Shown in pieces: positions 1-49,290 of a stretch of 49,290 nt of DNA. The notes beneath the pieces were generated by a model. It saw nothing but the letters and a program-made list of their open reading frames with translations, had not been told where the DNA came from and made no database searches. The position numbers and the translations under genes were made by a program. The DNA comes from a virus: IMG/VR virus record IMGVR_UViG_3300033571_020575, positions 1 to 49,290 of that record; one strand, written 5' to 3'. Numbering within the stretch: position 1 is the stretch's first letter; each line of letters starts with the position of its first letter.

Positions 1-387
<387 letters not shown>

Positions 388-421
388 GTATCTAGTATTA
401 TTTACTGGTTAAGGAGAGTGT

Positions 422-805
422 ATGAAAGAGCTTAAGCACTTACACCTAATGGTAAGAGCAGAAATTACCCGTCCAATCCAAACAGAAGAAGAAGCAAAAA
501 CTTGGATGAGGAACTTGGTAGGGTTTATTGATATGAAAATTGCTGCAGGTCCTATCTCTAAGTATGTAGATATGCCAGGAAACGAAGGAGTAACTGCAGC
601 AATTTCTGTAGAGACGTCTCATATTGCATTTCACATATGGGAGAAGCGGGACCCGATGATAATTCAGTTTGATTTGTATACCTGTGGTGAATTGGACCAC
701 TTAAAAGTTATAAATCATTTGACTGAAACTTTTGGCATTACAAAAATTCAATGGCAATATTTAGACAGAGAAAAAGAGTTTAAACTTTTAGATTCATCAA
801 ATTAG
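422..805 (+). CDS. S-adenosylmethionine decarboxylase-like protein
   Basis: This 127-residue protein resembles prokaryotic AdoMet decarboxylase (SpeD/SpeH), which makes decarboxylated SAM for spermidine synthesis. The match is the block T65-S66-H67-I..H71-I-W followed by FDLYTCG with Cys88, aligning with the family's E-S-H-x-x-x-H-x-W and F-T-C-G blocks. The serine that becomes the pyruvoyl group, the processing histidine and the active-site cysteine are present. The Glu that normally precedes the serine at the self-cleavage site is Thr here, so processing may be altered. An SD-like aaggagag precedes the ATG. Viral SpeD homologues are known; a role in polyamine supply is inferred. Confidence 0.7.
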   Translation: MKELKHLHLMVRAEITRPIQTEEEAKTWMRNLVGFIDMKIAAGPISKYVDMPGNEGVTAAISVETSHIAFHIWEKRDPMIIQFDLYTCGELDHLKVINHLTETFGITKIQWQYLDREKEFKLLDSSN

Positions 806-814
806 GATAAAGTT

Positions 815-994
815 ATGCCAACCTATCTTTATGTTTGCGAACGCGGCCACGAGTATGAAGAAACAAGAAAAATGTCAGAAAATCCTCTTCGCACAACTTG
901 CGCAAAGCCTGACTGTTCGACTAAACTAACACGTAAATTTAGTGCTCCGTCTATTACGTTTAAAGGGACGGGGTTTAACGCAAATAGAGGATAG
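815..994 (+). CDS. FmdB-type small zinc-ribbon protein
   Basis: A 59-residue ORF begins MPTYLYVCERGHEYEE, the standard opening of the FmdB/CxxC zinc-ribbon family (MPxYxYxCxxCGHxFE). The second cysteine of the first knuckle is replaced (C-E-R-G-H); the other knuckle is C-x4-C around residues 31-36. Such proteins are common in phages and actinobacteria and are called putative regulators without proven function. It lies 9 bases after the preceding gene and 4 bases before the WhiB gene, so the three are probably co-transcribed. Confidence 0.75.
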   Translation: MPTYLYVCERGHEYEETRKMSENPLRTTCAKPDCSTKLTRKFSAPSITFKGTGFNANRG

Positions 995-998
995 CTGA

Positions 999-1328
999 AT
1001 GGCACAAAAGAATCGTCTTACTAGAAGCATTACCGTTCCGCTTTTTGTCTTAAAAGACGATCCGGCTTGTGCTCAGACTGACCCAGAAATATTTTTTCCA
1101 ATGGACATAGATATGGGGTTTGGCATGGTTACTGCCAAATACCAAAATTTAGATGCTGCCAAAAAAGTTTGTCAAGAATGTCCGCTAATTCGTGAATGCT
1201 TAGAGTATGCCCTTAAAAACAATGAATTAGGGGTTTGGGGCGGAACAACTGAGCACGAACGAAAACTAATTAGAAAACGTAATTACCGTAAATATCCAGC
1301 AAAACACCGAGGGCCTAGCATCAGGTAA
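999..1328 (+). CDS. WhiB-family iron-sulfur transcription factor
   Basis: The 109-residue protein has the four WhiB cysteines at 24, 58, 61 and 67 (C...CxxC...C), which bind a [4Fe-4S] cluster. The G-V-W-G-G turn at residues 78-82 and a basic tail (ERKLIRKRNYRK) for DNA contact follow. WhiB proteins bind the primary sigma factor and retune promoter choice. They are almost confined to actinobacteria and their phages, so this gene is one of the best host clues. A palindrome follows it at 1352-1369. Confidence 0.95.
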   Translation: MAQKNRLTRSITVPLFVLKDDPACAQTDPEIFFPMDIDMGFGMVTAKYQNLDAAKKVCQECPLIRECLEYALKNNELGVWGGTTEHERKLIRKRNYRKYPAKHRGPSIR

Positions 1329-1337
1329 ACTAGAAGT

Positions 1338-1378
1338 ACCTAGGGAGAGAGGTGAGTTACGTAACCCACAAACCTAGG
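1338..1378. promoter_or_regulatory. Nested palindrome between whiB-like and holin-like genes
   Basis: An 18-base near-palindrome GTGAGTTACGTAACCCAC (1352-1369), with a perfect GTTACGTAAC core, is bracketed by two copies of ACCTAGG (1338-1344, 1372-1378). CCTAGG is itself palindromic, so the outer copies can pair with each other around the inner stem. It lies just before the SD of the 1386 gene. An operator or an RNA hairpin are both possible; WhiB or repressor binding is inference. Confidence 0.5.
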
Positions 1379-1385
1379 AGAAACC

Positions 1386-1673
1386 ATGGGGATATTCGCT
1401 GAAGTATTCCGTAGAACCGCTGCATTAATTATCCTCCGCATTAGCGGAACTTTTGCTGGTGGTTCTATTGCCGGAGTTGAGCTCTGGCAGTCTGCAGCTG
1501 TGGCTGCATTCATCGGCGTAATGGACGTGGCAGAGAACCTGTCTCGTGCTTATATGCTAGATGGAAAGCTGGATATTGATGAAATCAATACAGCTTTTGG
1601 TGGTCAGGCTTACCCAGACCAAGACCCTGACGCTGAGGCAGCAGTTTCTGAGAACGAAAACAAGTCTGCTTAA
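1386..1673 (+). CDS. Holin-like membrane protein (paralogue of the 35872-36201 gene)
   Basis: The 95-residue protein has two hydrophobic stretches (about residues 12-30 and 33-50) and an acidic, Ala-rich tail. Its core, from GGSIAGVELWQSAA through LDGKLDIDEINTAF, matches the minus-strand gene at 35872-36201 (GAGSIIGIDVWLSAA...LEDGKITRSEVNMIF) position by position. The layout resembles small actinophage holins that let endolysin reach the wall. An aggag SD lies 5 bases before ATG and a strong terminator follows, so it ends the nrdF-whiB transcript. Holin function is inferred from topology. Confidence 0.6.
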   Translation: MGIFAEVFRRTAALIILRISGTFAGGSIAGVELWQSAAVAAFIGVMDVAENLSRAYMLDGKLDIDEINTAFGGQAYPDQDPDAEAAVSENENKSA

Positions 1674-1686
1674 TAAATAAAATAAC

Positions 1687-1726
1687 AGTCCCTACTAAGC
1701 TATTGCTGGTAGGGACTATTATTTTT
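1687..1726 (+). terminator. Intrinsic terminator after the holin-like gene
   Basis: AGTCCCTAC (1687-1695) pairs perfectly with GTAGGGACT (1709-1717) around a 13-base loop, followed by attattttt. The next gene starts almost directly behind it. Confidence 0.9.
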
Positions 1727-1728
1727 CT

Positions 1729-2145
1729 GTGGAAAAATTAAAAGTAGGATTTACTGCGTCGGCATTTGACCTTTTGCACGCTGGGCATATTTTAATGTTG
1801 CAAGAAGCTAAATCAGTTTGCGATTATTTAATAATTGCTCTTCAAACTAATCCTAATCTTGATAGGCCAAGTAAGCGTAAACCAATGCAGTCAATCATTG
1901 AGCGGCAAATACAACTAAAAGCTGTTTCCTATGTAGATGAAATTATTGTTTACGAAACTGAAAAAGACTTGTTAGACCTATTAAAAGCTCTGCCAATTGA
2001 CATTAGAATAATAGGGGAAGACTACAAAGAAAAAGACTTTACTGGTAAAGAGTACTGTTTGTCTAATAATATAGAAATATACTACAATAAGCGATCTCAT
2101 GATTTTTCTTCAACCGAACTTATAGACAGAATTAAAAACAGATAA
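1729..2145 (+). CDS. Cytidylyltransferase-like nucleotidyltransferase (TagD type)
   Basis: The 138-residue protein begins on GTG and has the HxGH signature as HAGH (residues 17-20) and a late R-S-x-x-F-S-S-T-E block equivalent to the RTxGISTT motif of glycerol-3-phosphate cytidylyltransferases. Enzymes of this fold join CTP or another NTP to a phosphorylated alcohol or sugar. It abuts an oxygenase gene with no gap and opens the accessory sugar/glycan block. The exact substrate (glycerol-3-P, a heptose-P or other) cannot be told from sequence. Confidence 0.8.
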   Translation: MEKLKVGFTASAFDLLHAGHILMLQEAKSVCDYLIIALQTNPNLDRPSKRKPMQSIIERQIQLKAVSYVDEIIVYETEKDLLDLLKALPIDIRIIGEDYKEKDFTGKEYCLSNNIEIYYNKRSHDFSSTELIDRIKNR

Positions 2146-2697
2146 ATGAAGATAAACAAATTACACGATGAAATATGGGAAATAGAAAATTTTTTGTCAA
2201 AAACTGAACTGTCTGTTTTGCTGTCAATAGCCAAAAATTCTCCTGAAAATTTTTGGTATCAAGAAGATTCCCCCGAGTATTGGAGGGGAAAAATTTTAAT
2301 GATAGAAGTTGCTTTATCGAATAGCTCGATGGATGGCGAGTTTATGAAAAAATTAAATACAAAAATTTTTAATCTTTTTATGAATGCCTGGGAAGTTTTG
2401 TCAGTGTCTAGCATCATAAGATATAGACTTGGGGAGGGAAAGGGTATCCATAGGGACAATGATGGGGAAAAAGACGTAAATAATGTTTATGGGTTGGTTT
2501 TCTATTTAAACGATGATTATGAGGGTGGAGAAATATGTTATCCAAGTCTAAATTATTCTATAAAACCAAAGAAAAACTCTGTATTGATACACTATGCTGG
2601 TCTTGAACATGGTGTTAATAATGTTATTAGTGGCACTAGATACGTATTGACTTCATTTGTTAAAGGTGACTCAGGTACCACTGTTAAGGAGAAATAA
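2146..2697 (+). CDS. 2OG-Fe(II) oxygenase, prolyl-4-hydroxylase-like
   Basis: The 183-residue protein carries the full P4H-type core: H-R-D (iron ligands HxD), then FYLNDDYEGGE and ICYPSLNYSIKPKKNSVLIH, distal His in LEHGV and the 2-oxoglutarate-binding Arg in G-T-R-Y-V-L. It should hydroxylate a peptide or small molecule using O2 and 2-oxoglutarate. The ATG directly follows the stop of the cytidylyltransferase, indicating translational coupling. At least four other genes in the window share this fold. The substrate is unknown. Confidence 0.85.
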   Translation: MKINKLHDEIWEIENFLSKTELSVLLSIAKNSPENFWYQEDSPEYWRGKILMIEVALSNSSMDGEFMKKLNTKIFNLFMNAWEVLSVSSIIRYRLGEGKGIHRDNDGEKDVNNVYGLVFYLNDDYEGGEICYPSLNYSIKPKKNSVLIHYAGLEHGVNNVISGTRYVLTSFVKGDSGTTVKEK

Positions 2698-3267
2698 ATG
2701 CTATCGGACCAGTTTGTCCTAGACATGCTTAAAAATAAAAAGAACGGCTACTACGTTGAGCTGGGAGCAGCTGACCCAATTCAAGGAAGTAACACTTATA
2801 AACTAGAAACTGAATTTGATTGGAAGGGGGTTAGTTTTGATTTAGATGAGGCTCATTCCAATAGATTTAACGAAATTAGAAAGAATCCTTGTTTAGCCGA
2901 GGATGCTATTACTTTTAACTATGAAAAGTATTTTGAGGAAAATAACTTTCCCAAAAGAATTGACTACCTCCAGGTAGACGTCGATACTGGATACACCCCG
3001 GGTGGAAGACCTATGGGCAACCCTGGGTCTAATTTACTTGGGCTTATTGCACTACCGCTGAATAAGTATCGATTCTCTGTAATTACCTTTGAACATGACG
3101 CCCTTATTCACTATAAATTAAACTCTATTAGAGACGCCCAGCGGGAAATTTTGGACGCTCTTGGCTATTCTTTAGTTAAAAGGATTACTTGGGAAGATTG
3201 GTGGGTAGACCCCGAGGTTGTTCCTTATTTGGAGTATAGAGAAAACCTAGAAATAAACGCTCCCTAA
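2698..3267 (+). CDS. FkbM-like SAM-dependent methyltransferase
   Basis: The 189-residue protein has YYVELGAADP near residues 18-27, the SAM-binding motif I of FkbM/Methyltransf_21 proteins. Then come WKGVSFD (motif II), IDYLQVDVD (motif IV) and F-S-V-I-T-F-E-H-D, as in FkbM proteins that O-methylate sugars or other hydroxyls. SD aaggag precedes the ATG. It ends the unit begun at 1729. O-methylation of a glycan is the most natural guess given its neighbours, but is inference. Confidence 0.7.
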   Translation: MLSDQFVLDMLKNKKNGYYVELGAADPIQGSNTYKLETEFDWKGVSFDLDEAHSNRFNEIRKNPCLAEDAITFNYEKYFEENNFPKRIDYLQVDVDTGYTPGGRPMGNPGSNLLGLIALPLNKYRFSVITFEHDALIHYKLNSIRDAQREILDALGYSLVKRITWEDWWVDPEVVPYLEYRENLEINAP

Positions 3268-3270
3268 TAC

Positions 3271-3299
3271 TTGCAAAATTTTGTAGTTTCTGGTAGCTT
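3271..3299 (+). promoter_or_regulatory. Promoter of subtilisin gene, leaderless
   Basis: TTGCAA (3271-3276), a 17-base spacer, then TAGCTT (3294-3299) preceded by TG-g, giving an extended -10. Transcription should begin within a base or so of the ATG at 3307, and no SD is present. Confidence 0.75.
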
Positions 3300-3306
3300 T
3301 TAGGCT

Positions 3307-4596
3307 ATGAATAAAAGTCTACTTAAATTAGCAATTTTTGGATTGTCGCTATCTTTACTTGCTGAGCCATCTTTTGCCGTGGCGGCAGTTAAGAAAAAAG
3401 AAACTATTTTTAGAATTATGGGCGCTCAGTCGGGGGCTACCTGGGGGTTGGATAGAATTGACGGCTCTAAGGACGGAACCTACTCCTACTTAAATTCTGG
3501 AGATAATGTTCAAATATATGTAGTGGATACCGGTGTTGATTCAAACCACCCGGACCTGTCGGGAAGGGTCTTAGATGGTTTTGACGCATATAACAAAAAC
3601 CTAGATCAGACTGACTGCAATGGTCACGGTACCCACGTGGCGGCTGTGGCCTCTGGTCAGACATTTGGAGTGGCTAAAAGCTCCAAAATAGTTCCGGTTA
3701 GAGTTCTTGATTGTGACGGTAGGGGCACTACTTCTACCTTACTTTCTGGAATTAACTGGATACTTAGTAATCACAGTGGGGGTATCGGAATTGTAAATAT
3801 GAGTCTCGGTGGGCCTAGAAATGAGGAAGTAAATTTAGCAGTCTCTAGGTTAATAACTAAGGGTCTTGTAGTTATAGCGGCTGCTGGCAACTCTAACGTT
3901 GACGCCTGCACTTTCTCCCCCGCTAGTGCTCCTGGTGCTATAGCAGTGGGTGCGACAGATATAAACGATGTAAGAGCCTCTTTCTCTAACTGGGGTTCCT
4001 GCGTTGATATATTTGCTCCTGGTGTTGGCATTAATTCTGCCAACTCAAGTAACTACTCTATTTCAGTTCGTAGGAGCGGGACGTCTCAGTCTGCCCCATT
4101 TGTAGCCGGCGCTGTAGCAACATATGTTTATAGCGGTTTAATTAAACCAAATGACATATTAGGCTCTACTGCTTCTGCTATATATTCACTTTCAGAAAAG
4201 GGAGCAGTTGCTGACGCTAAATCAGTAAATAGCAACATATTGAATGTCGAGAGGGCCTCTTCAATAGTTACCCCCATTGAATCGCCACCTCCAGTAGAGC
4301 AGCAGCCGCCGGCCCAAGAAACTCCTCCATCTTTAGCTGGAATATCCGTCATGCAGCAGGCTCTAGGCTCATCGTTTGGTCTACTACAGTGGCCATCTGT
4401 AGCTGGGGCCTCTGGATATAAAATCTATAAAACTGGCTCTTTGCGTCCAACGTGGAGGCAGTATGCAACTACAAAAACTGCTACCCAAAAGAACATCGTA
4501 GATAAGCCTGGAGAAACAGCAATCTATAAAATAGTTGCAATAGTAAATGGAAATGAAGTTGAAATAGGAAGCATTACGTACAATCCAAGAAATTAA
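3307..4596 (+). CDS. Secreted subtilisin-family (S8) serine protease with C-terminal Fn3-like domain
   Basis: The 429-residue protein has a signal peptide (MNKSLLKLAIFGLSLSLLA..SFA) and the full catalytic triad: Asp74 in VVDTG, His107 in NGHGTHVA and Ser260 in SGTSQSAPF. The oxyanion Asn lies in AAAGNSN (Asn195). The prodomain is very short. A Pro/Gln/Glu linker (PPPVEQQPPAQETPP) joins the protease to a 90-residue Fn3-like module (LLQWPSVAGASGYKIYK). It has its own leaderless promoter. A secreted subtilase is unusual for a phage; trimming of virion or host surface proteins, or capture from a host, are possible. Confidence 0.92.
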   Translation: MNKSLLKLAIFGLSLSLLAEPSFAVAAVKKKETIFRIMGAQSGATWGLDRIDGSKDGTYSYLNSGDNVQIYVVDTGVDSNHPDLSGRVLDGFDAYNKNLDQTDCNGHGTHVAAVASGQTFGVAKSSKIVPVRVLDCDGRGTTSTLLSGINWILSNHSGGIGIVNMSLGGPRNEEVNLAVSRLITKGLVVIAAAGNSNVDACTFSPASAPGAIAVGATDINDVRASFSNWGSCVDIFAPGVGINSANSSNYSISVRRSGTSQSAPFVAGAVATYVYSGLIKPNDILGSTASAIYSLSEKGAVADAKSVNSNILNVERASSIVTPIESPPPVEQQPPAQETPPSLAGISVMQQALGSSFGLLQWPSVAGASGYKIYKTGSLRPTWRQYATTKTATQKNIVDKPGETAIYKIVAIVNGNEVEIGSITYNPRN

Positions 4597-4734
4597 GGTA
4601 CTAAATATAGCAGATTGGACACCTTGATTTTACTGGATAATGTACATAACGTTGTGTGCATAAACGTCATACAAACTTAGACCTAAGATTGTATGGAAAA
4701 TACCTAAATGTAGTATAGTTTTAGAAAATGTCCA

Positions 4735-5289
4735 CTAATTGTTGGGGATGTAGTCTCTAAAAAAGAAAATGAAGTTTACTCGACGGCCTTTAGTTATTGG
4801 ACGCACTCCATGTAGGTTTTCAGCGTTTCCTCGGAACATAATTACGTCGCCTGCTTCTAGCTTGACTTGAAGGTTGTGGTGCTCGAAGTAAAGCTCGCCG
4901 CCCTCGTAGTCGCTGTTAAGCATCACAATACCTGAATAGTGCTTTTCGAAGTCTGGCTTTCCAGTGTAGTAATCTCCGTCGTCGTTGTGGGCCGGATTTT
5001 CTGTACCAGTCTCCATAATGTTTCCGAAAAAGCGCTTCATATCAAACTCATGCTCAATATCGAAGTGGTCTAAGAAATAGTTTTTAGCTCTGGTGAATAC
5101 TTTCTTGATTGGCTGTAAAAACTCGATGCTATCATCTTCCCACTGGGCGTATGAAGGAGCAAGCAGCCGGTACCCTGGACGAAAGTTATCAGTAACTGCA
5201 TATTTGTCAATCCACTTAACGTATGCTTCGCACTGCTCGGGGGTTAAAGCATTTTTAATTAAGTGATAGGGTAAGTTATTATTAGTCAT
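4735..5289 (-). CDS. 2OG-Fe(II) oxygenase, prolyl-4-hydroxylase-like
   Basis: The 184-residue protein is a complete oxygenase: proximal HxD in A-H-N-D-D-G-D, then GIVMLNSDYEGGELYF, KLEAGDVIMFRG, distal His in N-L-H-G-V and Arg in G-R-R-V-N-F-I-F-F. It is convergent with the subtilisin gene. On its own strand TAGAAT ends 6 bases before the ATG with no SD, so it is probably leaderless. The 138 bases between it and the subtilisin gene hold no gene. It may act with the nearby SGNH-like and glycosyltransferase genes; the substrate is unknown. Confidence 0.85.
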   Translation of the reverse strand: MTNNNLPYHLIKNALTPEQCEAYVKWIDKYAVTDNFRPGYRLLAPSYAQWEDDSIEFLQPIKKVFTRAKNYFLDHFDIEHEFDMKRFFGNIMETGTENPAHNDDGDYYTGKPDFEKHYSGIVMLNSDYEGGELYFEHHNLQVKLEAGDVIMFRGNAENLHGVRPITKGRRVNFIFFFRDYIPNN

Positions 5290-5333
5290 GAAATTATTCT
5301 ACTCTAAAGATTTCTAGCTAAAAAGGAAAGTCT

Positions 5334-6389
5334 GTGGAAAATAGTAAAGAGTTTGAAAGCTTTGATTCTTCTCTTTATTCAATACTACTACAATTTGCTG
5401 AAGAGTCAAATTTAGCTAATCATTTGGCTCACGGCTTTCGTGATACACCAGATATATTTGGTGGTCATCAAGACATTGATGGACTTCTTGGATTTTTTAT
5501 TAATGAAACAGCCGAACTTTCTATAAATGACAATAAATCAGGAATTTTCAGCGATACTTTTAACGGAAGTGAAAATTTTGGTGACAATGTCACTGACTAC
5601 ACTAAGGGCATTAACAGTTTAGGTTTTAGGTCTCCAGAATTTGTAAATAATCCAGAAGCTATACTTTCTGGATGCTCGGTTAGCTATGGAGTTGGAATAC
5701 CAGCTGATGCCACGTGGATTGAGATTTTAAGTAAAAAGCTAAAACTAAAATCACACGTAGCTCTTGCAAAACCCGGAGTTTCCACCCAAAAAATTGTATT
5801 TACAATCATAAAATACATATTTAAATATGGAAAACCAAAAAAAATATTTGTTCTATTTCCAGATTTTTATAGGCTACCTACGATTGTTGACACTAAAAAT
5901 ATTACGGAAAGACAAGACAAAGCTGGCAGTGGCACGTACCCTGCAGATTTGCATTTAGTTAGAGATAAAAAAGATTTAAAAAAATATTCAAAAAAGCCCC
6001 ATCTTTTAAAAGAAGTATTAATACCGGAAATGGGATTTAAATCTGCAATAGAATCTATTTATTTTTTAGAGGTATTTTGTAGAGAAGCAGAGATAGAGTT
6101 GATATGGTCTACTTGGGACGCTCAGGCGGCTGCCGTAGCTAGTTTAATTAATTTCTCTACAGGAAATGAAACTTTTCCTAATTTTTCTTTTGATGTATAT
6201 AAATCATTTTATTATGCTGCACTTAAAGAGCACGTTGAAGATGTCAGCTGTAAACCGGAATTGTATAAAAAATATGGAAGTCAGTATTTAAGAGCTACGG
6301 ATAAAGGCAAATATCACGGTGTTCATGTTCATTCACACGTAGCTGACGAATTTTTTAAAGAAACAAAAAAGAGGAAAGCAAAAAATTAA
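5334..6389 (+). CDS. SGNH-hydrolase-like protein, paralogue 1 of 4
   Basis: The 351-residue protein starts on GTG behind aaggaaa. It has a block-I-like G-C-S-x-S-Y-G-x-G with Ser at about 115, then PGVSTQKIV, KYGKPK..FVLFPDFYR, a YSKKPH segment, I-W-S-T-W-D, and a late H-G-V-H-V-H-S-H-V-A-D. The genes at 10767, 13878 and 19907 share the same blocks in the same order. SGNH enzymes are esterases or O-acyltransferases with Ser-Asp-His chemistry, so removal or addition of acyl groups on a glycan is plausible. The N-terminal 100 residues are not recognised. Its last bases overlap the next gene. Confidence 0.6.
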   Translation: MENSKEFESFDSSLYSILLQFAEESNLANHLAHGFRDTPDIFGGHQDIDGLLGFFINETAELSINDNKSGIFSDTFNGSENFGDNVTDYTKGINSLGFRSPEFVNNPEAILSGCSVSYGVGIPADATWIEILSKKLKLKSHVALAKPGVSTQKIVFTIIKYIFKYGKPKKIFVLFPDFYRLPTIVDTKNITERQDKAGSGTYPADLHLVRDKKDLKKYSKKPHLLKEVLIPEMGFKSAIESIYFLEVFCREAEIELIWSTWDAQAAAVASLINFSTGNETFPNFSFDVYKSFYYAALKEHVEDVSCKPELYKKYGSQYLRATDKGKYHGVHVHSHVADEFFKETKKRKAKN

Positions 6390-7821
6390 AATATTAGGAA
6401 TAAACGAAACTACCCATGATGCAGCAATATGTCTGGTCAAGGACGGAGAGGTTTTATTTGCCGGGCACGCCGAGCGATACAGCAAAGAAAAGAATGATTG
6501 GTTTACCAACAATAAACTAATATCGGATGCCCTTAGTTATGGTGTCCCGGACAAGATTGCGTACTACGAAGACTACTGGCTAAAAAAGCTAAGAATTGCT
6601 AGGCATGGTGGATTTGGTGGCGGAAAGCCTTACTACAAGTCGAGTCCGCTGCTTAAAGGCATTCCGGTAAAGAGCTTTAAGCACCACCACTCGCACGCGG
6701 CGGCTGGGTATTACACATCCAACATGACAGACGCCCTTATTGTTGTTCTAGACGCTATAGGAGAATTCCAAACTTCCACTGTGTGGGTGGGAGAAGGCGA
6801 TAAAATTTCCCTGATTTGGGAGCAAAAATATCCAGTTAGTTTTGGTCTTTTCTATTCTGCCTTTACAGATTTGATTGGCCTTAAAGCAAATGAAGAAGAA
6901 TATATCATGATGGGGATGGCAGCGTATGGTGATGCTTCTCGCTATTACGAAAAAGTTAGGCAGTACTTTCCGGCGTTTGACCGTCAAAAGTATAATTTTC
7001 ACTCAGGAATTACTGATTGGAAAGATTTACTAGAAGGTCAAAGCAGATTTGATTTAGCGGCCGCAGTACAAAAAGTATTTGAAGAACGGCTCCTAGAGCT
7101 AATGGGATTTGCAAAATCAATTACTAGAAAAAAGAATTTAGTGTTTATGGGAGGGTGTGCTTTAAATAGCAAAGCCAACACCCTGCTGTGGAGCATGTTT
7201 AAAGATGTTTGGATTATGCCAAATCCTGGAGACGCTGGTTCTGCGCTGGGGGCTGCTGCAGCTCTATATGGTAAGCATTTGAATTGGCAGGGCCCCTACC
7301 TTGGACACGATTTGGGCGGTGAGTATCCAGTAGACAAAATAGTAAACGCCCTTATTGTTGACAAGATAGCGCCAGTAGCATCGGGTAGGGCCGAGTATGG
7401 TCCGAGGGCATTGGGTAATCGAAGTATCTTGGCTGACCCGAGAGATCCGAACATTAAAGACAAGGTTAATCTAATCAAGAAACGAGAGCTATTTAGGCCG
7501 TTTGCTCCGGTAGTTATGGAGGAGCACGCTAGCGAGTGGTTTGATATGAGGTATGCATCGCCATATATGCAATACACCCCAAAATGTCTAAAACCTGACC
7601 TAATACCTAGTGTTGTGCACGCCGATGGGACTGCTCGGGTTCAAACTGTCAATGTTTGGCAACATCCCGGGCTTTATGGGGTTTTGGCCAAGTTTTATTC
7701 GCTTACCGGAGTCCCTGTCTTGCTAAACACTAGTTTAAATATTAAAGGTCAACCAATACTAAATGACGAAATAGATGTAAAATTATGGGAACAGCACTAC
7801 AAAAAAGGAATTATTAGATGA
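6385..7821 (+). CDS. Carbamoyltransferase (NodU/CmcH type), apparent AUU start
   Basis: From ATT at 6385 the frame reads (M)KILGINETTHDAAICLVKDG, the usual N-terminus of this family. HHHSHAAAGYYTS (the carbamoyl-adenylate domain HHxSHA) follows, then VFMGGCALNSKAN, EYGPRALGNRSILADPRD and LLNTSLNIKGQPI. No ATG, GTG or TTG lies in frame between the stop at 6340 and the ATG at 6724, which would remove the first conserved domain. AGAGGAAA at 6370-6377 is a well-placed SD for 6385. The enzyme moves a carbamoyl group from carbamoyl phosphate to a hydroxyl or amine of a sugar or base. The C-terminus is a little short (478 residues). Confidence 0.88.
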   Translation: MKILGINETTHDAAICLVKDGEVLFAGHAERYSKEKNDWFTNNKLISDALSYGVPDKIAYYEDYWLKKLRIARHGGFGGGKPYYKSSPLLKGIPVKSFKHHHSHAAAGYYTSNMTDALIVVLDAIGEFQTSTVWVGEGDKISLIWEQKYPVSFGLFYSAFTDLIGLKANEEEYIMMGMAAYGDASRYYEKVRQYFPAFDRQKYNFHSGITDWKDLLEGQSRFDLAAAVQKVFEERLLELMGFAKSITRKKNLVFMGGCALNSKANTLLWSMFKDVWIMPNPGDAGSALGAAAALYGKHLNWQGPYLGHDLGGEYPVDKIVNALIVDKIAPVASGRAEYGPRALGNRSILADPRDPNIKDKVNLIKKRELFRPFAPVVMEEHASEWFDMRYASPYMQYTPKCLKPDLIPSVVHADGTARVQTVNVWQHPGLYGVLAKFYSLTGVPVLLNTSLNIKGQPILNDEIDVKLWEQHYKKGIIR

Positions 7822-7934
7822 TTGTTTTTTACTACATAGAAAAAGCTTATAGAGCTGTAAAGAATTTTTTATTCAAAAAAAAAAAAAAAAAAGGAAACGA
7901 TTCATCTACTGATGAACCTGACTATATTTACTAG
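7818..7934 (+). CDS. Small protein with Lys6 run encoded by an A18 tract
   Basis: A 38-residue ORF overlaps the carbamoyltransferase stop as ATGA. It has a hydrophobic/aromatic N-terminus (MIVFYYIEKAYRAVKNFLF), six lysines from 18 consecutive A's (7875-7892), and an acidic tail. It could be a membrane-anchored peptide. The homopolymer makes the frame sensitive to slippage or sequencing error, so the peptide is uncertain. Confidence 0.4.
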   Translation: MIVFYYIEKAYRAVKNFLFKKKKKKGNDSSTDEPDYIY

Positions 7935-7942
7935 AGGATAGA

Positions 7943-8527
7943 ATGACAAATAAATATGAAATTGTTAGGTCTTTGCTCACTGAGTTAGAGGCTCAGAGAG
8001 TTGCTGATTATCTATATAACTTTATAAACCGTGGTGTTGATGAGGACAACACAAAAACACACGTAATGCACAATAGGCCAGATACCTGGGACCCTTGGGG
8101 CTATATTGAAAAAGCTGCTTTGGTATCTGATGATTATTTTAGGGCTAGATGCAAAACTGGAATGCTCGAGCCTACTAGATACTTTGCAAGGCGTCACGAA
8201 GAAGGCAAAGAAATTTCTCCATTTGTAGAAAAGGCTACTGGAAAAGATGCCGAAGTGCACGATGTTTACAGGAAAATTGCTGTGTTGATTCTAAACAATG
8301 ATTGCATTGGTGGAAAAACTACCTTTCCTGAATATAAAGATGTTTTAGATTTAAAGCCAGGCGACCTTCTTATGTATGAAGTGGGCGAAGAAAATATTAC
8401 TGGCATGACAAAAATTGAGGCTGGCTCAAGAACTGAAGTTGTTATTTGGTATTCAGAGATGGTTATGAAGACTAGATTTGATGAGTTTGACATGCCGCCC
8501 ATGGAAAATGATTCGGAAAGATTTTAA
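7943..8527 (+). CDS. 2OG-Fe(II) oxygenase-like protein, probably inactive
   Basis: The 194-residue protein has the body of the neighbouring P4H-like oxygenases (VLILNNDCIGGKTTFPEYKDVLDLKPGDLLMYE and TEVVIWYSE). The iron-binding residues are poor: the proximal site reads R-R-H-E-E rather than HxD and the distal site reads N-I-T-G-M where active members have L-H-G-V. It is best read as a degenerate or repurposed member, perhaps a binding partner. SD agagga sits 6-7 bases before the ATG. Confidence 0.6.
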   Translation: MTNKYEIVRSLLTELEAQRVADYLYNFINRGVDEDNTKTHVMHNRPDTWDPWGYIEKAALVSDDYFRARCKTGMLEPTRYFARRHEEGKEISPFVEKATGKDAEVHDVYRKIAVLILNNDCIGGKTTFPEYKDVLDLKPGDLLMYEVGEENITGMTKIEAGSRTEVVIWYSEMVMKTRFDEFDMPPMENDSERF

Positions 8528-8538
8528 TTAAAAGACAG

Positions 8539-9354
8539 CTAAAACTTTTTTGCTAGAACGGTAAAAAAGCCAAAATTCATAACTCTATTAGCTAAGTCTT
8601 GCTCGGCTTTAGTTGTCAGCTGTTTGTCTAGCTTTGCCCAGTTCTCTTTACCAGATATTGGCTTATAGTCATTTACTGAGGTGGAAATAATCGAATAGCC
8701 AATAGATTCAAGTAGGTTTTTAATCTCCACAAATGAGTGCTGGGTCTCATATGGATTAAATACTTGGTCATAGAAAATAGACTCTAAAACTGTTTTATCC
8801 GCTGAGTAAGACCCGTACTTAAATTTAAAGAACTCGCGCTTTAACTGTTTGAGAGACAGCTTCTCTTTTAGCTCGTTGAAGTGACTTAAAAATGGTCTCC
8901 TACTTGTGTGATAGAGCCCGAGAACTAAATAACCATTCTCTTTTAAAAATGCTGATAGATGCCTTATGGCCATGTGGCAGCTTCTTGTGTGGTGGAGCAC
9001 CCCATAAGAAATAATGGCATCAAACTTAATAGAAGTTTTAAATTCAAAAATGTCTGTGTTGTAGAAAATTGATGACAGTCCCAATTTATTGGAAACCTTG
9101 TTTGCAAACTCTACGGCCCTCTTGTTTAGGTCTATGCCAAAGCCTTCGACTTTGTGGTAGTGGTTCAATCCATTTAGCAGCCAACCGGTACCAGAGCCCG
9201 CCTCTAGAACAAAAGACTTGTTGGTTAGTGGTAACTTTTGCAGGATTGGAACGAAGTTGACTGGGTCATCAGCTAGTAAAGTCTTTACTTCTTTTCGGAC
9301 GCTCTTGTGCTGATTAAAGGGTATCTTGTCGTAAAACTCTTTAATGCTTAGCAT
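8539..9354 (-). CDS. Class I SAM-dependent methyltransferase
   Basis: The 271-residue protein has motif I V-L-E-A-G-S-G-T-G-W at about residue 48, the acidic motif-II residue in G-F-G-I-D-L-N, and FDAIISYGVLHHT, typical of small-molecule or sugar methyltransferases of the Methyltransf_11/25 type. Motif V/VI follows as LKENGYLVLGLY. SD aggaag lies 4 bases before the ATG on its strand. It is divergent from the recombinase gene, with 44 bases between them. The substrate is unknown. Confidence 0.8.
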   Translation of the reverse strand: MLSIKEFYDKIPFNQHKSVRKEVKTLLADDPVNFVPILQKLPLTNKSFVLEAGSGTGWLLNGLNHYHKVEGFGIDLNKRAVEFANKVSNKLGLSSIFYNTDIFEFKTSIKFDAIISYGVLHHTRSCHMAIRHLSAFLKENGYLVLGLYHTSRRPFLSHFNELKEKLSLKQLKREFFKFKYGSYSADKTVLESIFYDQVFNPYETQHSFVEIKNLLESIGYSIISTSVNDYKPISGKENWAKLDKQLTTKAEQDLANRVMNFGFFTVLAKKF

Positions 9355-9398
9355 TTATCTTCCTACTAGCGTTTTATCTAATCCTATAGTATGGATGA

Positions 9399-10100
9399 GT
9401 GGATATGCCAGACGCCCCTATTGAAAAAGCTCTGCTTTATGCCAGAGTGTCAACGCAGATGCAGGTTGACGATGGTGTGTCGTTGGGAGCGCAGGAGAGA
9501 CAGCTAATTCAGGCGGCGCAGCTGTATGGCTTTACTGAGTGGGAAGTCATGCTGGAAGAGGGGCGCTCTGGTAAGAATGTCTCTGGCCGACCAAAGTTAA
9601 TAGACGCCCTCCATCAGTTAGACGCCGGAAAAGCGCAGGCACTGATTGTGACGAGGATTGATAGGTTGGCTAGGTCAACCAAGGACTTTCTGGATATCGT
9701 GGACAGGGCTGGTCGTAATGGCTGGCGATTGATTATGCTGGACCTAAATCTTGACACATCTACATATCAGGGTAGATTTGTGGTTACTATTATGTCTGCC
9801 CTAGCCGAGATGGAGCGAGGCATTATTGCCGAGCGAGCCAAGGACATCCATAAAGACCGCCGGGAGCGCGGAGTGGTCTGGGGTAAGGATATGGGCCCAA
9901 AGCAGGTCATTTCGCCAGCTGTAGCCGAGCAAATTAAGCTCAAGCGGACCCTGGGCCACTCGTACCAGGCAATAGCTGATAGCCTTAATCAGCAAGGGAT
10001 TCCGTCTGCCCGAGGGGGTAGTTGGTATGCTTCTAGCGTGAAAAACATAGTAGACGCCACTATTGTCGAGGTAGAAAATGCAGACTCCGAAGAAAGTTAA
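9399..10100 (+). CDS. Serine recombinase (resolvase/invertase family)
   Basis: The 233-residue protein has the catalytic domain ALLYARVSTQ (nucleophile Ser18), then GRSGKNVSGRPKL, LIVTRIDRLARSTKDF and MSALAEMERGIIAERAK with the family Arg residues. A short HTH-like region follows (SYQAIADSLNQQGIPSARGGSWYASSV). It lacks the long C-terminal zinc/coiled-coil domain of large integrases, so inversion or resolution is likelier than classical integration. TATAGT at 9385-9390 can drive a nearly leaderless GTG start. Copies of the GACGCCNCTATTG motif lie at both ends of the gene. Confidence 0.9.
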   Translation: MDMPDAPIEKALLYARVSTQMQVDDGVSLGAQERQLIQAAQLYGFTEWEVMLEEGRSGKNVSGRPKLIDALHQLDAGKAQALIVTRIDRLARSTKDFLDIVDRAGRNGWRLIMLDLNLDTSTYQGRFVVTIMSALAEMERGIIAERAKDIHKDRRERGVVWGKDMGPKQVISPAVAEQIKLKRTLGHSYQAIADSLNQQGIPSARGGSWYASSVKNIVDATIVEVENADSEES

Positions 10101-10482
10101 AATCGGTGGACAGACTTTCTACATTGAAGAACGTAGCGTAAAAAAAGACGGAACCCTAAACGATAACTCTTATGGCTATACATTAGATCAGGGCAACTTG
10201 ATAGTAATAGACGCCAATATTGCATTCACTAAAAAACAACAAACGCTGCTACACGAGATTATTCACGCTATTGGCATGGTGTATGGTAGTGGGCAGAGTC
10301 AGCCGGGAAGTAAAGATAACTATGAAGTGTGGGAACATCACTTTATTGGAATCTGGGAAGCTCCCATGTTATCATTCATAAAAGACAACCCGGGGGTTGT
10401 CGCTTGGATGCAATTAGAAGAGGAACCTAATGGGGAGAAAAAGGAAAGCGGTAGAGCCGCGAATACCTCGGCCAAACGCTGA
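10078..10482 (+). CDS. Small HExxH putative metalloprotease
   Basis: The 134-residue protein contains T-L-L-H-E-I-I-H-A-I-G near residue 60, the HExxH zinc site of gluzincin-type peptidases. Similar small phage proteins are related to ImmA/IrrE or SprT-like peptidases. It overlaps the recombinase by 23 bases and the next gene by 53 bases. The Ser/Lys/Arg tail is probably disordered. Proteolytic activity is inferred from the motif only. Confidence 0.55.
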   Translation: MQTPKKVKIGGQTFYIEERSVKKDGTLNDNSYGYTLDQGNLIVIDANIAFTKKQQTLLHEIIHAIGMVYGSGQSQPGSKDNYEVWEHHFIGIWEAPMLSFIKDNPGVVAWMQLEEEPNGEKKESGRAANTSAKR

Positions 10483-10774
10483 GTGGGAATATAAAACTGA
10501 AATCCAGGTTCACGGTCGCAACATTTCTCCCGGAACCGAACTTAAAATTATTGGCGAACGCGGTCGTTATCGATTTATTCGCTTTGTTAAAAACGTCAAT
10601 AACGCGGAATGGATTGACGTCTGGGGGGGCCCTAAGGGGGCTGAACAATGGCGTAGCTTTAAGTTAGACAAAATTAAGCGTGTGCACTACAAAAATCAAA
10701 CCGTAGGAAATCTTGCTGCAGAACACAAAGCAAAAATAAAAGCTAAAAAAGCTGAACTAGAAGATAATGATTAA
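10430..10774 (+). CDS. Conserved small basic phage protein
   Basis: The 114-residue protein is basic at both ends (MGRKRKAVEPRIPRPNAEW; a Lys-rich helical tail). Its beta-rich middle, SPGTELKIIGERGRYRFIRF, suggests a small barrel that could bind nucleic acid. It overlaps both neighbours, and an aatggggag SD-like run precedes it inside the upstream gene. I do not recognise a characterised family. Confidence 0.7.
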   Translation: MGRKRKAVEPRIPRPNAEWEYKTEIQVHGRNISPGTELKIIGERGRYRFIRFVKNVNNAEWIDVWGGPKGAEQWRSFKLDKIKRVHYKNQTVGNLAAEHKAKIKAKKAELEDND

Positions 10775-11699
10775 CAAATTTAATGACGCCCGAAAAAAGT
10801 ATTTTAGTGACGTAGAAACAATACTTTCAAGCTCTATCTTTTTAGATGATAGATTTTTAGAAGAGGCTTCTTCTATAGAAATAGAAAAAAACTATGTCAC
10901 CCCTGAGTTGCATAACTATGGAGATAAAGTAAATAAATACTTACTAAATTCTTATGGTCATAGGTCTATAGAGTTTAAAAATGTTCCACTTATAACTGCT
11001 GGTTGCTCTATGACGTTTGGTGTGGGGGTTCCGTATGATGGAATATGGTCAACAATTTTGGCAGATAACTTAAAAATGAATCACGTGAACTTGGCAATAC
11101 CTGGCTGGTCTATAGAAGCTATAGTGGATAATTTGTTTAAGTATTTTTACAAATATGGAAATCCGGAAAAACTTGCTGTATTGTTTCCTGATTACAACAG
11201 AACAGTGCTCACTTCATATAAAGGATTTTCTGAAGTACAGCCTCATGATGTTGAAGAGCCGAAAGTTAAAATTATTAAAGCAATTTTGATGGATGAGTCA
11301 GCAAATGAAAAAGTTAGATACTCCAAAAAACCACACAATTTATTAAACTTTTTAACGCCTGAATACGCTCTATATAAATCTTTAACTGCTATAAATAGAT
11401 TAGTTATTTACTGTAAAAACTCTAATATTAATTTTGCTTGGAGTACTTGGGATTATGAAACAGACGCCCTATTAAAAATATGTAGAGAAGTGTGGAATCA
11501 ACAAATTTGGGATGGGTACGTTTCTGTAGATTTAGGAAACGATTTGCACTCTCGTGGGTGCCATGAGGAGTATTCAAAAAAATACAAAGAAAACTTTTAT
11601 GATGGACTAGACAAAAGTTCTTTAAATTTAACTTCTCACCCTGGGGTCCACCAGCACATTCACTATGCCGATGAGTTAACTAGAAAGCTAAAAAATTAA
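10767..11699 (+). CDS. SGNH-hydrolase-like protein, paralogue 2 of 4
   Basis: The 310-residue protein shares the family blocks: T-A-G-C-S-M-T-F-G-V-G near residue 75, AIPGWSIEAIV, KYGNPEKLAVLFPDYNR, YSKKPHNLL, FAWSTWDYE, and H-P-G-V-H-Q-H-I-H-Y-A-D close to the end. It is the shortest copy, lacking most of the N-terminal extension seen at 5334. The ATG overlaps the preceding gene by 8 bases, and a glycosyltransferase follows one base later. An acyl-ester enzyme acting on the same product as the glycosyltransferases is likely but unproven. Confidence 0.6.
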   Translation: MINKFNDARKKYFSDVETILSSSIFLDDRFLEEASSIEIEKNYVTPELHNYGDKVNKYLLNSYGHRSIEFKNVPLITAGCSMTFGVGVPYDGIWSTILADNLKMNHVNLAIPGWSIEAIVDNLFKYFYKYGNPEKLAVLFPDYNRTVLTSYKGFSEVQPHDVEEPKVKIIKAILMDESANEKVRYSKKPHNLLNFLTPEYALYKSLTAINRLVIYCKNSNINFAWSTWDYETDALLKICREVWNQQIWDGYVSVDLGNDLHSRGCHEEYSKKYKENFYDGLDKSSLNLTSHPGVHQHIHYADELTRKLKN

Positions 11700-11700
11700 A

Positions 11701-12492
11701 GTGAATAACAATGGCATCTGCGTTATAACTGCTACTGATGAAGATTACTTCATTCCAACTGAAATCATGCTTAGAAGCCTAGATTTCAACTATAAAAATA
11801 AAAATAAACTAGATGTTTATGTTTTAGTAAATAAAGAGCTTTCTTTGAAGAAGTTTAAAACGGTTTATAAAAATTTAAACGTTAATTTAATAAACGCCCC
11901 TAAGTTTGAATCAGAAGAAACTTTAAGTGTTGCTCACAGAATTTACCATCTTAGAGGGAAATCAAGACTTAATATATCTTCAATGTATAGATTTTTTATG
12001 GCTGACATAATTAAAAATTATGATAAAGCTGTCTACATAGATTCAGATTGTTTAGTGGTAAGAGACATTTCTCCTCTTCTAGGCTATAACCTAAGAACTC
12101 CACTCGCTGCGTTCCCAGAAATTCAATTAGAACTTGCAGATAATTTAGAATTTAAAGACTATTCTCACTTTAATTCGGGAGTTATGGTTGTTGATTTGTT
12201 GTATTGGAGAAACCACGGGGTGGGCAAGACTTTAGTAGAAACTGCTAAAACTTTTGATAGCTGGGCATATGGCTATGATCAGGACATATTAAACGCTGTG
12301 TTTAAAGAAAATTGGAGCCCTATTCCAGCCTCTTTTAACTATTTAATCAACATATATAAAAATCTTGAAGTAACTGACCCATTAATAGTACACTGGGCTG
12401 GTAAAACAAAACCATGGCTGTCTAACTGTCCAGACACTAAATGGAAGGCAATGTGGAATCACTACAAGGCGCAAGGCCCCACTACAACGTAG
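11701..12492 (+). CDS. Glycosyltransferase family 8-like
   Basis: The 263-residue protein begins on GTG. It has the GT8 order of motifs: YFIPTEIMLRSL, then MYRFFMADI..YDKAVYIDSD (the DxD that binds metal and the nucleotide-sugar), HFNSGVMVVDL, YGYDQDILNAVF, and a closing I-V-H-W-A-G-K-T-K-P-W in place of the usual HxxGxxKPW. These are retaining transferases using UDP-glucose or UDP-galactose. It overlaps the next glycosyltransferase by 52 bases. Confidence 0.85.
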   Translation: MNNNGICVITATDEDYFIPTEIMLRSLDFNYKNKNKLDVYVLVNKELSLKKFKTVYKNLNVNLINAPKFESEETLSVAHRIYHLRGKSRLNISSMYRFFMADIIKNYDKAVYIDSDCLVVRDISPLLGYNLRTPLAAFPEIQLELADNLEFKDYSHFNSGVMVVDLLYWRNHGVGKTLVETAKTFDSWAYGYDQDILNAVFKENWSPIPASFNYLINIYKNLEVTDPLIVHWAGKTKPWLSNCPDTKWKAMWNHYKAQGPTTT

Positions 12493-13133
12493 TTATAGCT
12501 ACTCCAGGCAAGGAGCTGCACCAGGGCTATGTAAATAGTCTGGTGGATACTTTGCGATGGCTGGGAGAGCGGGGGCTCACGTATAAGTGGCTAAATAAAT
12601 CTGGGTCTTTAATATCTACAACCAGAGAGCTAACAGCGCTAGATGCTTATAATCCAAACTGGGAAACGCGGGAGCTTGGTAGTGGACAATTTACTTATGA
12701 CAAAGTCATTTGGATTGATTCTGACATTAGCTGGGACATCGAGCAGTTCAAGGCGCTATGGGAGCATGAGTTAGACATTGTTGGCGGAATGTATCAAACC
12801 GCTCCAGATGGTCGGGTGGCTGTTGCAATGTTCGACGGAGCTGGTCAACCAACCGTTGTGCGAGAGCAAGACTTCATTTTGGTAGACGCCCCTATTGTTG
12901 AAGTATTCGGAATCGGATTCGGATTTGTGGCAATGAAGAGTGGTGTGTTTGAAAAGTGTGATAGGCCGTGGTTCTTGATGGAGAGAATTAGGTGGCAACA
13001 CTTGGATTTTGATTTGAATATTGGCGAGGACTATTCATTCTGTATGAATGCCAGAAGGAATGGGTTCACTGTGTATCTGGACACTAGAATTAAAGTTAAG
13101 CACCACAAGGAGATTATCTATGAACTCCGATAA
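12441..13133 (+). CDS. Glycosyltransferase, GT-A fold, phage type
   Basis: The 230-residue protein has NVVIATPGKELHQGYV at its start, KVIWIDSDISW (DxD metal site) in the middle, DIVGGMYQT, IGFGFVAMKSGVF and a late G-E-D-Y-S-F-C-M-N-A-R, ending KVKHH. This pattern is common among viral nucleotide-sugar transferases. The first ATG lies inside the GT8 gene; the GTG at 12453 is an alternative start. It includes one of the two 21-base identical motif copies (12883-12903). Confidence 0.75.
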   Translation: MEGNVESLQGARPHYNVVIATPGKELHQGYVNSLVDTLRWLGERGLTYKWLNKSGSLISTTRELTALDAYNPNWETRELGSGQFTYDKVIWIDSDISWDIEQFKALWEHELDIVGGMYQTAPDGRVAVAMFDGAGQPTVVREQDFILVDAPIVEVFGIGFGFVAMKSGVFEKCDRPWFLMERIRWQHLDFDLNIGEDYSFCMNARRNGFTVYLDTRIKVKHHKEIIYELR

Positions 13134-13881
13134 GAGTGTGACTGTTATAACTCCCACCATTGGGTCGGCGGATTTAGTAGACGCCATTATTAGCGTAAAA
13201 AATCAAGACTACGATGGACCTATCGACCACTTAGTGGTTGTTGATGGGCAGCAATTTGCTCCAGAAGTGGAGAGAATTATTGAAAAATCTGGGGTTAACC
13301 CAACTGTACTGGTGCTCCCATATAACACTGGAAGTGATGGTTGGAACGGTCACAGAATTTATGCATCCATTCCGTCGCTCGTCAATACTAAATATGTTGC
13401 TTTTCTAGACCAAGATAATTGGTATAAACCAAATCACGTTTCTAGTTTAGTAGAAATACTAGAAAAAAATGACAATATAGAATTAGCATTTTCATTAAGG
13501 TCTATTTACGAAAAAGATAAAACTTACGTTACAGATGACAACTGCGAGTCTTTGGGGCTTTGGCCTGTCTGGAATTCTGGAAATTCTAATTTCTTAATAG
13601 ACACAAATTCTTTCCTATTTAAGACAGACTTTATCCAAAAAACTGGCTCTAGTTGGCTGAAGAAATACAATGCTGACGCCTACTATACAAAGTTTTTAAG
13701 AGCTAATTTTCTAAATAAATACGCTACCAGTGGGCTTTATACTTCTTGTTATAGATTAGACGGAAATAAAAATTCTGTAAAAAAAGAGTTTTTTCTTCTT
13801 GGAAATTTCTTTTTTAGCAATGTCTATAAAAATAAAAACTTTCCTTGGGCAAACATAAAAGAAAGCAAACAACGGCAATGA
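13120..13881 (+). CDS. Glycosyltransferase family 2-like
   Basis: The protein opens VTVITPTIGSADLVDAIISVKNQ, the GT2 N-terminal strand-loop. V-V-V-D-G-Q and YVAFLDQDNWYKPNHV (DxD) follow, then a C-terminal region with GLWPVWNSGNSN. The ATG at 13120 is chosen because an aaggaga SD lies 7 bases before it; an upstream ATG at 13048 lies deep in the previous gene. It overlaps that gene by 14 bases and joins the next by an ATGA overlap. The sugar donor and acceptor are unknown. Confidence 0.82.
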   Translation: MNSDKSVTVITPTIGSADLVDAIISVKNQDYDGPIDHLVVVDGQQFAPEVERIIEKSGVNPTVLVLPYNTGSDGWNGHRIYASIPSLVNTKYVAFLDQDNWYKPNHVSSLVEILEKNDNIELAFSLRSIYEKDKTYVTDDNCESLGLWPVWNSGNSNFLIDTNSFLFKTDFIQKTGSSWLKKYNADAYYTKFLRANFLNKYATSGLYTSCYRLDGNKNSVKKEFFLLGNFFFSNVYKNKNFPWANIKESKQRQ

Positions 13882-14897
13882 GTAAGTTAGGTAAGTTTGA
13901 GCGCTCAGAGCACATAGGAGCGCTATCTGAAGAATTGTTTGATAGTAATGCTGACGACCACGCTAAAGAGGCTATGCTTTCAATTTTTGGTTTTTACTCT
14001 GCTTATTACTTAAAAGGTCCAAATGACGAATACCACAGGGAGAATTGGCGTCAGCAAAAAGATGTTTTTAATAAATATTCATGGAATTCTTTTGGATATA
14101 GAGATGAAGAATTTGTTGGTCCGGTAGAAATAATTGCTGCAGGGTGCTCTATGACAATGGGTCAGGGAGTTCCGGTGGAGGCAAGATGGTCAAATCAATT
14201 AGCTAAAAAACTTAATATGACAGTAGCAACTACTGCAGTGGCTGGTTGGTCAACTCAAACCGCAATAAATGCTGTAATGCACTACATACTTACTTTTGGT
14301 AAACCAAAAATTGTAGCGCTACTCATTCCAGATTTTTTTAGATATGATTTACTTTTAAACACCGCCGTGTTTCAGCCCAAATGGATAACAGACAATAAAG
14401 AAACAAATATAACCAGAAGAACGGTTGAAGTGTCTGGTTCTGCTAGAGATTTGTCAAAGTTTTCTAAACGCCCTCACGACTCTAGCGAAGTAATTCCGTC
14501 TGAATTTTCCTATTTTTCTAATGGCCAAGCTTTAAGATTTTTCATTGAATATTGTAAAGAAGCTAAAATTTCTTTAATTTGGGGGACCTGGGACATGTCA
14601 ACACACGAAGCTATTGACCATGCCTCTAAAGTTAAAGTTATGAAAGAAATGTCAATACAAGCCCCTAAAATAGATTTTTCTGGTTATATCGATATAAAAT
14701 ATTTTCACAACTACGGAGGGCACGTAGACCCCTCTGCAAAACTTAAAGAGCTTAATTGTCACTCTAATTTAAAGCAAAAATATGAAAAATATTTTGATTT
14801 GGGGACAGATACTGACTACCACATGGGTGTACATCTTCATGCTCATGTTGCTGATAAATTTTATGAAAAGCTGAAACTTAATAATTATGAAAAATAA
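13878..14897 (+). CDS. SGNH-hydrolase-like protein, paralogue 3 of 4
   Basis: The protein has A-A-G-C-S-M-T-M-G-Q-G, AVAGWSTQTAI, TFGKPKIVALLIPDFFR, FSKRPH, I-W-G-T-W-D and M-G-V-H-L-H-A-H-V-A-D, all in the shared order. ATG at 13878 overlaps the stop of the GT2 gene (ATGA), so it is preferred over an upstream ATG at 13845. The 3' end overlaps the methyltransferase by 11 bases. It closes a run of three glycosyltransferases, which supports action on a glycan. Confidence 0.6.
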   Translation: MSKLGKFERSEHIGALSEELFDSNADDHAKEAMLSIFGFYSAYYLKGPNDEYHRENWRQQKDVFNKYSWNSFGYRDEEFVGPVEIIAAGCSMTMGQGVPVEARWSNQLAKKLNMTVATTAVAGWSTQTAINAVMHYILTFGKPKIVALLIPDFFRYDLLLNTAVFQPKWITDNKETNITRRTVEVSGSARDLSKFSKRPHDSSEVIPSEFSYFSNGQALRFFIEYCKEAKISLIWGTWDMSTHEAIDHASKVKVMKEMSIQAPKIDFSGYIDIKYFHNYGGHVDPSAKLKELNCHSNLKQKYEKYFDLGTDTDYHMGVHLHAHVADKFYEKLKLNNYEK

Positions 14898-15603
14898 TGT
14901 AATTTTTTACTGCAAAGATGCGGCAGAAAAGTTTCTTGAAGACTCTTCTGTAGATTTATTTATTGGACACCCCCCCTACTATATGACAGAGTTAGAGCTA
15001 AATGGCGGTGACCCATCTAAGCAAATGCAAAATGCAGAAAATTTAAACGAATATTTAGACAGACTATTGTTGTCATTTTTGCACATGGAGGCTGCTTTAA
15101 AAGAAGATGGTCATATGTTTATCGCTTTACAGAATACTAGCTTTGGGCTTGGAATTTTGCCAAAAATATTTGACAAAACTAAACTTCAGCTTCAAAGCAT
15201 AAGAATTTGGGACTACTCTTCTGATTTTAAAGTTGAGGGGAATCACACTGTTTTATTCGCCCATCTAACAAAAAATCCTTGGGGAGCGGGAGATAACCCT
15301 CAAGGTCCATTTGTTCTTACAAATTCATGGCTAGAAGCTACCGAAGAGCTTAGAAGCTACCACACAGATCGAGCAACTGTTGGTGCTGCCCCCGAGGGAG
15401 TGTATAGAGAAATGATAAAAAATTATTCTGAGCCTGGTGACGTTGTTGCAGATATTTTTGCTGGGTGTGGAACTGTCGGAGTAGTTGCTCTTCAATTGGG
15501 CAGAAAGTTTATCTATAATGATGTATCTGAAGACAAATTACTTGTTTCTGAGGAAAGAATTAAAGACGTTTTAAATTCTACGGGACTTAGCTCAGCTGGT
15601 TAG
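14887..15603 (+). CDS. DNA methyltransferase-like protein, HPPY active site
   Basis: The 238-residue protein has the beta-type amino-methyltransferase order: motif IV as G-H-P-P-Y-Y near residue 28, and motif I late as DIFAGCGTVGVVALQLGRKF, then YNDVSEDKL. The usual first residue of motif IV is D, N or S; His here is unusual and may change base choice or activity. A diverged relative lies at 40778. Its last 23 bases lie inside the tRNA-Met sequence, so the final residues are set by the tRNA. Confidence 0.75.
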   Translation: MKNNVIFYCKDAAEKFLEDSSVDLFIGHPPYYMTELELNGGDPSKQMQNAENLNEYLDRLLLSFLHMEAALKEDGHMFIALQNTSFGLGILPKIFDKTKLQLQSIRIWDYSSDFKVEGNHTVLFAHLTKNPWGAGDNPQGPFVLTNSWLEATEELRSYHTDRATVGAAPEGVYREMIKNYSEPGDVVADIFAGCGTVGVVALQLGRKFIYNDVSEDKLLVSEERIKDVLNSTGLSSAG

Positions 15604-15654
15604 AGCAGCGAACTCATAATTCGCCGGTCGTCGGTTCAAGTCCGACAGTCTCGA
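15581..15654 (+). tRNA. tRNA-Met (anticodon CAT)
   Basis: A full cloverleaf can be drawn. The acceptor CGGGACT pairs with AGTCTCG (one G-U), the D arm is GCTCAGCTGGTTAGAGC, the anticodon stem is GCGAA/TTCGC around CTCATAA, and the T arm GTCGG-TTCAAGT-CCGAC has the canonical loop. The discriminator is A and CCA is not encoded. CAT could be an elongator Met, or Ile if the C is lysidylated; no initiator-type features are evident. The 5' third overlaps the end of the methyltransferase gene. Confidence 0.93.
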
Positions 15655-15655
15655 C

Positions 15656-15728
15656 CCCCGTGTACTCCAATGGCAGAGAGAGCCGACTTAAAATCGGTAC
15701 AGTATCGGTTCGAGTCCGATGGCGGGGA
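15656..15728 (+). tRNA. Probable tRNA with anticodon TAA (Leu), short variable arm
   Basis: The acceptor CCCCGTG pairs with GGCGGGG except at position 7. The anticodon stem is GCCGA/TCGGT around CTTAAAA, giving anticodon TAA for UUA codons. The T arm ATCGG-TTCGAGT-CCGAT is perfect. The D stem is only three pairs. The variable loop is five bases, unlike bacterial tRNA-Leu, which has a long arm, so charging identity is uncertain. It follows the tRNA-Met by one base; the AT-rich genes here use TTA often. Confidence 0.75.
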
Positions 15729-16687
15729 CTCAAGTAAACTTGTCTCTGAAAGATAGGGCAAAATTGATATCACGTAGTTTTAACAGGTTAGAAGTTGACC
15801 TATCTTCTATGAAGATTCGAAAAAGCTCGGAGCAAAAAGATAAATTAGAAAAAGAAGTAAATTTCTACAAATACGCCCCGAGTGACATTAAAAACCTAAT
15901 GCCTTCTCTGTATGGGCACTCTGAAGACTATTCTTGGTATGAGATTGAATATATTGATGCTCCAACTCTTGGCAGAGAGTACATATTAAATTCAATTCCC
16001 CTCAAGACCTGGGAGCTAATTTTTAGCTATTTAAATAGGTTTCTTGTCAAATATATAGACCACAGTGTTGAAAGTGGTCCTGGGCAGTTATATGACGTTT
16101 TAATCAATAAGGCAATCAATAGGTCCAATCAAATCGAAGACCGGGTTCTTAAGTCAATATTCTTCGATGGCTGCACAATTAACGGAAAGCCTTATCCACC
16201 ACTAAACAGCTTGTTAAAGACTAAATCTGAAATTCTTTATAAAGTCCCTTTAACTGTTGGGCTGCTGCATGGAGATCTTTGCTTCTCCAATATTCTGTAC
16301 GGAGATGGTGGAAAGATAATTAAATTTATAGACCCTCGTGGAGGGTTCACTGAGCCTGCTATCGATGGGCCAACCGTTTATGACATAGCCAAAATTGCTC
16401 AGAGTGTTGTTGGTGGCTACGAGCAGCTTCTCTATAAGCGCTATTCGCTAATTCTTAAAGAAGATAACTACCTAATGGTGTTAGAAAAGCCAATCAACTA
16501 TGAGCGAGTTCTGCCAATCTACGAAGAGTTTATAGGGCAGTTCGGGGTCTCTGTGGCAGACTCTTATGTGTTGGCCGGGCTAATGCTGGCGGGAACTCCG
16601 CTACTTCATATGGAGGATTCAGATAGGGCAAAGGCACTGGCATTACAATCAGTCTTGTTACTGTCGGGAGATGTTCAATGGAAGTAA
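15719..16687 (+). CDS. Phosphotransferase (APH/choline-kinase-like)
   Basis: The protein contains V-G-L-L-H-G-D-L-C-F-S-N-I-L-Y (the HGDxxxxN catalytic loop) and F-I-D-P-R-G (the metal-binding Asp), as in aminoglycoside/choline/sugar kinases. A partial N-lobe precedes this. The ATG at 15719 lies inside the 3' end of the tRNA; tRNA processing would remove it, so TTG at 15740 is a credible true start. The gene overlaps the nucleotidyltransferase by 10 bases. Kinase plus nucleotidyltransferase is the usual way to make an activated sugar or sugar-like alcohol. Confidence 0.75.
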   Translation: MAGTQVNLSLKDRAKLISRSFNRLEVDLSSMKIRKSSEQKDKLEKEVNFYKYAPSDIKNLMPSLYGHSEDYSWYEIEYIDAPTLGREYILNSIPLKTWELIFSYLNRFLVKYIDHSVESGPGQLYDVLINKAINRSNQIEDRVLKSIFFDGCTINGKPYPPLNSLLKTKSEILYKVPLTVGLLHGDLCFSNILYGDGGKIIKFIDPRGGFTEPAIDGPTVYDIAKIAQSVVGGYEQLLYKRYSLILKEDNYLMVLEKPINYERVLPIYEEFIGQFGVSVADSYVLAGLMLAGTPLLHMEDSDRAKALALQSVLLLSGDVQWK

Positions 16688-17379
16688 TCATTCCACTAGC
16701 TGGGCTGGGGACCAGACTTAGCGAACGCTATTCTGAACCAAAACCATTTATAAAGCTAGGTAGGAAAACCCTGCTAGAGATTTCTATGCTAGGTCTACCA
16801 GAAGCAAATGGATATGTTTTTGTATGTCGCCAAGAAAACTTTAGTCAGCTTTCTGACCTTGTGCAGCAGATGCCAAGCTTAGCTGGAAAGAACTGTCGAA
16901 TCTCTGTGGTGCCGGGTGCAACGGGTGGCCAAGCAGAAACAGTTATGGCTGGGCTAAAACTTGTCAAAGCAAACGCCCCTATTGTTATCAGCAACTGCGA
17001 CACCTTCTTTTCCAAAGACTTCGTTGTTCCAAAGGGGGTCGATGGAGCGATAGGAACTTTTGAATCCGACAGTCCTGCTTATTCTTATGTAGCCGTCAAA
17101 GATGGTCTAGTAACTAGGGCGGTTGAAAAAGAAGTTATATCTAATAGAGCAACCTCCGGTCTGTATTACTTTTCAAGTAAAGACCTATATTTGGAGGCTT
17201 ATCAAAGAACCAATTGGTCAGTTTTCAAAGAAAAGTATGTCGCTCCGATGTATAACTGCTTGTCCGCCTACGGGCTAAAAGTAAAAGAAATTCCAATGGA
17301 AAGGGTAATTCCACTTGGCACAGAGGCAGAAATCGACTATGCTCTAGAAAGTCAAAACTTACTAGAGCTAATCGGATGA
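16678..17379 (+). CDS. Sugar-phosphate nucleotidyltransferase
   Basis: The 233-residue protein starts MEVIIPLAGLGTRLSERYSEPKPF, the G-x-G-T-R-x(n)-P-K-P signature of NTP-transferases such as RmlA and LicC. VISNCDTFF carries the metal-binding Asp. The length fits the short, non-hexapeptide members. It is co-encoded with the kinase upstream and overlaps the methyltransferase downstream by 4 bases. The likely product is an NDP- or CDP-activated donor for the glycosyltransferases; the substrate is unknown. Confidence 0.85.
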   Translation: MEVIIPLAGLGTRLSERYSEPKPFIKLGRKTLLEISMLGLPEANGYVFVCRQENFSQLSDLVQQMPSLAGKNCRISVVPGATGGQAETVMAGLKLVKANAPIVISNCDTFFSKDFVVPKGVDGAIGTFESDSPAYSYVAVKDGLVTRAVEKEVISNRATSGLYYFSSKDLYLEAYQRTNWSVFKEKYVAPMYNCLSAYGLKVKEIPMERVIPLGTEAEIDYALESQNLLELIG

Positions 17380-18107
17380 GCATAGAACTAAACAAAATTT
17401 ACAACGAAAACTGCTTAGAAACCATGAGCAGGATGGAAGACGAATTTGTCGACCTAGTGGTTACGTCGCCTCCCTATGATAACTTGCGCACGTACGAAGG
17501 CTACTCTTTTGACTTTGAGGCAATAGCCAAAGAACTGCACCGAGTTGTAAAGAAAGATGGCGTTGTCGTTTGGGTTGTGGGAGACGCCACTATTGATGGG
17601 TCAGAAACCGGAACATCATTTAAACAGGCGCTATATTTTATTGAGCTGGGCTTTAAGCTGCACGACACGATGATTTATGAAAAGAACAGTCCTGCTTATC
17701 CAGCACGTAGAGGTGGTAACCGCTACACCCAAATATTTGAGTACATGTTTGTTTTTACTAAAGGAAAGCCCGCTAGCAGATTAATTTGCGATAAGCCAAA
17801 CAAGTGGGCTGGGTATAAAGACTTTTCTGGAAAGTTGAAAAATCCAGTGCCAGAATTTTCACCTAGAAACAATATCTGGAAATACGTGACAAGTTTTAAC
17901 GGAGTAAAGCACCCTGCGCCATTTCCAGAAGAACTGGCCAAGGACCACATACTTTCTTGGAGTGACGAAGGTGGAGTTGTTTACGACCCTTTCATGGGAA
18001 GTGGTACCACTGGCAAGATGGCAAAACTTAATGGACGCCACTACGTTGGTTCAGAAGTAAGCGACGCCTACACTGAGATAGCCATAAAGAGGATTGATGG
18101 TCAGTAA
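17376..18107 (+). CDS. DNA (N4-cytosine/N6-adenine) methyltransferase
   Basis: The 243-residue protein is a canonical beta-class enzyme: V-T-S-P-P-Y (motif IV) near residue 32 and D-P-F-M-G-S-G-T-T (motif I) near residue 205. SPPY favours N4-cytosine but also occurs in adenine enzymes. It has no partner nuclease in view, so it is probably an orphan that protects phage DNA. It has the best-preserved active site of the three methyltransferases of this type here. Confidence 0.9.
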   Translation: MSIELNKIYNENCLETMSRMEDEFVDLVVTSPPYDNLRTYEGYSFDFEAIAKELHRVVKKDGVVVWVVGDATIDGSETGTSFKQALYFIELGFKLHDTMIYEKNSPAYPARRGGNRYTQIFEYMFVFTKGKPASRLICDKPNKWAGYKDFSGKLKNPVPEFSPRNNIWKYVTSFNGVKHPAPFPEELAKDHILSWSDEGGVVYDPFMGSGTTGKMAKLNGRHYVGSEVSDAYTEIAIKRIDGQ

Positions 18108-18297
18108 AAAAAGGTCCTGGGCTAAATCGCTGACTTGGCGGGTTATAGCTATCGTCAGCACCTTTGCCATCGGGTACGTGCTGACTGGCAGTTTGGCATT
18201 TGCTGCCTCCTTGACACTAATCTCTAACGTGATTAACTTTGTCTTGTACTACCTGCATGAGCGGGTCTGGCTAAAAATTAAATGGGGCAAAGAGTAG
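18097..18297 (+). CDS. DUF2061 small membrane protein
   Basis: The protein reads KSLTWRVIAIVSTFAIGYVLTGS, then a second hydrophobic stretch and LYYLHERVWLKIKWG, matching the DUF2061 pattern (K-x-x-W-R ... YYLHERxW). It has two transmembrane helices. ATG at 18097 has agagg just before it; a TTG three bases earlier is possible. It overlaps the methyltransferase end. Function of the family is unknown. Confidence 0.8.
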   Translation: MVSKKRSWAKSLTWRVIAIVSTFAIGYVLTGSLAFAASLTLISNVINFVLYYLHERVWLKIKWGKE

Positions 18298-18464
18298 TGG
18301 CTAAAGACAAAAAGATAGACGCCCCTATTGTTGAAGACGCCGACGAACGGACAGCAATGTTTGGGTGGTGTTTGACAGGACACCATGATGGGTGTATCGT
18401 GAGGATTCCTAGGTACAAGTGTGCCTGCAAATGTCACAAGGAGGCAAAAGATGGCATTAACTAG
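18282..18464 (+). CDS. Small Cys/His-rich protein
   Basis: A 60-residue ORF ending with CLTGHHDGCIVRIPRYKCACKCH, a likely zinc knuckle. It overlaps the membrane protein by 16 bases and the next gene by 14. GTG at 18297 is an alternative start. It contains the second 21-base identical motif copy (18316-18336). No known family is recognised. Confidence 0.55.
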   Translation: MGQRVVAKDKKIDAPIVEDADERTAMFGWCLTGHHDGCIVRIPRYKCACKCHKEAKDGIN

Positions 18465-18636
18465 AAGTGGAGTCAGTTGGGCGTCAGTAATGATGACAGA
18501 TGGCATAGTATACGAAGGAATTGTTAGTGAAGAGACTTCCTATGGAATATACCTTCACATAGGTGGAAATTCGGACAGATTGTCTATGTTTCCCTGGCAC
18601 GCTGTGAGCAGAGTCGTTTATAAACTTCCGTTATAA
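18451..18636 (+). CDS. Small beta-rich protein, possibly Sm-like
   Basis: The 61-residue protein from ATG 18451 has a strong aaggagg SD 7 bases upstream. Its sequence WASVMMTDGIVYEGIVSEET, then IYLHIGG and FPWHAVSRVVY, alternates in the way of a five-strand Sm/SH3 barrel. Sm-like RNA binding is a guess from pattern alone. Confidence 0.6.
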   Translation: MALTRSGVSWASVMMTDGIVYEGIVSEETSYGIYLHIGGNSDRLSMFPWHAVSRVVYKLPL

Positions 18637-18645
18637 GATTTTAGT

Positions 18646-19266
18646 ATGTCCATCACAATAACTGAGCAATTTATTAGTGAAGATGATTGCAAGAGGTATT
18701 TAAGCTTTTTAGAGCCTAAAGCTACGCTAACCGAGCGAACCGGCATTATGAATGCCTTAGGCTATCCGTCTTCTTTATTTGCCTCAAAAATTGGCAAAGA
18801 AACTGGTGTAATTCCAGGCGAGCAAAGTGAAATTAACTTTGAAATTGGCGAATTATTTGAAAAAATAAAAGCTAAAGCCGAAGATGTTTTTGGTAGAGAA
18901 ATTGATTTGTGTAATGCAAACTATCAAATGCTACCAAAAGGTAGCTCAAACCCCATGCACTCAGACACCACAAAAGACGATGGCAGTCCACTGGCTAAAG
19001 ATGGGTCTCCCGAGGAAGTTGAGTGGAGCGGTCTTTTATATTTAAATACGACTGGAAAAGATTTTGAGGGAGGAACTCTATACTTTGAAAAACAAGATTT
19101 AGAGTACTTTCCAAAAGCCGGAGACTTAGTGTTGTTTCGTGGAGATATGGAACACAGACACGAAGTTAGAACAGTGCTGGAGGGCGAAAGAAAGAATCTG
19201 GTCTTCTTCTGGGCAAACCGCGGAAATGTTTCCGATGGTAATAGATTTGACGTAGATTATACTTAA
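18646..19266 (+). CDS. 2OG-Fe(II) oxygenase, prolyl-4-hydroxylase-like
   Basis: The 206-residue protein has HxD in P-M-H-S-D-T, then WSGLLYLNTTGKDFEGGTLYF, FPKAGDLVLFRG, distal His in E-H-R-H-E-V and Arg in G-E-R-K-N-L-V-F-F. All iron and 2-oxoglutarate residues are present. TAAGAT (18634-18639) ends 6 bases before the ATG and no SD is seen, so it is probably leaderless. It heads a unit with a Rossmann protein and the fourth SGNH-like gene. Confidence 0.87.
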   Translation: MSITITEQFISEDDCKRYLSFLEPKATLTERTGIMNALGYPSSLFASKIGKETGVIPGEQSEINFEIGELFEKIKAKAEDVFGREIDLCNANYQMLPKGSSNPMHSDTTKDDGSPLAKDGSPEEVEWSGLLYLNTTGKDFEGGTLYFEKQDLEYFPKAGDLVLFRGDMEHRHEVRTVLEGERKNLVFFWANRGNVSDGNRFDVDYT

Positions 19267-19292
19267 CTAGAAAAATTTTTTAGGAGAACTAA

Positions 19293-19907
19293 TTGGCTAC
19301 AAGTGTTTGTGTACTTGGATATGGGCAACTTGCTCAGGCGTTAGTTAAAAAACTAAAATTGTTTAGTAACTATGGAAACAATTTTAGAGTTCACTGCGTA
19401 CATGTGCGGGACTCAAACTCAGATAAATATAGCCAACTTTCAACCGTAATTAAGCACAGTGAAACAAACTGGCTCAGAGTTTTGCTGGATGGTACGGAAA
19501 ACACAGAAAATTGCACCCCTCTCGGTCATGATACTGATTGGCTCCTAAATTCTGATGGCCATAACATAGTTGTTGATTGCATGTCTTATAACGAAGACGC
19601 AGTTAAATTACTTTTTAAAATGTTAAGAAAAGAAAAAAATTTTCGATACATAATTTCAGGATTAAAAATAGCTGAGGGGCACGGTGGGGACCTTCAAACT
19701 GTGGCAAATACTCATGGGGGAGTTTTTAATTTTGAGCCGGCATATGAAACGGGCATAGACAAAGTAGTCGATAAAATATATGAAGATATTATAAATCAGT
19801 ATGAAATCGAAATGAGAAGAGCTAAAAAAGAGGAAGAAGAAAAGCTAAGACTATCTGGTCAGCCCTGTGGATTAGAAGATACCTTTTCCTGGGAAGAACT
19901 AAAATAG
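19293..19907 (+). CDS. Rossmann-fold NAD(P)-binding protein
   Basis: The 204-residue protein begins on TTG behind aggaga and reads SVCVLGYGQLAQALVKKL, a GxGxxA dinucleotide-binding loop at the extreme N-terminus. I-V-V-D-C-M-S and Y-I-I-S-G-L-K resemble homoserine-dehydrogenase-like and other oxidoreductase N-domains. A Lys/Glu coiled segment near residue 175 precedes a short tail. No catalytic domain is evident. The gene overlaps the next by one base. Confidence 0.6.
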   Translation: MATSVCVLGYGQLAQALVKKLKLFSNYGNNFRVHCVHVRDSNSDKYSQLSTVIKHSETNWLRVLLDGTENTENCTPLGHDTDWLLNSDGHNIVVDCMSYNEDAVKLLFKMLRKEKNFRYIISGLKIAEGHGGDLQTVANTHGGVFNFEPAYETGIDKVVDKIYEDIINQYEIEMRRAKKEEEEKLRLSGQPCGLEDTFSWEELK

Positions 19908-20914
19908 TGCACTTTGAAGAGAATGAGTTTTATAGAGATTTATTTGTAAAAAAGGATTTCAGTGAATACCATGGCGAAGAGCCTTTTTTAGATTATAAAT
20001 TTATTCAAGAAGACCCTGGCCGTAAATATAAAGTAAATATGTATGGCTTTAGATGTGGTCCATTTAATAAAAATGCTGACTTTCTTTTTGCAGGATGCTC
20101 TGTCACCTATGGGAATGGGATAGCCGAAGAAAATGTTTGGGGAAACGTTTTAAGTAGTAAACTTAAAAAAAATTCGTTTCCTATTGCGCTGAGCGGTGTT
20201 TCTATTTCTTGGATAGTTGACCAATTGTTTGTGTTTTTTGGTCAATATGGTAATCCTAATATGGTTCTTTGTTTCTTTCCTGATGCTTACAGAATAAATC
20301 TTCCTATAGACGGAAAACACTATAGAAACAAAAGTCGAAAGCAAAATAAGTTAATGGGTGGTATTTCTTATTTTTCTCACGCTCATTTAGATTCTCCTAG
20401 GGGAAAAATTTCTAACGAATATTTAAAAATGCCGTATGACTATGAAAAAGCTATTTCTCCTTACCTTGCAATAAATGACAATATTAGAAGTATTAGGCGG
20501 TTAGAGCAGTATTGCAATTCTGTAGGAATAAAACTATTATGGTCCTCCTGGGAAGAAGAATTTTTGAATACTGCAAAATCTATTCAAAAAATAGAAGAGC
20601 TTAAGTTTGACAATTATTTCGACATTAGGGAATATGGTCACGTAGTTTCTGCAAAGTTATTTGAGGGGCGCAGGAAAAATATATTTTTTAATACTATTAA
20701 AGAAATGGAAACCTGTAGAAATATTCACATTCATGAAGAATGTTCATGCTATTTAGATTGCCACAGTGAATTTAGAGAAAAAATAGGGGAAGAATTTGAC
20801 TATGGAACAGATAACAAAAACAGGCTGACCGCCTCTCACCCGGGAGCTCACTATCACCTACATTGCGCCGAAGCATTTGAAAGAAGAATAAAAGAGCTTG
20901 GTTGGTCAATCTAG
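19907..20914 (+). CDS. SGNH-hydrolase-like protein, paralogue 4 of 4
   Basis: The 335-residue protein starts on GTG within the previous stop. It has F-A-G-C-S-V-T-Y-G-N-G near residue 62, ALSGVSISWIV, QYGNPNMVLCFFPDAYR, LLWSSWEEE and H-P-G-A-H-Y-H-L-H-C-A-E. It is the most diverged copy: the S-K-K-P-H block is replaced and W-S-T-W-D is W-S-S-W-E. It ends the accessory block. Confidence 0.58.
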   Translation: MHFEENEFYRDLFVKKDFSEYHGEEPFLDYKFIQEDPGRKYKVNMYGFRCGPFNKNADFLFAGCSVTYGNGIAEENVWGNVLSSKLKKNSFPIALSGVSISWIVDQLFVFFGQYGNPNMVLCFFPDAYRINLPIDGKHYRNKSRKQNKLMGGISYFSHAHLDSPRGKISNEYLKMPYDYEKAISPYLAINDNIRSIRRLEQYCNSVGIKLLWSSWEEEFLNTAKSIQKIEELKFDNYFDIREYGHVVSAKLFEGRRKNIFFNTIKEMETCRNIHIHEECSCYLDCHSEFREKIGEEFDYGTDNKNRLTASHPGAHYHLHCAEAFERRIKELGWSI

Positions 20915-20924
20915 AGCCATTTTG

Positions 20925-20933
20925 TGCTAGGCT
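20925..20933 (+). promoter_or_regulatory. Extended -10 promoter, leaderless
   Basis: TGC-TAGGCT ends 6 bases before the ATG at 20940. A weak TTGGTC lies upstream. The same TGCTAGGNT word precedes genes at 25158 and 39227. Confidence 0.65.
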
Positions 20934-20939
20934 GTGAGT

Positions 20940-21281
20940 ATGGCAATAAACGATTTTGAGTATGTAGAAGACCCTACTGGCTTTAGGGGTTCGACCTTTT
21001 CCACTTTTCAAGACGGCGATATGGAAGTCTTTGAGGTAAGTATTGCCAAGGCCATTCTTAAGAAGCAAGAGGCCCTAAAAGCAATAGACGCCCTTACTGA
21101 TGCAGCAGGCGAATCCTGGTTTGAACTGGGGGAAAAGCTGGCTGAAAAAAGGTTTATGGGGGTACTTGACAATCTGGAGGCTAAGTTGGTAGACTCCGAG
21201 GAAGATGCCAAGATGGTTATCGGAATCATTCGAGAAATGGTCAAAAGTGCCAAAGAAGAAGACGACGGAGCCAGAGCCTAA
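20940..21281 (+). CDS. Uncharacterised acidic helical protein
   Basis: A protein of about 113 residues, mostly helical and acidic (IAKAILKKQEALKAIDALTDAAGESWFELGEKL...). ATG 20940 is preferred over GTG 20934 because the promoter places the transcript start on this ATG. No family is recognised. It overlaps the next gene. Confidence 0.7.
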   Translation: MAINDFEYVEDPTGFRGSTFSTFQDGDMEVFEVSIAKAILKKQEALKAIDALTDAAGESWFELGEKLAEKRFMGVLDNLEAKLVDSEEDAKMVIGIIREMVKSAKEEDDGARA

Positions 21282-21618
21282 ACCTCTGGTTATAAAGCGG
21301 GTTTTTAAGCCCGAACGTTGTGCTAGTCACAAATTCATTACAGAAGTTGATGGGCGCGTCGACATGCTGTCTTCTAAAGAAGTTACTGACGATTCTATTT
21401 GTTTTAACTGCGGACTTTACTTTTCGACTTGGTCTTGGTATTCTGAAAAAATAAATGACAGCTTCTGGAAGGGAGTAGACAATGAAGCAGGACAAACGAT
21501 TAACTTTGTGGCTCAAACAGTTGGAGCAGTTGAAGACAAAGTTACACGAAACTGGGGAGAGCAGCTCCTCGAAAAATTACGAGAGAGAAGAAAGACAAAT
21601 GGAAAACAACGATTTTAG
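21205..21618 (+). CDS. Uncharacterised protein with zinc-finger-like cysteines
   Basis: A protein of up to 137 residues with a Lys/Pro-rich N-terminus and C-A-S-H-K-F ... I-C-F-N-C-G-L-Y-F, possibly one zinc site. ATG 21205 lies 77 bases inside the preceding gene behind gagga; GTG 21247 is an alternative. The basic tail (RERRKTNGKQRF) overlaps the next gene. Confidence 0.6.
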   Translation: MPRWLSESFEKWSKVPKKKTTEPEPKPLVIKRVFKPERCASHKFITEVDGRVDMLSSKEVTDDSICFNCGLYFSTWSWYSEKINDSFWKGVDNEAGQTINFVAQTVGAVEDKVTRNWGEQLLEKLRERRKTNGKQRF

Positions 21619-21769
21619 CTATACAACTGACCAGATGGCAGAAATTTATGCAAAGTTAGAAGTAGCAAGAATGCTAACCAAGATGGGCAGCGATATGGCT
21701 AAGCAGGTTGAAACTGACATTAAATTCTTTAAGATGACTAACGGAGACACCGCATCAAACGATGAGTAA
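21599..21769 (+). CDS. Small uncharacterised helical protein
   Basis: A 56-residue helical protein (MENNDFSYTTDQMAEIYAKL...). The frame is open from 21482, but that start would overlap the upstream gene by 137 bases, so the ATG at 21599 with a gagaag run before it is preferred. It overlaps the HNH gene by 8 bases. Confidence 0.6.
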   Translation: MENNDFSYTTDQMAEIYAKLEVARMLTKMGSDMAKQVETDIKFFKMTNGDTASNDE

Positions 21770-22292
21770 AAAACTTGAATTAAATTCTAAACAGCTTCAA
21801 AATTTTTGGGCAAAAGTAGCTAAAGCTGGTGAAAACGAGTGTTGGCTGTGGACCGGAGCTACAAACAGTAAAAACTACGGGTCTTTTGCAATAAACAGTT
21901 CTGGAGTTTCGGCACACAAAATTGCATGGGCTTTAGAATACAATGATGGAATTTTATCAGACTCTAATAATCACATCATGCACTCGTGTGATGTTCGTAA
22001 TTGCGTAAACCCTAAGCACCTATCCATTGGTACTGCGAAAGACAACGTGAAAGACGCTATTACTAAAGGACGAATGGTAGTTAGAGTTCCTAGCAAAGAT
22101 GAACTATGTAAAAATGGCCACCCCCGGAATGAGGAAAATACCCACCCAAAATACAACACCTGTATTTTGTGCATGAGAAAATCAAATGCTGAGTCTAAGC
22201 GCAGAGAGCGCGAACGTGATAGGGAAGCCTATAATAAATATCACCGCGAGTACTATCAAAAAGTTGGATACAAGCCAAAAGGAACAAAGTAG
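21762..22292 (+). CDS. HNH endonuclease (HNH_3, homing type)
   Basis: The 176-residue protein has CWLWTGATNSKNYGSFA, A-H-K-I-A-W-A-L-E, then I-M-H-S-C-D-V-R-N-C-V-N-P-K-H-L-S-I-G-T-A-K-D-N, the HNH_3 core with its zinc cysteines. A C-x2-G-H...C-x2-C ribbon and a long basic helix for DNA binding follow. Phages carry such genes as free-standing homing endonucleases. It sits cleanly between small genes without splitting one. Confidence 0.92.
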   Translation: MSKKLELNSKQLQNFWAKVAKAGENECWLWTGATNSKNYGSFAINSSGVSAHKIAWALEYNDGILSDSNNHIMHSCDVRNCVNPKHLSIGTAKDNVKDAITKGRMVVRVPSKDELCKNGHPRNEENTHPKYNTCILCMRKSNAESKRRERERDREAYNKYHREYYQKVGYKPKGTK

Positions 22293-22408
22293 TGCAAGAC
22301 ATTATGTACAAAACATTTGGTTCTGCGTGGGCTTACTACGTTGCATTTGGAATCCTGTTTGTTTGGTGGCTAATAGAAAGGACTGCCAGAAAGAAGAAAG
22401 ATGATTAA
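22292..22408 (+). CDS. Tiny single-pass membrane protein
   Basis: A 38-residue ORF starts on GTG at the HNH stop: aromatic transmembrane helix (AWAYYVAFGILFVWWLI) then basic tail ERTARKKKDD. It overlaps the next ORF by 8 bases. Lack of an SD and its small size limit certainty. Confidence 0.5.
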   Translation: MQDIMYKTFGSAWAYYVAFGILFVWWLIERTARKKKDD

Positions 22409-22532
22409 GTACTACTGGAAAAAGATTGATTGGAACGTAGTAACGGTAGTTATATTGATTGGTATGGTTCCTGCTATGCTAATTATTGGGGCTTTGTTTT
22501 TCCCACTATTTACTTCTTACTACGGAGAATAA
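22401..22532 (+). CDS. Tiny single-pass membrane protein
   Basis: A 43-residue ORF, MIKYYWKKIDWN then VVTVVILIGMVPAMLIIGALFF, one transmembrane helix. SD-like aagaaag lies before the ATG. The stop directly precedes the ATG at 22533. Function unknown; small membrane proteins of this sort can be lysis or superinfection factors. Confidence 0.55.
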   Translation: MIKYYWKKIDWNVVTVVILIGMVPAMLIIGALFFPLFTSYYGE

Positions 22533-22931
22533 ATGTCTGACTTCACTGCTGCGGAATACCAAGACGCCTTCAATGATTGGTATGAAGACTATGAGATTGG
22601 CGAGTTTATAGAGTACTCGGAAGAGAACTGGGAAAAAGTTCAGAAGATGGACCCGCACTATATTTGGACTCACCACTCTACCTGTGAAGATGAGAAGGTA
22701 ACTGCGGGAGCTACGCTATACAGTAACAGCTGCTGCTGGGGAACGTTTGGTTGGTACGTGGCAAAAGAGCCTTGGGTGGGGGACCCGGAGACTTATTATG
22801 AAAGCTACAAATCCAGTGCATATCTTCCTTGCGAAACTTGCAATCCAGATGGAGAGGGAGATGATGAAGACTTTGATAAAGAGTGTGAATATTGTGCTGG
22901 TGAAGGCTGGATTAACCACTACTTTGATTAA
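22533..22931 (+). CDS. Uncharacterised acidic protein with DnaJ-like zinc motif
   Basis: The 132-residue protein has a very acidic, aromatic N-half and a C-terminal C-E-T-C-N...C-E-Y-C-A-G-E-G, two CxxC knuckles like DnaJ zinc centres. It also has SNSCCWGTFGWYV in the middle. It belongs to a string of tightly spaced small genes. Confidence 0.75.
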   Translation: MSDFTAAEYQDAFNDWYEDYEIGEFIEYSEENWEKVQKMDPHYIWTHHSTCEDEKVTAGATLYSNSCCWGTFGWYVAKEPWVGDPETYYESYKSSAYLPCETCNPDGEGDDEDFDKECEYCAGEGWINHYFD

Positions 22932-22939
22932 AAATAAAA

Positions 22940-23233
22940 ATGAGTTTTGAGAGATTTGGTAGCTCGGATGTTTACATCTTTGAGCACGTCGGCGGCTACA
23001 TTGAGTGCTGCGGTTGCTCTTTAATTAGGGGTGAAGATGAGAATGATTGGTTTGTAAAGCTAAGCACCCCCAGAGATGCACTAAATCATTTGGATGCGCA
23101 TGAGGCTGCTGGAGACGACATTGGCGGAGCTAGGCAAAGAATCGAAAAAGAATATGAAGATTTATATGCCACCATTAAACCCTACAATGGGAATATCCCA
23201 AGTCGGTTTAGGGACGCATCTAATGGAGAGTGA
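22940..23233 (+). CDS. Conserved small actinophage-type protein
   Basis: The 97-residue protein reads VYIFEHVGGYIECCGCSL, then TPRDALNHLDAHEAAGDDIG and a charged helix. Similar proteins recur in actinobacteriophages without known function. The C-C-G-C and His residues suggest zinc binding. Confidence 0.75.
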   Translation: MSFERFGSSDVYIFEHVGGYIECCGCSLIRGEDENDWFVKLSTPRDALNHLDAHEAAGDDIGGARQRIEKEYEDLYATIKPYNGNIPSRFRDASNGE

Positions 23234-23390
23234 AACCTGGGTAATCTACTCTAAAGAGGCGAACACGCCCATTTGGAAATCATCAAATAAAAAAGATTTG
23301 ACTAGAATGTTAATCGAGCTTAAAACTCATTTAGGCGATAAATTTGACATAAAAATATATAAGGAGAAAAATGAAGGTACTAGTAAATAG
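23223..23390 (+). CDS. Small uncharacterised protein
   Basis: A 55-residue alpha/beta protein (MESETWVIYSKEANTPIW...). The ATG at 23223 overlaps the previous gene by 11 bases; the longer frame from 23094 runs against that gene and is not used. It overlaps the following gene by 20 bases. Confidence 0.55.
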   Translation: MESETWVIYSKEANTPIWKSSNKKDLTRMLIELKTHLGDKFDIKIYKEKNEGTSK

Positions 23391-23649
23391 ATGCCCGCAC
23401 GGCTTTACTCTGTCAGAGGCTCAGAAGGAGCTTTTTCCAGAACTAAAGAGCAACCCAAATATGCTGGTCTCGGATGTTAGTCGAACTGACCCAAGGCTAA
23501 TTGCTTCGTTTGAGGCTGGAGACAATCGTGGTGACGGCGGTTCATCGTTGACCATTATTGAGATTCCAGACGGCGCTAACTTCAAGGTTGTCCCTAGGGG
23601 TGGCTATGAAGAACTAGTTTGGACCATGGGAGAGCTACACCAAGTTTAA
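23371..23649 (+). CDS. Small uncharacterised protein
   Basis: A 92-residue protein beginning MKVLVNRCPHGFTLSEAQ behind a strong aaggag SD. It holds a Gly/Asp loop (GDNRGDGGSS) and a beta C-terminus. No family recognised. Confidence 0.65.
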   Translation: MKVLVNRCPHGFTLSEAQKELFPELKSNPNMLVSDVSRTDPRLIASFEAGDNRGDGGSSLTIIEIPDGANFKVVPRGGYEELVWTMGELHQV

Positions 23650-23663
23650 CCAAAGAAAATATC

Positions 23664-23927
23664 ATGAGTGTTCAGAGGATAACTGAGACGTCGTGGGTAG
23701 ATGATTACAACCATGTAATCATAAATGTTCACAGGCCTAATCAATGTAAAAACGATTACTGCACGATTCATAACCCCTCTGGACACCACATGGTAGGTTT
23801 CCCTCAAAGGTGGAGACAAGACCGTCACATGATGGAAAGAATGTGTCCTCATGGAGTCGGACACCCTGACCCGGATGACATAACATTAAATACAGTGCAC
23901 GCCTGTGACGGATGCTGTTTGTCCTGA
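23664..23927 (+). CDS. Small His/Cys-rich protein
   Basis: An 87-residue protein from ATG 23664 with many metal-type residues: DYNHVIINVH, C-K-N-D-Y-C-T-I-H, M-C-P-H-G-V-G-H and C-D-G-C-C at the end. A zinc-binding role is likely. The in-frame ATG at 23619 lies in the previous gene. Confidence 0.6.
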   Translation: MSVQRITETSWVDDYNHVIINVHRPNQCKNDYCTIHNPSGHHMVGFPQRWRQDRHMMERMCPHGVGHPDPDDITLNTVHACDGCCLS

Positions 23928-23933
23928 TAGTAT
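23925..23933 (+). promoter_or_regulatory. Extended -10 promoter, leaderless
   Basis: TGA-TAGTAT ends 6 bases before the ATG at 23940; TGTGAC at 23904-23909 may be the -35. Confidence 0.6.
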
Positions 23934-23939
23934 TTAATT

Positions 23940-24275
23940 ATGACTGAAAACAATCAACCACTTTGGTTTGAAGATGGTGGACGGGGCGAAGAAACAGATC
24001 GCTTTGCTGATGGGTTTATAGACGGTTTTACTAGGGCACGAGAAATTTTTTGGCGCGACCTAATGCGCAGGGCGGGGGAATGCAGATTAATGGCGGAAAG
24101 CTCCGAGAGTGAGTCTTTGAAAGAGCAGCTTTATGCAATGGAAGTTGCCTATAGAAACTCTGCTGATTTAATTTCTAGGTCTCATACTCTGTACCCGGGT
24201 GCTTTACCAAAAGACGCTAATCCTAATGACCCTAGGTTTAGCGTAAAATTTGATGACAACTTATTTAGGTATTAA
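23940..24275 (+). CDS. Uncharacterised protein, paralogue of 25607-25984
   Basis: The 111-residue protein contains F-A-D-G-F-I-D-G-F-T-R-A-R-E-I-F-W followed by MAESSESES and YRNSADLI. The protein at 25607 repeats this plan (W-E-Q-G-F-A-E-G-F...AREVFW, YLNESDSTS, YLHAADVL). Function unknown. It is leaderless by promoter position. Confidence 0.7.
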   Translation: MTENNQPLWFEDGGRGEETDRFADGFIDGFTRAREIFWRDLMRRAGECRLMAESSESESLKEQLYAMEVAYRNSADLISRSHTLYPGALPKDANPNDPRFSVKFDDNLFRY

Positions 24276-24277
24276 TA

Positions 24278-25138
24278 ATGGCCAGGCAAATCCATACAGT
24301 TAGAGTTACTTCTGCTGAAGAAGCAGTTAAGAAAATTGACCATATAGCTGAGTTATTTGAAAAGTATGGAGTGCTAGTAATTAAAGGGCATAAATTTTTA
24401 GTAGAAGAACAGTTTAAAATCGCCAAATTGCTGGGGGATAAATATGACTGGAACGTTAAAAGTACAGCAGGAGAAGACCTTTTACAAACTGCATTTCATG
24501 TTGGTGGTCAATCAATTGAAGAAGATAAAGATTACAGTCCAACAAAAGATGAATATATGTTGGATTATCATATAGAGCAAACTTATTTTATTTATCCGCC
24601 GGTGGCTGGCTTGTGGTGTATGGATAAATTTCTCTGTCCGCCCGGGCATGGGAACACTAAATTTATTGATTCAAATGAAATTTATAATTTATTGTCAAAA
24701 GACGAACAAGACTTTTTAGGGCAGGCAGTTTTTGTTTGGGACAAGCCGGCAAATTCTGAAATTGGACCTTTTTATAACAAAGCAATTGAGCCTCATCCGG
24801 TGACTGGTATCCCAATAATTAGAATAGAAAGTGACGGGGGATGCTATATTTTGCCAACTTTATACTCTATATCTGGTAAGACCCCCACTGAAGAACAATC
24901 TAATAAATTCCAAGAAATAGTTTCTAAATTAAAAACCATTTTGTATAGCAAAGAGGACATGGAGTATGTGCAAGAGTGGGAAGAGGGAGACTTCCTTATA
25001 GTAGATTTATTTAGGATGTATCACGCAGTTATGGGAGGGTTTAATTATCAAGAAAGAATTATGGCTATGATTGTTACCAGCTACTGCCCAGAAAAGAATG
25101 CAAGCTACAATATAAAACCAGAACTACAAGAAATTTAA
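24278..25138 (+). CDS. TauD/TfdA-type 2-oxoglutarate dioxygenase
   Basis: The 286-residue protein shows the TauD layout: F-E-K-Y-G-V-L-V-I-K-G-H near residue 30, D-Y-H-I-E-Q-T-Y (HxE/D iron site) near residue 97, and M-Y-H-A-V-M-G-G-F...ER (distal His and 2OG Arg) near residue 250. The iron acid is Glu, tolerated in this family. It is distinct from the P4H-like oxygenases elsewhere in the window. Substrate unknown. Confidence 0.8.
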   Translation: MARQIHTVRVTSAEEAVKKIDHIAELFEKYGVLVIKGHKFLVEEQFKIAKLLGDKYDWNVKSTAGEDLLQTAFHVGGQSIEEDKDYSPTKDEYMLDYHIEQTYFIYPPVAGLWCMDKFLCPPGHGNTKFIDSNEIYNLLSKDEQDFLGQAVFVWDKPANSEIGPFYNKAIEPHPVTGIPIIRIESDGGCYILPTLYSISGKTPTEEQSNKFQEIVSKLKTILYSKEDMEYVQEWEEGDFLIVDLFRMYHAVMGGFNYQERIMAMIVTSYCPEKNASYNIKPELQEI

Positions 25139-25142
25139 TCAT

Positions 25143-25151
25143 TGCTAGGAT
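25143..25151 (+). promoter_or_regulatory. Extended -10 promoter, leaderless
   Basis: TGC-TAGGAT ends 6 bases before the ATG at 25158. No clear -35 or SD is present. Confidence 0.65.
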
Positions 25152-25157
25152 ATAATT

Positions 25158-25358
25158 ATGCGAATTAGAAACCCTTATGAAGAAAGTGACCCGAACTTCA
25201 AAGTTTTTAACGAAGGTGTAGAAGCCGAACGCGAAAGACTGATGAAGCTACTAAAGCTATATCACAGTAGATTTGGTGAGGGCCCAATAGAGGAATCAAA
25301 CTCGGAGATGAGAATTCGCTATATGTACGAATTTGTAAGTGGTAAAGAGGCCATTTAA
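25158..25358 (+). CDS. Small uncharacterised helical protein
   Basis: A 66-residue charged protein (EGVEAERERLMKLLKLY). Its F-N-E-G-V-E-A-E-R segment recalls the EGF-x-x-G motif of the 23940/25607 family. Its stop overlaps the next ATG (TAATG). Confidence 0.6.
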   Translation: MRIRNPYEESDPNFKVFNEGVEAERERLMKLLKLYHSRFGEGPIEESNSEMRIRYMYEFVSGKEAI

Positions 25359-25594
25359 TGTCATACGACGAGGGCTTTGAGATAACAGAATTAGACGAAA
25401 GTTTGTTTAGTGAAGCCCAGCGGATAGTAATTGGCGGTTTCATGCTTGAAGGAGAATTCAACTTCAGAGAAAGACTTATAAAAATATTAGAAAAAGAAAT
25501 TCTTACAGAAAAAGCTGAGTCCTCGACTGATTGGACTGACGGAGTTTCTTACTGCATTCACTTAATTAAAAATTTAAAACCAGAGCAAAATTAG
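25358..25594 (+). CDS. Small acidic uncharacterised protein
   Basis: A 78-residue acidic helical protein (MSYDEGFEITELDESLF...DGVSYCIHLIKNL), translationally coupled to the gene before it. No family recognised. Confidence 0.6.
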   Translation: MSYDEGFEITELDESLFSEAQRIVIGGFMLEGEFNFRERLIKILEKEILTEKAESSTDWTDGVSYCIHLIKNLKPEQN

Positions 25595-25606
25595 AAAGGA
25601 ACAAAC

Positions 25607-25984
25607 ATGTCTTGTGGCGGAATTTGTGGCTGCGACAGCGATAACGACAACATTAGCACTCGTAGGGGTCAAGAGATTCCGTTGCTAAATTACAACCCAA
25701 AACAAAACACTAACCCTGCAACTCTTGAAGAAGATAGTAAGAAAAGCTGGGAACAGGGATTCGCTGAGGGGTTTAAACAAGCTAGAGAAGTTTTTTGGGA
25801 AGAGTTCCAAATCAAAGCAAGCGACGCCAATATGGTTGCCAAATACCTTAATGAGAGTGACTCTACATCTTTAGAGGCAGACGCTTTTAGGATTACTGCT
25901 GCTGCCTATCTTCACGCTGCTGATGTTTTGCTAATGGATAGACGAGAATACCCCGGATATTCAGATAGTGACGACTGTAATTAA
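25607..25984 (+). CDS. Uncharacterised protein with Cys-rich N-terminus, paralogue of 23940-24275
   Basis: The 125-residue protein begins MSCGGICGCDSDND, possibly a metal site, then carries W-E-Q-G-F-A-E-G-F-K-Q-A-R-E-V-F-W as in its paralogue. SD aaagga precedes the ATG. Duplication within the small-gene region is evident. Confidence 0.7.
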   Translation: MSCGGICGCDSDNDNISTRRGQEIPLLNYNPKQNTNPATLEEDSKKSWEQGFAEGFKQAREVFWEEFQIKASDANMVAKYLNESDSTSLEADAFRITAAAYLHAADVLLMDRREYPGYSDSDDCN

Positions 25985-25988
25985 GTGC

Positions 25989-26016
25989 TTGCAAGTACAG
26001 TAATTTTCGTTAGTAT
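25989..26016 (+). promoter_or_regulatory. Promoter, leaderless
   Basis: TTGCAA (25989-25994), 16-base spacer, TAGTAT (26011-26016), then 6 bases to the ATG at 26023. Confidence 0.75.
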
Positions 26017-26022
26017 TTAACT

Positions 26023-26523
26023 ATGAACGAAAATAGAGCGCTGTATCGCCTCGAATATTATGAGCCGTTTGATGAAAACACTTATGTCCAATGGGTTTGG
26101 CTTAAAGACGATGAGGTAGAAGATTATTTATTAAGTTGTTCAGACACTATAAATTTTAGAAAAGCCACTGAAGCAGAATCAGAACTATATAATGAAGCAT
26201 ATGCTGATGGTTACTCTGTTGCTGCCCTAATTGAATTTGAATCTCAGTATGATGGAATAACTTTTCGAGTTGATTTTGATGAGGCTGGAAGCCTTACAAA
26301 TATGCAGGGCAAAAAGATGTTTCAATGTGCAGTATGTGATAGACACCAAGATTTTGACGAAAATGTTGCTACGGCTGGTGGAATGTATTTGGGGGCTATT
26401 CGAGACGAAAAACTCTGGCACATTTGCTATGACTGTGCTCAGGGGTCCGCTGAAGTAGAATGGATTGAACAGGGGTGGGTGTGGGACGATGACTCTGGTA
26501 CAGCGAACAAAAAGAATAGCTGA
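26023..26523 (+). CDS. Uncharacterised protein with zinc ribbon
   Basis: The 166-residue protein has an acidic N-half and a C-terminal ribbon, F-Q-C-A-V-C-D ... H-I-C-Y-D-C-A. The gene at 45932 has a comparable C-x2-C...C-x2-C plan. It is leaderless by its promoter and overlaps the next gene. Confidence 0.7.
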   Translation: MNENRALYRLEYYEPFDENTYVQWVWLKDDEVEDYLLSCSDTINFRKATEAESELYNEAYADGYSVAALIEFESQYDGITFRVDFDEAGSLTNMQGKKMFQCAVCDRHQDFDENVATAGGMYLGAIRDEKLWHICYDCAQGSAEVEWIEQGWVWDDDSGTANKKNS

Positions 26524-26767
26524 GCCATACATAGCGCAATATCAAAGGTCTCCTTGGTGGGTTAAAGGATTAACCCTGGGACTGGTTGGACTAATTATTT
26601 TGCCAGACCCGTTTGACTGGTTCCCTGGTATAGCCTTTTTAGACGAGCTTTTGTATGCTACGCTACTTCTCAAGTTATTATACAAATATGGTGCTTTAGC
26701 CCATGAAGTAAAAACAAGTCCGAAAGACTTAGTGAAAGAGATACTTAAGAGAGATGAATCTAGATGA
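26489..26767 (+). CDS. DUF1232 (YkvA-like) membrane protein
   Basis: The protein contains LIILPDPFDWFPGIAFLDELLYATLLLKLL, the DUF1232 signature (DPxDxxP...LDDL) within a membrane hairpin. ATG 26489 is chosen; a TTG at 26465 is in frame but deeper in the previous gene. Family function is unknown. Confidence 0.75.
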   Translation: MTLVQRTKRIAEPYIAQYQRSPWWVKGLTLGLVGLIILPDPFDWFPGIAFLDELLYATLLLKLLYKYGALAHEVKTSPKDLVKEILKRDESR

Positions 26768-27041
26768 GTTCCGAAAAGTTGCACACGAGTATTACCAATT
26801 CTCTGAAAACGTTTTGGTCAAGAAACAAAATGATTATGGTCCCACTAACATTAGTCGCGCTCCCGGTGGTGCTCTTAATGGTCTCCGTGTACGTATACAT
26901 GACAAGGTTTCGCGCATCAACCACCTTATTGACTCGGGGGCGACGCCAGAAAACGAATCTTTAAAGGACTCTTTTTTAGATTTAGCTAACTACAGCATTA
27001 TTGCCATGATGGTATTGGATGGAAAATGGCCAGAAAAGTAA
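26754..27041 (+). CDS. DUF1599/MazG-like all-alpha protein (Nmad1-like)
   Basis: The 95-residue protein reads KKQNDYGPTNISRAPGGALNGLRVRIHDKVSRINHL, then E-S-L-K-D-S-F-L-D-L-A-N-Y-S-I-I. The K-x2-D-Y-G and D-x2-N-Y blocks match the DUF1599 / nucleotide-modification-associated 1 group of MazG-like NTP pyrophosphohydrolase folds found in phages. Housekeeping of nucleotide pools or a link to modified bases is possible. Confidence 0.6.
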   Translation: MNLDEFRKVAHEYYQFSENVLVKKQNDYGPTNISRAPGGALNGLRVRIHDKVSRINHLIDSGATPENESLKDSFLDLANYSIIAMMVLDGKWPEK

Positions 27042-27199
27042 ACGTTTCATACGAAAGTCTTCGTCAAGAGGGCCGTGAAGAAGTGTTAAACTGGTTATTA
27101 CAGCACGAAATAATTAGTTATAGCAAACCAGAAAACAAATACTTTGTATTTAAAGAATCTAGTAAATGGTTGATATTTTTGCCTTGGCAAAAAATGTAG
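27026..27199 (+). CDS. Small uncharacterised protein
   Basis: A 57-residue ORF (MARKVNVSYESLRQEGREEV..) overlapping the previous gene by 16 bases. The later part alternates aromatic and charged residues (KYFVFKESSKWLIFLPW). Coding likelihood rests on packing and codon pattern. Confidence 0.55.
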   Translation: MARKVNVSYESLRQEGREEVLNWLLQHEIISYSKPENKYFVFKESSKWLIFLPWQKM

Positions 27200-27209
27200 G
27201 AGACAAGCC

Positions 27210-27365
27210 ATGAATAAAAAATCAGAATGGGATGAAGGCTTTATCGCGGGAGTAAAAGAAGTAATTAATTACTTAGAAGAGTCAATAAAAGACCTGGACT
27301 CCGAGGGGCCCACTCAAAGGTGGGTGGCTGAAGCTAAAATTAAACTAACCAATAAATATCTGTAG
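27210..27365 (+). CDS. Small helical protein with W-x2-GF motif
   Basis: A 51-residue ORF, MNKKSEWDEGFIAGVKEVINYLEE..., behind an agga SD. The W-D-E-G-F-I-A-G segment echoes the 23940/25607 paralogues, suggesting a minimal member of that family. Confidence 0.55.
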   Translation: MNKKSEWDEGFIAGVKEVINYLEESIKDLDSEGPTQRWVAEAKIKLTNKYL

Positions 27366-27373
27366 AGGCGCTT

Positions 27374-27619
27374 ATGGGGACACCCATTGACATTAATGAC
27401 GTCCCCCTGTTGGAAGGTAGTTACGTTCATTTTGCATCCCCCAAATTTTGGTGCGAACCTAGATGCATAAATGGCCAAGTTAAGTACATAGACGCTAGTA
27501 CAAAAGGAAAAGTACTTTACGTTAAGCCCTATGGTGTAGACTATTTAGTAAGAGTTGATATAACTTTATATCGTGTTGCCGAGCGGATTGAGACCCATGA
27601 ACAGCATTCGAGCCACTGA
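27374..27619 (+). CDS. Small uncharacterised beta-rich protein
   Basis: An 81-residue protein (PLLEGSYVHFASPKFWCEPR...GKVLYVKPYGVDYLVRVD) with an SH3-like alternation of strands. SD agagg lies 7 bases upstream. It overlaps the next gene by 23 bases. Confidence 0.6.
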   Translation: MGTPIDINDVPLLEGSYVHFASPKFWCEPRCINGQVKYIDASTKGKVLYVKPYGVDYLVRVDITLYRVAERIETHEQHSSH

Positions 27620-27887
27620 ACGACAGATGCAAAAACTTCAAAAACAGCGTCACATGTATGACATTCAAATGATGATTTTGTCTAACCCGCTGTTTAAAAA
27701 CTTAAGCGCCCGTGACCAGAAAAAACTTGTTAAATTGGTCTACAAGGCTGAAATGATTGAGTCTTATATGAGAGACCGTGAGATTGTCAGAATCAACGAA
27801 TCTTTTGAAGACGTAGTAGAAAACGTAACCAGAATCATTAATGAGTCTTTGCGGGATGACGGAGACGAAGATGGAAGACCTCGCTAA
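27597..27887 (+). CDS. Uncharacterised basic helical protein
   Basis: A 96-residue protein from ATG 27597 (MNSIRATERQMQKLQKQRHMYD...) with a long charged helix; the in-frame start at 27573 lies further inside the preceding gene. It overlaps the oxygenase gene by 17 bases. Confidence 0.6.
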   Translation: MNSIRATERQMQKLQKQRHMYDIQMMILSNPLFKNLSARDQKKLVKLVYKAEMIESYMRDREIVRINESFEDVVENVTRIINESLRDDGDEDGRPR

Positions 27888-28419
27888 AACAGAAATATTA
27901 GCGGATGAACTTGTAATTTTTCATAATTCAATTTCTTCTTCAAATCAATTAATTGCCCAGGCCGAAGCCTTAAACCGCTGGGAAGAGCATTCTTATCTTC
28001 TTGATATAAATGGGAACATCCAAAGATATGGGGTTACACTGGATGAATTAAGTTCTTTTTCTAGAAATGAAATCCATAAAAATATTGAAAGCTATAAAGA
28101 CTTTTTAGGCTATTCCCGCCACACATTTGAAAAAGATAATGAATATTTTTCTTTACATATTTCAAAATACGTAGATGGGGGTGGAATTGGGGCTCATAGA
28201 GATGTCAACATTTCTGAGGAGGATGGAAACTACACGGTTATTATTTATTTAAATGATGAATATGACGGTGGAGAACTGGGCTTTCCTGACTTAAACATTG
28301 AAATTAAGCCAAAAAGTGGAGATATGCTGGTATTTCCTAACAGCTACTTGCACTACGCCAAAGAGTCCTGGAATGGGGCTAAATATTTAACTATTTTTAA
28401 GACTCAGTTTTTTAAATAA
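27871..28419 (+). CDS. 2OG-Fe(II) oxygenase, prolyl-4-hydroxylase-like
   Basis: The protein has HxD in G-A-H-R-D-V, then YTVIIYLNDEYDGGELGFP, IKPKSGDMLVFPN, distal His in Y-L-H-Y-A and Lys rather than Arg at the last site (G-A-K-Y-L-T-I-F). ATG 27871 with ggag upstream is preferred; 27856 is possible. It is the closest relative of the 2146 enzyme by motif wording. The Arg to Lys change may weaken 2-oxoglutarate binding. Confidence 0.8.
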   Translation: MEDLAKTEILADELVIFHNSISSSNQLIAQAEALNRWEEHSYLLDINGNIQRYGVTLDELSSFSRNEIHKNIESYKDFLGYSRHTFEKDNEYFSLHISKYVDGGGIGAHRDVNISEEDGNYTVIIYLNDEYDGGELGFPDLNIEIKPKSGDMLVFPNSYLHYAKESWNGAKYLTIFKTQFFK

Positions 28420-28425
28420 TTTGAC

Positions 28426-28454
28426 TTGACAAGCTAAACCTACCCCTGTATCTT
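28426..28454 (+). promoter_or_regulatory. Sigma70-type promoter
   Basis: TTGACA (28426-28431), 17-base spacer, TATCTT (28449-28454). The transcript would have a leader of roughly 25 bases with AGAAAGG as SD. Confidence 0.8.
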
Positions 28455-28483
28455 TTTCTGTATCTGAACTAGAAAGGTACAGA

Positions 28484-29614
28484 ATGAAGAAATTAGCGGT
28501 GGGTCTAACCACCCTAGCCCTTTCAATGGGCATATTTAGCCCTGTAGCGGCCCTAGGAAGCTCTCAGGCAGTTTCTGACGTAAGTGCTTACTACAGAGTC
28601 GATTTGGGCTATAAAGTGGGCTGGAAGGCTCCTAGTGACGTTTCTGGCGTTACTGGATATATCGTGACTTCTCAACCGGGCGGTCAAACCTGTGTGGTCC
28701 TAAGAACGACTGCCAAAGAATGCACCTTCTCAACCAGAGCTTTGGGCTTCACTCAGCAGTACAGATTTACTGTGGCAACCCTAAAGAATGGTGTGGCAGT
28801 TGCTACTTCGGCACTATCAAATCCCGTGTCAGCCGCATCTATTCCGGTTTTTCCGTTAGCTGTGGCTTCTAACGTTGTTTCAAATACTCAGGTTGATGTA
28901 GCTTGGATTCCAAGCCCTAACACTGGTGGCGCTCCTTTGTATGGCTACAAGATTACGTATTGGAAGTCTGACACTCTAGGAAATCCAATTACTTCTACTA
29001 GAGCAGATGTTTTAGTTAGTGACACCTTTACGTCGCTCACAGTGCAGTCCGGATTTATGTACATAATCAACGTTGCCTCCTGCAATGCTTATGGGTGTAA
29101 TTCAGCCGAGCGCTGGTCGTACGCAAACACTGGTGCAACCAACGTAACTTTGCCTAGGGTAATTTCTGGTGGTAGTGCATCTACTACTTGCTTTGAAAGC
29201 ATTTACGATGCGAATGCTGGAGAAACTCAGTTAGGTAGCTGTGGAAGTGTGGTAGCCAACCCTAGTACCTATCCTGTAGTAGACCCTTCTGCAACAACCC
29301 TAAACATTCAGTTGGCAACCAAGTTTGACCAGGGAGCTGGCTTTTCTAGATTTATGAAAAGCTATTCTTTGAATACTTGGGGTCCAATTGGATTGGCTTG
29401 GTTTGCATACTTCAATGCAACTAGTAAGTCTGTGGCTAATGGGTTTGAAACTCCAGTAGTTGTTACTTCAACTACTCCTACTACTTGTGAGGTAGTTGGT
29501 CCAAAAATTATATTCAAAGCTATTGGTAAGTGTGTTCTAACTGGACAGGCTGGTGGCAATGGTGTTTGGAATCCAAGCAACGTTGCGACTGCAACTTTGA
29601 ATATAACTAACTAA
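28484..29614 (+). CDS. Secreted protein with Fn3-like domains
   Basis: The 376-residue protein has a signal peptide (MKKLAVGLTTLALSMGIFSPVAAL). Two Fn3-like modules follow (VGWKAPSDVSGVTGYIVTSQPGG and VDVAWIPSPNTGGAPLYGYKITYW), then a Thr/Ser-rich C-terminal region with paired cysteines. Adhesion or a cell-surface role during infection is likely. It has its own promoter and a strong terminator. Confidence 0.8.
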   Translation: MKKLAVGLTTLALSMGIFSPVAALGSSQAVSDVSAYYRVDLGYKVGWKAPSDVSGVTGYIVTSQPGGQTCVVLRTTAKECTFSTRALGFTQQYRFTVATLKNGVAVATSALSNPVSAASIPVFPLAVASNVVSNTQVDVAWIPSPNTGGAPLYGYKITYWKSDTLGNPITSTRADVLVSDTFTSLTVQSGFMYIINVASCNAYGCNSAERWSYANTGATNVTLPRVISGGSASTTCFESIYDANAGETQLGSCGSVVANPSTYPVVDPSATTLNIQLATKFDQGAGFSRFMKSYSLNTWGPIGLAWFAYFNATSKSVANGFETPVVVTSTTPTTCEVVGPKIIFKAIGKCVLTGQAGGNGVWNPSNVATATLNITN

Positions 29615-29636
29615 ATGACAAAATGATAAAAGAAAG

Positions 29637-29663
29637 CCCCCGGTGATTAGCCGGGGGTTTTTA
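29637..29663. terminator. Bidirectional intrinsic terminator
   Basis: CCCCCGG (29637-29643) pairs with CCGGGGG (29651-29657) around a 7-base loop, followed by TTTTTATT on + and preceded by an A-rich run that gives a T tract on -. It separates two convergent genes. Confidence 0.9.
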
Positions 29664-29676
29664 TTCCTTGTCGGTA

Positions 29677-30588
29677 TTAATACTTGTTAGAAGTAATTGC
29701 GCCACGAAGGGCTGCAATAGTTTGTGGCCCCCAAGTTCCGTCAATACGACCCTCGTAGTCTGCACGTGCAACTAGACGACGCTGAACTGCTTTATAGGTG
29801 TTTGGTCCCGGTTCTCCATCAATTGGGCCGGAATACCCGTGGGCCTGAACAGAGCGCTGAATTGCCATCCAAGTTTGCTTGCCTGGGTTTGCATCAATTG
29901 CTCCTGCATAGCCATGGTCTCGCTTGAGAATATCTTGGAATCTTCTCCAGTCTTCAATCGTTAGCTCTTTAGAGTTGTCAGCAACTAATGGCTTTACTGG
30001 CTCTTCTTTTGGTGCTGTCTTTGGGGCTTCGCCTTTAATAATTGCTTTAGCAGTCTTTTTATCTACCTTTGGAGCAACTGCTCCTCCGCTATTGGCAATG
30101 ATTGCTTTCTTAAGGTCAGACTTTGCGGTAGTAGGACCAAACACATCCTTAACTGCCTTGCCTAAAGTTGCGTGCAAATGGGCCCCGCTCGACGCGTTCC
30201 CGGTGTTGCCGATTGTCATTCCGTGAGTGACATCTCCAGCGATGACTTTGTCTCCGACCTTAACGCTTAGCGCAATTTCCGGTCCGTGAGCGCCCTTGCA
30301 GTTAATGCCGCACTTTTTGCAGGCTAGGTGGCAATATCCAATAAACCAAATCTTGCCGTCTTTATCTGCGGCGGTCTGAACTACGACCCAGCCTAACACT
30401 TTGCTCCACTGAACAAGCTTGATAGTTCCATCTGCAATAGCAGGAATTAGGGTCTTGCCCTTGTTTGAGCCGCCTGGTGCCCAGTCGGTGCCGGAGTGCG
30501 GCTGCATTTTGTTCTTTCGGCGGAACGCAGAAAGTGTGCCGTATTCGCCGGTAATTGTCTTTTCAGGAAATGGCATTAACCAAGTCAT
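29677..30588 (-). CDS. Endolysin: M23 peptidase plus peptidoglycan-binding repeats
   Basis: The 303-residue protein has an N-terminal M23 domain with H31-x3-D35 (H-S-G-T-D-W) and G-A-H-L-H-A as zinc and catalytic residues. An Ala/Lys/Pro linker and three G-Y-x-G-x-I-D-G-x-x-G-x-x-T repeats of a PG_binding_1 type follow. It would cut peptide cross-links in host wall peptidoglycan at lysis. No signal peptide is present, so it needs a holin. SD gaaagga precedes the ATG. Confidence 0.92.
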   Translation of the reverse strand: MTWLMPFPEKTITGEYGTLSAFRRKNKMQPHSGTDWAPGGSNKGKTLIPAIADGTIKLVQWSKVLGWVVVQTAADKDGKIWFIGYCHLACKKCGINCKGAHGPEIALSVKVGDKVIAGDVTHGMTIGNTGNASSGAHLHATLGKAVKDVFGPTTAKSDLKKAIIANSGGAVAPKVDKKTAKAIIKGEAPKTAPKEEPVKPLVADNSKELTIEDWRRFQDILKRDHGYAGAIDANPGKQTWMAIQRSVQAHGYSGPIDGEPGPNTYKAVQRRLVARADYEGRIDGTWGPQTIAALRGAITSNKY

Positions 30589-30624
30589 AGTGAGTCCTTT
30601 CGGTACTTCAATTTTACTTGAAGA

Positions 30625-31524
30625 CTAAAACAATGATTGAGCTATAAAGTCTTCTAATTTTCTAGAAGGCACCCAACCCAGTATTTTCTTAGCTTTCGTG
30701 TTATTGGCTAGGGTTTCTCTGGCTTCTCCTGGACGTGGGGGCAGATATTGATATTTGCTAGATATCATTTGGGCCAGTTCATTTATGGAGAAGTTGCGCC
30801 CCGCGCCTATGTTAAAGACTTCCCCGTAAAGTGGGCTTTTGCAAGTCATGGCAAGAATATTTGCATCTATGGCATCGTCGATATGAGTAAAATCTCTGCG
30901 CTGCTCTCCATCACCAACGATAGTTAAAAATTCTCCGGCTTTATGTTGATTAATAAATTTGGAAACAACCGGAGCGTATGTGCCTTTAGATGGTTCTCTG
31001 TACCCATAAACATTAAAATATCTTAAGCTAACAGTTTCTAGCTTATATAAATTTGAATAAAGTTTGCAAGTTTGTTCGCCAGCATATTTAGAAATTGAAT
31101 AAGGATTTAAACAATCTGGCGGTTGGGTTTCTACAAAGGGAGTTTGATTAGAATTTCCATAAACGGAGGAAGTCATAGAGTAAATAACTCTTTTAACATT
31201 TGCAAGCTTAGATGCTTGCAAAACATTTGTAGTGCCGATGATATTGGTATTCATAGTTAAAATTGGATTTTCAATTGAAAGTTGAATTCTTGCTTCAGCA
31301 GCTGTATGAAAAACATAATCTACGTTTTTAAAAAGTTCTGAAATTGAGTCTAAATTAGTTATATCTAATTTGTAATTTTCTGCTTCCAAATTCCAGTAAA
31401 AGTTTGAATTAGATGTTGCCGACTCGTTATCTATGCAGATAACAGTGTGACCTAATTGGATTAAACGGTCAACTAGATTTGAGCCTATAAAGCCGGCTCC
31501 ACCTGTAACTAAAACTTTAGACAT
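30625..31524 (-). CDS. NAD-dependent sugar epimerase/dehydratase
   Basis: The 299-residue extended SDR has G-G-A-G-F-I-G-S-N at residues 8-16, catalytic S-M-T-S-S-V-Y-G and Y-S-I-S-K (YxxxK), then RYFNVYG, typical of UDP-glucose 4-epimerase-like enzymes. It would interconvert nucleotide sugars for the glycosyltransferases. It overlaps its upstream neighbour by 16 bases. Confidence 0.88.
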   Translation of the reverse strand: MSKVLVTGGAGFIGSNLVDRLIQLGHTVICIDNESATSNSNFYWNLEAENYKLDITNLDSISELFKNVDYVFHTAAEARIQLSIENPILTMNTNIIGTTNVLQASKLANVKRVIYSMTSSVYGNSNQTPFVETQPPDCLNPYSISKYAGEQTCKLYSNLYKLETVSLRYFNVYGYREPSKGTYAPVVSKFINQHKAGEFLTIVGDGEQRRDFTHIDDAIDANILAMTCKSPLYGEVFNIGAGRNFSINELAQMISSKYQYLPPRPGEARETLANNTKAKKILGWVPSRKLEDFIAQSLF

Positions 31525-31760
31525 AACTTATCCTTGGCGTAGGCGTTTCGATACGAGTTATTAAATGCTCTTTGGAAGGCAATAAAGTCTCGGCGTCTTT
31601 GTTCGTATTCTACTACCCGAGGGCGGGGATTTTGTGGGTTGCGTACAGTATGAGGATTGAAATATTTTTTTGCTGCGTTGTATGCCAAGTAGCGAACCAT
31701 CTTATCGTTTGGTTCGAAGAAATACCTCAGGTAGAGGAAAAGGTTTGTAAGTCCTCTCAT
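31509..31760 (-). CDS. Uncharacterised basic protein
   Basis: An 83-residue Arg/Asn/Tyr-rich basic protein (RVVEYEQRRRDFIAFQRAFNNSYRN). It could bind nucleic acid or a virion surface. No family recognised. Its end overlaps the epimerase start. Confidence 0.6.
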   Translation of the reverse strand: MRGLTNLFLYLRYFFEPNDKMVRYLAYNAAKKYFNPHTVRNPQNPRPRVVEYEQRRRDFIAFQRAFNNSYRNAYAKDKLCLKF

Positions 31761-31776
31761 ACGCTAATTTTATCAT

Positions 31777-31953
31777 TTAGCTGGGAGGATTGTCTTGGTT
31801 GTATTTTGGTTTATACATATCCTGAATGAAGTCCCACACGAAGTTTTCATATTCGGCGGGACTCATTCGTCGGCCCAGGGCTTTTTCTAGTTTGCAGGCA
31901 GCCATATCTGCCAATACAAACTTTTCTTCGTTAGAAAGATTTTGGAAGTACAA
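31777..31953 (-). CDS. Small uncharacterised protein
   Basis: A 58-residue ORF begins on TTG behind a perfect aaggag: (M)LYFQNLSNEEKFVLADMA...RRMSPAEYENFVWDFIQDMY. It fits between two minus-strand genes without overlap. No family recognised. Confidence 0.6.
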   Translation of the reverse strand: MYFQNLSNEEKFVLADMAACKLEKALGRRMSPAEYENFVWDFIQDMYKPKYNQDNPPS

Positions 31954-31955
31954 GG

Positions 31956-32147
31956 TTACTCCTTGTCTTCATCCTTTTCGTAACGAAGTGGGAATGTAAT
32001 TACCCAGATACCAAGGGTTATCCAGATAAGCATGCCGACAACTTCTTTGGCGGAACCTTCTAGGACAACCCAGGCGACGAACATGCCGAGCAGGGTCCAA
32101 GCCTGGTCAATCATGTCCTTAAATAGTGACTTAAGAAAGTGAACCAT
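31956..32147 (-). CDS. Small two-helix membrane protein
   Basis: A 63-residue protein with helices around AWTLLGMFVAWVVLEG and VVGMLIWITLGIWVITF and a charged tail. Small proteins of this shape accompany actinophage lysis genes; a holin or antiholin role is possible. It overlaps the nuclease gene. Confidence 0.65.
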   Translation of the reverse strand: MVHFLKSLFKDMIDQAWTLLGMFVAWVVLEGSAKEVVGMLIWITLGIWVITFPLRYEKDEDKE

Positions 32148-32544
32148 TTAATTTCCTTTTCTGAATTAGTTCGTCAAAATTTTTGACTTTGGTATCTCCC
32201 AGATAGGACCATGCATAGCCGGTGGCAATCATGGTTTCGTTGAAGGATGTTTTATCATCATCGAGATAAAGCCACCCAAGAACTCTTCCATATTTTTCGG
32301 AAGAGTCTGGTTTTTCGGTGCGAATGACAATTGTCTGAGCAGCCGAAAGTCTTTGCTTTAGTAGTGCCTTTGATTCAAGACCGAGAGACTTTTCGTACTT
32401 GTCGGAGGTGCGAGATTCGGGGGTATCGATACCTGCAAGACGAACTCGCTTGGTTATTGAGATGTCAAAGCCTAGGTCGATGTCAACATCAATAGTGTCG
32501 CCATCAATAACGGCTAAAACTTTTTTGACATGGTATTCGTACAT
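32131..32544 (-). CDS. Thermonuclease (SNase-like)
   Basis: The 137-residue protein has V-I-D-G-D-T-I-D-V-D, R-V-R-L-A-G-I-D-T-P-E and Y-G-R-V-L-G-W, holding the Arg/Glu/Arg catalytic set and the calcium-binding Asp residues of staphylococcal nuclease. No signal peptide is visible, so an intracellular DNase or RNase role, such as host DNA breakdown, is likely. It abuts the giant stalk protein gene. Confidence 0.88.
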   Translation of the reverse strand: MYEYHVKKVLAVIDGDTIDVDIDLGFDISITKRVRLAGIDTPESRTSDKYEKSLGLESKALLKQRLSAAQTIVIRTEKPDSSEKYGRVLGWLYLDDDKTSFNETMIATGYAWSYLGDTKVKNFDELIQKRKLNGSLS

Positions 32545-35500
32545 TATGGTCTCCTTGCTGCAGCGGCGGCTGCGGATGTGGCGGCAGTGGTTGCAGTCAT
32601 TGCAATCTGGCCGACGATTACAGCAGCGATAACAACCTTCTCTGATTGCTCGCGTACTTGTGGTGACATATCAGCACCCGCGTTGCCGAGGGCGTTGAAT
32701 ACTTCAACTGCAGCACCTGCAACATCACCTAGCAGTGGAACTGCCGCTAGTGCTTCGTCAAGAACAATGTCGTCTTGCTGAGCTGCAACTAACAGTGCGT
32801 CGAGAGCTGCTTCGTAAGCTTCAGAGCCTGGAGTGGCCGTTTCGAATACTTCTAGAGCAGCCTCTTTAATTGCCTCTGCTTGAGCTTCTGTTAGCTGAGT
32901 AGGTTCAACATTGACAAGTTCTTCAACAAGAGCTACGATATTTTCTGATGAAATTTCTTCTTCTAGTTCTATCGGTGCTTCTGGCTGAGTCGGTTCGGAC
33001 GGGTCAACTGGGGTCGGCTCTGGCGTTGGTTCTGGTTCTGGGGACTCTTCTGGCTGATCAGTGGGCTCAGTGGTCGGCTCAGGTTCGGGCTGAGGAGTTG
33101 GAGTGGGCTCAGGAGTATCCGTTGGTTCAGGCTCGGGCGAGGGCTCGGGTTCGGGTGTGGGTTCAGGGTCAACTGGCTCGGGTTCGGGCTCAGGAGAAGG
33201 TTCAGGTGTTGGTTCGGGAGTCGGTTCTGGAGAAGGCTCGGGAGTTGGCTCGGGGTCGGGAGTAGGTGTTGGTGTTGGGTCTGGAGTGGGTTCAGGACTT
33301 GGTTCTGGTGTTGGGGTTGGTGTGGGGGTTGGCGTTGGCGTTGGGGTCGGAGTAGGTGCAACGTAAATAACTTCGGCAGTAACAGGAGTTGACTGCTGAG
33401 AGTAAATGCCCTGAGTATCGTTGTCAGCGCGAACAGTAAATGAGTAGGTGGCGTTTAGTCCTCCAGTTCCTTCAAACAAAGAAGCTGAAATAACAATGCT
33501 TGTATTTAGAGCATTGGCATCACCCACGTTGCCAGTTGCAATGCCCCAACCTGGGTTGTTTCCAGTTGTCCAGAAAATTGCGTAACGTTCAACTGTAGTG
33601 TTCTGCGCAACTGCTGCATTCCAAGTAAGTGTTACAGACCCATCGTTGTTTACAGTTGCTTGCAAGTTAGTCGGTGCCTGTAGAACTGGAGCGATGCTTA
33701 CGTTTCCACTAAATGGGAATGGGTGCTCTGTTGAGTCGGCCATCGAAGTGATGTTATAGCCGTAATTAGAAGCATTAGTTGCGCTGTATTGGTAGTACTC
33801 AATGAATATGCCGCCGTCACCATCCCATGAGTTACCTTGAATAGATGCACCCTGCTGTGTGGCTTTTCCATCGTTGAAATAATCATTCAAAAGGATTACG
33901 CGCTGGACGTTGTTGCGGAAAATGTTATTGTGAATTACGCGACCCTGTGGTGGGTTAGCAAAGAATGAGGTCCAGCTGGTTGGAATCCACGAGTTGGTGT
34001 AGATAGCAATTTGGTTTCCATCAAAAGTTGAATTGGTAACTCTGTGCTTGTTGATGCCCTGCATTCTAAATGCATAACCGTTTGAGTTAAATGTTGAGTT
34101 GTCAACTAGAACTGTGCGCTCACCGTAGATGGCAGTCGAGTTGCTAGTAAAGGTTGTGCCAGTAATTGTGATTCGGTTGTCGTACTGAGTGTCAGTGGCA
34201 GTGGTTACGCTTGGGGTTCCACCATAGTTAGAAAAAACTCCCTGGTTATTGTTAGTAAAGAGCGAGTTAGAAATGTTGATGTAAGAGCCGCCCTCCTTTG
34301 TAGTAACGGCTGAGCCTTGTGCAATGTTGGTAAAGTGGACGTTGTTAACGTTTGCAGTTCCACGTACTACCCAAAGAGCCGAGCCACGCTGCCAGTCGGC
34401 CGCATAGGTGTTGCGAATAGTGACATTAGACAGGTTCAGAGTCAGAGCTGAGTTTCTAATGTCAAAGGCAGTGTAGAGAGCATTTCCGTCAATAATCGAG
34501 GTTGCTCGGTTGGCAGAGGTGATTGTCACGTTCTGGGTGATGATTGGCAGATTGGCAGTCAGAACTATTGGCTGCGTGGTCTTGATTGTGATTAGATCGT
34601 AGATTCCGCCAGCCTGAGCGTTAGCCTGAGTGATCGCCCAGCGTAGTGTGCCTGGGTCAGAGGTGTCAGCAGTAGAAGTAACTTCTAGTGAAGTTGCGGG
34701 GAGAACAATTGCGCCATAAGCTGCAACGGTTGCTGTTCTTGCAACGATTGCACTATTGATTGCAGTTGCAAGAGTTGCTGAAGCGGAAGAGGCTTCAGTG
34801 TTTTTTGTATCTCTAATTGACTCGAGGTTTGTTAGATAGCTTGGAGCTGAATAAGTATTGTAAGCAGCTTGAGCCGAAGCAAGAGTTTGGGATGCCTGAG
34901 TGAGAGTTGAGTTAGCAGTGTTATAGCTTGGGGCTATTGCGTCAAGAGCTGCTTGTTTGTCTAAGTAGTTCTGGTAGGCAGTTGCGTTGTAAGAACTATT
35001 AGAAAACGTGATGCTGTTGATATAGAGAATGTCAAAGTCGCCAGGAATCCAAAGAGACTGAATGGTTTTGCCTGAAGGAGCTGTGTAAGAAACGTCACAG
35101 GTGTAGTTAGGGCAGGTTGGAACTCCATTTGGGTTAGTGAAGTTTGCAGAGGTTCCGTCTGTAAAGTTAGCTGTTACTTGCTGGTCGCCGTTACGAGCAT
35201 AAGTTTGAAAGGCAACTCCAGTAGGAGTTGTGTTAGCTGCTGGAACAAAAAGCAATCCTGGGCCATTACCGCCAATAAAAATCATTCCGTTTGCTAGGTA
35301 TGGGTTTCCAGTAGTTGTGATTGGAGTAGTTCCACCAACCAAAACCTGAATGCCAGTGCTGATTGTTGCTCCGTTAAATTCTTCAGTAACGGTAGAGTTC
35401 ACAACGGTTGCTTGGTAAGCAGTCCATGCATCGTTGCGGTCTTGTAGGGCAGCTGAATAGGTTGGCTGAATTGCAGCTAGTGATTGTGAGGCTGCGTCAT

Positions 35501-35894
35501 AGTTTGTCTGAGCAGTAGCAAGTGCTTGCTGAGAAGTTGAAATAAGTCCTGGCACTGCGTCAACATTTGCTTGGGCTGTAGCTAAATCTTGATTAGCTGT
35601 ATTGGACGCGCTTAATGCAGACTGAGCAGTTGAAACAGCCGAAGAGAATGTGGTCAGCGAGCTAGCAAAAGCATCAAGCTCTGACATATTGTTTGGAGCG
35701 TATTGCTGATAGTGACCAACATAATTCGAGTAGTGCTGGGTATATGTCTGTAGGTCAGCCTGTAGTTGAGTTACTTGCTGGGTTGGGTTTTGAGTGGCGT
35801 AACTAGACAGCGCTCCAGATAGCGGAAAGGTAAAAGCTAAAAGGATTGCTAGGGTTGAGTTAAGGCCTACTCTACTTCTTAGGCTTAGACGCAT
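32544..35894 (-). CDS. Giant secreted/virion stalk protein: coiled coil, beta-helix, Fn3, Pro-rich stalk
   Basis: A protein of about 1116 residues. In order it has a signal-like N-terminus (STLAILLAFTFPLSGALSSYA), Ala/Gln coiled coils (QADLQTYTQHY..), a lectin-like insert, a second coil, and a right-handed beta-helix of N-V-T-I and N-S-T-F type rungs. A Fn3 domain, a long PTPTP/PEPSPEP stalk, an acidic helical region and a hydrophobic end (VVIAAVIVGQIAM..) follow. Such an architecture suits a surface adhesin or tail fibre. ATG 35894 gives a cleaner signal peptide than the TTG at 35930. The stalk DNA (33000-33360) is low-complexity. Confidence 0.8.
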   Translation of the reverse strand: MRLSLRSRVGLNSTLAILLAFTFPLSGALSSYATQNPTQQVTQLQADLQTYTQHYSNYVGHYQQYAPNNMSELDAFASSLTTFSSAVSTAQSALSASNTANQDLATAQANVDAVPGLISTSQQALATAQTNYDAASQSLAAIQPTYSAALQDRNDAWTAYQATVVNSTVTEEFNGATISTGIQVLVGGTTPITTTGNPYLANGMIFIGGNGPGLLFVPAANTTPTGVAFQTYARNGDQQVTANFTDGTSANFTNPNGVPTCPNYTCDVSYTAPSGKTIQSLWIPGDFDILYINSITFSNSSYNATAYQNYLDKQAALDAIAPSYNTANSTLTQASQTLASAQAAYNTYSAPSYLTNLESIRDTKNTEASSASATLATAINSAIVARTATVAAYGAIVLPATSLEVTSTADTSDPGTLRWAITQANAQAGGIYDLITIKTTQPIVLTANLPIITQNVTITSANRATSIIDGNALYTAFDIRNSALTLNLSNVTIRNTYAADWQRGSALWVVRGTANVNNVHFTNIAQGSAVTTKEGGSYINISNSLFTNNNQGVFSNYGGTPSVTTATDTQYDNRITITGTTFTSNSTAIYGERTVLVDNSTFNSNGYAFRMQGINKHRVTNSTFDGNQIAIYTNSWIPTSWTSFFANPPQGRVIHNNIFRNNVQRVILLNDYFNDGKATQQGASIQGNSWDGDGGIFIEYYQYSATNASNYGYNITSMADSTEHPFPFSGNVSIAPVLQAPTNLQATVNNDGSVTLTWNAAVAQNTTVERYAIFWTTGNNPGWGIATGNVGDANALNTSIVISASLFEGTGGLNATYSFTVRADNDTQGIYSQQSTPVTAEVIYVAPTPTPTPTPTPTPTPTPEPSPEPTPDPTPTPTPDPEPTPEPSPEPTPEPTPEPSPEPEPEPVDPEPTPEPEPSPEPEPTDTPEPTPTPQPEPEPTTEPTDQPEESPEPEPTPEPTPVDPSEPTQPEAPIELEEEISSENIVALVEELVNVEPTQLTEAQAEAIKEAALEVFETATPGSEAYEAALDALLVAAQQDDIVLDEALAAVPLLGDVAGAAVEVFNALGNAGADMSPQVREQSEKVVIAAVIVGQIAMTATTAATSAAAAAARRP

Positions 35895-36201
35895 TTGGTG
35901 TGTCTTCTCCGGCTTCTTTGAGGCGAACAACTTGAGAGAAAATCATGTTGACTTCACTCCGGGTTATCTTTCCGTCCTCTAGGAAAGCGAGGGCAAGCTT
36001 CTCTACAACCTTGGCTACAGCTAATAGTCCACCTAGGGCTGCCGAGAGCCAGACATCTATACCAATTATGGAACCGGCTCCAATAACTGCTAGGGCTGAT
36101 GCAATAAAAGTGGCTAGTATACGCCAAAATATGTCTATTGTCAATAAAAACTTAGAATTGTTTTTCTTGGAAGTTTGAGTATTAGTTCTCTTGGATGGCA
36201 C
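35872..36201 (-). CDS. Holin-like membrane protein (paralogue of the 1386 gene)
   Basis: The 109-residue protein starts on GTG with aggag before it. After a basic N-terminus (SKRTNTQTSKKNNSK) come two hydrophobic stretches and a conserved tail, LEDGKITRSEVNMIF, which aligns with the 1386-1673 protein. The basic extension is unique to this copy. It overlaps the giant protein start by 23 bases, so the two are expressed together. Confidence 0.65.
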   Translation of the reverse strand: MPSKRTNTQTSKKNNSKFLLTIDIFWRILATFIASALAVIGAGSIIGIDVWLSAALGGLLAVAKVVEKLALAFLEDGKITRSEVNMIFSQVVRLKEAGEDTPNASKPKK

Positions 36202-36284
36202 TTGGAGGCTCCTATTCGGGCCTCTCCCCTGTAATATTTTAGCAGAAATAGTTTGTAGCTAAAAAGTTTGTGTATACTTTAAGT

Positions 36285-36396
36285 ACAACTTTTGGTGTTA
36301 CTTCTTGTTGGGGTCAAATACTTAGTTGTAGTTAAAGCTTTGGTTACCGCCAAAGTTTTGAGATAACCCTCGTTGCAGCGGGGGTTATTTCTTTTT
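36285..36396 (+). ncRNA. Candidate small RNA with two hairpins
   Basis: TATACT (36273-36278) can start a transcript near 36285. It holds a hairpin, AAGCTTTGG/CCAAAGTTT around TTACCG (36334-36359), then the terminator stem at 36363-36388. No ORF is evident. The -35 is weak. Confidence 0.4.
36363..36396 (+). terminator. Intrinsic terminator
   Basis: ATAACCCTCG (36363-36372) pairs with CGGGGGTTAT (36379-36388), one G-U pair, followed by TTCTTTTT. It lies just before the next promoter and would insulate it. Confidence 0.85.
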
Positions 36397-36405
36397 ACCT
36401 GGGGC

Positions 36406-36434
36406 TTGACAGGGGGATTAGTTTTTAGTATGCT
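36406..36434 (+). promoter_or_regulatory. Near-consensus sigma70-type promoter
   Basis: TTGACA (36406-36411), 17-base spacer, TATGCT (36429-36434), then GGAGG as SD and ATG at 36455. Confidence 0.85.
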
Positions 36435-36454
36435 AGGGGTCGGAGGTAATTCAA

Positions 36455-36691
36455 ATGACAATTACGATTACTTGGGACTGGTTCTCTTTTATTGCGGGAA
36501 TCTTTGCAGCTGTTGTGTTCATGTTTCTTCTGCTTGTGGTTCTTGCTTATAGGCAGTGGAGTGCAAAGAGAGCCGCTACTAAGACAGCTATGGACAGCTG
36601 GTCAAATCTTTCGGCGGATTGGGAGAAGTATTCCAAAGATTGGGCCGAAGCTAAAAGGAAAAAAGAGAAAGACGATTCAGCCGACAAGTAA
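36455..36691 (+). CDS. Single-pass membrane protein with coiled-coil tail
   Basis: A 78-residue protein: transmembrane helix (FIAGIFAAVVFMFLLLVVLAY) then a charged Lys/Trp/Ala helix ending KRKKEKDDSADK. It has the strongest promoter and SD of this region. Function unknown; a spanin- or septation-like role is only a guess. Confidence 0.75.
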   Translation: MTITITWDWFSFIAGIFAAVVFMFLLLVVLAYRQWSAKRAATKTAMDSWSNLSADWEKYSKDWAEAKRKKEKDDSADK

Positions 36692-36708
36692 AGCGGTAAA
36701 CTAGCTAC

Positions 36709-36894
36709 ATGGAAATCTTCCTAGTAGCAGTGATTTTATACTTTGTACTTGCCCTGGGGTTTTTTGGCGTCTTGAGTTATAGCGTCAGACGTGATGTAGA
36801 AGACGCCCTTAAGAATGTCAGCAAAGAAGAGCAAGACGAAATAAGATTAAAGGTTGTAAAGGCGCTATATCCGCCTAAGTTTCGTAGAGACTAG
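36709..36894 (+). CDS. Small membrane protein
   Basis: A 61-residue protein with one N-terminal helix (FLVAVILYFVLALGFFGVL) and a charged cytoplasmic part. TAAACT (36697-36702) ends 6 bases before the ATG and no SD is visible, so a leaderless start is likely. Confidence 0.7.
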   Translation: MEIFLVAVILYFVLALGFFGVLSYSVRRDVEDALKNVSKEEQDEIRLKVVKALYPPKFRRD

Positions 36895-37145
36895 TCTTCG
36901 TCTTCTTTAGGTGAGTCGTTTAATTCGTAAGCCTGCTCTTCCCCCCATACGTAAAAACGTACTGTTTGATAAAGGTCAACCGTTTCAGCTACGAGCTTTT
37001 CGGTGGCCAGAATAAGGTCTGCTTTTGAGTCCGGGTTGTCAGGAGATTCCAGCTGGCTATGAATTTCTTGGACAGCATACGTACAAAGTTCTAGACGCCT
37101 TAGAGTGGCGGGTAGTAAATCTACTGGTAAACGTTCTGCTGACAT
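36891..37145 (-). CDS. Uncharacterised acidic helical protein
   Basis: An 84-residue protein (LPATLRRLELCTYAVQEIHSQLE...DLYQTVRFYVWGEEQAYEL). On its strand TAAAAT ends 6 bases before the ATG, so it is probably leaderless and is transcribed away from the repeat-rich region. It overlaps the converging gene by 4 bases. Confidence 0.65.
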   Translation of the reverse strand: MSAERLPVDLLPATLRRLELCTYAVQEIHSQLESPDNPDSKADLILATEKLVAETVDLYQTVRFYVWGEEQAYELNDSPKEDED

Positions 37146-37772
37146 GTAAATATTTTACGTCCAAAGTTGAAGGTTAAGAATTCTGGACGTTGTCGTTCAA
37201 AAACTCCAATGACTCCAATGACTCCAATGTCAACTAATTTTAGTATTGATGAAGAAAAAATCTTTTCAAAAATTTTCTCTATGGAGATTAGTTTGGATTG
37301 GAGAGATTGGAGTGGATTGGTCTTTTTTCTGATAATTAATCTTGTCTAGGGGGGCTTGATATTTGGGCTTTTTTGCTTGATATTTGATAGGGTTTATGGG
37401 GTAAGGTTTAAGGTTTTGGGAGAGGAAATAATTATCAAGAAATGCAAAATCTAAAAGAGTTTAGTGATAATTAAATTGACAAATAATTATCAAGAAATAT
37501 TTAAAAGAGAGAATATTTTTTTGATAATAAGTGCCTTCTACTATATACTATATACTATATGCTACTATATTTACTGATACGCGTATGAAGAAGTTCCCTA
37601 GCCTTACCTGAAAAATAGTAGCGTATAGTATATATTATATAATAAACTTATAGTAGAAAAAGAGTTAAAAATGAGTAGAAAAATGTCCTATGTTTTAGAT
37701 AGAATCTTTGTCAGAACTAGTGGCGTATATCTTCTAGTTGCATTTATTGGCGAATAGTAATAGAGTGGTTTT
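37146..37772. repeat. AT-rich divergent intergenic region with iteron-like repeats (origin or operator candidate)
   Basis: There are three tandem ACTCCAATG units (37203-37229) and inverted imperfect copies at 37296-37320. GCTTGATATTTG occurs twice (37354-37365, 37375-37386). AAATAATTATCAAGAAAT occurs twice (37426-37443, 37481-37498), with related TGATAATTA words in the other orientation (37330, 37465, 37522). Three tandem TACTATA units lie at 37539-37559. TATACTATATGCTA (37551-37564) pairs with TAGCGTATAGTATA (37619-37632). ATACGCGTAT is a palindrome at 37577-37586. The genes on either side diverge. Confidence 0.6.
37671..37757 (+). CDS. Possible 28-residue peptide
   Basis: ATG at 37671 opens MSRKMSYVLDRIFVRTSGVYLL.., ending at 37757. 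It has a weak gagtt upstream. It lies in the repeat-rich region and may be chance. Confidence 0.25.
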   Translation: MSRKMSYVLDRIFVRTSGVYLLVAFIGE

Positions 37773-38240
37773 ATGTGGACAGAGAAACAAATAGAAGTGG
37801 CAGTAGAAGCGCTGAAAGAGAGCCCTAGAGTTTCAGTCAGCGAGTTCGATGAGTTCCTTGATTATCGAAGAAACGTCTGGGCTAGACAAAGACTATTTTA
37901 TGGACTAGATAATCCTAATGATATTTTTTCTCAGCCCGCCTCTGTAACCTCTGAGCTAAATAGACTTAGCACAAAAATAATTAGATACGAGGAGAAATTA
38001 ATGAGCACTCCAATTTATGACGAACTATTGCGAGAAAAAATGGAAGCAGCTAGAGTTGAAGACGATAGCGATTTACCAGAATTTTTGAGGGACAACAAAG
38101 ACACCATGTCAAAGATGAAGGAGATTGAAGTGGTTGTTGGTTGGTACCAGAATTCCAAGGGTGACTTGTTTCACTACGACGGAACCATTTGGGACAATGT
38201 TCCAGGTGACAAATTACAGGACCTAGAGTTCCTGGGATAA
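37773..38240 (+). CDS. Uncharacterised two-part protein
   Basis: The 155-residue protein has an N-terminal helical part (WTEKQIEVAVEALKESPRVSVSEF) that could be a winged helix, a linker, and a C-terminal domain VVVGWYQNSKGDLFHYDGTIWD. An internal ATG at 37998 with a strong aggagaaa SD could make the C-terminal 80 residues alone. Its position next to the repeat region makes a DNA-binding role worth testing. Confidence 0.65.
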   Translation: MWTEKQIEVAVEALKESPRVSVSEFDEFLDYRRNVWARQRLFYGLDNPNDIFSQPASVTSELNRLSTKIIRYEEKLMSTPIYDELLREKMEAARVEDDSDLPEFLRDNKDTMSKMKEIEVVVGWYQNSKGDLFHYDGTIWDNVPGDKLQDLEFLG

Positions 38241-38258
38241 GAAAAGAAAGAGAGAAAA

Positions 38259-38618
38259 ATGATAAAGCCCAATGCAGGACAGATGCGCGGATTCCGAATT
38301 GTTCGGGACCCAAGCGGTGTGTTATTTAATTCATTCGACTTGATGGGAACTAAGTATGGTTACATCTTGACTTATGGAGAGGGAGTTCCAGCAATTCACA
38401 ATGGAGAAGACTGGGTTTCAGTTCTAACCATCGAGGATGCCGACTTCGAGGAAAAGCTGCAAAGTCTACTAGTTGAGCAGGGAATGAAAATTGCTCAGGC
38501 CGCAATGGAAAATCCAATATATGCGGAACTAGCTGCTCAGATGAATATTTATGCGGGAGCTACAAACGCAGTCGCGGACCCAGCTTCCAGCTCAACGGTG
38601 AATTACTACAAGTCATAA
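38259..38618 (+). CDS. Uncharacterised protein
   Basis: A 119-residue alpha/beta protein (MRGFRIVRDPSGVLFNSFDLMGTKYGYIL...) with a strong aaagaaagagag run upstream. The later part is helical and the tail is Ser/Ala-rich. No family recognised. Confidence 0.7.
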   Translation: MIKPNAGQMRGFRIVRDPSGVLFNSFDLMGTKYGYILTYGEGVPAIHNGEDWVSVLTIEDADFEEKLQSLLVEQGMKIAQAAMENPIYAELAAQMNIYAGATNAVADPASSSTVNYYKS

Positions 38619-38619
38619 C

Positions 38620-39177
38620 ATGTCAGAATTTCTAGATGCGTTTGATGTGGACCAGGAAAAACTGGAAATCATCGACCAAGCAGTAAGCCAGCCACCACCA
38701 AGGTATGACAGGCGTATCTGCATTTGTGGTCACCCGATTTCTAGGCACGACCTGCAAACTGGAATCTGCAAACCATCGAGACTTGACTGCCCTTGTAAAA
38801 GGAAGCACGCCGTTTTAGATGTGCCAAACACCAGATACTTTTTGGGCAAGACCCTAGGCTCTGGGGAGAAGCACGCTTTAACCCGAGGAATATTTCTTGC
38901 AAGAAAAGCAATGGGCGAAGATTTTGATGCAAAAGCAAAATGGCTGGTAGAGCTAAAGTGCGAGAACCCATCGTGCCAAGCACCTACCAAACTATTTCCA
39001 GTGATGTGCGACTCAGATGGCTATAGGGTCTATGACCACAGGTCAGATGGGTTGAACCCAGATAGAGGCATAACTGCTTTCTACTGCGAAACCTGCCGTG
39101 AGGTATATTACGACAGCGATGAGGCCAACGCTGCAAAGCGTGAAGCCCTGAGAAGAAAAAATACGACTAGTCAGTAA
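38620..39177 (+). CDS. Zinc-ribbon protein, two sites
   Basis: The 185-residue protein has C-I-C-G-H ... C-K-P...C-P-C-K near residues 33-61 and C-E-N-P-S-C...F-Y-C-E-T-C near the C-terminus, two zinc sites. It starts two bases after the previous stop. The first motif (CICGHPISRHD) is typical of small phage zinc-binding proteins. Role unknown. Confidence 0.75.
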   Translation: MSEFLDAFDVDQEKLEIIDQAVSQPPPRYDRRICICGHPISRHDLQTGICKPSRLDCPCKRKHAVLDVPNTRYFLGKTLGSGEKHALTRGIFLARKAMGEDFDAKAKWLVELKCENPSCQAPTKLFPVMCDSDGYRVYDHRSDGLNPDRGITAFYCETCREVYYDSDEANAAKREALRRKNTTSQ

Positions 39178-39182
39178 ATCTG

Positions 39183-39191
39183 TGCTAGGAT
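39183..39191 (+). promoter_or_regulatory. Extended -10 promoter
   Basis: TGC-TAGGAT, identical to the word before 25158. Transcription would begin near 39198, giving a short leader to the ATG at 39227. Confidence 0.55.
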
Positions 39192-39226
39192 GCAATTACC
39201 AAAACTAACGTTAGGAAAAATAAGTT

Positions 39227-39490
39227 ATGGCAAAAATTTCAGGATGGGAGAAGTTCCGCAAGGCGGTAACTGGGTCCTACAGCGAGAGACTAACTCTAGC
39301 TATTGCTCAGGAGGGTGCAGCCAAGAAGGCAGCAGCCATTGCAGTAGAGCGAGCTAAGGTTTCAGCTGGAACTGGCAAGGTTGCATCTTCTGATGCAAAG
39401 AAGCCAGCAGCCAAGAAGGTTTCAGCTCCAAAGAAGGCAACTACAACCAAGAAGCCTGCTGCTAAGAAACCTGCGGCTAAAAAGAAGTAA
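39227..39490 (+). CDS. Lys/Ala/Pro-rich basic protein, histone-H1-like tail
   Basis: The 87-residue protein has a helical N-half (WEKFRKAVTGSYSERLTLAIAQEGAAKKAAA) and a tail of K-K-P-A-A-K-K repeats like those of actinobacterial HU/Hlp and H1-like proteins. DNA compaction in the virion or nucleoid binding is likely. It has its own promoter and terminator, suggesting high, separate expression. Confidence 0.75.
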   Translation: MAKISGWEKFRKAVTGSYSERLTLAIAQEGAAKKAAAIAVERAKVSAGTGKVASSDAKKPAAKKVSAPKKATTTKKPAAKKPAAKKK

Positions 39491-39502
39491 TCAAACAAAA
39501 CA

Positions 39503-39535
39503 ACAGGGTCATCAAACTGATGGCCCTGTTTTTTG
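39503..39535 (+). terminator. Intrinsic terminator
   Basis: ACAGGGTCATCA (39503-39514) pairs with TGATGGCCCTGT (39518-39529), followed by TTTTT. Its T tract runs straight into the TATAAT of the next gene. Confidence 0.9.
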
Positions 39536-39541
39536 TATAAT
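39536..39541 (+). promoter_or_regulatory. -10 box TATAAT, leaderless
   Basis: A consensus TATAAT ends 6 bases before ATG 39548. It decides that start over the in-frame ATG at 39533. Confidence 0.7.
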
Positions 39542-39547
39542 CTAACT

Positions 39548-40576
39548 ATGGAAACAGGCGTTGAACCAATAGCTGACTCTCGACAACATTTAGAGGGAGA
39601 ATCAGTTCTATATTTTATAGGCTCCAACTTTAAAGGAATCTATACTCCCAAAGAAATTAAGTCGCAAAAAATAAAAGGCAAAGAATATACAAATGATTTG
39701 CTTTTGGACAAAACAATAAAAAAATTTTTTACTCCCTACTCCTACCGCTTCGGTCATTTTTTTACTGACACCCTCTCTGCTATTTTGTTAGCCATCGAAA
39801 GAGATACTGCAGAAAAAAGAAAAACAACACTATTGGTACCCCCAACTGGACCAAGCGAAAGAGATAATTTAACTGGCTCAATAAAAGTAATAGCTTATCT
39901 TTTAGATTACTTCTCTAGTACTGAAAATGTCTCAACGTTAGTTGTCCCGGGTGCTGAAGAAGAGAATGAAGTTACTTTAGTTAGAGTTGTAAATTTGGAG
40001 TTCCAACCTCTAACCAGCTTCAACGTATGGTCCATGAAAAAAGTTAGAGATTTTTGCATGTCTCTTCCAGATATATCATCCTCTTTCGGAGACAGAAAAA
40101 TATATCTTAGTAGAGAGAAAACACCAGATACAACCAAGGTAATGTTTTCCGAGTTTTCTTTAGCAAGAAAAGACCCTAACCACTTTCCACCAAACTATCC
40201 AAGAGTCTCTAATGAGACAGAGCTAGTAGATTATTTAGATAAAGATTTTAGATTCAAAATTGAGAAGATTATTCCGGAGGACATAGAGTCTTTTCAAGAC
40301 CAGGTTAGACTTTTCAGCGAGAGCAGACTTGTAATTTCTTTGACAAGTTCTAGTCTTTTTAATATGCTTTTCATGCCGTATGGCTCAACTGTTGTAGAGT
40401 TGGTGACCCCACTTACAACTGTTGAAAATCGTGAAGATAATAATATATCATATACCACCTCTTATCACAATCACTATTCACTTCTAAGTTTTGTTTGTGG
40501 CATCAACTACGTTGGACTTCCCCACAATAGGGACGTCAAACAAATAATTGACAAATTAGATAAATATATGTTTTAA
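39548..40576 (+). CDS. Glycosyltransferase family 61-like
   Basis: A protein of about 342 residues with R-F-G-H-F-F-T-D near residue 65, K-I-Y-L-S-R-E, N-E-T-E-L-V-D-Y-L and a late S-R-L-V-I-S-L-T...S-L-F-N-M-L-F-M-P-Y-G-S-T-V-V-E-L, the pattern of GT61/DUF563 transferases. The usual H-G-A-x-L-N is S-S-S-L-F-N here. It is a lone monocistronic glycosyltransferase, away from the 11.7-13.9 kb cluster. The sugar is unknown. Confidence 0.72.
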   Translation: METGVEPIADSRQHLEGESVLYFIGSNFKGIYTPKEIKSQKIKGKEYTNDLLLDKTIKKFFTPYSYRFGHFFTDTLSAILLAIERDTAEKRKTTLLVPPTGPSERDNLTGSIKVIAYLLDYFSSTENVSTLVVPGAEEENEVTLVRVVNLEFQPLTSFNVWSMKKVRDFCMSLPDISSSFGDRKIYLSREKTPDTTKVMFSEFSLARKDPNHFPPNYPRVSNETELVDYLDKDFRFKIEKIIPEDIESFQDQVRLFSESRLVISLTSSSLFNMLFMPYGSTVVELVTPLTTVENREDNNISYTTSYHNHYSLLSFVCGINYVGLPHNRDVKQIIDKLDKYMF

Positions 40577-40601
40577 TTAAATACCATTTAATTTTTGTGG
40601 T

Positions 40602-40607
40602 TATAAT
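40602..40607 (+). promoter_or_regulatory. -10 box of the structured ncRNA
   Basis: TATAAT; transcription should start at about 40613-40614, exactly at the first stem of the RNA. No good -35 is visible. Confidence 0.65.
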
Positions 40608-40612
40608 GAACT

Positions 40613-40767
40613 CGTACCGATTTTGTTGCACGGGAAGGTGCGGAAGAAAGCAGGGTCGGTACACTAAGTTTAAAAGCTTTTTCCTGGGAGAGGGAAAAAG
40701 AAAACCTGTTAGCTATTAGACAGGAAGACCGCTCCAACATGTTATAGTGTTGGGGCGGTTATTTTTT
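40613..40767 (+). ncRNA. Structured ncRNA of about 155 bases, unrecognised
   Basis: A closing stem GTACCGA/TCGGTAC (40614-40620, 40656-40662) encloses hairpin GCAC/GTGC (40628-40641). Then come CTTTTTCC/GGAAAAAG (40677-40700), CCTGT/ACAGG (40705-40724), and the terminator stem ACCGCTCCAACA/TGTTGGGGCGGT (40728-40759) with TATTTTTT. There is no ORF inside. It is either a free small RNA or a leader with an attenuator, as the SD of the 40778 gene follows the T tract at once. I do not recognise a known class. Confidence 0.7.
40728..40767 (+). terminator. Intrinsic terminator of the ncRNA
   Basis: A 12-pair stem (40728-40739 with 40748-40759) and an 8-base loop, followed by TATTTTTT. Confidence 0.92.
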
Positions 40768-40777
40768 GGAGAGATAG

Positions 40778-41491
40778 ATGATTGATACTGTAGAGCTACA
40801 TTGCAAAGATGCAACAAATATTTTTTTGGAGCCAAATAGCATTAATCTCTTCTTTATCAACCCGTCATATGTCGGGTCAAACATTGAGGAGTACGGAGGC
40901 CCCGCCGATGCTCACATCAACAAAGTATCTTCTGCGGAAGAATACATTGATAGGCTTGTAAAAGTTGCAAAACACATAGAGTATGCCCTAGCCCCGAATG
41001 GTTCGGCATTTATAATGCTCCAAAATGAATATAATATAGTTCCAAGATTAAGCAATCAAATTGCAAAAGAAACTGCCCTTGAGGTGGGCCAACTTTTTGT
41101 TTGGGACTTTTCGTCTACTGAACTATTTAAAGACCTTAGATATGAAAAGATGGGCCTAATAATTCATCTTTACAAAGATAGTTTTTATGTGGATGAAAAC
41201 GAAAGGGAGTATGTTGTTAAGATTCCTATTGACCCATTTGCTATGAAAAAATACGACCACCTGGGGTTCACAGAAAACAATATTCCAGAAGAGCTTTACG
41301 AAAAATTTATTGTGGCCTTTTCCAAGGAGGGGGACACAGTCGCGGATATTTTTGGTGGCACGGGAACAGCGGCAGTTTCATCCATCCGTCTGGGCAGGAA
41401 GGCGGTCTACAATGATATCGCCAAGGACCAGTACGAGATAGCTAAAGCCAGGATTCAAGATATGGAAAAAGATGGAACCAAAACTACTTAA
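40778..41491 (+). CDS. DNA methyltransferase-like protein, degenerate NPSY site
   Basis: The 237-residue protein aligns along its length with the 14887 protein: D-L/N-x-F-I-G/N-x-P in motif IV, a central helical part, and V-A-D-I-F-G-G-T-G-T-A-A-V...YNDI for motif I. Motif IV reads N-P-S-Y, with the second Pro lost. SAM binding looks intact but base methylation is doubtful. A ggagag SD lies directly behind the ncRNA terminator, suggesting RNA-linked control. Confidence 0.7.
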   Translation: MIDTVELHCKDATNIFLEPNSINLFFINPSYVGSNIEEYGGPADAHINKVSSAEEYIDRLVKVAKHIEYALAPNGSAFIMLQNEYNIVPRLSNQIAKETALEVGQLFVWDFSSTELFKDLRYEKMGLIIHLYKDSFYVDENEREYVVKIPIDPFAMKKYDHLGFTENNIPEELYEKFIVAFSKEGDTVADIFGGTGTAAVSSIRLGRKAVYNDIAKDQYEIAKARIQDMEKDGTKTT

Positions 41492-41735
41492 AATTTCAGT
41501 GGTAGCTAATTTTTTGGGAGTCTCTGTTAAGACTATTTATAACTGGATTAACCATAACAAGCTAGAAATGCCAGAACCAGGCTATGTTTATTACGATAGA
41601 GCTTACGAGGTATCACTAGAGCAGCAAGCAAATAAATCTGCTATTTCTTACTTTATGGCAGTTAAAGGTATCAAAAGGGACAGCAACGGACGATTCCAAC
41701 AGGGACTAGGTAAAGTGGAGGAAAGTGGGGCATAG
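41472..41735 (+). CDS. Small HTH protein (MerR/excisionase-like)
   Basis: The 87-residue protein begins with L-K-I-S-V-V-A-N-F-L-G-V-S-V-K-T-I-Y-N-W-I, a winged HTH typical of excisionases and MerR-like phage regulators. A short wing (PGYVYYDRAYEV) and a helical tail follow. It overlaps the methyltransferase by 20 bases. Another such protein is at 44961; either could bind the dispersed motif nearby. Confidence 0.7.
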   Translation: MEPKLLKISVVANFLGVSVKTIYNWINHNKLEMPEPGYVYYDRAYEVSLEQQANKSAISYFMAVKGIKRDSNGRFQQGLGKVEESGA

Positions 41736-42013
41736 TGGAAATGTTGTTAATAAACAGCCAAACCCCAGCGCTCTCCCTCTCCTCACCCAAAATTTCTTTT
41801 TGAATACACCAACTAACAAATCAATAACTTTTAACGAATGTACAATGGATGACATGTTCAGCAACATTAACGGCGTCCAGGAAACTCAGTTCCGGAAATT
41901 TACCCTACAATTATTGGAGACGGCCCTGTCACAGTCCTCTCCCCAGTTGGCAGGGTCGTCCTATTTTCTCCCTGTTCGCCTTCAGCGTAATCTCTTGACA
42001 ATAAAGGCGTCCA
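41736..42013. other. Intergenic region before the terminase-small-like gene
   Basis: No gene is supported. It holds an AACTTTTAACGAA copy (41826-41838) and a hairpin GACGGCCCTG/CAGGGTCGTC (41919-41928, 41951-41960) followed by CTATTTT, a possible terminator. Regions before terS can contain the packaging site; nothing here proves it. Confidence 0.5.
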
Positions 42014-42023
42014 GTGGTAGAAT
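41995..42023 (+). promoter_or_regulatory. Consensus promoter overlapping the start of the 42014 gene
   Basis: TTGACA (41995-42000), 17-base spacer, TAGAAT (42018-42023) with TG-g before it. Its start point (about 42030) lies after the GTG at 42014, so it either serves an internal transcript or the gene has another upstream promoter. Confidence 0.6.
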
Positions 42024-42967
42024 CAAATAACGGCGAGCTAGACCTAAACAACCTCGTCATCGACCTTCCAGTTGCAGCACGGGCTGACCTCTCAGAGCTC
42101 GGAATCGAGGAACTGGATAAAGGCGTCTGCGAAGACACTTTTCAGAACCGTGCCCTTCTGCGCCGGTCCAAACTTATTTGGGAGCCGGTTTACACTTTAG
42201 ACGGAACATCAAGCGGCCTGCTCAAAGTAAGAAGCGCAGATTCCACCCGCGAGCGCCGAATCCAATCTCTCAGCGAGAAGCGTCCAATACTTTCCGTTTC
42301 AACCGATAACAACTCTGACTACCTAACCGGCCTGGACTTACTAGCAGAGGAAGCAACGGACTACCTGGTTCCACCTTGGGTAATCCACGCCACGCGCCTC
42401 TACCTCAAAGAGCAAGAAGACGGAGGACCTAAGTCTGCTAAACGCCAGCCACTTGCTCAACCGCATCGCTGCCGACACATCAAGCATGACGGAATCCGCT
42501 GCATGCTCTGGGCATCGGGGCGTCCAAAGGATGACGGCCTGTGCAGAGTTCATTTAAGAAGCGTCAAACACAAAACTTCAGATGACATCGAACGCGCTCG
42601 TGAAAAGTTGCAGCAAGCTGCTCCCTTCGCAGTTGACAAACTTGAAGAGCTCATGGAGTACGCAGAGTCCGAGCCGGTAAAACTTAAAGCGGCTACTGAA
42701 ATCTTGGACCGTGCCGGAGTTAGGGGCGGCTACGAAGTTGACTCAACAGTCAACGTTGAGATGCGGCCCGCAGCAGAAATCATTGCTGAGCGGCTTGACC
42801 GTCTAGCAGCTGGTGCTATACAAACCGCGGCCAGACTTGCAACGGAGCATTCGGTTATCGAGGCTGAGGTTGTAGTTGAGGTTGAGGATGCGACCGACGG
42901 ACAAACTTTTAACGAAGAATCAAAAGAAGAGCAGCGGCCCGCGCTCTCTAACCAGGAAGATAAATAA
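42014..42967 (+). CDS. Terminase small subunit-like protein
   Basis: The 317-residue protein has an internal Cys/His site (C-R-H-I-K-H-D-G-I-R-C...L-C-R-V-H) and a helical region AREKLQQAAPFAVDKLEELMEYAESEPVKLKAATEILDRAGV, wording seen in small-terminase-like phage proteins that recruit DNA for packaging. GTG 42014 with aaagg upstream is the only in-frame start before a stop at 42002. GC content is higher than to the left. A large terminase gene is not visible. Confidence 0.6.
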   Translation: MVESNNGELDLNNLVIDLPVAARADLSELGIEELDKGVCEDTFQNRALLRRSKLIWEPVYTLDGTSSGLLKVRSADSTRERRIQSLSEKRPILSVSTDNNSDYLTGLDLLAEEATDYLVPPWVIHATRLYLKEQEDGGPKSAKRQPLAQPHRCRHIKHDGIRCMLWASGRPKDDGLCRVHLRSVKHKTSDDIERAREKLQQAAPFAVDKLEELMEYAESEPVKLKAATEILDRAGVRGGYEVDSTVNVEMRPAAEIIAERLDRLAAGAIQTAARLATEHSVIEAEVVVEVEDATDGQTFNEESKEEQRPALSNQEDK

Positions 42968-42970
42968 CCG

Positions 42971-43240
42971 ATGAGAGATTACGCAGCAATTGTTGAAGCG
43001 GCCCGCGCCCACTATGAGAACCTTAAAACGGATATCGAAAACAGCAAGGACCGCATCGAGCATATTCGATTGACGACGCTTGCTAACGAAGCCCACCATC
43101 TTCTAACGGACCTACTTGCGTTTCAAGTTGGGTTGGTTTATAGTCACACGAATGTAGTAAACGGACCAACTCCGGAACCTCTGGATTTACCAGAATTTAA
43201 ATCTCCATATACACCTCCAGCACCACTGCGCTTAGAGTAG
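42971..43240 (+). CDS. Uncharacterised helical protein
   Basis: An 89-residue protein with a long N-terminal helix (YAAIVEAARAHYENLKTDIENSKDRIEHIR) and a Pro-rich tail (PYTPPAPLRLE). It starts 3 bases after the terminase-like gene and contains a GCGGCCCGC word. Virion or packaging role possible. Confidence 0.65.
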   Translation: MRDYAAIVEAARAHYENLKTDIENSKDRIEHIRLTTLANEAHHLLTDLLAFQVGLVYSHTNVVNGPTPEPLDLPEFKSPYTPPAPLRLE

Positions 43241-43250
43241 GATTGTTTAC

Positions 43251-44105
43251 GTGAGACTACGTAAACGAGAAGACACTGCAGCACAGATAGAACTTTTCAT
43301 CAAAAGTGCGACGCAGCACCTGGGCTACACAGCTGAGCAGCTTGGTAAAAACATCTTTGGCCAGAAGGTTGGCTACGACTCCCAGCCATGGGGCGGAGCG
43401 TTTGTTGATGTCTGTGCCCGGGAGGCGGGTTTTTATCTTCCGTCATTTGTTTACACCCCGGCGGCGCTCGCAGAATTCATCCGGGATGGAAACTTTTCAC
43501 GAAGCCCGCAGCCAGGCAGCATCGCGATCTATAACTTTTCATCAAATGTTGGACATGCGGCCGACGCATTCGGCATGCCACATTGCGGGATTGTTGTTGA
43601 TGTCCGCGAGTTCGCCGAGACGGGAAAGTTTATAACTATCGAAGGAAATACCACGGGTACCACTACACACCAACAGAAGGATGGCGTTTATCAAAAGGTC
43701 CGCAGCATCAACGAGGTTCTCGTGTTTTGTCAGCCGCTGCGTGCCGGCCGCCAAACTTTTAACGAACGGTTAATGGCCTGGATGGATCGGGGCCGCACAA
43801 AGTTCGACGGCGAGGACCTCAAGCAAGTTGACGCAGCTGCACGGGCCCCAGAACTTTTAACGATTGATAAGGACATCCGGCCTGGAGACCGTAACCGCAA
43901 GATTGAAATCATTCAGCTAGCGCTAGCAACGGTAACCGATTTACGCGGCGTGCAACCAGGCAAGTGGGATGCAATAACCGCTGCGGCCTGCGCGAGGTAT
44001 CAACGGAGCATTGGGTATGTTGGAAAAGACGTAAGCGGCCTGCCAGACGTAAACACGCTCAAACGGTTAGCCAAGGACACGGGGTTGTTCAGACTAGATG
44101 CTTAA
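43251..44105 (+). CDS. Lysin-like protein: CHAP-like domain without its Cys, plus peptidoglycan-binding-like domain
   Basis: The 284-residue protein starts on GTG. QPWGGAFVDVCAREAG and PHCGIVVDV...ITIEGNT follow the CHAP amidase plan, but the nucleophile normally in PWCxxF is Gly. The second half (RKIEIIQLALATVTDLRGVQPGKWDAITAAACARYQRSIGYV) resembles a PG_binding_1 repeat. It may bind rather than cut wall, or use another Cys. Four copies of the AACTTTT motif lie inside it in three reading phases. Confidence 0.65.
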   Translation: MRLRKREDTAAQIELFIKSATQHLGYTAEQLGKNIFGQKVGYDSQPWGGAFVDVCAREAGFYLPSFVYTPAALAEFIRDGNFSRSPQPGSIAIYNFSSNVGHAADAFGMPHCGIVVDVREFAETGKFITIEGNTTGTTTHQQKDGVYQKVRSINEVLVFCQPLRAGRQTFNERLMAWMDRGRTKFDGEDLKQVDAAARAPELLTIDKDIRPGDRNRKIEIIQLALATVTDLRGVQPGKWDAITAAACARYQRSIGYVGKDVSGLPDVNTLKRLAKDTGLFRLDA

Positions 44106-44334
44106 TGACCAGGAACCACGTAACGGACGCCCAGCTAAACAGTACCCAGAGCGAGAAGCTGCACTTGTCATGACGGTGTATACCAGAGCTCCAGAGAAGT
44201 GGCTGTTGGTTGACAGAGAGACCGGAGAGGTTTATCAAGGAAACGAAGTCGGCAGCTGGGATAGAATAATTCCTGACCCAGGAATCACTGACGAGGAAAG
44301 ACTGAAGAATGTCAAAAGAATTCAACATCGATAA
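44098..44334 (+). CDS. Small conserved phage protein
   Basis: A 78-residue protein with E-K-W-L-L-V-D-R-E-T-G-E-V-Y-Q-G-N, a phrase common in small actinophage proteins of unknown role. It overlaps the lysin-like gene by 8 bases and the next by 26. Confidence 0.65.
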   Translation: MLNDQEPRNGRPAKQYPEREAALVMTVYTRAPEKWLLVDRETGEVYQGNEVGSWDRIIPDPGITDEERLKNVKRIQHR

Positions 44335-44659
44335 CTATCAATACATAGAAAACAAGTTGACTCTCAGTGAGTGGCTACAGCAGTACAAGCCAGACCCAAA
44401 CCACCTCAACGAAAATGCTCGCTTCAGCGGCCTGCTCTTCGAGCACCAAGGCGCTGAGTGGGACTTTATTGTTAGGCAGCCCAACTACAACCAATGGACG
44501 CTTTATCGCGAGGATGATGGCCAGCTGTACATTCGCAATGGCCTGCGGGTCAAGGGGCGGATTGGTTATTTCTTTGGTAGCCGAATGCATGACGGACACC
44601 AAACGTTTGTTGTTCACGGCGTGCTAGATGAGAACCTCGAGCACAGGATCCTTCACTAA
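44309..44659 (+). CDS. Uncharacterised beta-rich protein
   Basis: A 116-residue protein (GLLFEHQGAEWDFIVRQPNYNQWTLYREDDGQLYIRNGLRVKGRIGYFF), probably beta. No family recognised. Overlapping start within the previous gene. Confidence 0.65.
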   Translation: MSKEFNIDNYQYIENKLTLSEWLQQYKPDPNHLNENARFSGLLFEHQGAEWDFIVRQPNYNQWTLYREDDGQLYIRNGLRVKGRIGYFFGSRMHDGHQTFVVHGVLDENLEHRILH

Positions 44660-44841
44660 CTTTTTACGAACCGTAAACACACTGAAGGGCCGCAAGGGCC
44701 GCCAACGGGATTTGGTGCCTGGAAACCTGATGCGAACTTTTCATGAAAAGTTTACCGGCCGGCTTGCGGCGAGCGCCGATTTGACATCTGGAATCCAACC
44801 TGCTAATGTGACGGCGTGCTCTCCTGAAAGGACCGATACAC
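44660..44841. other. Repeat-bearing intergenic region
   Basis: It contains AACTTTTTACGAA (44658-44670), tandem AAGGGCCGC (44685-44702), a perfect 18-base palindrome AACTTTTCATGAAAAGTT (44735-44752), ACCGGCCGG, and the GCGAGCGCCGA word (44769-44779). A dimeric regulator binding the palindrome is plausible. Confidence 0.55.
44781..44809 (+). promoter_or_regulatory. Sigma70-type promoter
   Basis: TTGACA (44781-44786), 17-base spacer, TAATGT (44804-44809) preceded by TG-c. The palindrome at 44735-44752 lies just upstream. Confidence 0.8.
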
Positions 44842-44964
44842 ATGACAGAGACATACACCATCACCCGACTAGACGGATGGACCGATGAGCAATGGGACGA
44901 GGTTGTAGAAGCCATAGAAGACACGGTTGTGTCTATAGCAGAAGAATGGGATAACGCCGAGTGA
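44842..44964 (+). CDS. Small acidic protein
   Basis: A 40-residue ORF, MTETYTITRLDGWTDEQWDEV..., with gaaagga upstream and a fitting promoter. It overlaps the HTH gene by 4 bases (GTGA). Small acidic partners before a DNA-binding gene can be modulators; this is inference. Confidence 0.6.
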   Translation: MTETYTITRLDGWTDEQWDEVVEAIEDTVVSIAEEWDNAE

Positions 44965-45194
44965 ATCTCATCTCCGCAAAGCAAGCGGCCCGCTTAGTCA
45001 ACGTATCCAGGGAAACAATCTTTTACTGGATTCGAACGGGTCGCTTGCGCAAGCACCCCTATCCACTGTCCGAGAAATCGAAACAAATGTACAAACGGGA
45101 TAGCAGCGTTCGTTATTTTTTATTGAGCGAAGAAGAAGTTATTGCCGCGGCTAAAGAAAAATACTCAAGTCGACTTGACAAACTAGTTGCCTAG
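44961..45194 (+). CDS. Small HTH protein (excisionase/MerR-like)
   Basis: The 77-residue protein has L-I-S-A-K-Q-A-A-R-L-V-N-V-S-R-E-T-I-F-Y-W-I-R-T-G-R-L, a clear winged HTH, then a wing and acidic helix. GTG start coupled to the gene before it. It is a candidate for binding the dispersed AACTTTT motif or the 44735 palindrome. Confidence 0.75.
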   Translation: MNLISAKQAARLVNVSRETIFYWIRTGRLRKHPYPLSEKSKQMYKRDSSVRYFLLSEEEVIAAAKEKYSSRLDKLVA

Positions 45195-45203
45195 GGTTAG
45201 ATT
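45175..45203 (+). promoter_or_regulatory. Promoter within the HTH gene end
   Basis: TTGACA (45175-45180), 17-base spacer, TAGATT (45198-45203), ahead of an aaagga SD and the ATG at 45229. Confidence 0.75.
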
Positions 45204-45228
45204 GTTGCAATCAACGAAAGGAATTCGA

Positions 45229-45381
45229 ATGGCAATTAGGCCTTTAGAAAAAACAAACTGCTACAAGTGTGCGACTGTAATTATGGCACCTCGAGGAGAT
45301 GTTCACCCACTCTGCGTTGACTGCCAAGAAAGCTTTGATGATTGGTTTGCTCAGCAGCTGAGAATGTTTGAGAAAAACTAA
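45229..45381 (+). CDS. Small zinc-ribbon protein
   Basis: A 50-residue protein with C-Y-K-C...P-L-C-V-D-C, two CxxC knuckles, and an acidic end. ATG 45229 follows an SD; the longer frame from 45187 overlaps the promoter. Its stop overlaps the next ATG. Confidence 0.65.
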   Translation: MAIRPLEKTNCYKCATVIMAPRGDVHPLCVDCQESFDDWFAQQLRMFEKN

Positions 45382-45644
45382 TGACCAAGTGTGAATGCGG
45401 CTATTACGAAATGTTCAGCTGTTTAGACTGCACTTCGTGCACCAACTGCATGGGCGAGTACTACATGGTCCACGACAGAGTCTGGACTGAAGCAAACCCA
45501 AATGACTACGGCATGTTGTGTATTGGTTGTCTGGAGCAGCGGCGCGGGAAACTTTTGACGACTGGTGATTTCACTGCTGCACCAATCAACTCGATCGCTT
45601 CCAAGTTTGGCTCGACACGCCTACGCGACCGCTTGACAGCGTGA
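45381..45644 (+). CDS. Small Cys-rich protein
   Basis: The 87-residue protein has C-E-C-G...C-L-D-C-T-S-C-T-N-C and L-C-I-G-C, a dense zinc site. The tail carries one AACTTTT motif at 45550. Coupled to the previous gene by a one-base overlap. Confidence 0.65.
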   Translation: MTKCECGYYEMFSCLDCTSCTNCMGEYYMVHDRVWTEANPNDYGMLCIGCLEQRRGKLLTTGDFTAAPINSIASKFGSTRLRDRLTA

Positions 45645-45661
45645 GCAAATTTTACTAGAGT
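45633..45661 (+). promoter_or_regulatory. Promoter, leaderless
   Basis: TTGACA (45633-45638), 17-base spacer, TAGAGT (45656-45661), then 7 bases to the ATG at 45669. Confidence 0.8.
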
Positions 45662-45668
45662 TTGCTGT

Positions 45669-45884
45669 ATGTCCAGAGTCTATGAGAAAAAACTAAAGGA
45701 AGTAATAGCCCTCGCGTTGAGCAAAGGCTGGCAAGTTACTCGCACCAAGAGGGGACATTACAAGTTCATCTCTCCCGATAAGAACCAACCGATTATCCAC
45801 CTGAGCGGCACGCCTTCAGATGCCAACACTTACATTTGTAGCGTTGCTCAACTAAGACGGCACGGCTTGCCCATACCTCATTAG
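45669..45884 (+). CDS. HicA-like protein
   Basis: The 71-residue protein has KKLKEVIALALSKGWQVTRTKRGHYKF (catalytic-type His), then I-I-H-L-S-G-T-P-S-D and L-R-R-H-G-L, the order of HicA RNA-cleaving toxins. No HicB partner is next to it, so it may be an orphan or serve regulation. Leaderless start from a good promoter. Confidence 0.65.
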   Translation: MSRVYEKKLKEVIALALSKGWQVTRTKRGHYKFISPDKNQPIIHLSGTPSDANTYICSVAQLRRHGLPIPH

Positions 45885-45931
45885 CGAGCGCCGAAAAATC
45901 AAATAACGGCGTGCGTTGTATCCTAGAATAC

Positions 45932-46225
45932 ATGCGCTCACTGGAAGTCCATGTTTTCGAAACGGACACAGATTTAGATAATGCTCTGCACGCTGGTATC
46001 GTGTTCCCCGAGCAAATTGCTCGAACGGAGTGCGTTTCGTGCGAAGAGGGCATTTGTTACTCGACAAACGAGTTTGAGCCATTCGTTTTGATAATCGACG
46101 AGAACGACCAAGATTGGTCTTTGTGCGAAGATTGTGCCGGTCCGATAATTGATTATGTTGATGCATTCTTTCCACCAGTTGTGAAAAGTCATTTCAGTCA
46201 TCCTGAAGAGTTCGACTACTTCTAA
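45932..46225 (+). CDS. Uncharacterised protein with zinc ribbon
   Basis: A protein of about 97 residues with E-C-V-S-C...L-C-E-D-C-A, comparable to the ribbon of the 26023 protein. ATG 45932 is preferred over GTG 45911: TATCCT (45919-45924) ends 7 bases before it. The acidic C-terminus ends SHPEEFDYF. Confidence 0.6.
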   Translation: MRSLEVHVFETDTDLDNALHAGIVFPEQIARTECVSCEEGICYSTNEFEPFVLIIDENDQDWSLCEDCAGPIIDYVDAFFPPVVKSHFSHPEEFDYF

Positions 46226-46227
46226 CC

Positions 46228-46245
46228 TGTATCCACTTTTTTATT
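46228..46245 (+). repeat. 18-base direct repeat, copy 1
   Basis: TGTATCCACTTTTTTATT, identical to 47354-47371. Each copy lies 45-60 bases before a TTGAC-type promoter. Confidence 0.85.
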
Positions 46246-46273
46246 TGACACGCCAAAAACACCCATCTGCTAC

Positions 46274-46302
46274 TTGACTACAAGCTGATTGTATTGTAAG
46301 GT
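46274..46302 (+). promoter_or_regulatory. Sigma70-type promoter
   Basis: TTGACT (46274-46279), 17-base spacer, TAAGGT (46297-46302). The gene follows at 46331 with SD gaaaggg. Confidence 0.65.
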
Positions 46303-46330
46303 TTCTCCAAGATTGTTGAAAGGGAAACCA

Positions 46331-47101
46331 ATGCCAAACTGGGTTAGAAATTATGTGTCAGTATCTGGCTCTGAGGAAGACATAGCCAAGTTTAGGGAAA
46401 CAGCTAGTCGTCCTGCCCCAAATGGGATTATGGAAGATGGAACTCTAACCTATGAAGAGAACTCAAATAGGACTATTTCGTTTTGGAACTTTATAGAGCC
46501 AGAGAACAAAGAGACATACTTTTCTGGTCAAAATTGGTATGACTGGAATTGCGACAACTGGGGAACAAAGTGGGACGCTTGTGATACAGATGTTGTAGAG
46601 GGCGAAACAAAAACCACACTGACCTATACATTTGACACAGCTTGGTCAATACCAGAGCCAATTTTTCGAGCTATGGTTGTCAAGTTTCCAACTTTAGATT
46701 TTGACTTCGAGTCAGAAGAAGAACAAGGCTGGGGAGCTACTTACACTTCATCTGATGGAGACCCAGAGTCACGCTCTTTGATTTTGACAAAAGAGTGGGA
46801 CATACCACAAAGTCACGCCGACTATGTGGCACTAGAAAAAGAAGACCAGTGTGTCTGCTCTTGGACTGATGATGATGAAGACCTTTACTCTGATTGCCCG
46901 AGAGCGTCGCAAACTTTTGATGTAGTTGTAAATCAAGTAATCCAAGTTATTGCCAAAGACGCAGAGTCAGCTTGGGAAACTGCTAACAAGTTGCTAGAAG
47001 ATTTCGCAAAATCAGTTAGCACAAGTGGCGTAGTTGTTTCTGATGAGGGAAGAACTTGGGTTGAGAAAAACAACGAGCGTGTGTATCCTAAACTCAGTTA
47101 G
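46331..47101 (+). CDS. Api92-like ferredoxin-fold protein
   Basis: The protein begins MPNWVRNYVSVSGSEEDIAKF, the opening of Api92/DUF1281-like proteins found in many phages and plasmids. It keeps the later W-G-T-K-W-D-A and A-W-S-I-P-E-P blocks. ATG 46331 follows a good SD; a TTG at 46289 is in frame but lies in the promoter. Function of the family is unknown. Confidence 0.8.
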   Translation: MPNWVRNYVSVSGSEEDIAKFRETASRPAPNGIMEDGTLTYEENSNRTISFWNFIEPENKETYFSGQNWYDWNCDNWGTKWDACDTDVVEGETKTTLTYTFDTAWSIPEPIFRAMVVKFPTLDFDFESEEEQGWGATYTSSDGDPESRSLILTKEWDIPQSHADYVALEKEDQCVCSWTDDDEDLYSDCPRASQTFDVVVNQVIQVIAKDAESAWETANKLLEDFAKSVSTSGVVVSDEGRTWVEKNNERVYPKLS

Positions 47102-47118
47102 CCAGAAAGGGGCAGACA

Positions 47119-47289
47119 ATGACTGAATACCAAGCGTGTTACAGGGTGGAACACGATGACGTATTGCTTCCAATTATTTTTGTCAGTAAGAAAGACGCAA
47201 TAAATTATGTTCGTCAAATTGGACTTATTGGTTGCTATCTATACAGAGAAAGTCAGTCAGGAGTTGGCGATTACAAAATCGCTATTTGA
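47119..47289 (+). CDS. Small uncharacterised protein
   Basis: A 56-residue alpha/beta ORF (MTEYQACYRVEHDDVLLPIIFVSKKDAINYV) behind gaaaggggc. It is preferred over a frame at 47207 that overlaps it. Confidence 0.65.
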   Translation: MTEYQACYRVEHDDVLLPIIFVSKKDAINYVRQIGLIGCYLYRESQSGVGDYKIAI

Positions 47290-47353
47290 GCCAACCCTAC
47301 AAGGGAAACACCTGAGCCAAGTGTCTAAACTGGCTCACTACTTTTCTCCGAGG

Positions 47354-47371
47354 TGTATCCACTTTTTTATT
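47354..47371 (+). repeat. 18-base direct repeat, copy 2
   Basis: Second copy of the 46228-46245 repeat. An AACTTTTCACGAAG motif copy follows at 47392. Confidence 0.85.
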
Positions 47372-47409
47372 GTCCCCCAAAAAGAGGATAAAACTTTTCA
47401 CGAAGCTAC

Positions 47410-47438
47410 TTGACAGAGGGGCGTTTATGTGATGTAAT
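47410..47438 (+). promoter_or_regulatory. Sigma70-type promoter
   Basis: TTGACA (47410-47415), 17-base spacer, TGTAAT (47433-47438). SD gaaagggg precedes ATG 47487. Confidence 0.75.
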
Positions 47439-47486
47439 TTCGGGGTAACAAAAGTTACAGACACGAATCGAAAGGGGTAAGTCATT

Positions 47487-48113
47487 ATGACTTCCGCAAC
47501 AGCAGTATCACCAAAGATTGTAGGCAAGGCACTATACCTAGAGTTAGTTGCTAATCCAGAGCTATCAGAGGATAGAGCTAGAAGTGCGTTGGGCTGGCAA
47601 CACAGAGGCACACAGCAGGTTATTATTTTCCCTCAGTATCAAGACGATACAGGTAAGATTCACGACCCAATTATTATGCGTAGGATTGTTTCTAGTCACA
47701 CGCCCAAAGCACAATGGGAAATAAACAGAGTGAGCGAAAAGCCAAAGCCACTAACAAAAGAGCTGATAGCTTCCTCAACAAATAGTTATGTGATGTTGGA
47801 TACCTACTATAAGGCAGACTGGGATTCACTAACAGAAGTAGAGAAGCACGAATCCCGAAAGTTGGGTATGGAGATTATTCTCCGAGAGTTGCTTGTAAGT
47901 TCTGCTTCCACAGGTGAAGTAGATGAAAATGGAAACTCGATTTACAAGGGCGTTGTAGCGTGGGCGGTTCGTGATAACAAACCTATCGTTGTCGAATTGA
48001 CAGACGAGGATTATCGTGACCTAATTCACAATCGCAAAACTCCACAAGCAGTTATTCGCCGAATCAACAAGGTTCGTGACACGCTTGACAAGTTCCCCGA
48101 CAAGCTGGCATAA
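47487..48113 (+). CDS. Uncharacterised protein beside the AAA ATPase
   Basis: The 208-residue protein has GKALYLELVANPELSEDRARSALGWQHRG, a mixed middle and a helical end. The codon pattern and repeated cgaaaggg SD match the ATPase gene 34 bases on, so they form one unit. No family is recognised; it may be a substrate or adaptor of the ATPase. Confidence 0.65.
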   Translation: MTSATAVSPKIVGKALYLELVANPELSEDRARSALGWQHRGTQQVIIFPQYQDDTGKIHDPIIMRRIVSSHTPKAQWEINRVSEKPKPLTKELIASSTNSYVMLDTYYKADWDSLTEVEKHESRKLGMEIILRELLVSSASTGEVDENGNSIYKGVVAWAVRDNKPIVVELTDEDYRDLIHNRKTPQAVIRRINKVRDTLDKFPDKLA

Positions 48114-48147
48114 TCAAGACAGATACGACACGAAAGGGTAAAAACTT

Positions 48148-49215
48148 ATGTATCTCTCAAAACAAAAACTAGATGTAACTCCAAGTATTGCTACTTTGGA
48201 TTACGACAAGCTAATCGAGCAGGTTGCGACTTGTGTTACAGGTTCGTCTGCTGGCGTTACTACTTCCGTCTTAGACGACTTGCTAACCCCTGCTGGTAGA
48301 GCAAGCACTAGAGCTAAGGCTGGAACAAAAACTACTACCCCTAAGATAGAATCAACTACTACAACCACAGCGAGCGAAACAGATAAGGTCGAAATAGTTA
48401 TGGAAAGTGCCGAAACCCTAGAGGGTGCGGAATCATACGAAAGACCAAATGGCGAGCTTTACTATGGGCGTAAGTGGGGCGACAATACAGATGTCGAGGT
48501 TTTACGAAAAGCCAGAGAAGCAGGTAAGTATGTAATGCTTTATGGAGTTCCTGGAACTGGTAAGACAGCTATGGTCGAGGCTTCATTTCCAAATGAGCTT
48601 TACACGATTCTCGGTTCTGGCGATACAGAAGTTGCCGACCTAGTTGGTTCTTATGTTCAGACACCTAGCGGAAACTATGAGTGGATTGACGGAGTTTTAG
48701 TCAAGTCTGCTATCGAGGGCAAAGTTCTACTGATTGACGAAATTGGTTTGATTGACCCAAAGGTTCTTTCGATTGTCTATGGACTAATGGACGGACGACA
48801 GGAAATTACAATTTCTCAGAATCCAGAGCGAGGCACTATCAAAGCTAAAGAGGGTTTTTATGTTGTTTCGGCAACTAACCCAAATGTAGCTGGCGTTCGT
48901 TTGAGCGAGGCACTACTTTCCCGATTCACGATTCAGGTCGAAATGACTACTGATTGGAACTTGGCAAGAAAGCTAGGCGTTCCACAAACAGCGGTTGTAG
49001 CTTCACAGAATCTCGCAAAGAAAATGGAAAATGGTGAAACAAGTTGGTCGCCTCAAATGCGAGAGCTACTAGCTTTCCGCGACCTATCCAAGTTGTTTGG
49101 AACAAAGTGGGCAGTCCAAAATCTACTCGCCTCAGCACCAGAGATTGACAGACCAATCGTGGCTGATGTGTTTAGCAGGGTATTCGGAGAGCCGATAGTT
49201 CCTGCCAAGATTTAG
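48148..49215 (+). CDS. MoxR-type AAA+ ATPase
   Basis: The 355-residue protein has Walker A G-V-P-G-T-G-K-T (132-139), Walker B V-L-L-I-D-E-I, sensor-1 A-T-N-P-N and an S-R-F arginine region, like AAA_5/MoxR proteins that act as chaperones, often with a VWA partner. The first 100 residues are Thr/Ser-rich and probably flexible. A VWA gene would be expected downstream, outside the window. Confidence 0.9.
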   Translation: MYLSKQKLDVTPSIATLDYDKLIEQVATCVTGSSAGVTTSVLDDLLTPAGRASTRAKAGTKTTTPKIESTTTTTASETDKVEIVMESAETLEGAESYERPNGELYYGRKWGDNTDVEVLRKAREAGKYVMLYGVPGTGKTAMVEASFPNELYTILGSGDTEVADLVGSYVQTPSGNYEWIDGVLVKSAIEGKVLLIDEIGLIDPKVLSIVYGLMDGRQEITISQNPERGTIKAKEGFYVVSATNPNVAGVRLSEALLSRFTIQVEMTTDWNLARKLGVPQTAVVASQNLAKKMENGETSWSPQMRELLAFRDLSKLFGTKWAVQNLLASAPEIDRPIVADVFSRVFGEPIVPAKI

Positions 49216-49287
49216 TGAGTATTCGTGTCCTCACTAAAGGGGTGGGGAAACGCAAAGACTTTTCATTACTTTAGACTTGCGTTTCCC
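49211..49287 (+). terminator. Two consecutive hairpins after the ATPase
   Basis: TTTAGTGAG (49211-49219) pairs with CTCACTAAA (49230-49238), spanning the stop codon. GGGAAACGCAA (49245-49255) pairs with TTGCGTTTCCC (49277-49287). Any T tract lies past the window, so termination or mRNA protection cannot be told apart. Confidence 0.55.
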
Positions 49288-49290
49288 TAC

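Follow-up and report, generated by a model that had tools for sequence, protein, structure and literature searches.

Analysis of a 49,290-base IMG/VR virus record (the whole stretch is referred to as the window, W) demonstrated that it carries a structured RNA that is real, conserved and in no recognized family, and which constitutes a new RNA family. We propose that it is a phage small RNA of approximately 155 nt that pairs loop to loop with the mRNA leader of the terminase small subunit gene (terS) and tunes the onset of DNA packaging, a reading that we hold with a confidence slightly short of even. The features are as follows.

40602-40607, + strand: TATAAT, a -10-like box 6 nt 5' of the first stem, read directly
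40614-40768, + strand: structured RNA of about 155 nt with four hairpins, defined by fold and covariation
40614-40662, + strand: hairpin 1, with a 13-pair outer stem, an inner hairpin with loop GGGAAG (40632-40637) and a bulge GGAAGAAA (40642-40649)
40677-40700, + strand: hairpin 2, whose loop contains GGGAGAG (40686-40692), the complement of the terS leader loop
40705-40724, + strand: hairpin 3, with AGCUA within its loop
40728-40767, + strand: hairpin 4, an intrinsic terminator with the conserved loop GUUAUA and a T tract at 40762-40767
40778-41491, + strand: N6_N4-type DNA methyltransferase gene, an insertion common to the window and L002 only
41472-41735, + strand: small HTH (HTH_17/MerR-like) gene, the usual neighbor just 3' of the RNA
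41906-41911, + strand: TACAAT, a -10-like box 7 nt 5' of the terS leader hairpin
41919-41960, + strand: terS leader hairpin of 13 pairs, with loop CAGUCCUCUCCCCAGU (41932-41947) including CUCUCCC (41937-41943)
42014-42967, + strand: terS, the proposed target, named from the annotation of a homolog in phage Cece

A conserved four-hairpin RNA and its relatives

The protein encoded at 42014 has Actinomycetia phage DSL-LC01 (61% identity) and Microbacterium phages as its nearest named relatives, and its homolog in Microbacterium phage Cece is annotated as terminase small subunit. The DSL-LC01 genome comes from a lake-water assembly, and its assignment to the Actinomycetia was predicted (PMC10611076). 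Among bacterial genomes, the single like contig (L104) lies within an Aquiluna MAG. Based on the kinship with Microbacterium phages and with DSL-LC01, the lake origin of the latter and the Aquiluna contig, the host of the window phage is likely a freshwater actinobacterium.

The initial annotation had placed a TATAAT box, hairpins, a terminator, a T tract and a ribosome site at 40602-40790, and each was located there. The closing stem that it described with 7 pairs (GUACCGA/UCGGUAC) does begin at 40614 but is the outer portion of the 13-pair stem of hairpin 1, in which the inner hairpin has 4–5 pairs; likewise, the terminator given as 12 pairs is present, with a stem counted as 13–14 pairs. 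This stem is GC-rich and followed at once by a T run, as in an intrinsic terminator, and directly 3' of the T tract lie GGAGAG (40768-40773) and the ATG (40778) of the methyltransferase ORF. The minimum free energy of 40614-40768 was -67.4 kcal/mol compared with -41.1 ± 3.75 kcal/mol for 200 dinucleotide shuffles, none of which was as low (z -7.0). When the terminator stem was forbidden, no competing fold arose in 7 of 7 members, with an energy gap of 22–28 kcal/mol. The TATAAT box, which had been taken to mark the start, has no good consensus -35 box nearby, and promoter prediction gave none ending there. A box of the TAGAAT, TATAAT, TAAAAT or TAGACT type was found just 5' of the first stem in L002, L005, L026, L104 and L107. 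A clear -10 box ahead of the RNA was not seen in L006, L021, L031 and L097, in which the hairpin-terminator unit lies close behind a Lys-rich gene.

A search of the whole window against Rfam 15 gave nothing at the gathering score except two tRNAs, and 40400-41000 searched down to E 5 gave just two sub-threshold chance matches, in agreement with the initial view that the RNA belongs to no recognized class. A 37–40 codon ORF (40597 or 40606 to 40719) crosses the RNA in the window. The ORFs over the RNA in L002, L026 and L097 bear no apparent likeness to the window peptide, and L005, L021 and L031 have no ORF of at least 20 codons there. A peptide product of this ORF was rejected on the grounds that a like peptide is absent from the ORFs of the relatives; a conserved ORF, which had been named in advance as evidence against the RNA, was not found.

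Related loci (L numbers) were gathered with terS as bait, 20 and then 80; L024 and L025 are Microbacterium phages Cece and Big4, respectively. In small sets, hairpins 2 and 3 were misaligned by MAFFT, so the window sequence served as the sole basis of the covariance model, and the alignment was then fitted to this model. Searching 87 sources, with the near-copies L003, L004, L007 and L011 left out, gave matches in L026 (E 1e-16), L005 (E 3.5e-14) and L002 (E 1.8e-13), and weaker + strand matches just 5' of the HTH gene in L021 (5e-4), L027 (6e-4), L032 (0.004), L031 (0.018) and L006 (0.019). The other 11 of the 20 matches (E 0.014 to 6.2) are likely due to chance, some being known terminators in reverse, and L027 and L032 have merely a terminator-like or weak form of the RNA. 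L097 was added through a terminator pattern scan (model E 3.6e-6), and L104 (E 4.9e-10) and L107 (hairpin 1-2 pattern; E 6.7e-16) were found independently after the model had been fixed. The RNA is therefore present in six genomes besides the window at E ≤ 5e-6.

Covariation in relatives, which the initial annotation had set beforehand as a test, was present: over 7 members, 31 of 43 pairs had changed on both sides and 96.9% of 260 cells were paired. Because a model-fitted alignment leans towards the structure, slides and shuffles are quoted; the covariation score was 0.615 compared with 0.236 ± 0.026 after shuffling (none of 500 shuffles reached it) and 0.134 or less when the partner was slid. 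In hairpin 1, both-side changes occurred in all 4 inner pairs and in 12 of the 13 outer ones. RNAalifold recovered hairpin 1 and the terminator unaided from the same alignment and did not recover hairpins 2 and 3, in which stem and loop lengths differ between members. The terminator stem of eight anchored members had 83 Watson-Crick, 20 G-U and 1 other among 104 cells; in the same stem table, hairpin 4 alone was anchored and the arms of hairpins 1–3 were picked by eye.

The unpaired motifs remained constant while the stems varied, namely GGGAAG-N4-GGAAGAA, GGGAGAG and the GUUAUA-like terminator loop. The first is found in hairpin 1 of W, L005, L026, L104 and L107, with GGAAGAA on the other side in L002, and GGGAGAG occupies the hairpin 2 site of W, L002, L005, L026, L097, L104, L107, L021, L031, L006 and L010. 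Hairpin 3 is absent from L104 and was not seen in L097.

By eye, the RNA was not seen at this site in the HTH-bearing terS relatives L008, L028, L029, L033-L036, L039 and L040, and DSL-LC01 has the terS hairpin and lacks the RNA. A DNA-level search of named phages with the RNA gave short matches at E 9 among the best 20 of 123. In viral contigs, neither the methyltransferase protein nor an exact 20-mer of hairpin 1 had a match; of the 11 stretches that contained a 16-mer of hairpin 3, 5 lay on contigs of already known members and 6 had no model match, and the hairpin 1-2 pattern returned 8 stretches, of which three were true (L107 and two already known) and 5 due to chance. A hairpin with a GGGAGAG loop and a terminator directly after a Lys-rich gene was also observed in L009 (1654), L012 (1648) and L013 (1642); these units may be a reduced form of the RNA and stand outside the member count.

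The initial annotation regarded the RNA and the methyltransferase as a regulatory unit and the enzyme as degenerate with an odd NPSY site, and neither claim held. A methyltransferase ortholog was found in W and L002 only, and elsewhere the RNA directly precedes the HTH gene; in L005, L026, L097, L104 and L107, the terminator adjoins its ribosome site. The two methyltransferases share NPSY (INPSY, VNPSY) and DIFGGTGT, and the enzyme therefore shows no decay. The end of a Lys-rich gene is visible just 5' of the RNA in L005, L026, L097 and L104, and W and L002 have a glycosyltransferase gene 5' and the methyltransferase gene 3'. As judged from these arrangements, what is conserved is the RNA site between the Lys-rich gene and HTH-terS together with the unpaired motifs, the GGGAGAG loop foremost.

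In a tree of 86 terS rows, W, L002, L005, L026, L104 and the divergent L021 form one group (support 100/99), with L104 on a long branch that makes its position less sure, and W and L002, the sole methyltransferase carriers, group at 100/98; L107 and L097 are outside the tree. The simplest reading of gene content and tree is that the RNA is older at the locus than the methyltransferase, whose link to the RNA is incidental. A riboswitch or attenuator tied to the methyltransferase was rejected, the gene being missing from most members and no fold competing with the terminator.

Other features of the region were recorded. A gene for a small Lys/Ala/Pro-rich basic protein (39227-39490) has its own terminator (39502-39530), and similar genes precede the RNA or the terS hairpin in relatives, including DSL-LC01. 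A second N6_N4-type methyltransferase with an HPPY motif lies at 14887-15729; the end of its ORF (15603) overlaps a tRNA-Met gene (15581-15656), with tRNA-Leu adjacent.

The terS leader hairpin and its complementarity to the RNA

The terS hairpin lies approximately 1.2 kb downstream of the RNA on the same strand. Close relatives have a stem of 12–16 pairs between HTH and terS with the loop CAGUCCUCUCCCCAGU or a near form. Of 88 terS loci whose upstream sequence reached 300 nt or more, 80 have CTCTCCC in a stem of at least 10 pairs; one of the 80 hairpins lies 338 nt upstream and may be due to chance. It is lacking in eight loci (L016-L020, L066, L088 and L090). Counted by distinct terS proteins, 62 of 70 have the hairpin, 7 lack it and 1 is cut. 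The searches required CTCTCCC or CTCTCCCC, and this string is thus invariant by construction; the informative result is its placement in such a stem in 80 of the 88 loci. No Rfam 15 family matched 41700-42060.

In 24 aligned terS hairpins, 16 of 16 pairs had changed on both sides and 94.0% of cells were paired, with a covariation score of 0.877 compared with 0.299 ± 0.025 after shuffling. Among 54 distinct hairpins with 14 pairs each, 638 cells were Watson-Crick, 99 G-U, 8 A-C and 11 other. The ratio of G-U to A-C was 12, and base composition predicts 1.8; this excess argues that the + strand is kept as RNA, beyond the symmetry of DNA. All 24 close relatives examined have TAAAAT, TACAAT, TACACT or TAAACT with its end 6–9 nt ahead of the stem, so the hairpin would open the terS mRNA. 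The box is mostly absent from the distant half, and any TANNNT within 12 nt was present in 31 of 54 overall, against a background of 13%. Some distant members have a T run after the stem, and there the terS stem may also end the upstream transcript.

The CUCUCCC of the terS loop has a perfect complement in the GGGAGAG of hairpin 2. Eight pairs can form in most members (GGGAGAGG with CCUCUCCC) and seven in L026, L021 and L031. When the leaders of all genes (-150 to +30) were scored against the hairpin 2 loop, the terS leader ranked first among 83 in the window, at -17.1 kcal/mol compared with -12.8 kcal/mol for the next. It was also first in L002 (1/17), L005 (1/21), L021 (1/21), L031 (1/18) and L006 (1/20) and second in L026 (2/23), where another leader pairs better; the genomes are related and the ranks are hence not independent. 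The ranking covered W, L002, L005, L021, L031, L006 and L026; terS of L097 is cut, and L010, L104 and L107 were left out. Both loops are invariant, so there is no covariation within the predicted loop-loop pairing, which is the main weakness of the proposal.

Every RNA-bearing genome with a readable terS leader also has the terS hairpin, and most of the 80 hairpin loci are without the RNA. The first function of the terS hairpin therefore needs another partner, and this other use is probably the older one. In 11 genomes including the window, GGGAGAG follows a TAAAAT or TATAAT box at the start of a minus-strand operon, and 20 shuffles gave 0 to 2 such leaders, the shuffles covering the first 9 kb of each sequence and the observed count whole sequences. 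In the window (36241-36222, minus strand), a TAAAAT box is followed by GGGGAGAGG, with the first operon gene at 36201-35872; by eye, the first proteins of the operon look exported, in the window as in the 10 other genomes. As a sequence pattern, the recurrence could point to a more extensive RNA code or to a motif commonly used by proteins or ribosomes.

Similar sequences were noted at other sites. A conserved pyrimidine tract, GCGCTCTCCCTCTCC...CAAAA, lies between HTH and terS (41765-41800), also in relatives without the RNA, and is likewise complementary to GGGAGAG, with the fit at 41771. The tract may lie near the packaging end, given that the genome record of Cece starts 62 nt ahead of terS. 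At 1326-1386, a + strand leader ahead of the gene at 1386 has TAAACT followed by a small hairpin that carries GGGAGAG. Cece and Big4 have a repeated leader, GGGAGAGGAACCC(A/G)AAATG, after -10-like boxes.

Proposed function and alternative explanations

From the observed folds of both RNAs, their synteny, the exact complementarity and the rank of terS, we infer transcription, loop contact, effect and its sign as follows. The RNA would start near the TATAAT box, or in some relatives be cut from the 3' end of an upstream transcript, and would be ended by its own terminator. The hairpin 2 loop, GGGAGAG(G), would contact the CCUCUCCC loop at the 5' end of the terS mRNA through 7–8 base pairs. The contact would alter translation or decay of the mRNA and thereby tune the start of packaging, with lowered TerS as the likelier sign. 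A point against this is the distance of 53 nt in the window between the end of the terS hairpin and the start site of terS, which the pairing would not cover directly. Transcription past the terminator is probably the source of the HTH or methyltransferase mRNA, because approximately 10–30 nt separate the T tract from the start codon and leave no room for a promoter. The RNA may for this reason have a cis side too.

The constancy of three unpaired purine motifs while the stems change could also be explained by protein binding, in which GGGAAG, GGAAGAA and GGGAGAG would be sites for a phage or host protein, the RNA a sponge or landing site, and the terS match due to chance or to a shared protein. 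The recurrence of GGGAGAG as the opening of a minus-strand mRNA in 11 genomes agrees with this explanation. However, the exact 7–8 nt complement sits in the other strongly conserved hairpin loop of the locus and terS came first of 83 leaders; moreover, CsrA, a known GGA-binding protein, is to our knowledge as a rule absent from actinobacteria. Protein binding is thus considered unlikely, if the foremost of the alternatives. Somewhat less probable is a cis-acting leader of the HTH (or methyltransferase) operon, i.e., an attenuator or a put-like antitermination RNA that controls read-through of its own terminator. In the members read, the terminator adjoins the ribosome site of the next gene, whichever gene that is, so read-through is needed, and HK022 putL also lies just 3' of its promoter and has bulged stems (PMC9378689). 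Against it, no fold competed with the terminator in any of the 7 members, put RNA has approximately 70 nt and two stems, no put-like Rfam match was obtained, and the terS complement is left unexplained. The same absence of a competing fold bears on the initial suggestion of a trans-acting small RNA or an attenuator sensing a ligand or RNA: a small RNA is plausible, and a ligand-sensing attenuator is not supported.

A small RNA whose targets are host messages or rRNA, the match to terS being secondary, would fit the RNA's own terminator and the -10 box in close relatives, and phages do produce host-directed small RNAs (PMC12197685). The terS match is, however, the strongest among phage leaders, which alone were scored, and we regard a host target as improbable. 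That the element is a mere terminator or 3' end of the upstream gene with no function in trans is suggested by L006, L021, L031 and L097, where the unit is close behind the Lys-rich gene with no clear -10 box; such an element would not preserve loop and bulge sequences across several hairpins, and this explanation is very improbable. The small RNA acting on terS therefore remains our preferred reading. A broader and doubtful extension of it is an RNA-RNA network on one 7-letter code, in which CUCUCCC of terS would be read by GGGAGAG of the minus-strand operon mRNA and of one clade's small RNA.

Comparison with known systems and significance

CopA and CopT of plasmid R1 are an antisense pair that meets loop to loop, with a first contact of approximately 7 nt. 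The phage RNA is alike in being structured and in having a loop whose sequence complements that of a loop in an important gene's leader. CopA is made from the strand opposite its target, whereas the phage RNA is on the same + strand as terS, 1.2 kb away, and its complementarity is limited to the loop. The CI RNA of satellite phage P4 (seqA/seqC) and the C4 RNA of phage P1 are short phage RNAs that keep prophage immunity, and in them one segment is complementary to more than one phage leader site, just as GGGAGAG here also fits the tract at 41771. They differ in that they serve immunity and the RNA here concerns terS; the likeness is one of principle.

The HK022 put RNA, of approximately 70 nt with two stem-loops, acts in cis on RNA polymerase (PMC9378689). 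Both are phage RNAs with bulged hairpins close to a terminator, put lying next to a promoter and the window RNA next to its -10-like box; the four hairpins and 155 nt of the window RNA depart from the size and stem number of put. Cluster K mycobacteriophages have start-associated sequences, a 13-bp GGGATAGGAGCCC-like box just before the start codon (PMC3203893), which the repeated GGGAGAGGAACCC(A/G)AAATG leaders of Cece and Big4 resemble. A purine-rich GGGA-AGGA motif in actinophage leaders is common to these sequences and the RNA, but GGGAGAG stands in a hairpin loop of an RNA with its own terminator, 85 nt upstream of the next start codon, unlike those boxes. By analogy, the nearest systems are CopA/CopT and P4 CI RNA in working principle, HK022 put in place and the Cluster K start-associated sequences in motif, and the RNA does not share all defining features of any of the four.

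Our searches of the open-access literature gave nothing relevant on an RNA already described in phages of this kind or at a terminase gene, nor on RNA control of a terminase gene, and the main text of a 2025 review on small RNAs of phages does not contain the word terminase (PMC12197685). The RNA family is new, and the general principle is already known. If true, the pairing network would couple DNA packaging to the remaining gene expression, a layer of control that we did not find described in the open-access literature. The 155-nt RNA and the 42-nt target hairpin make a compact and testable pair, and the terS hairpin forms a family of its own, present in 80 of 88 related loci with no Rfam match. 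These results indicate that a structured RNA of an uncultured actinophage can be found, and tied to a candidate target, through comparative sequence analysis alone.
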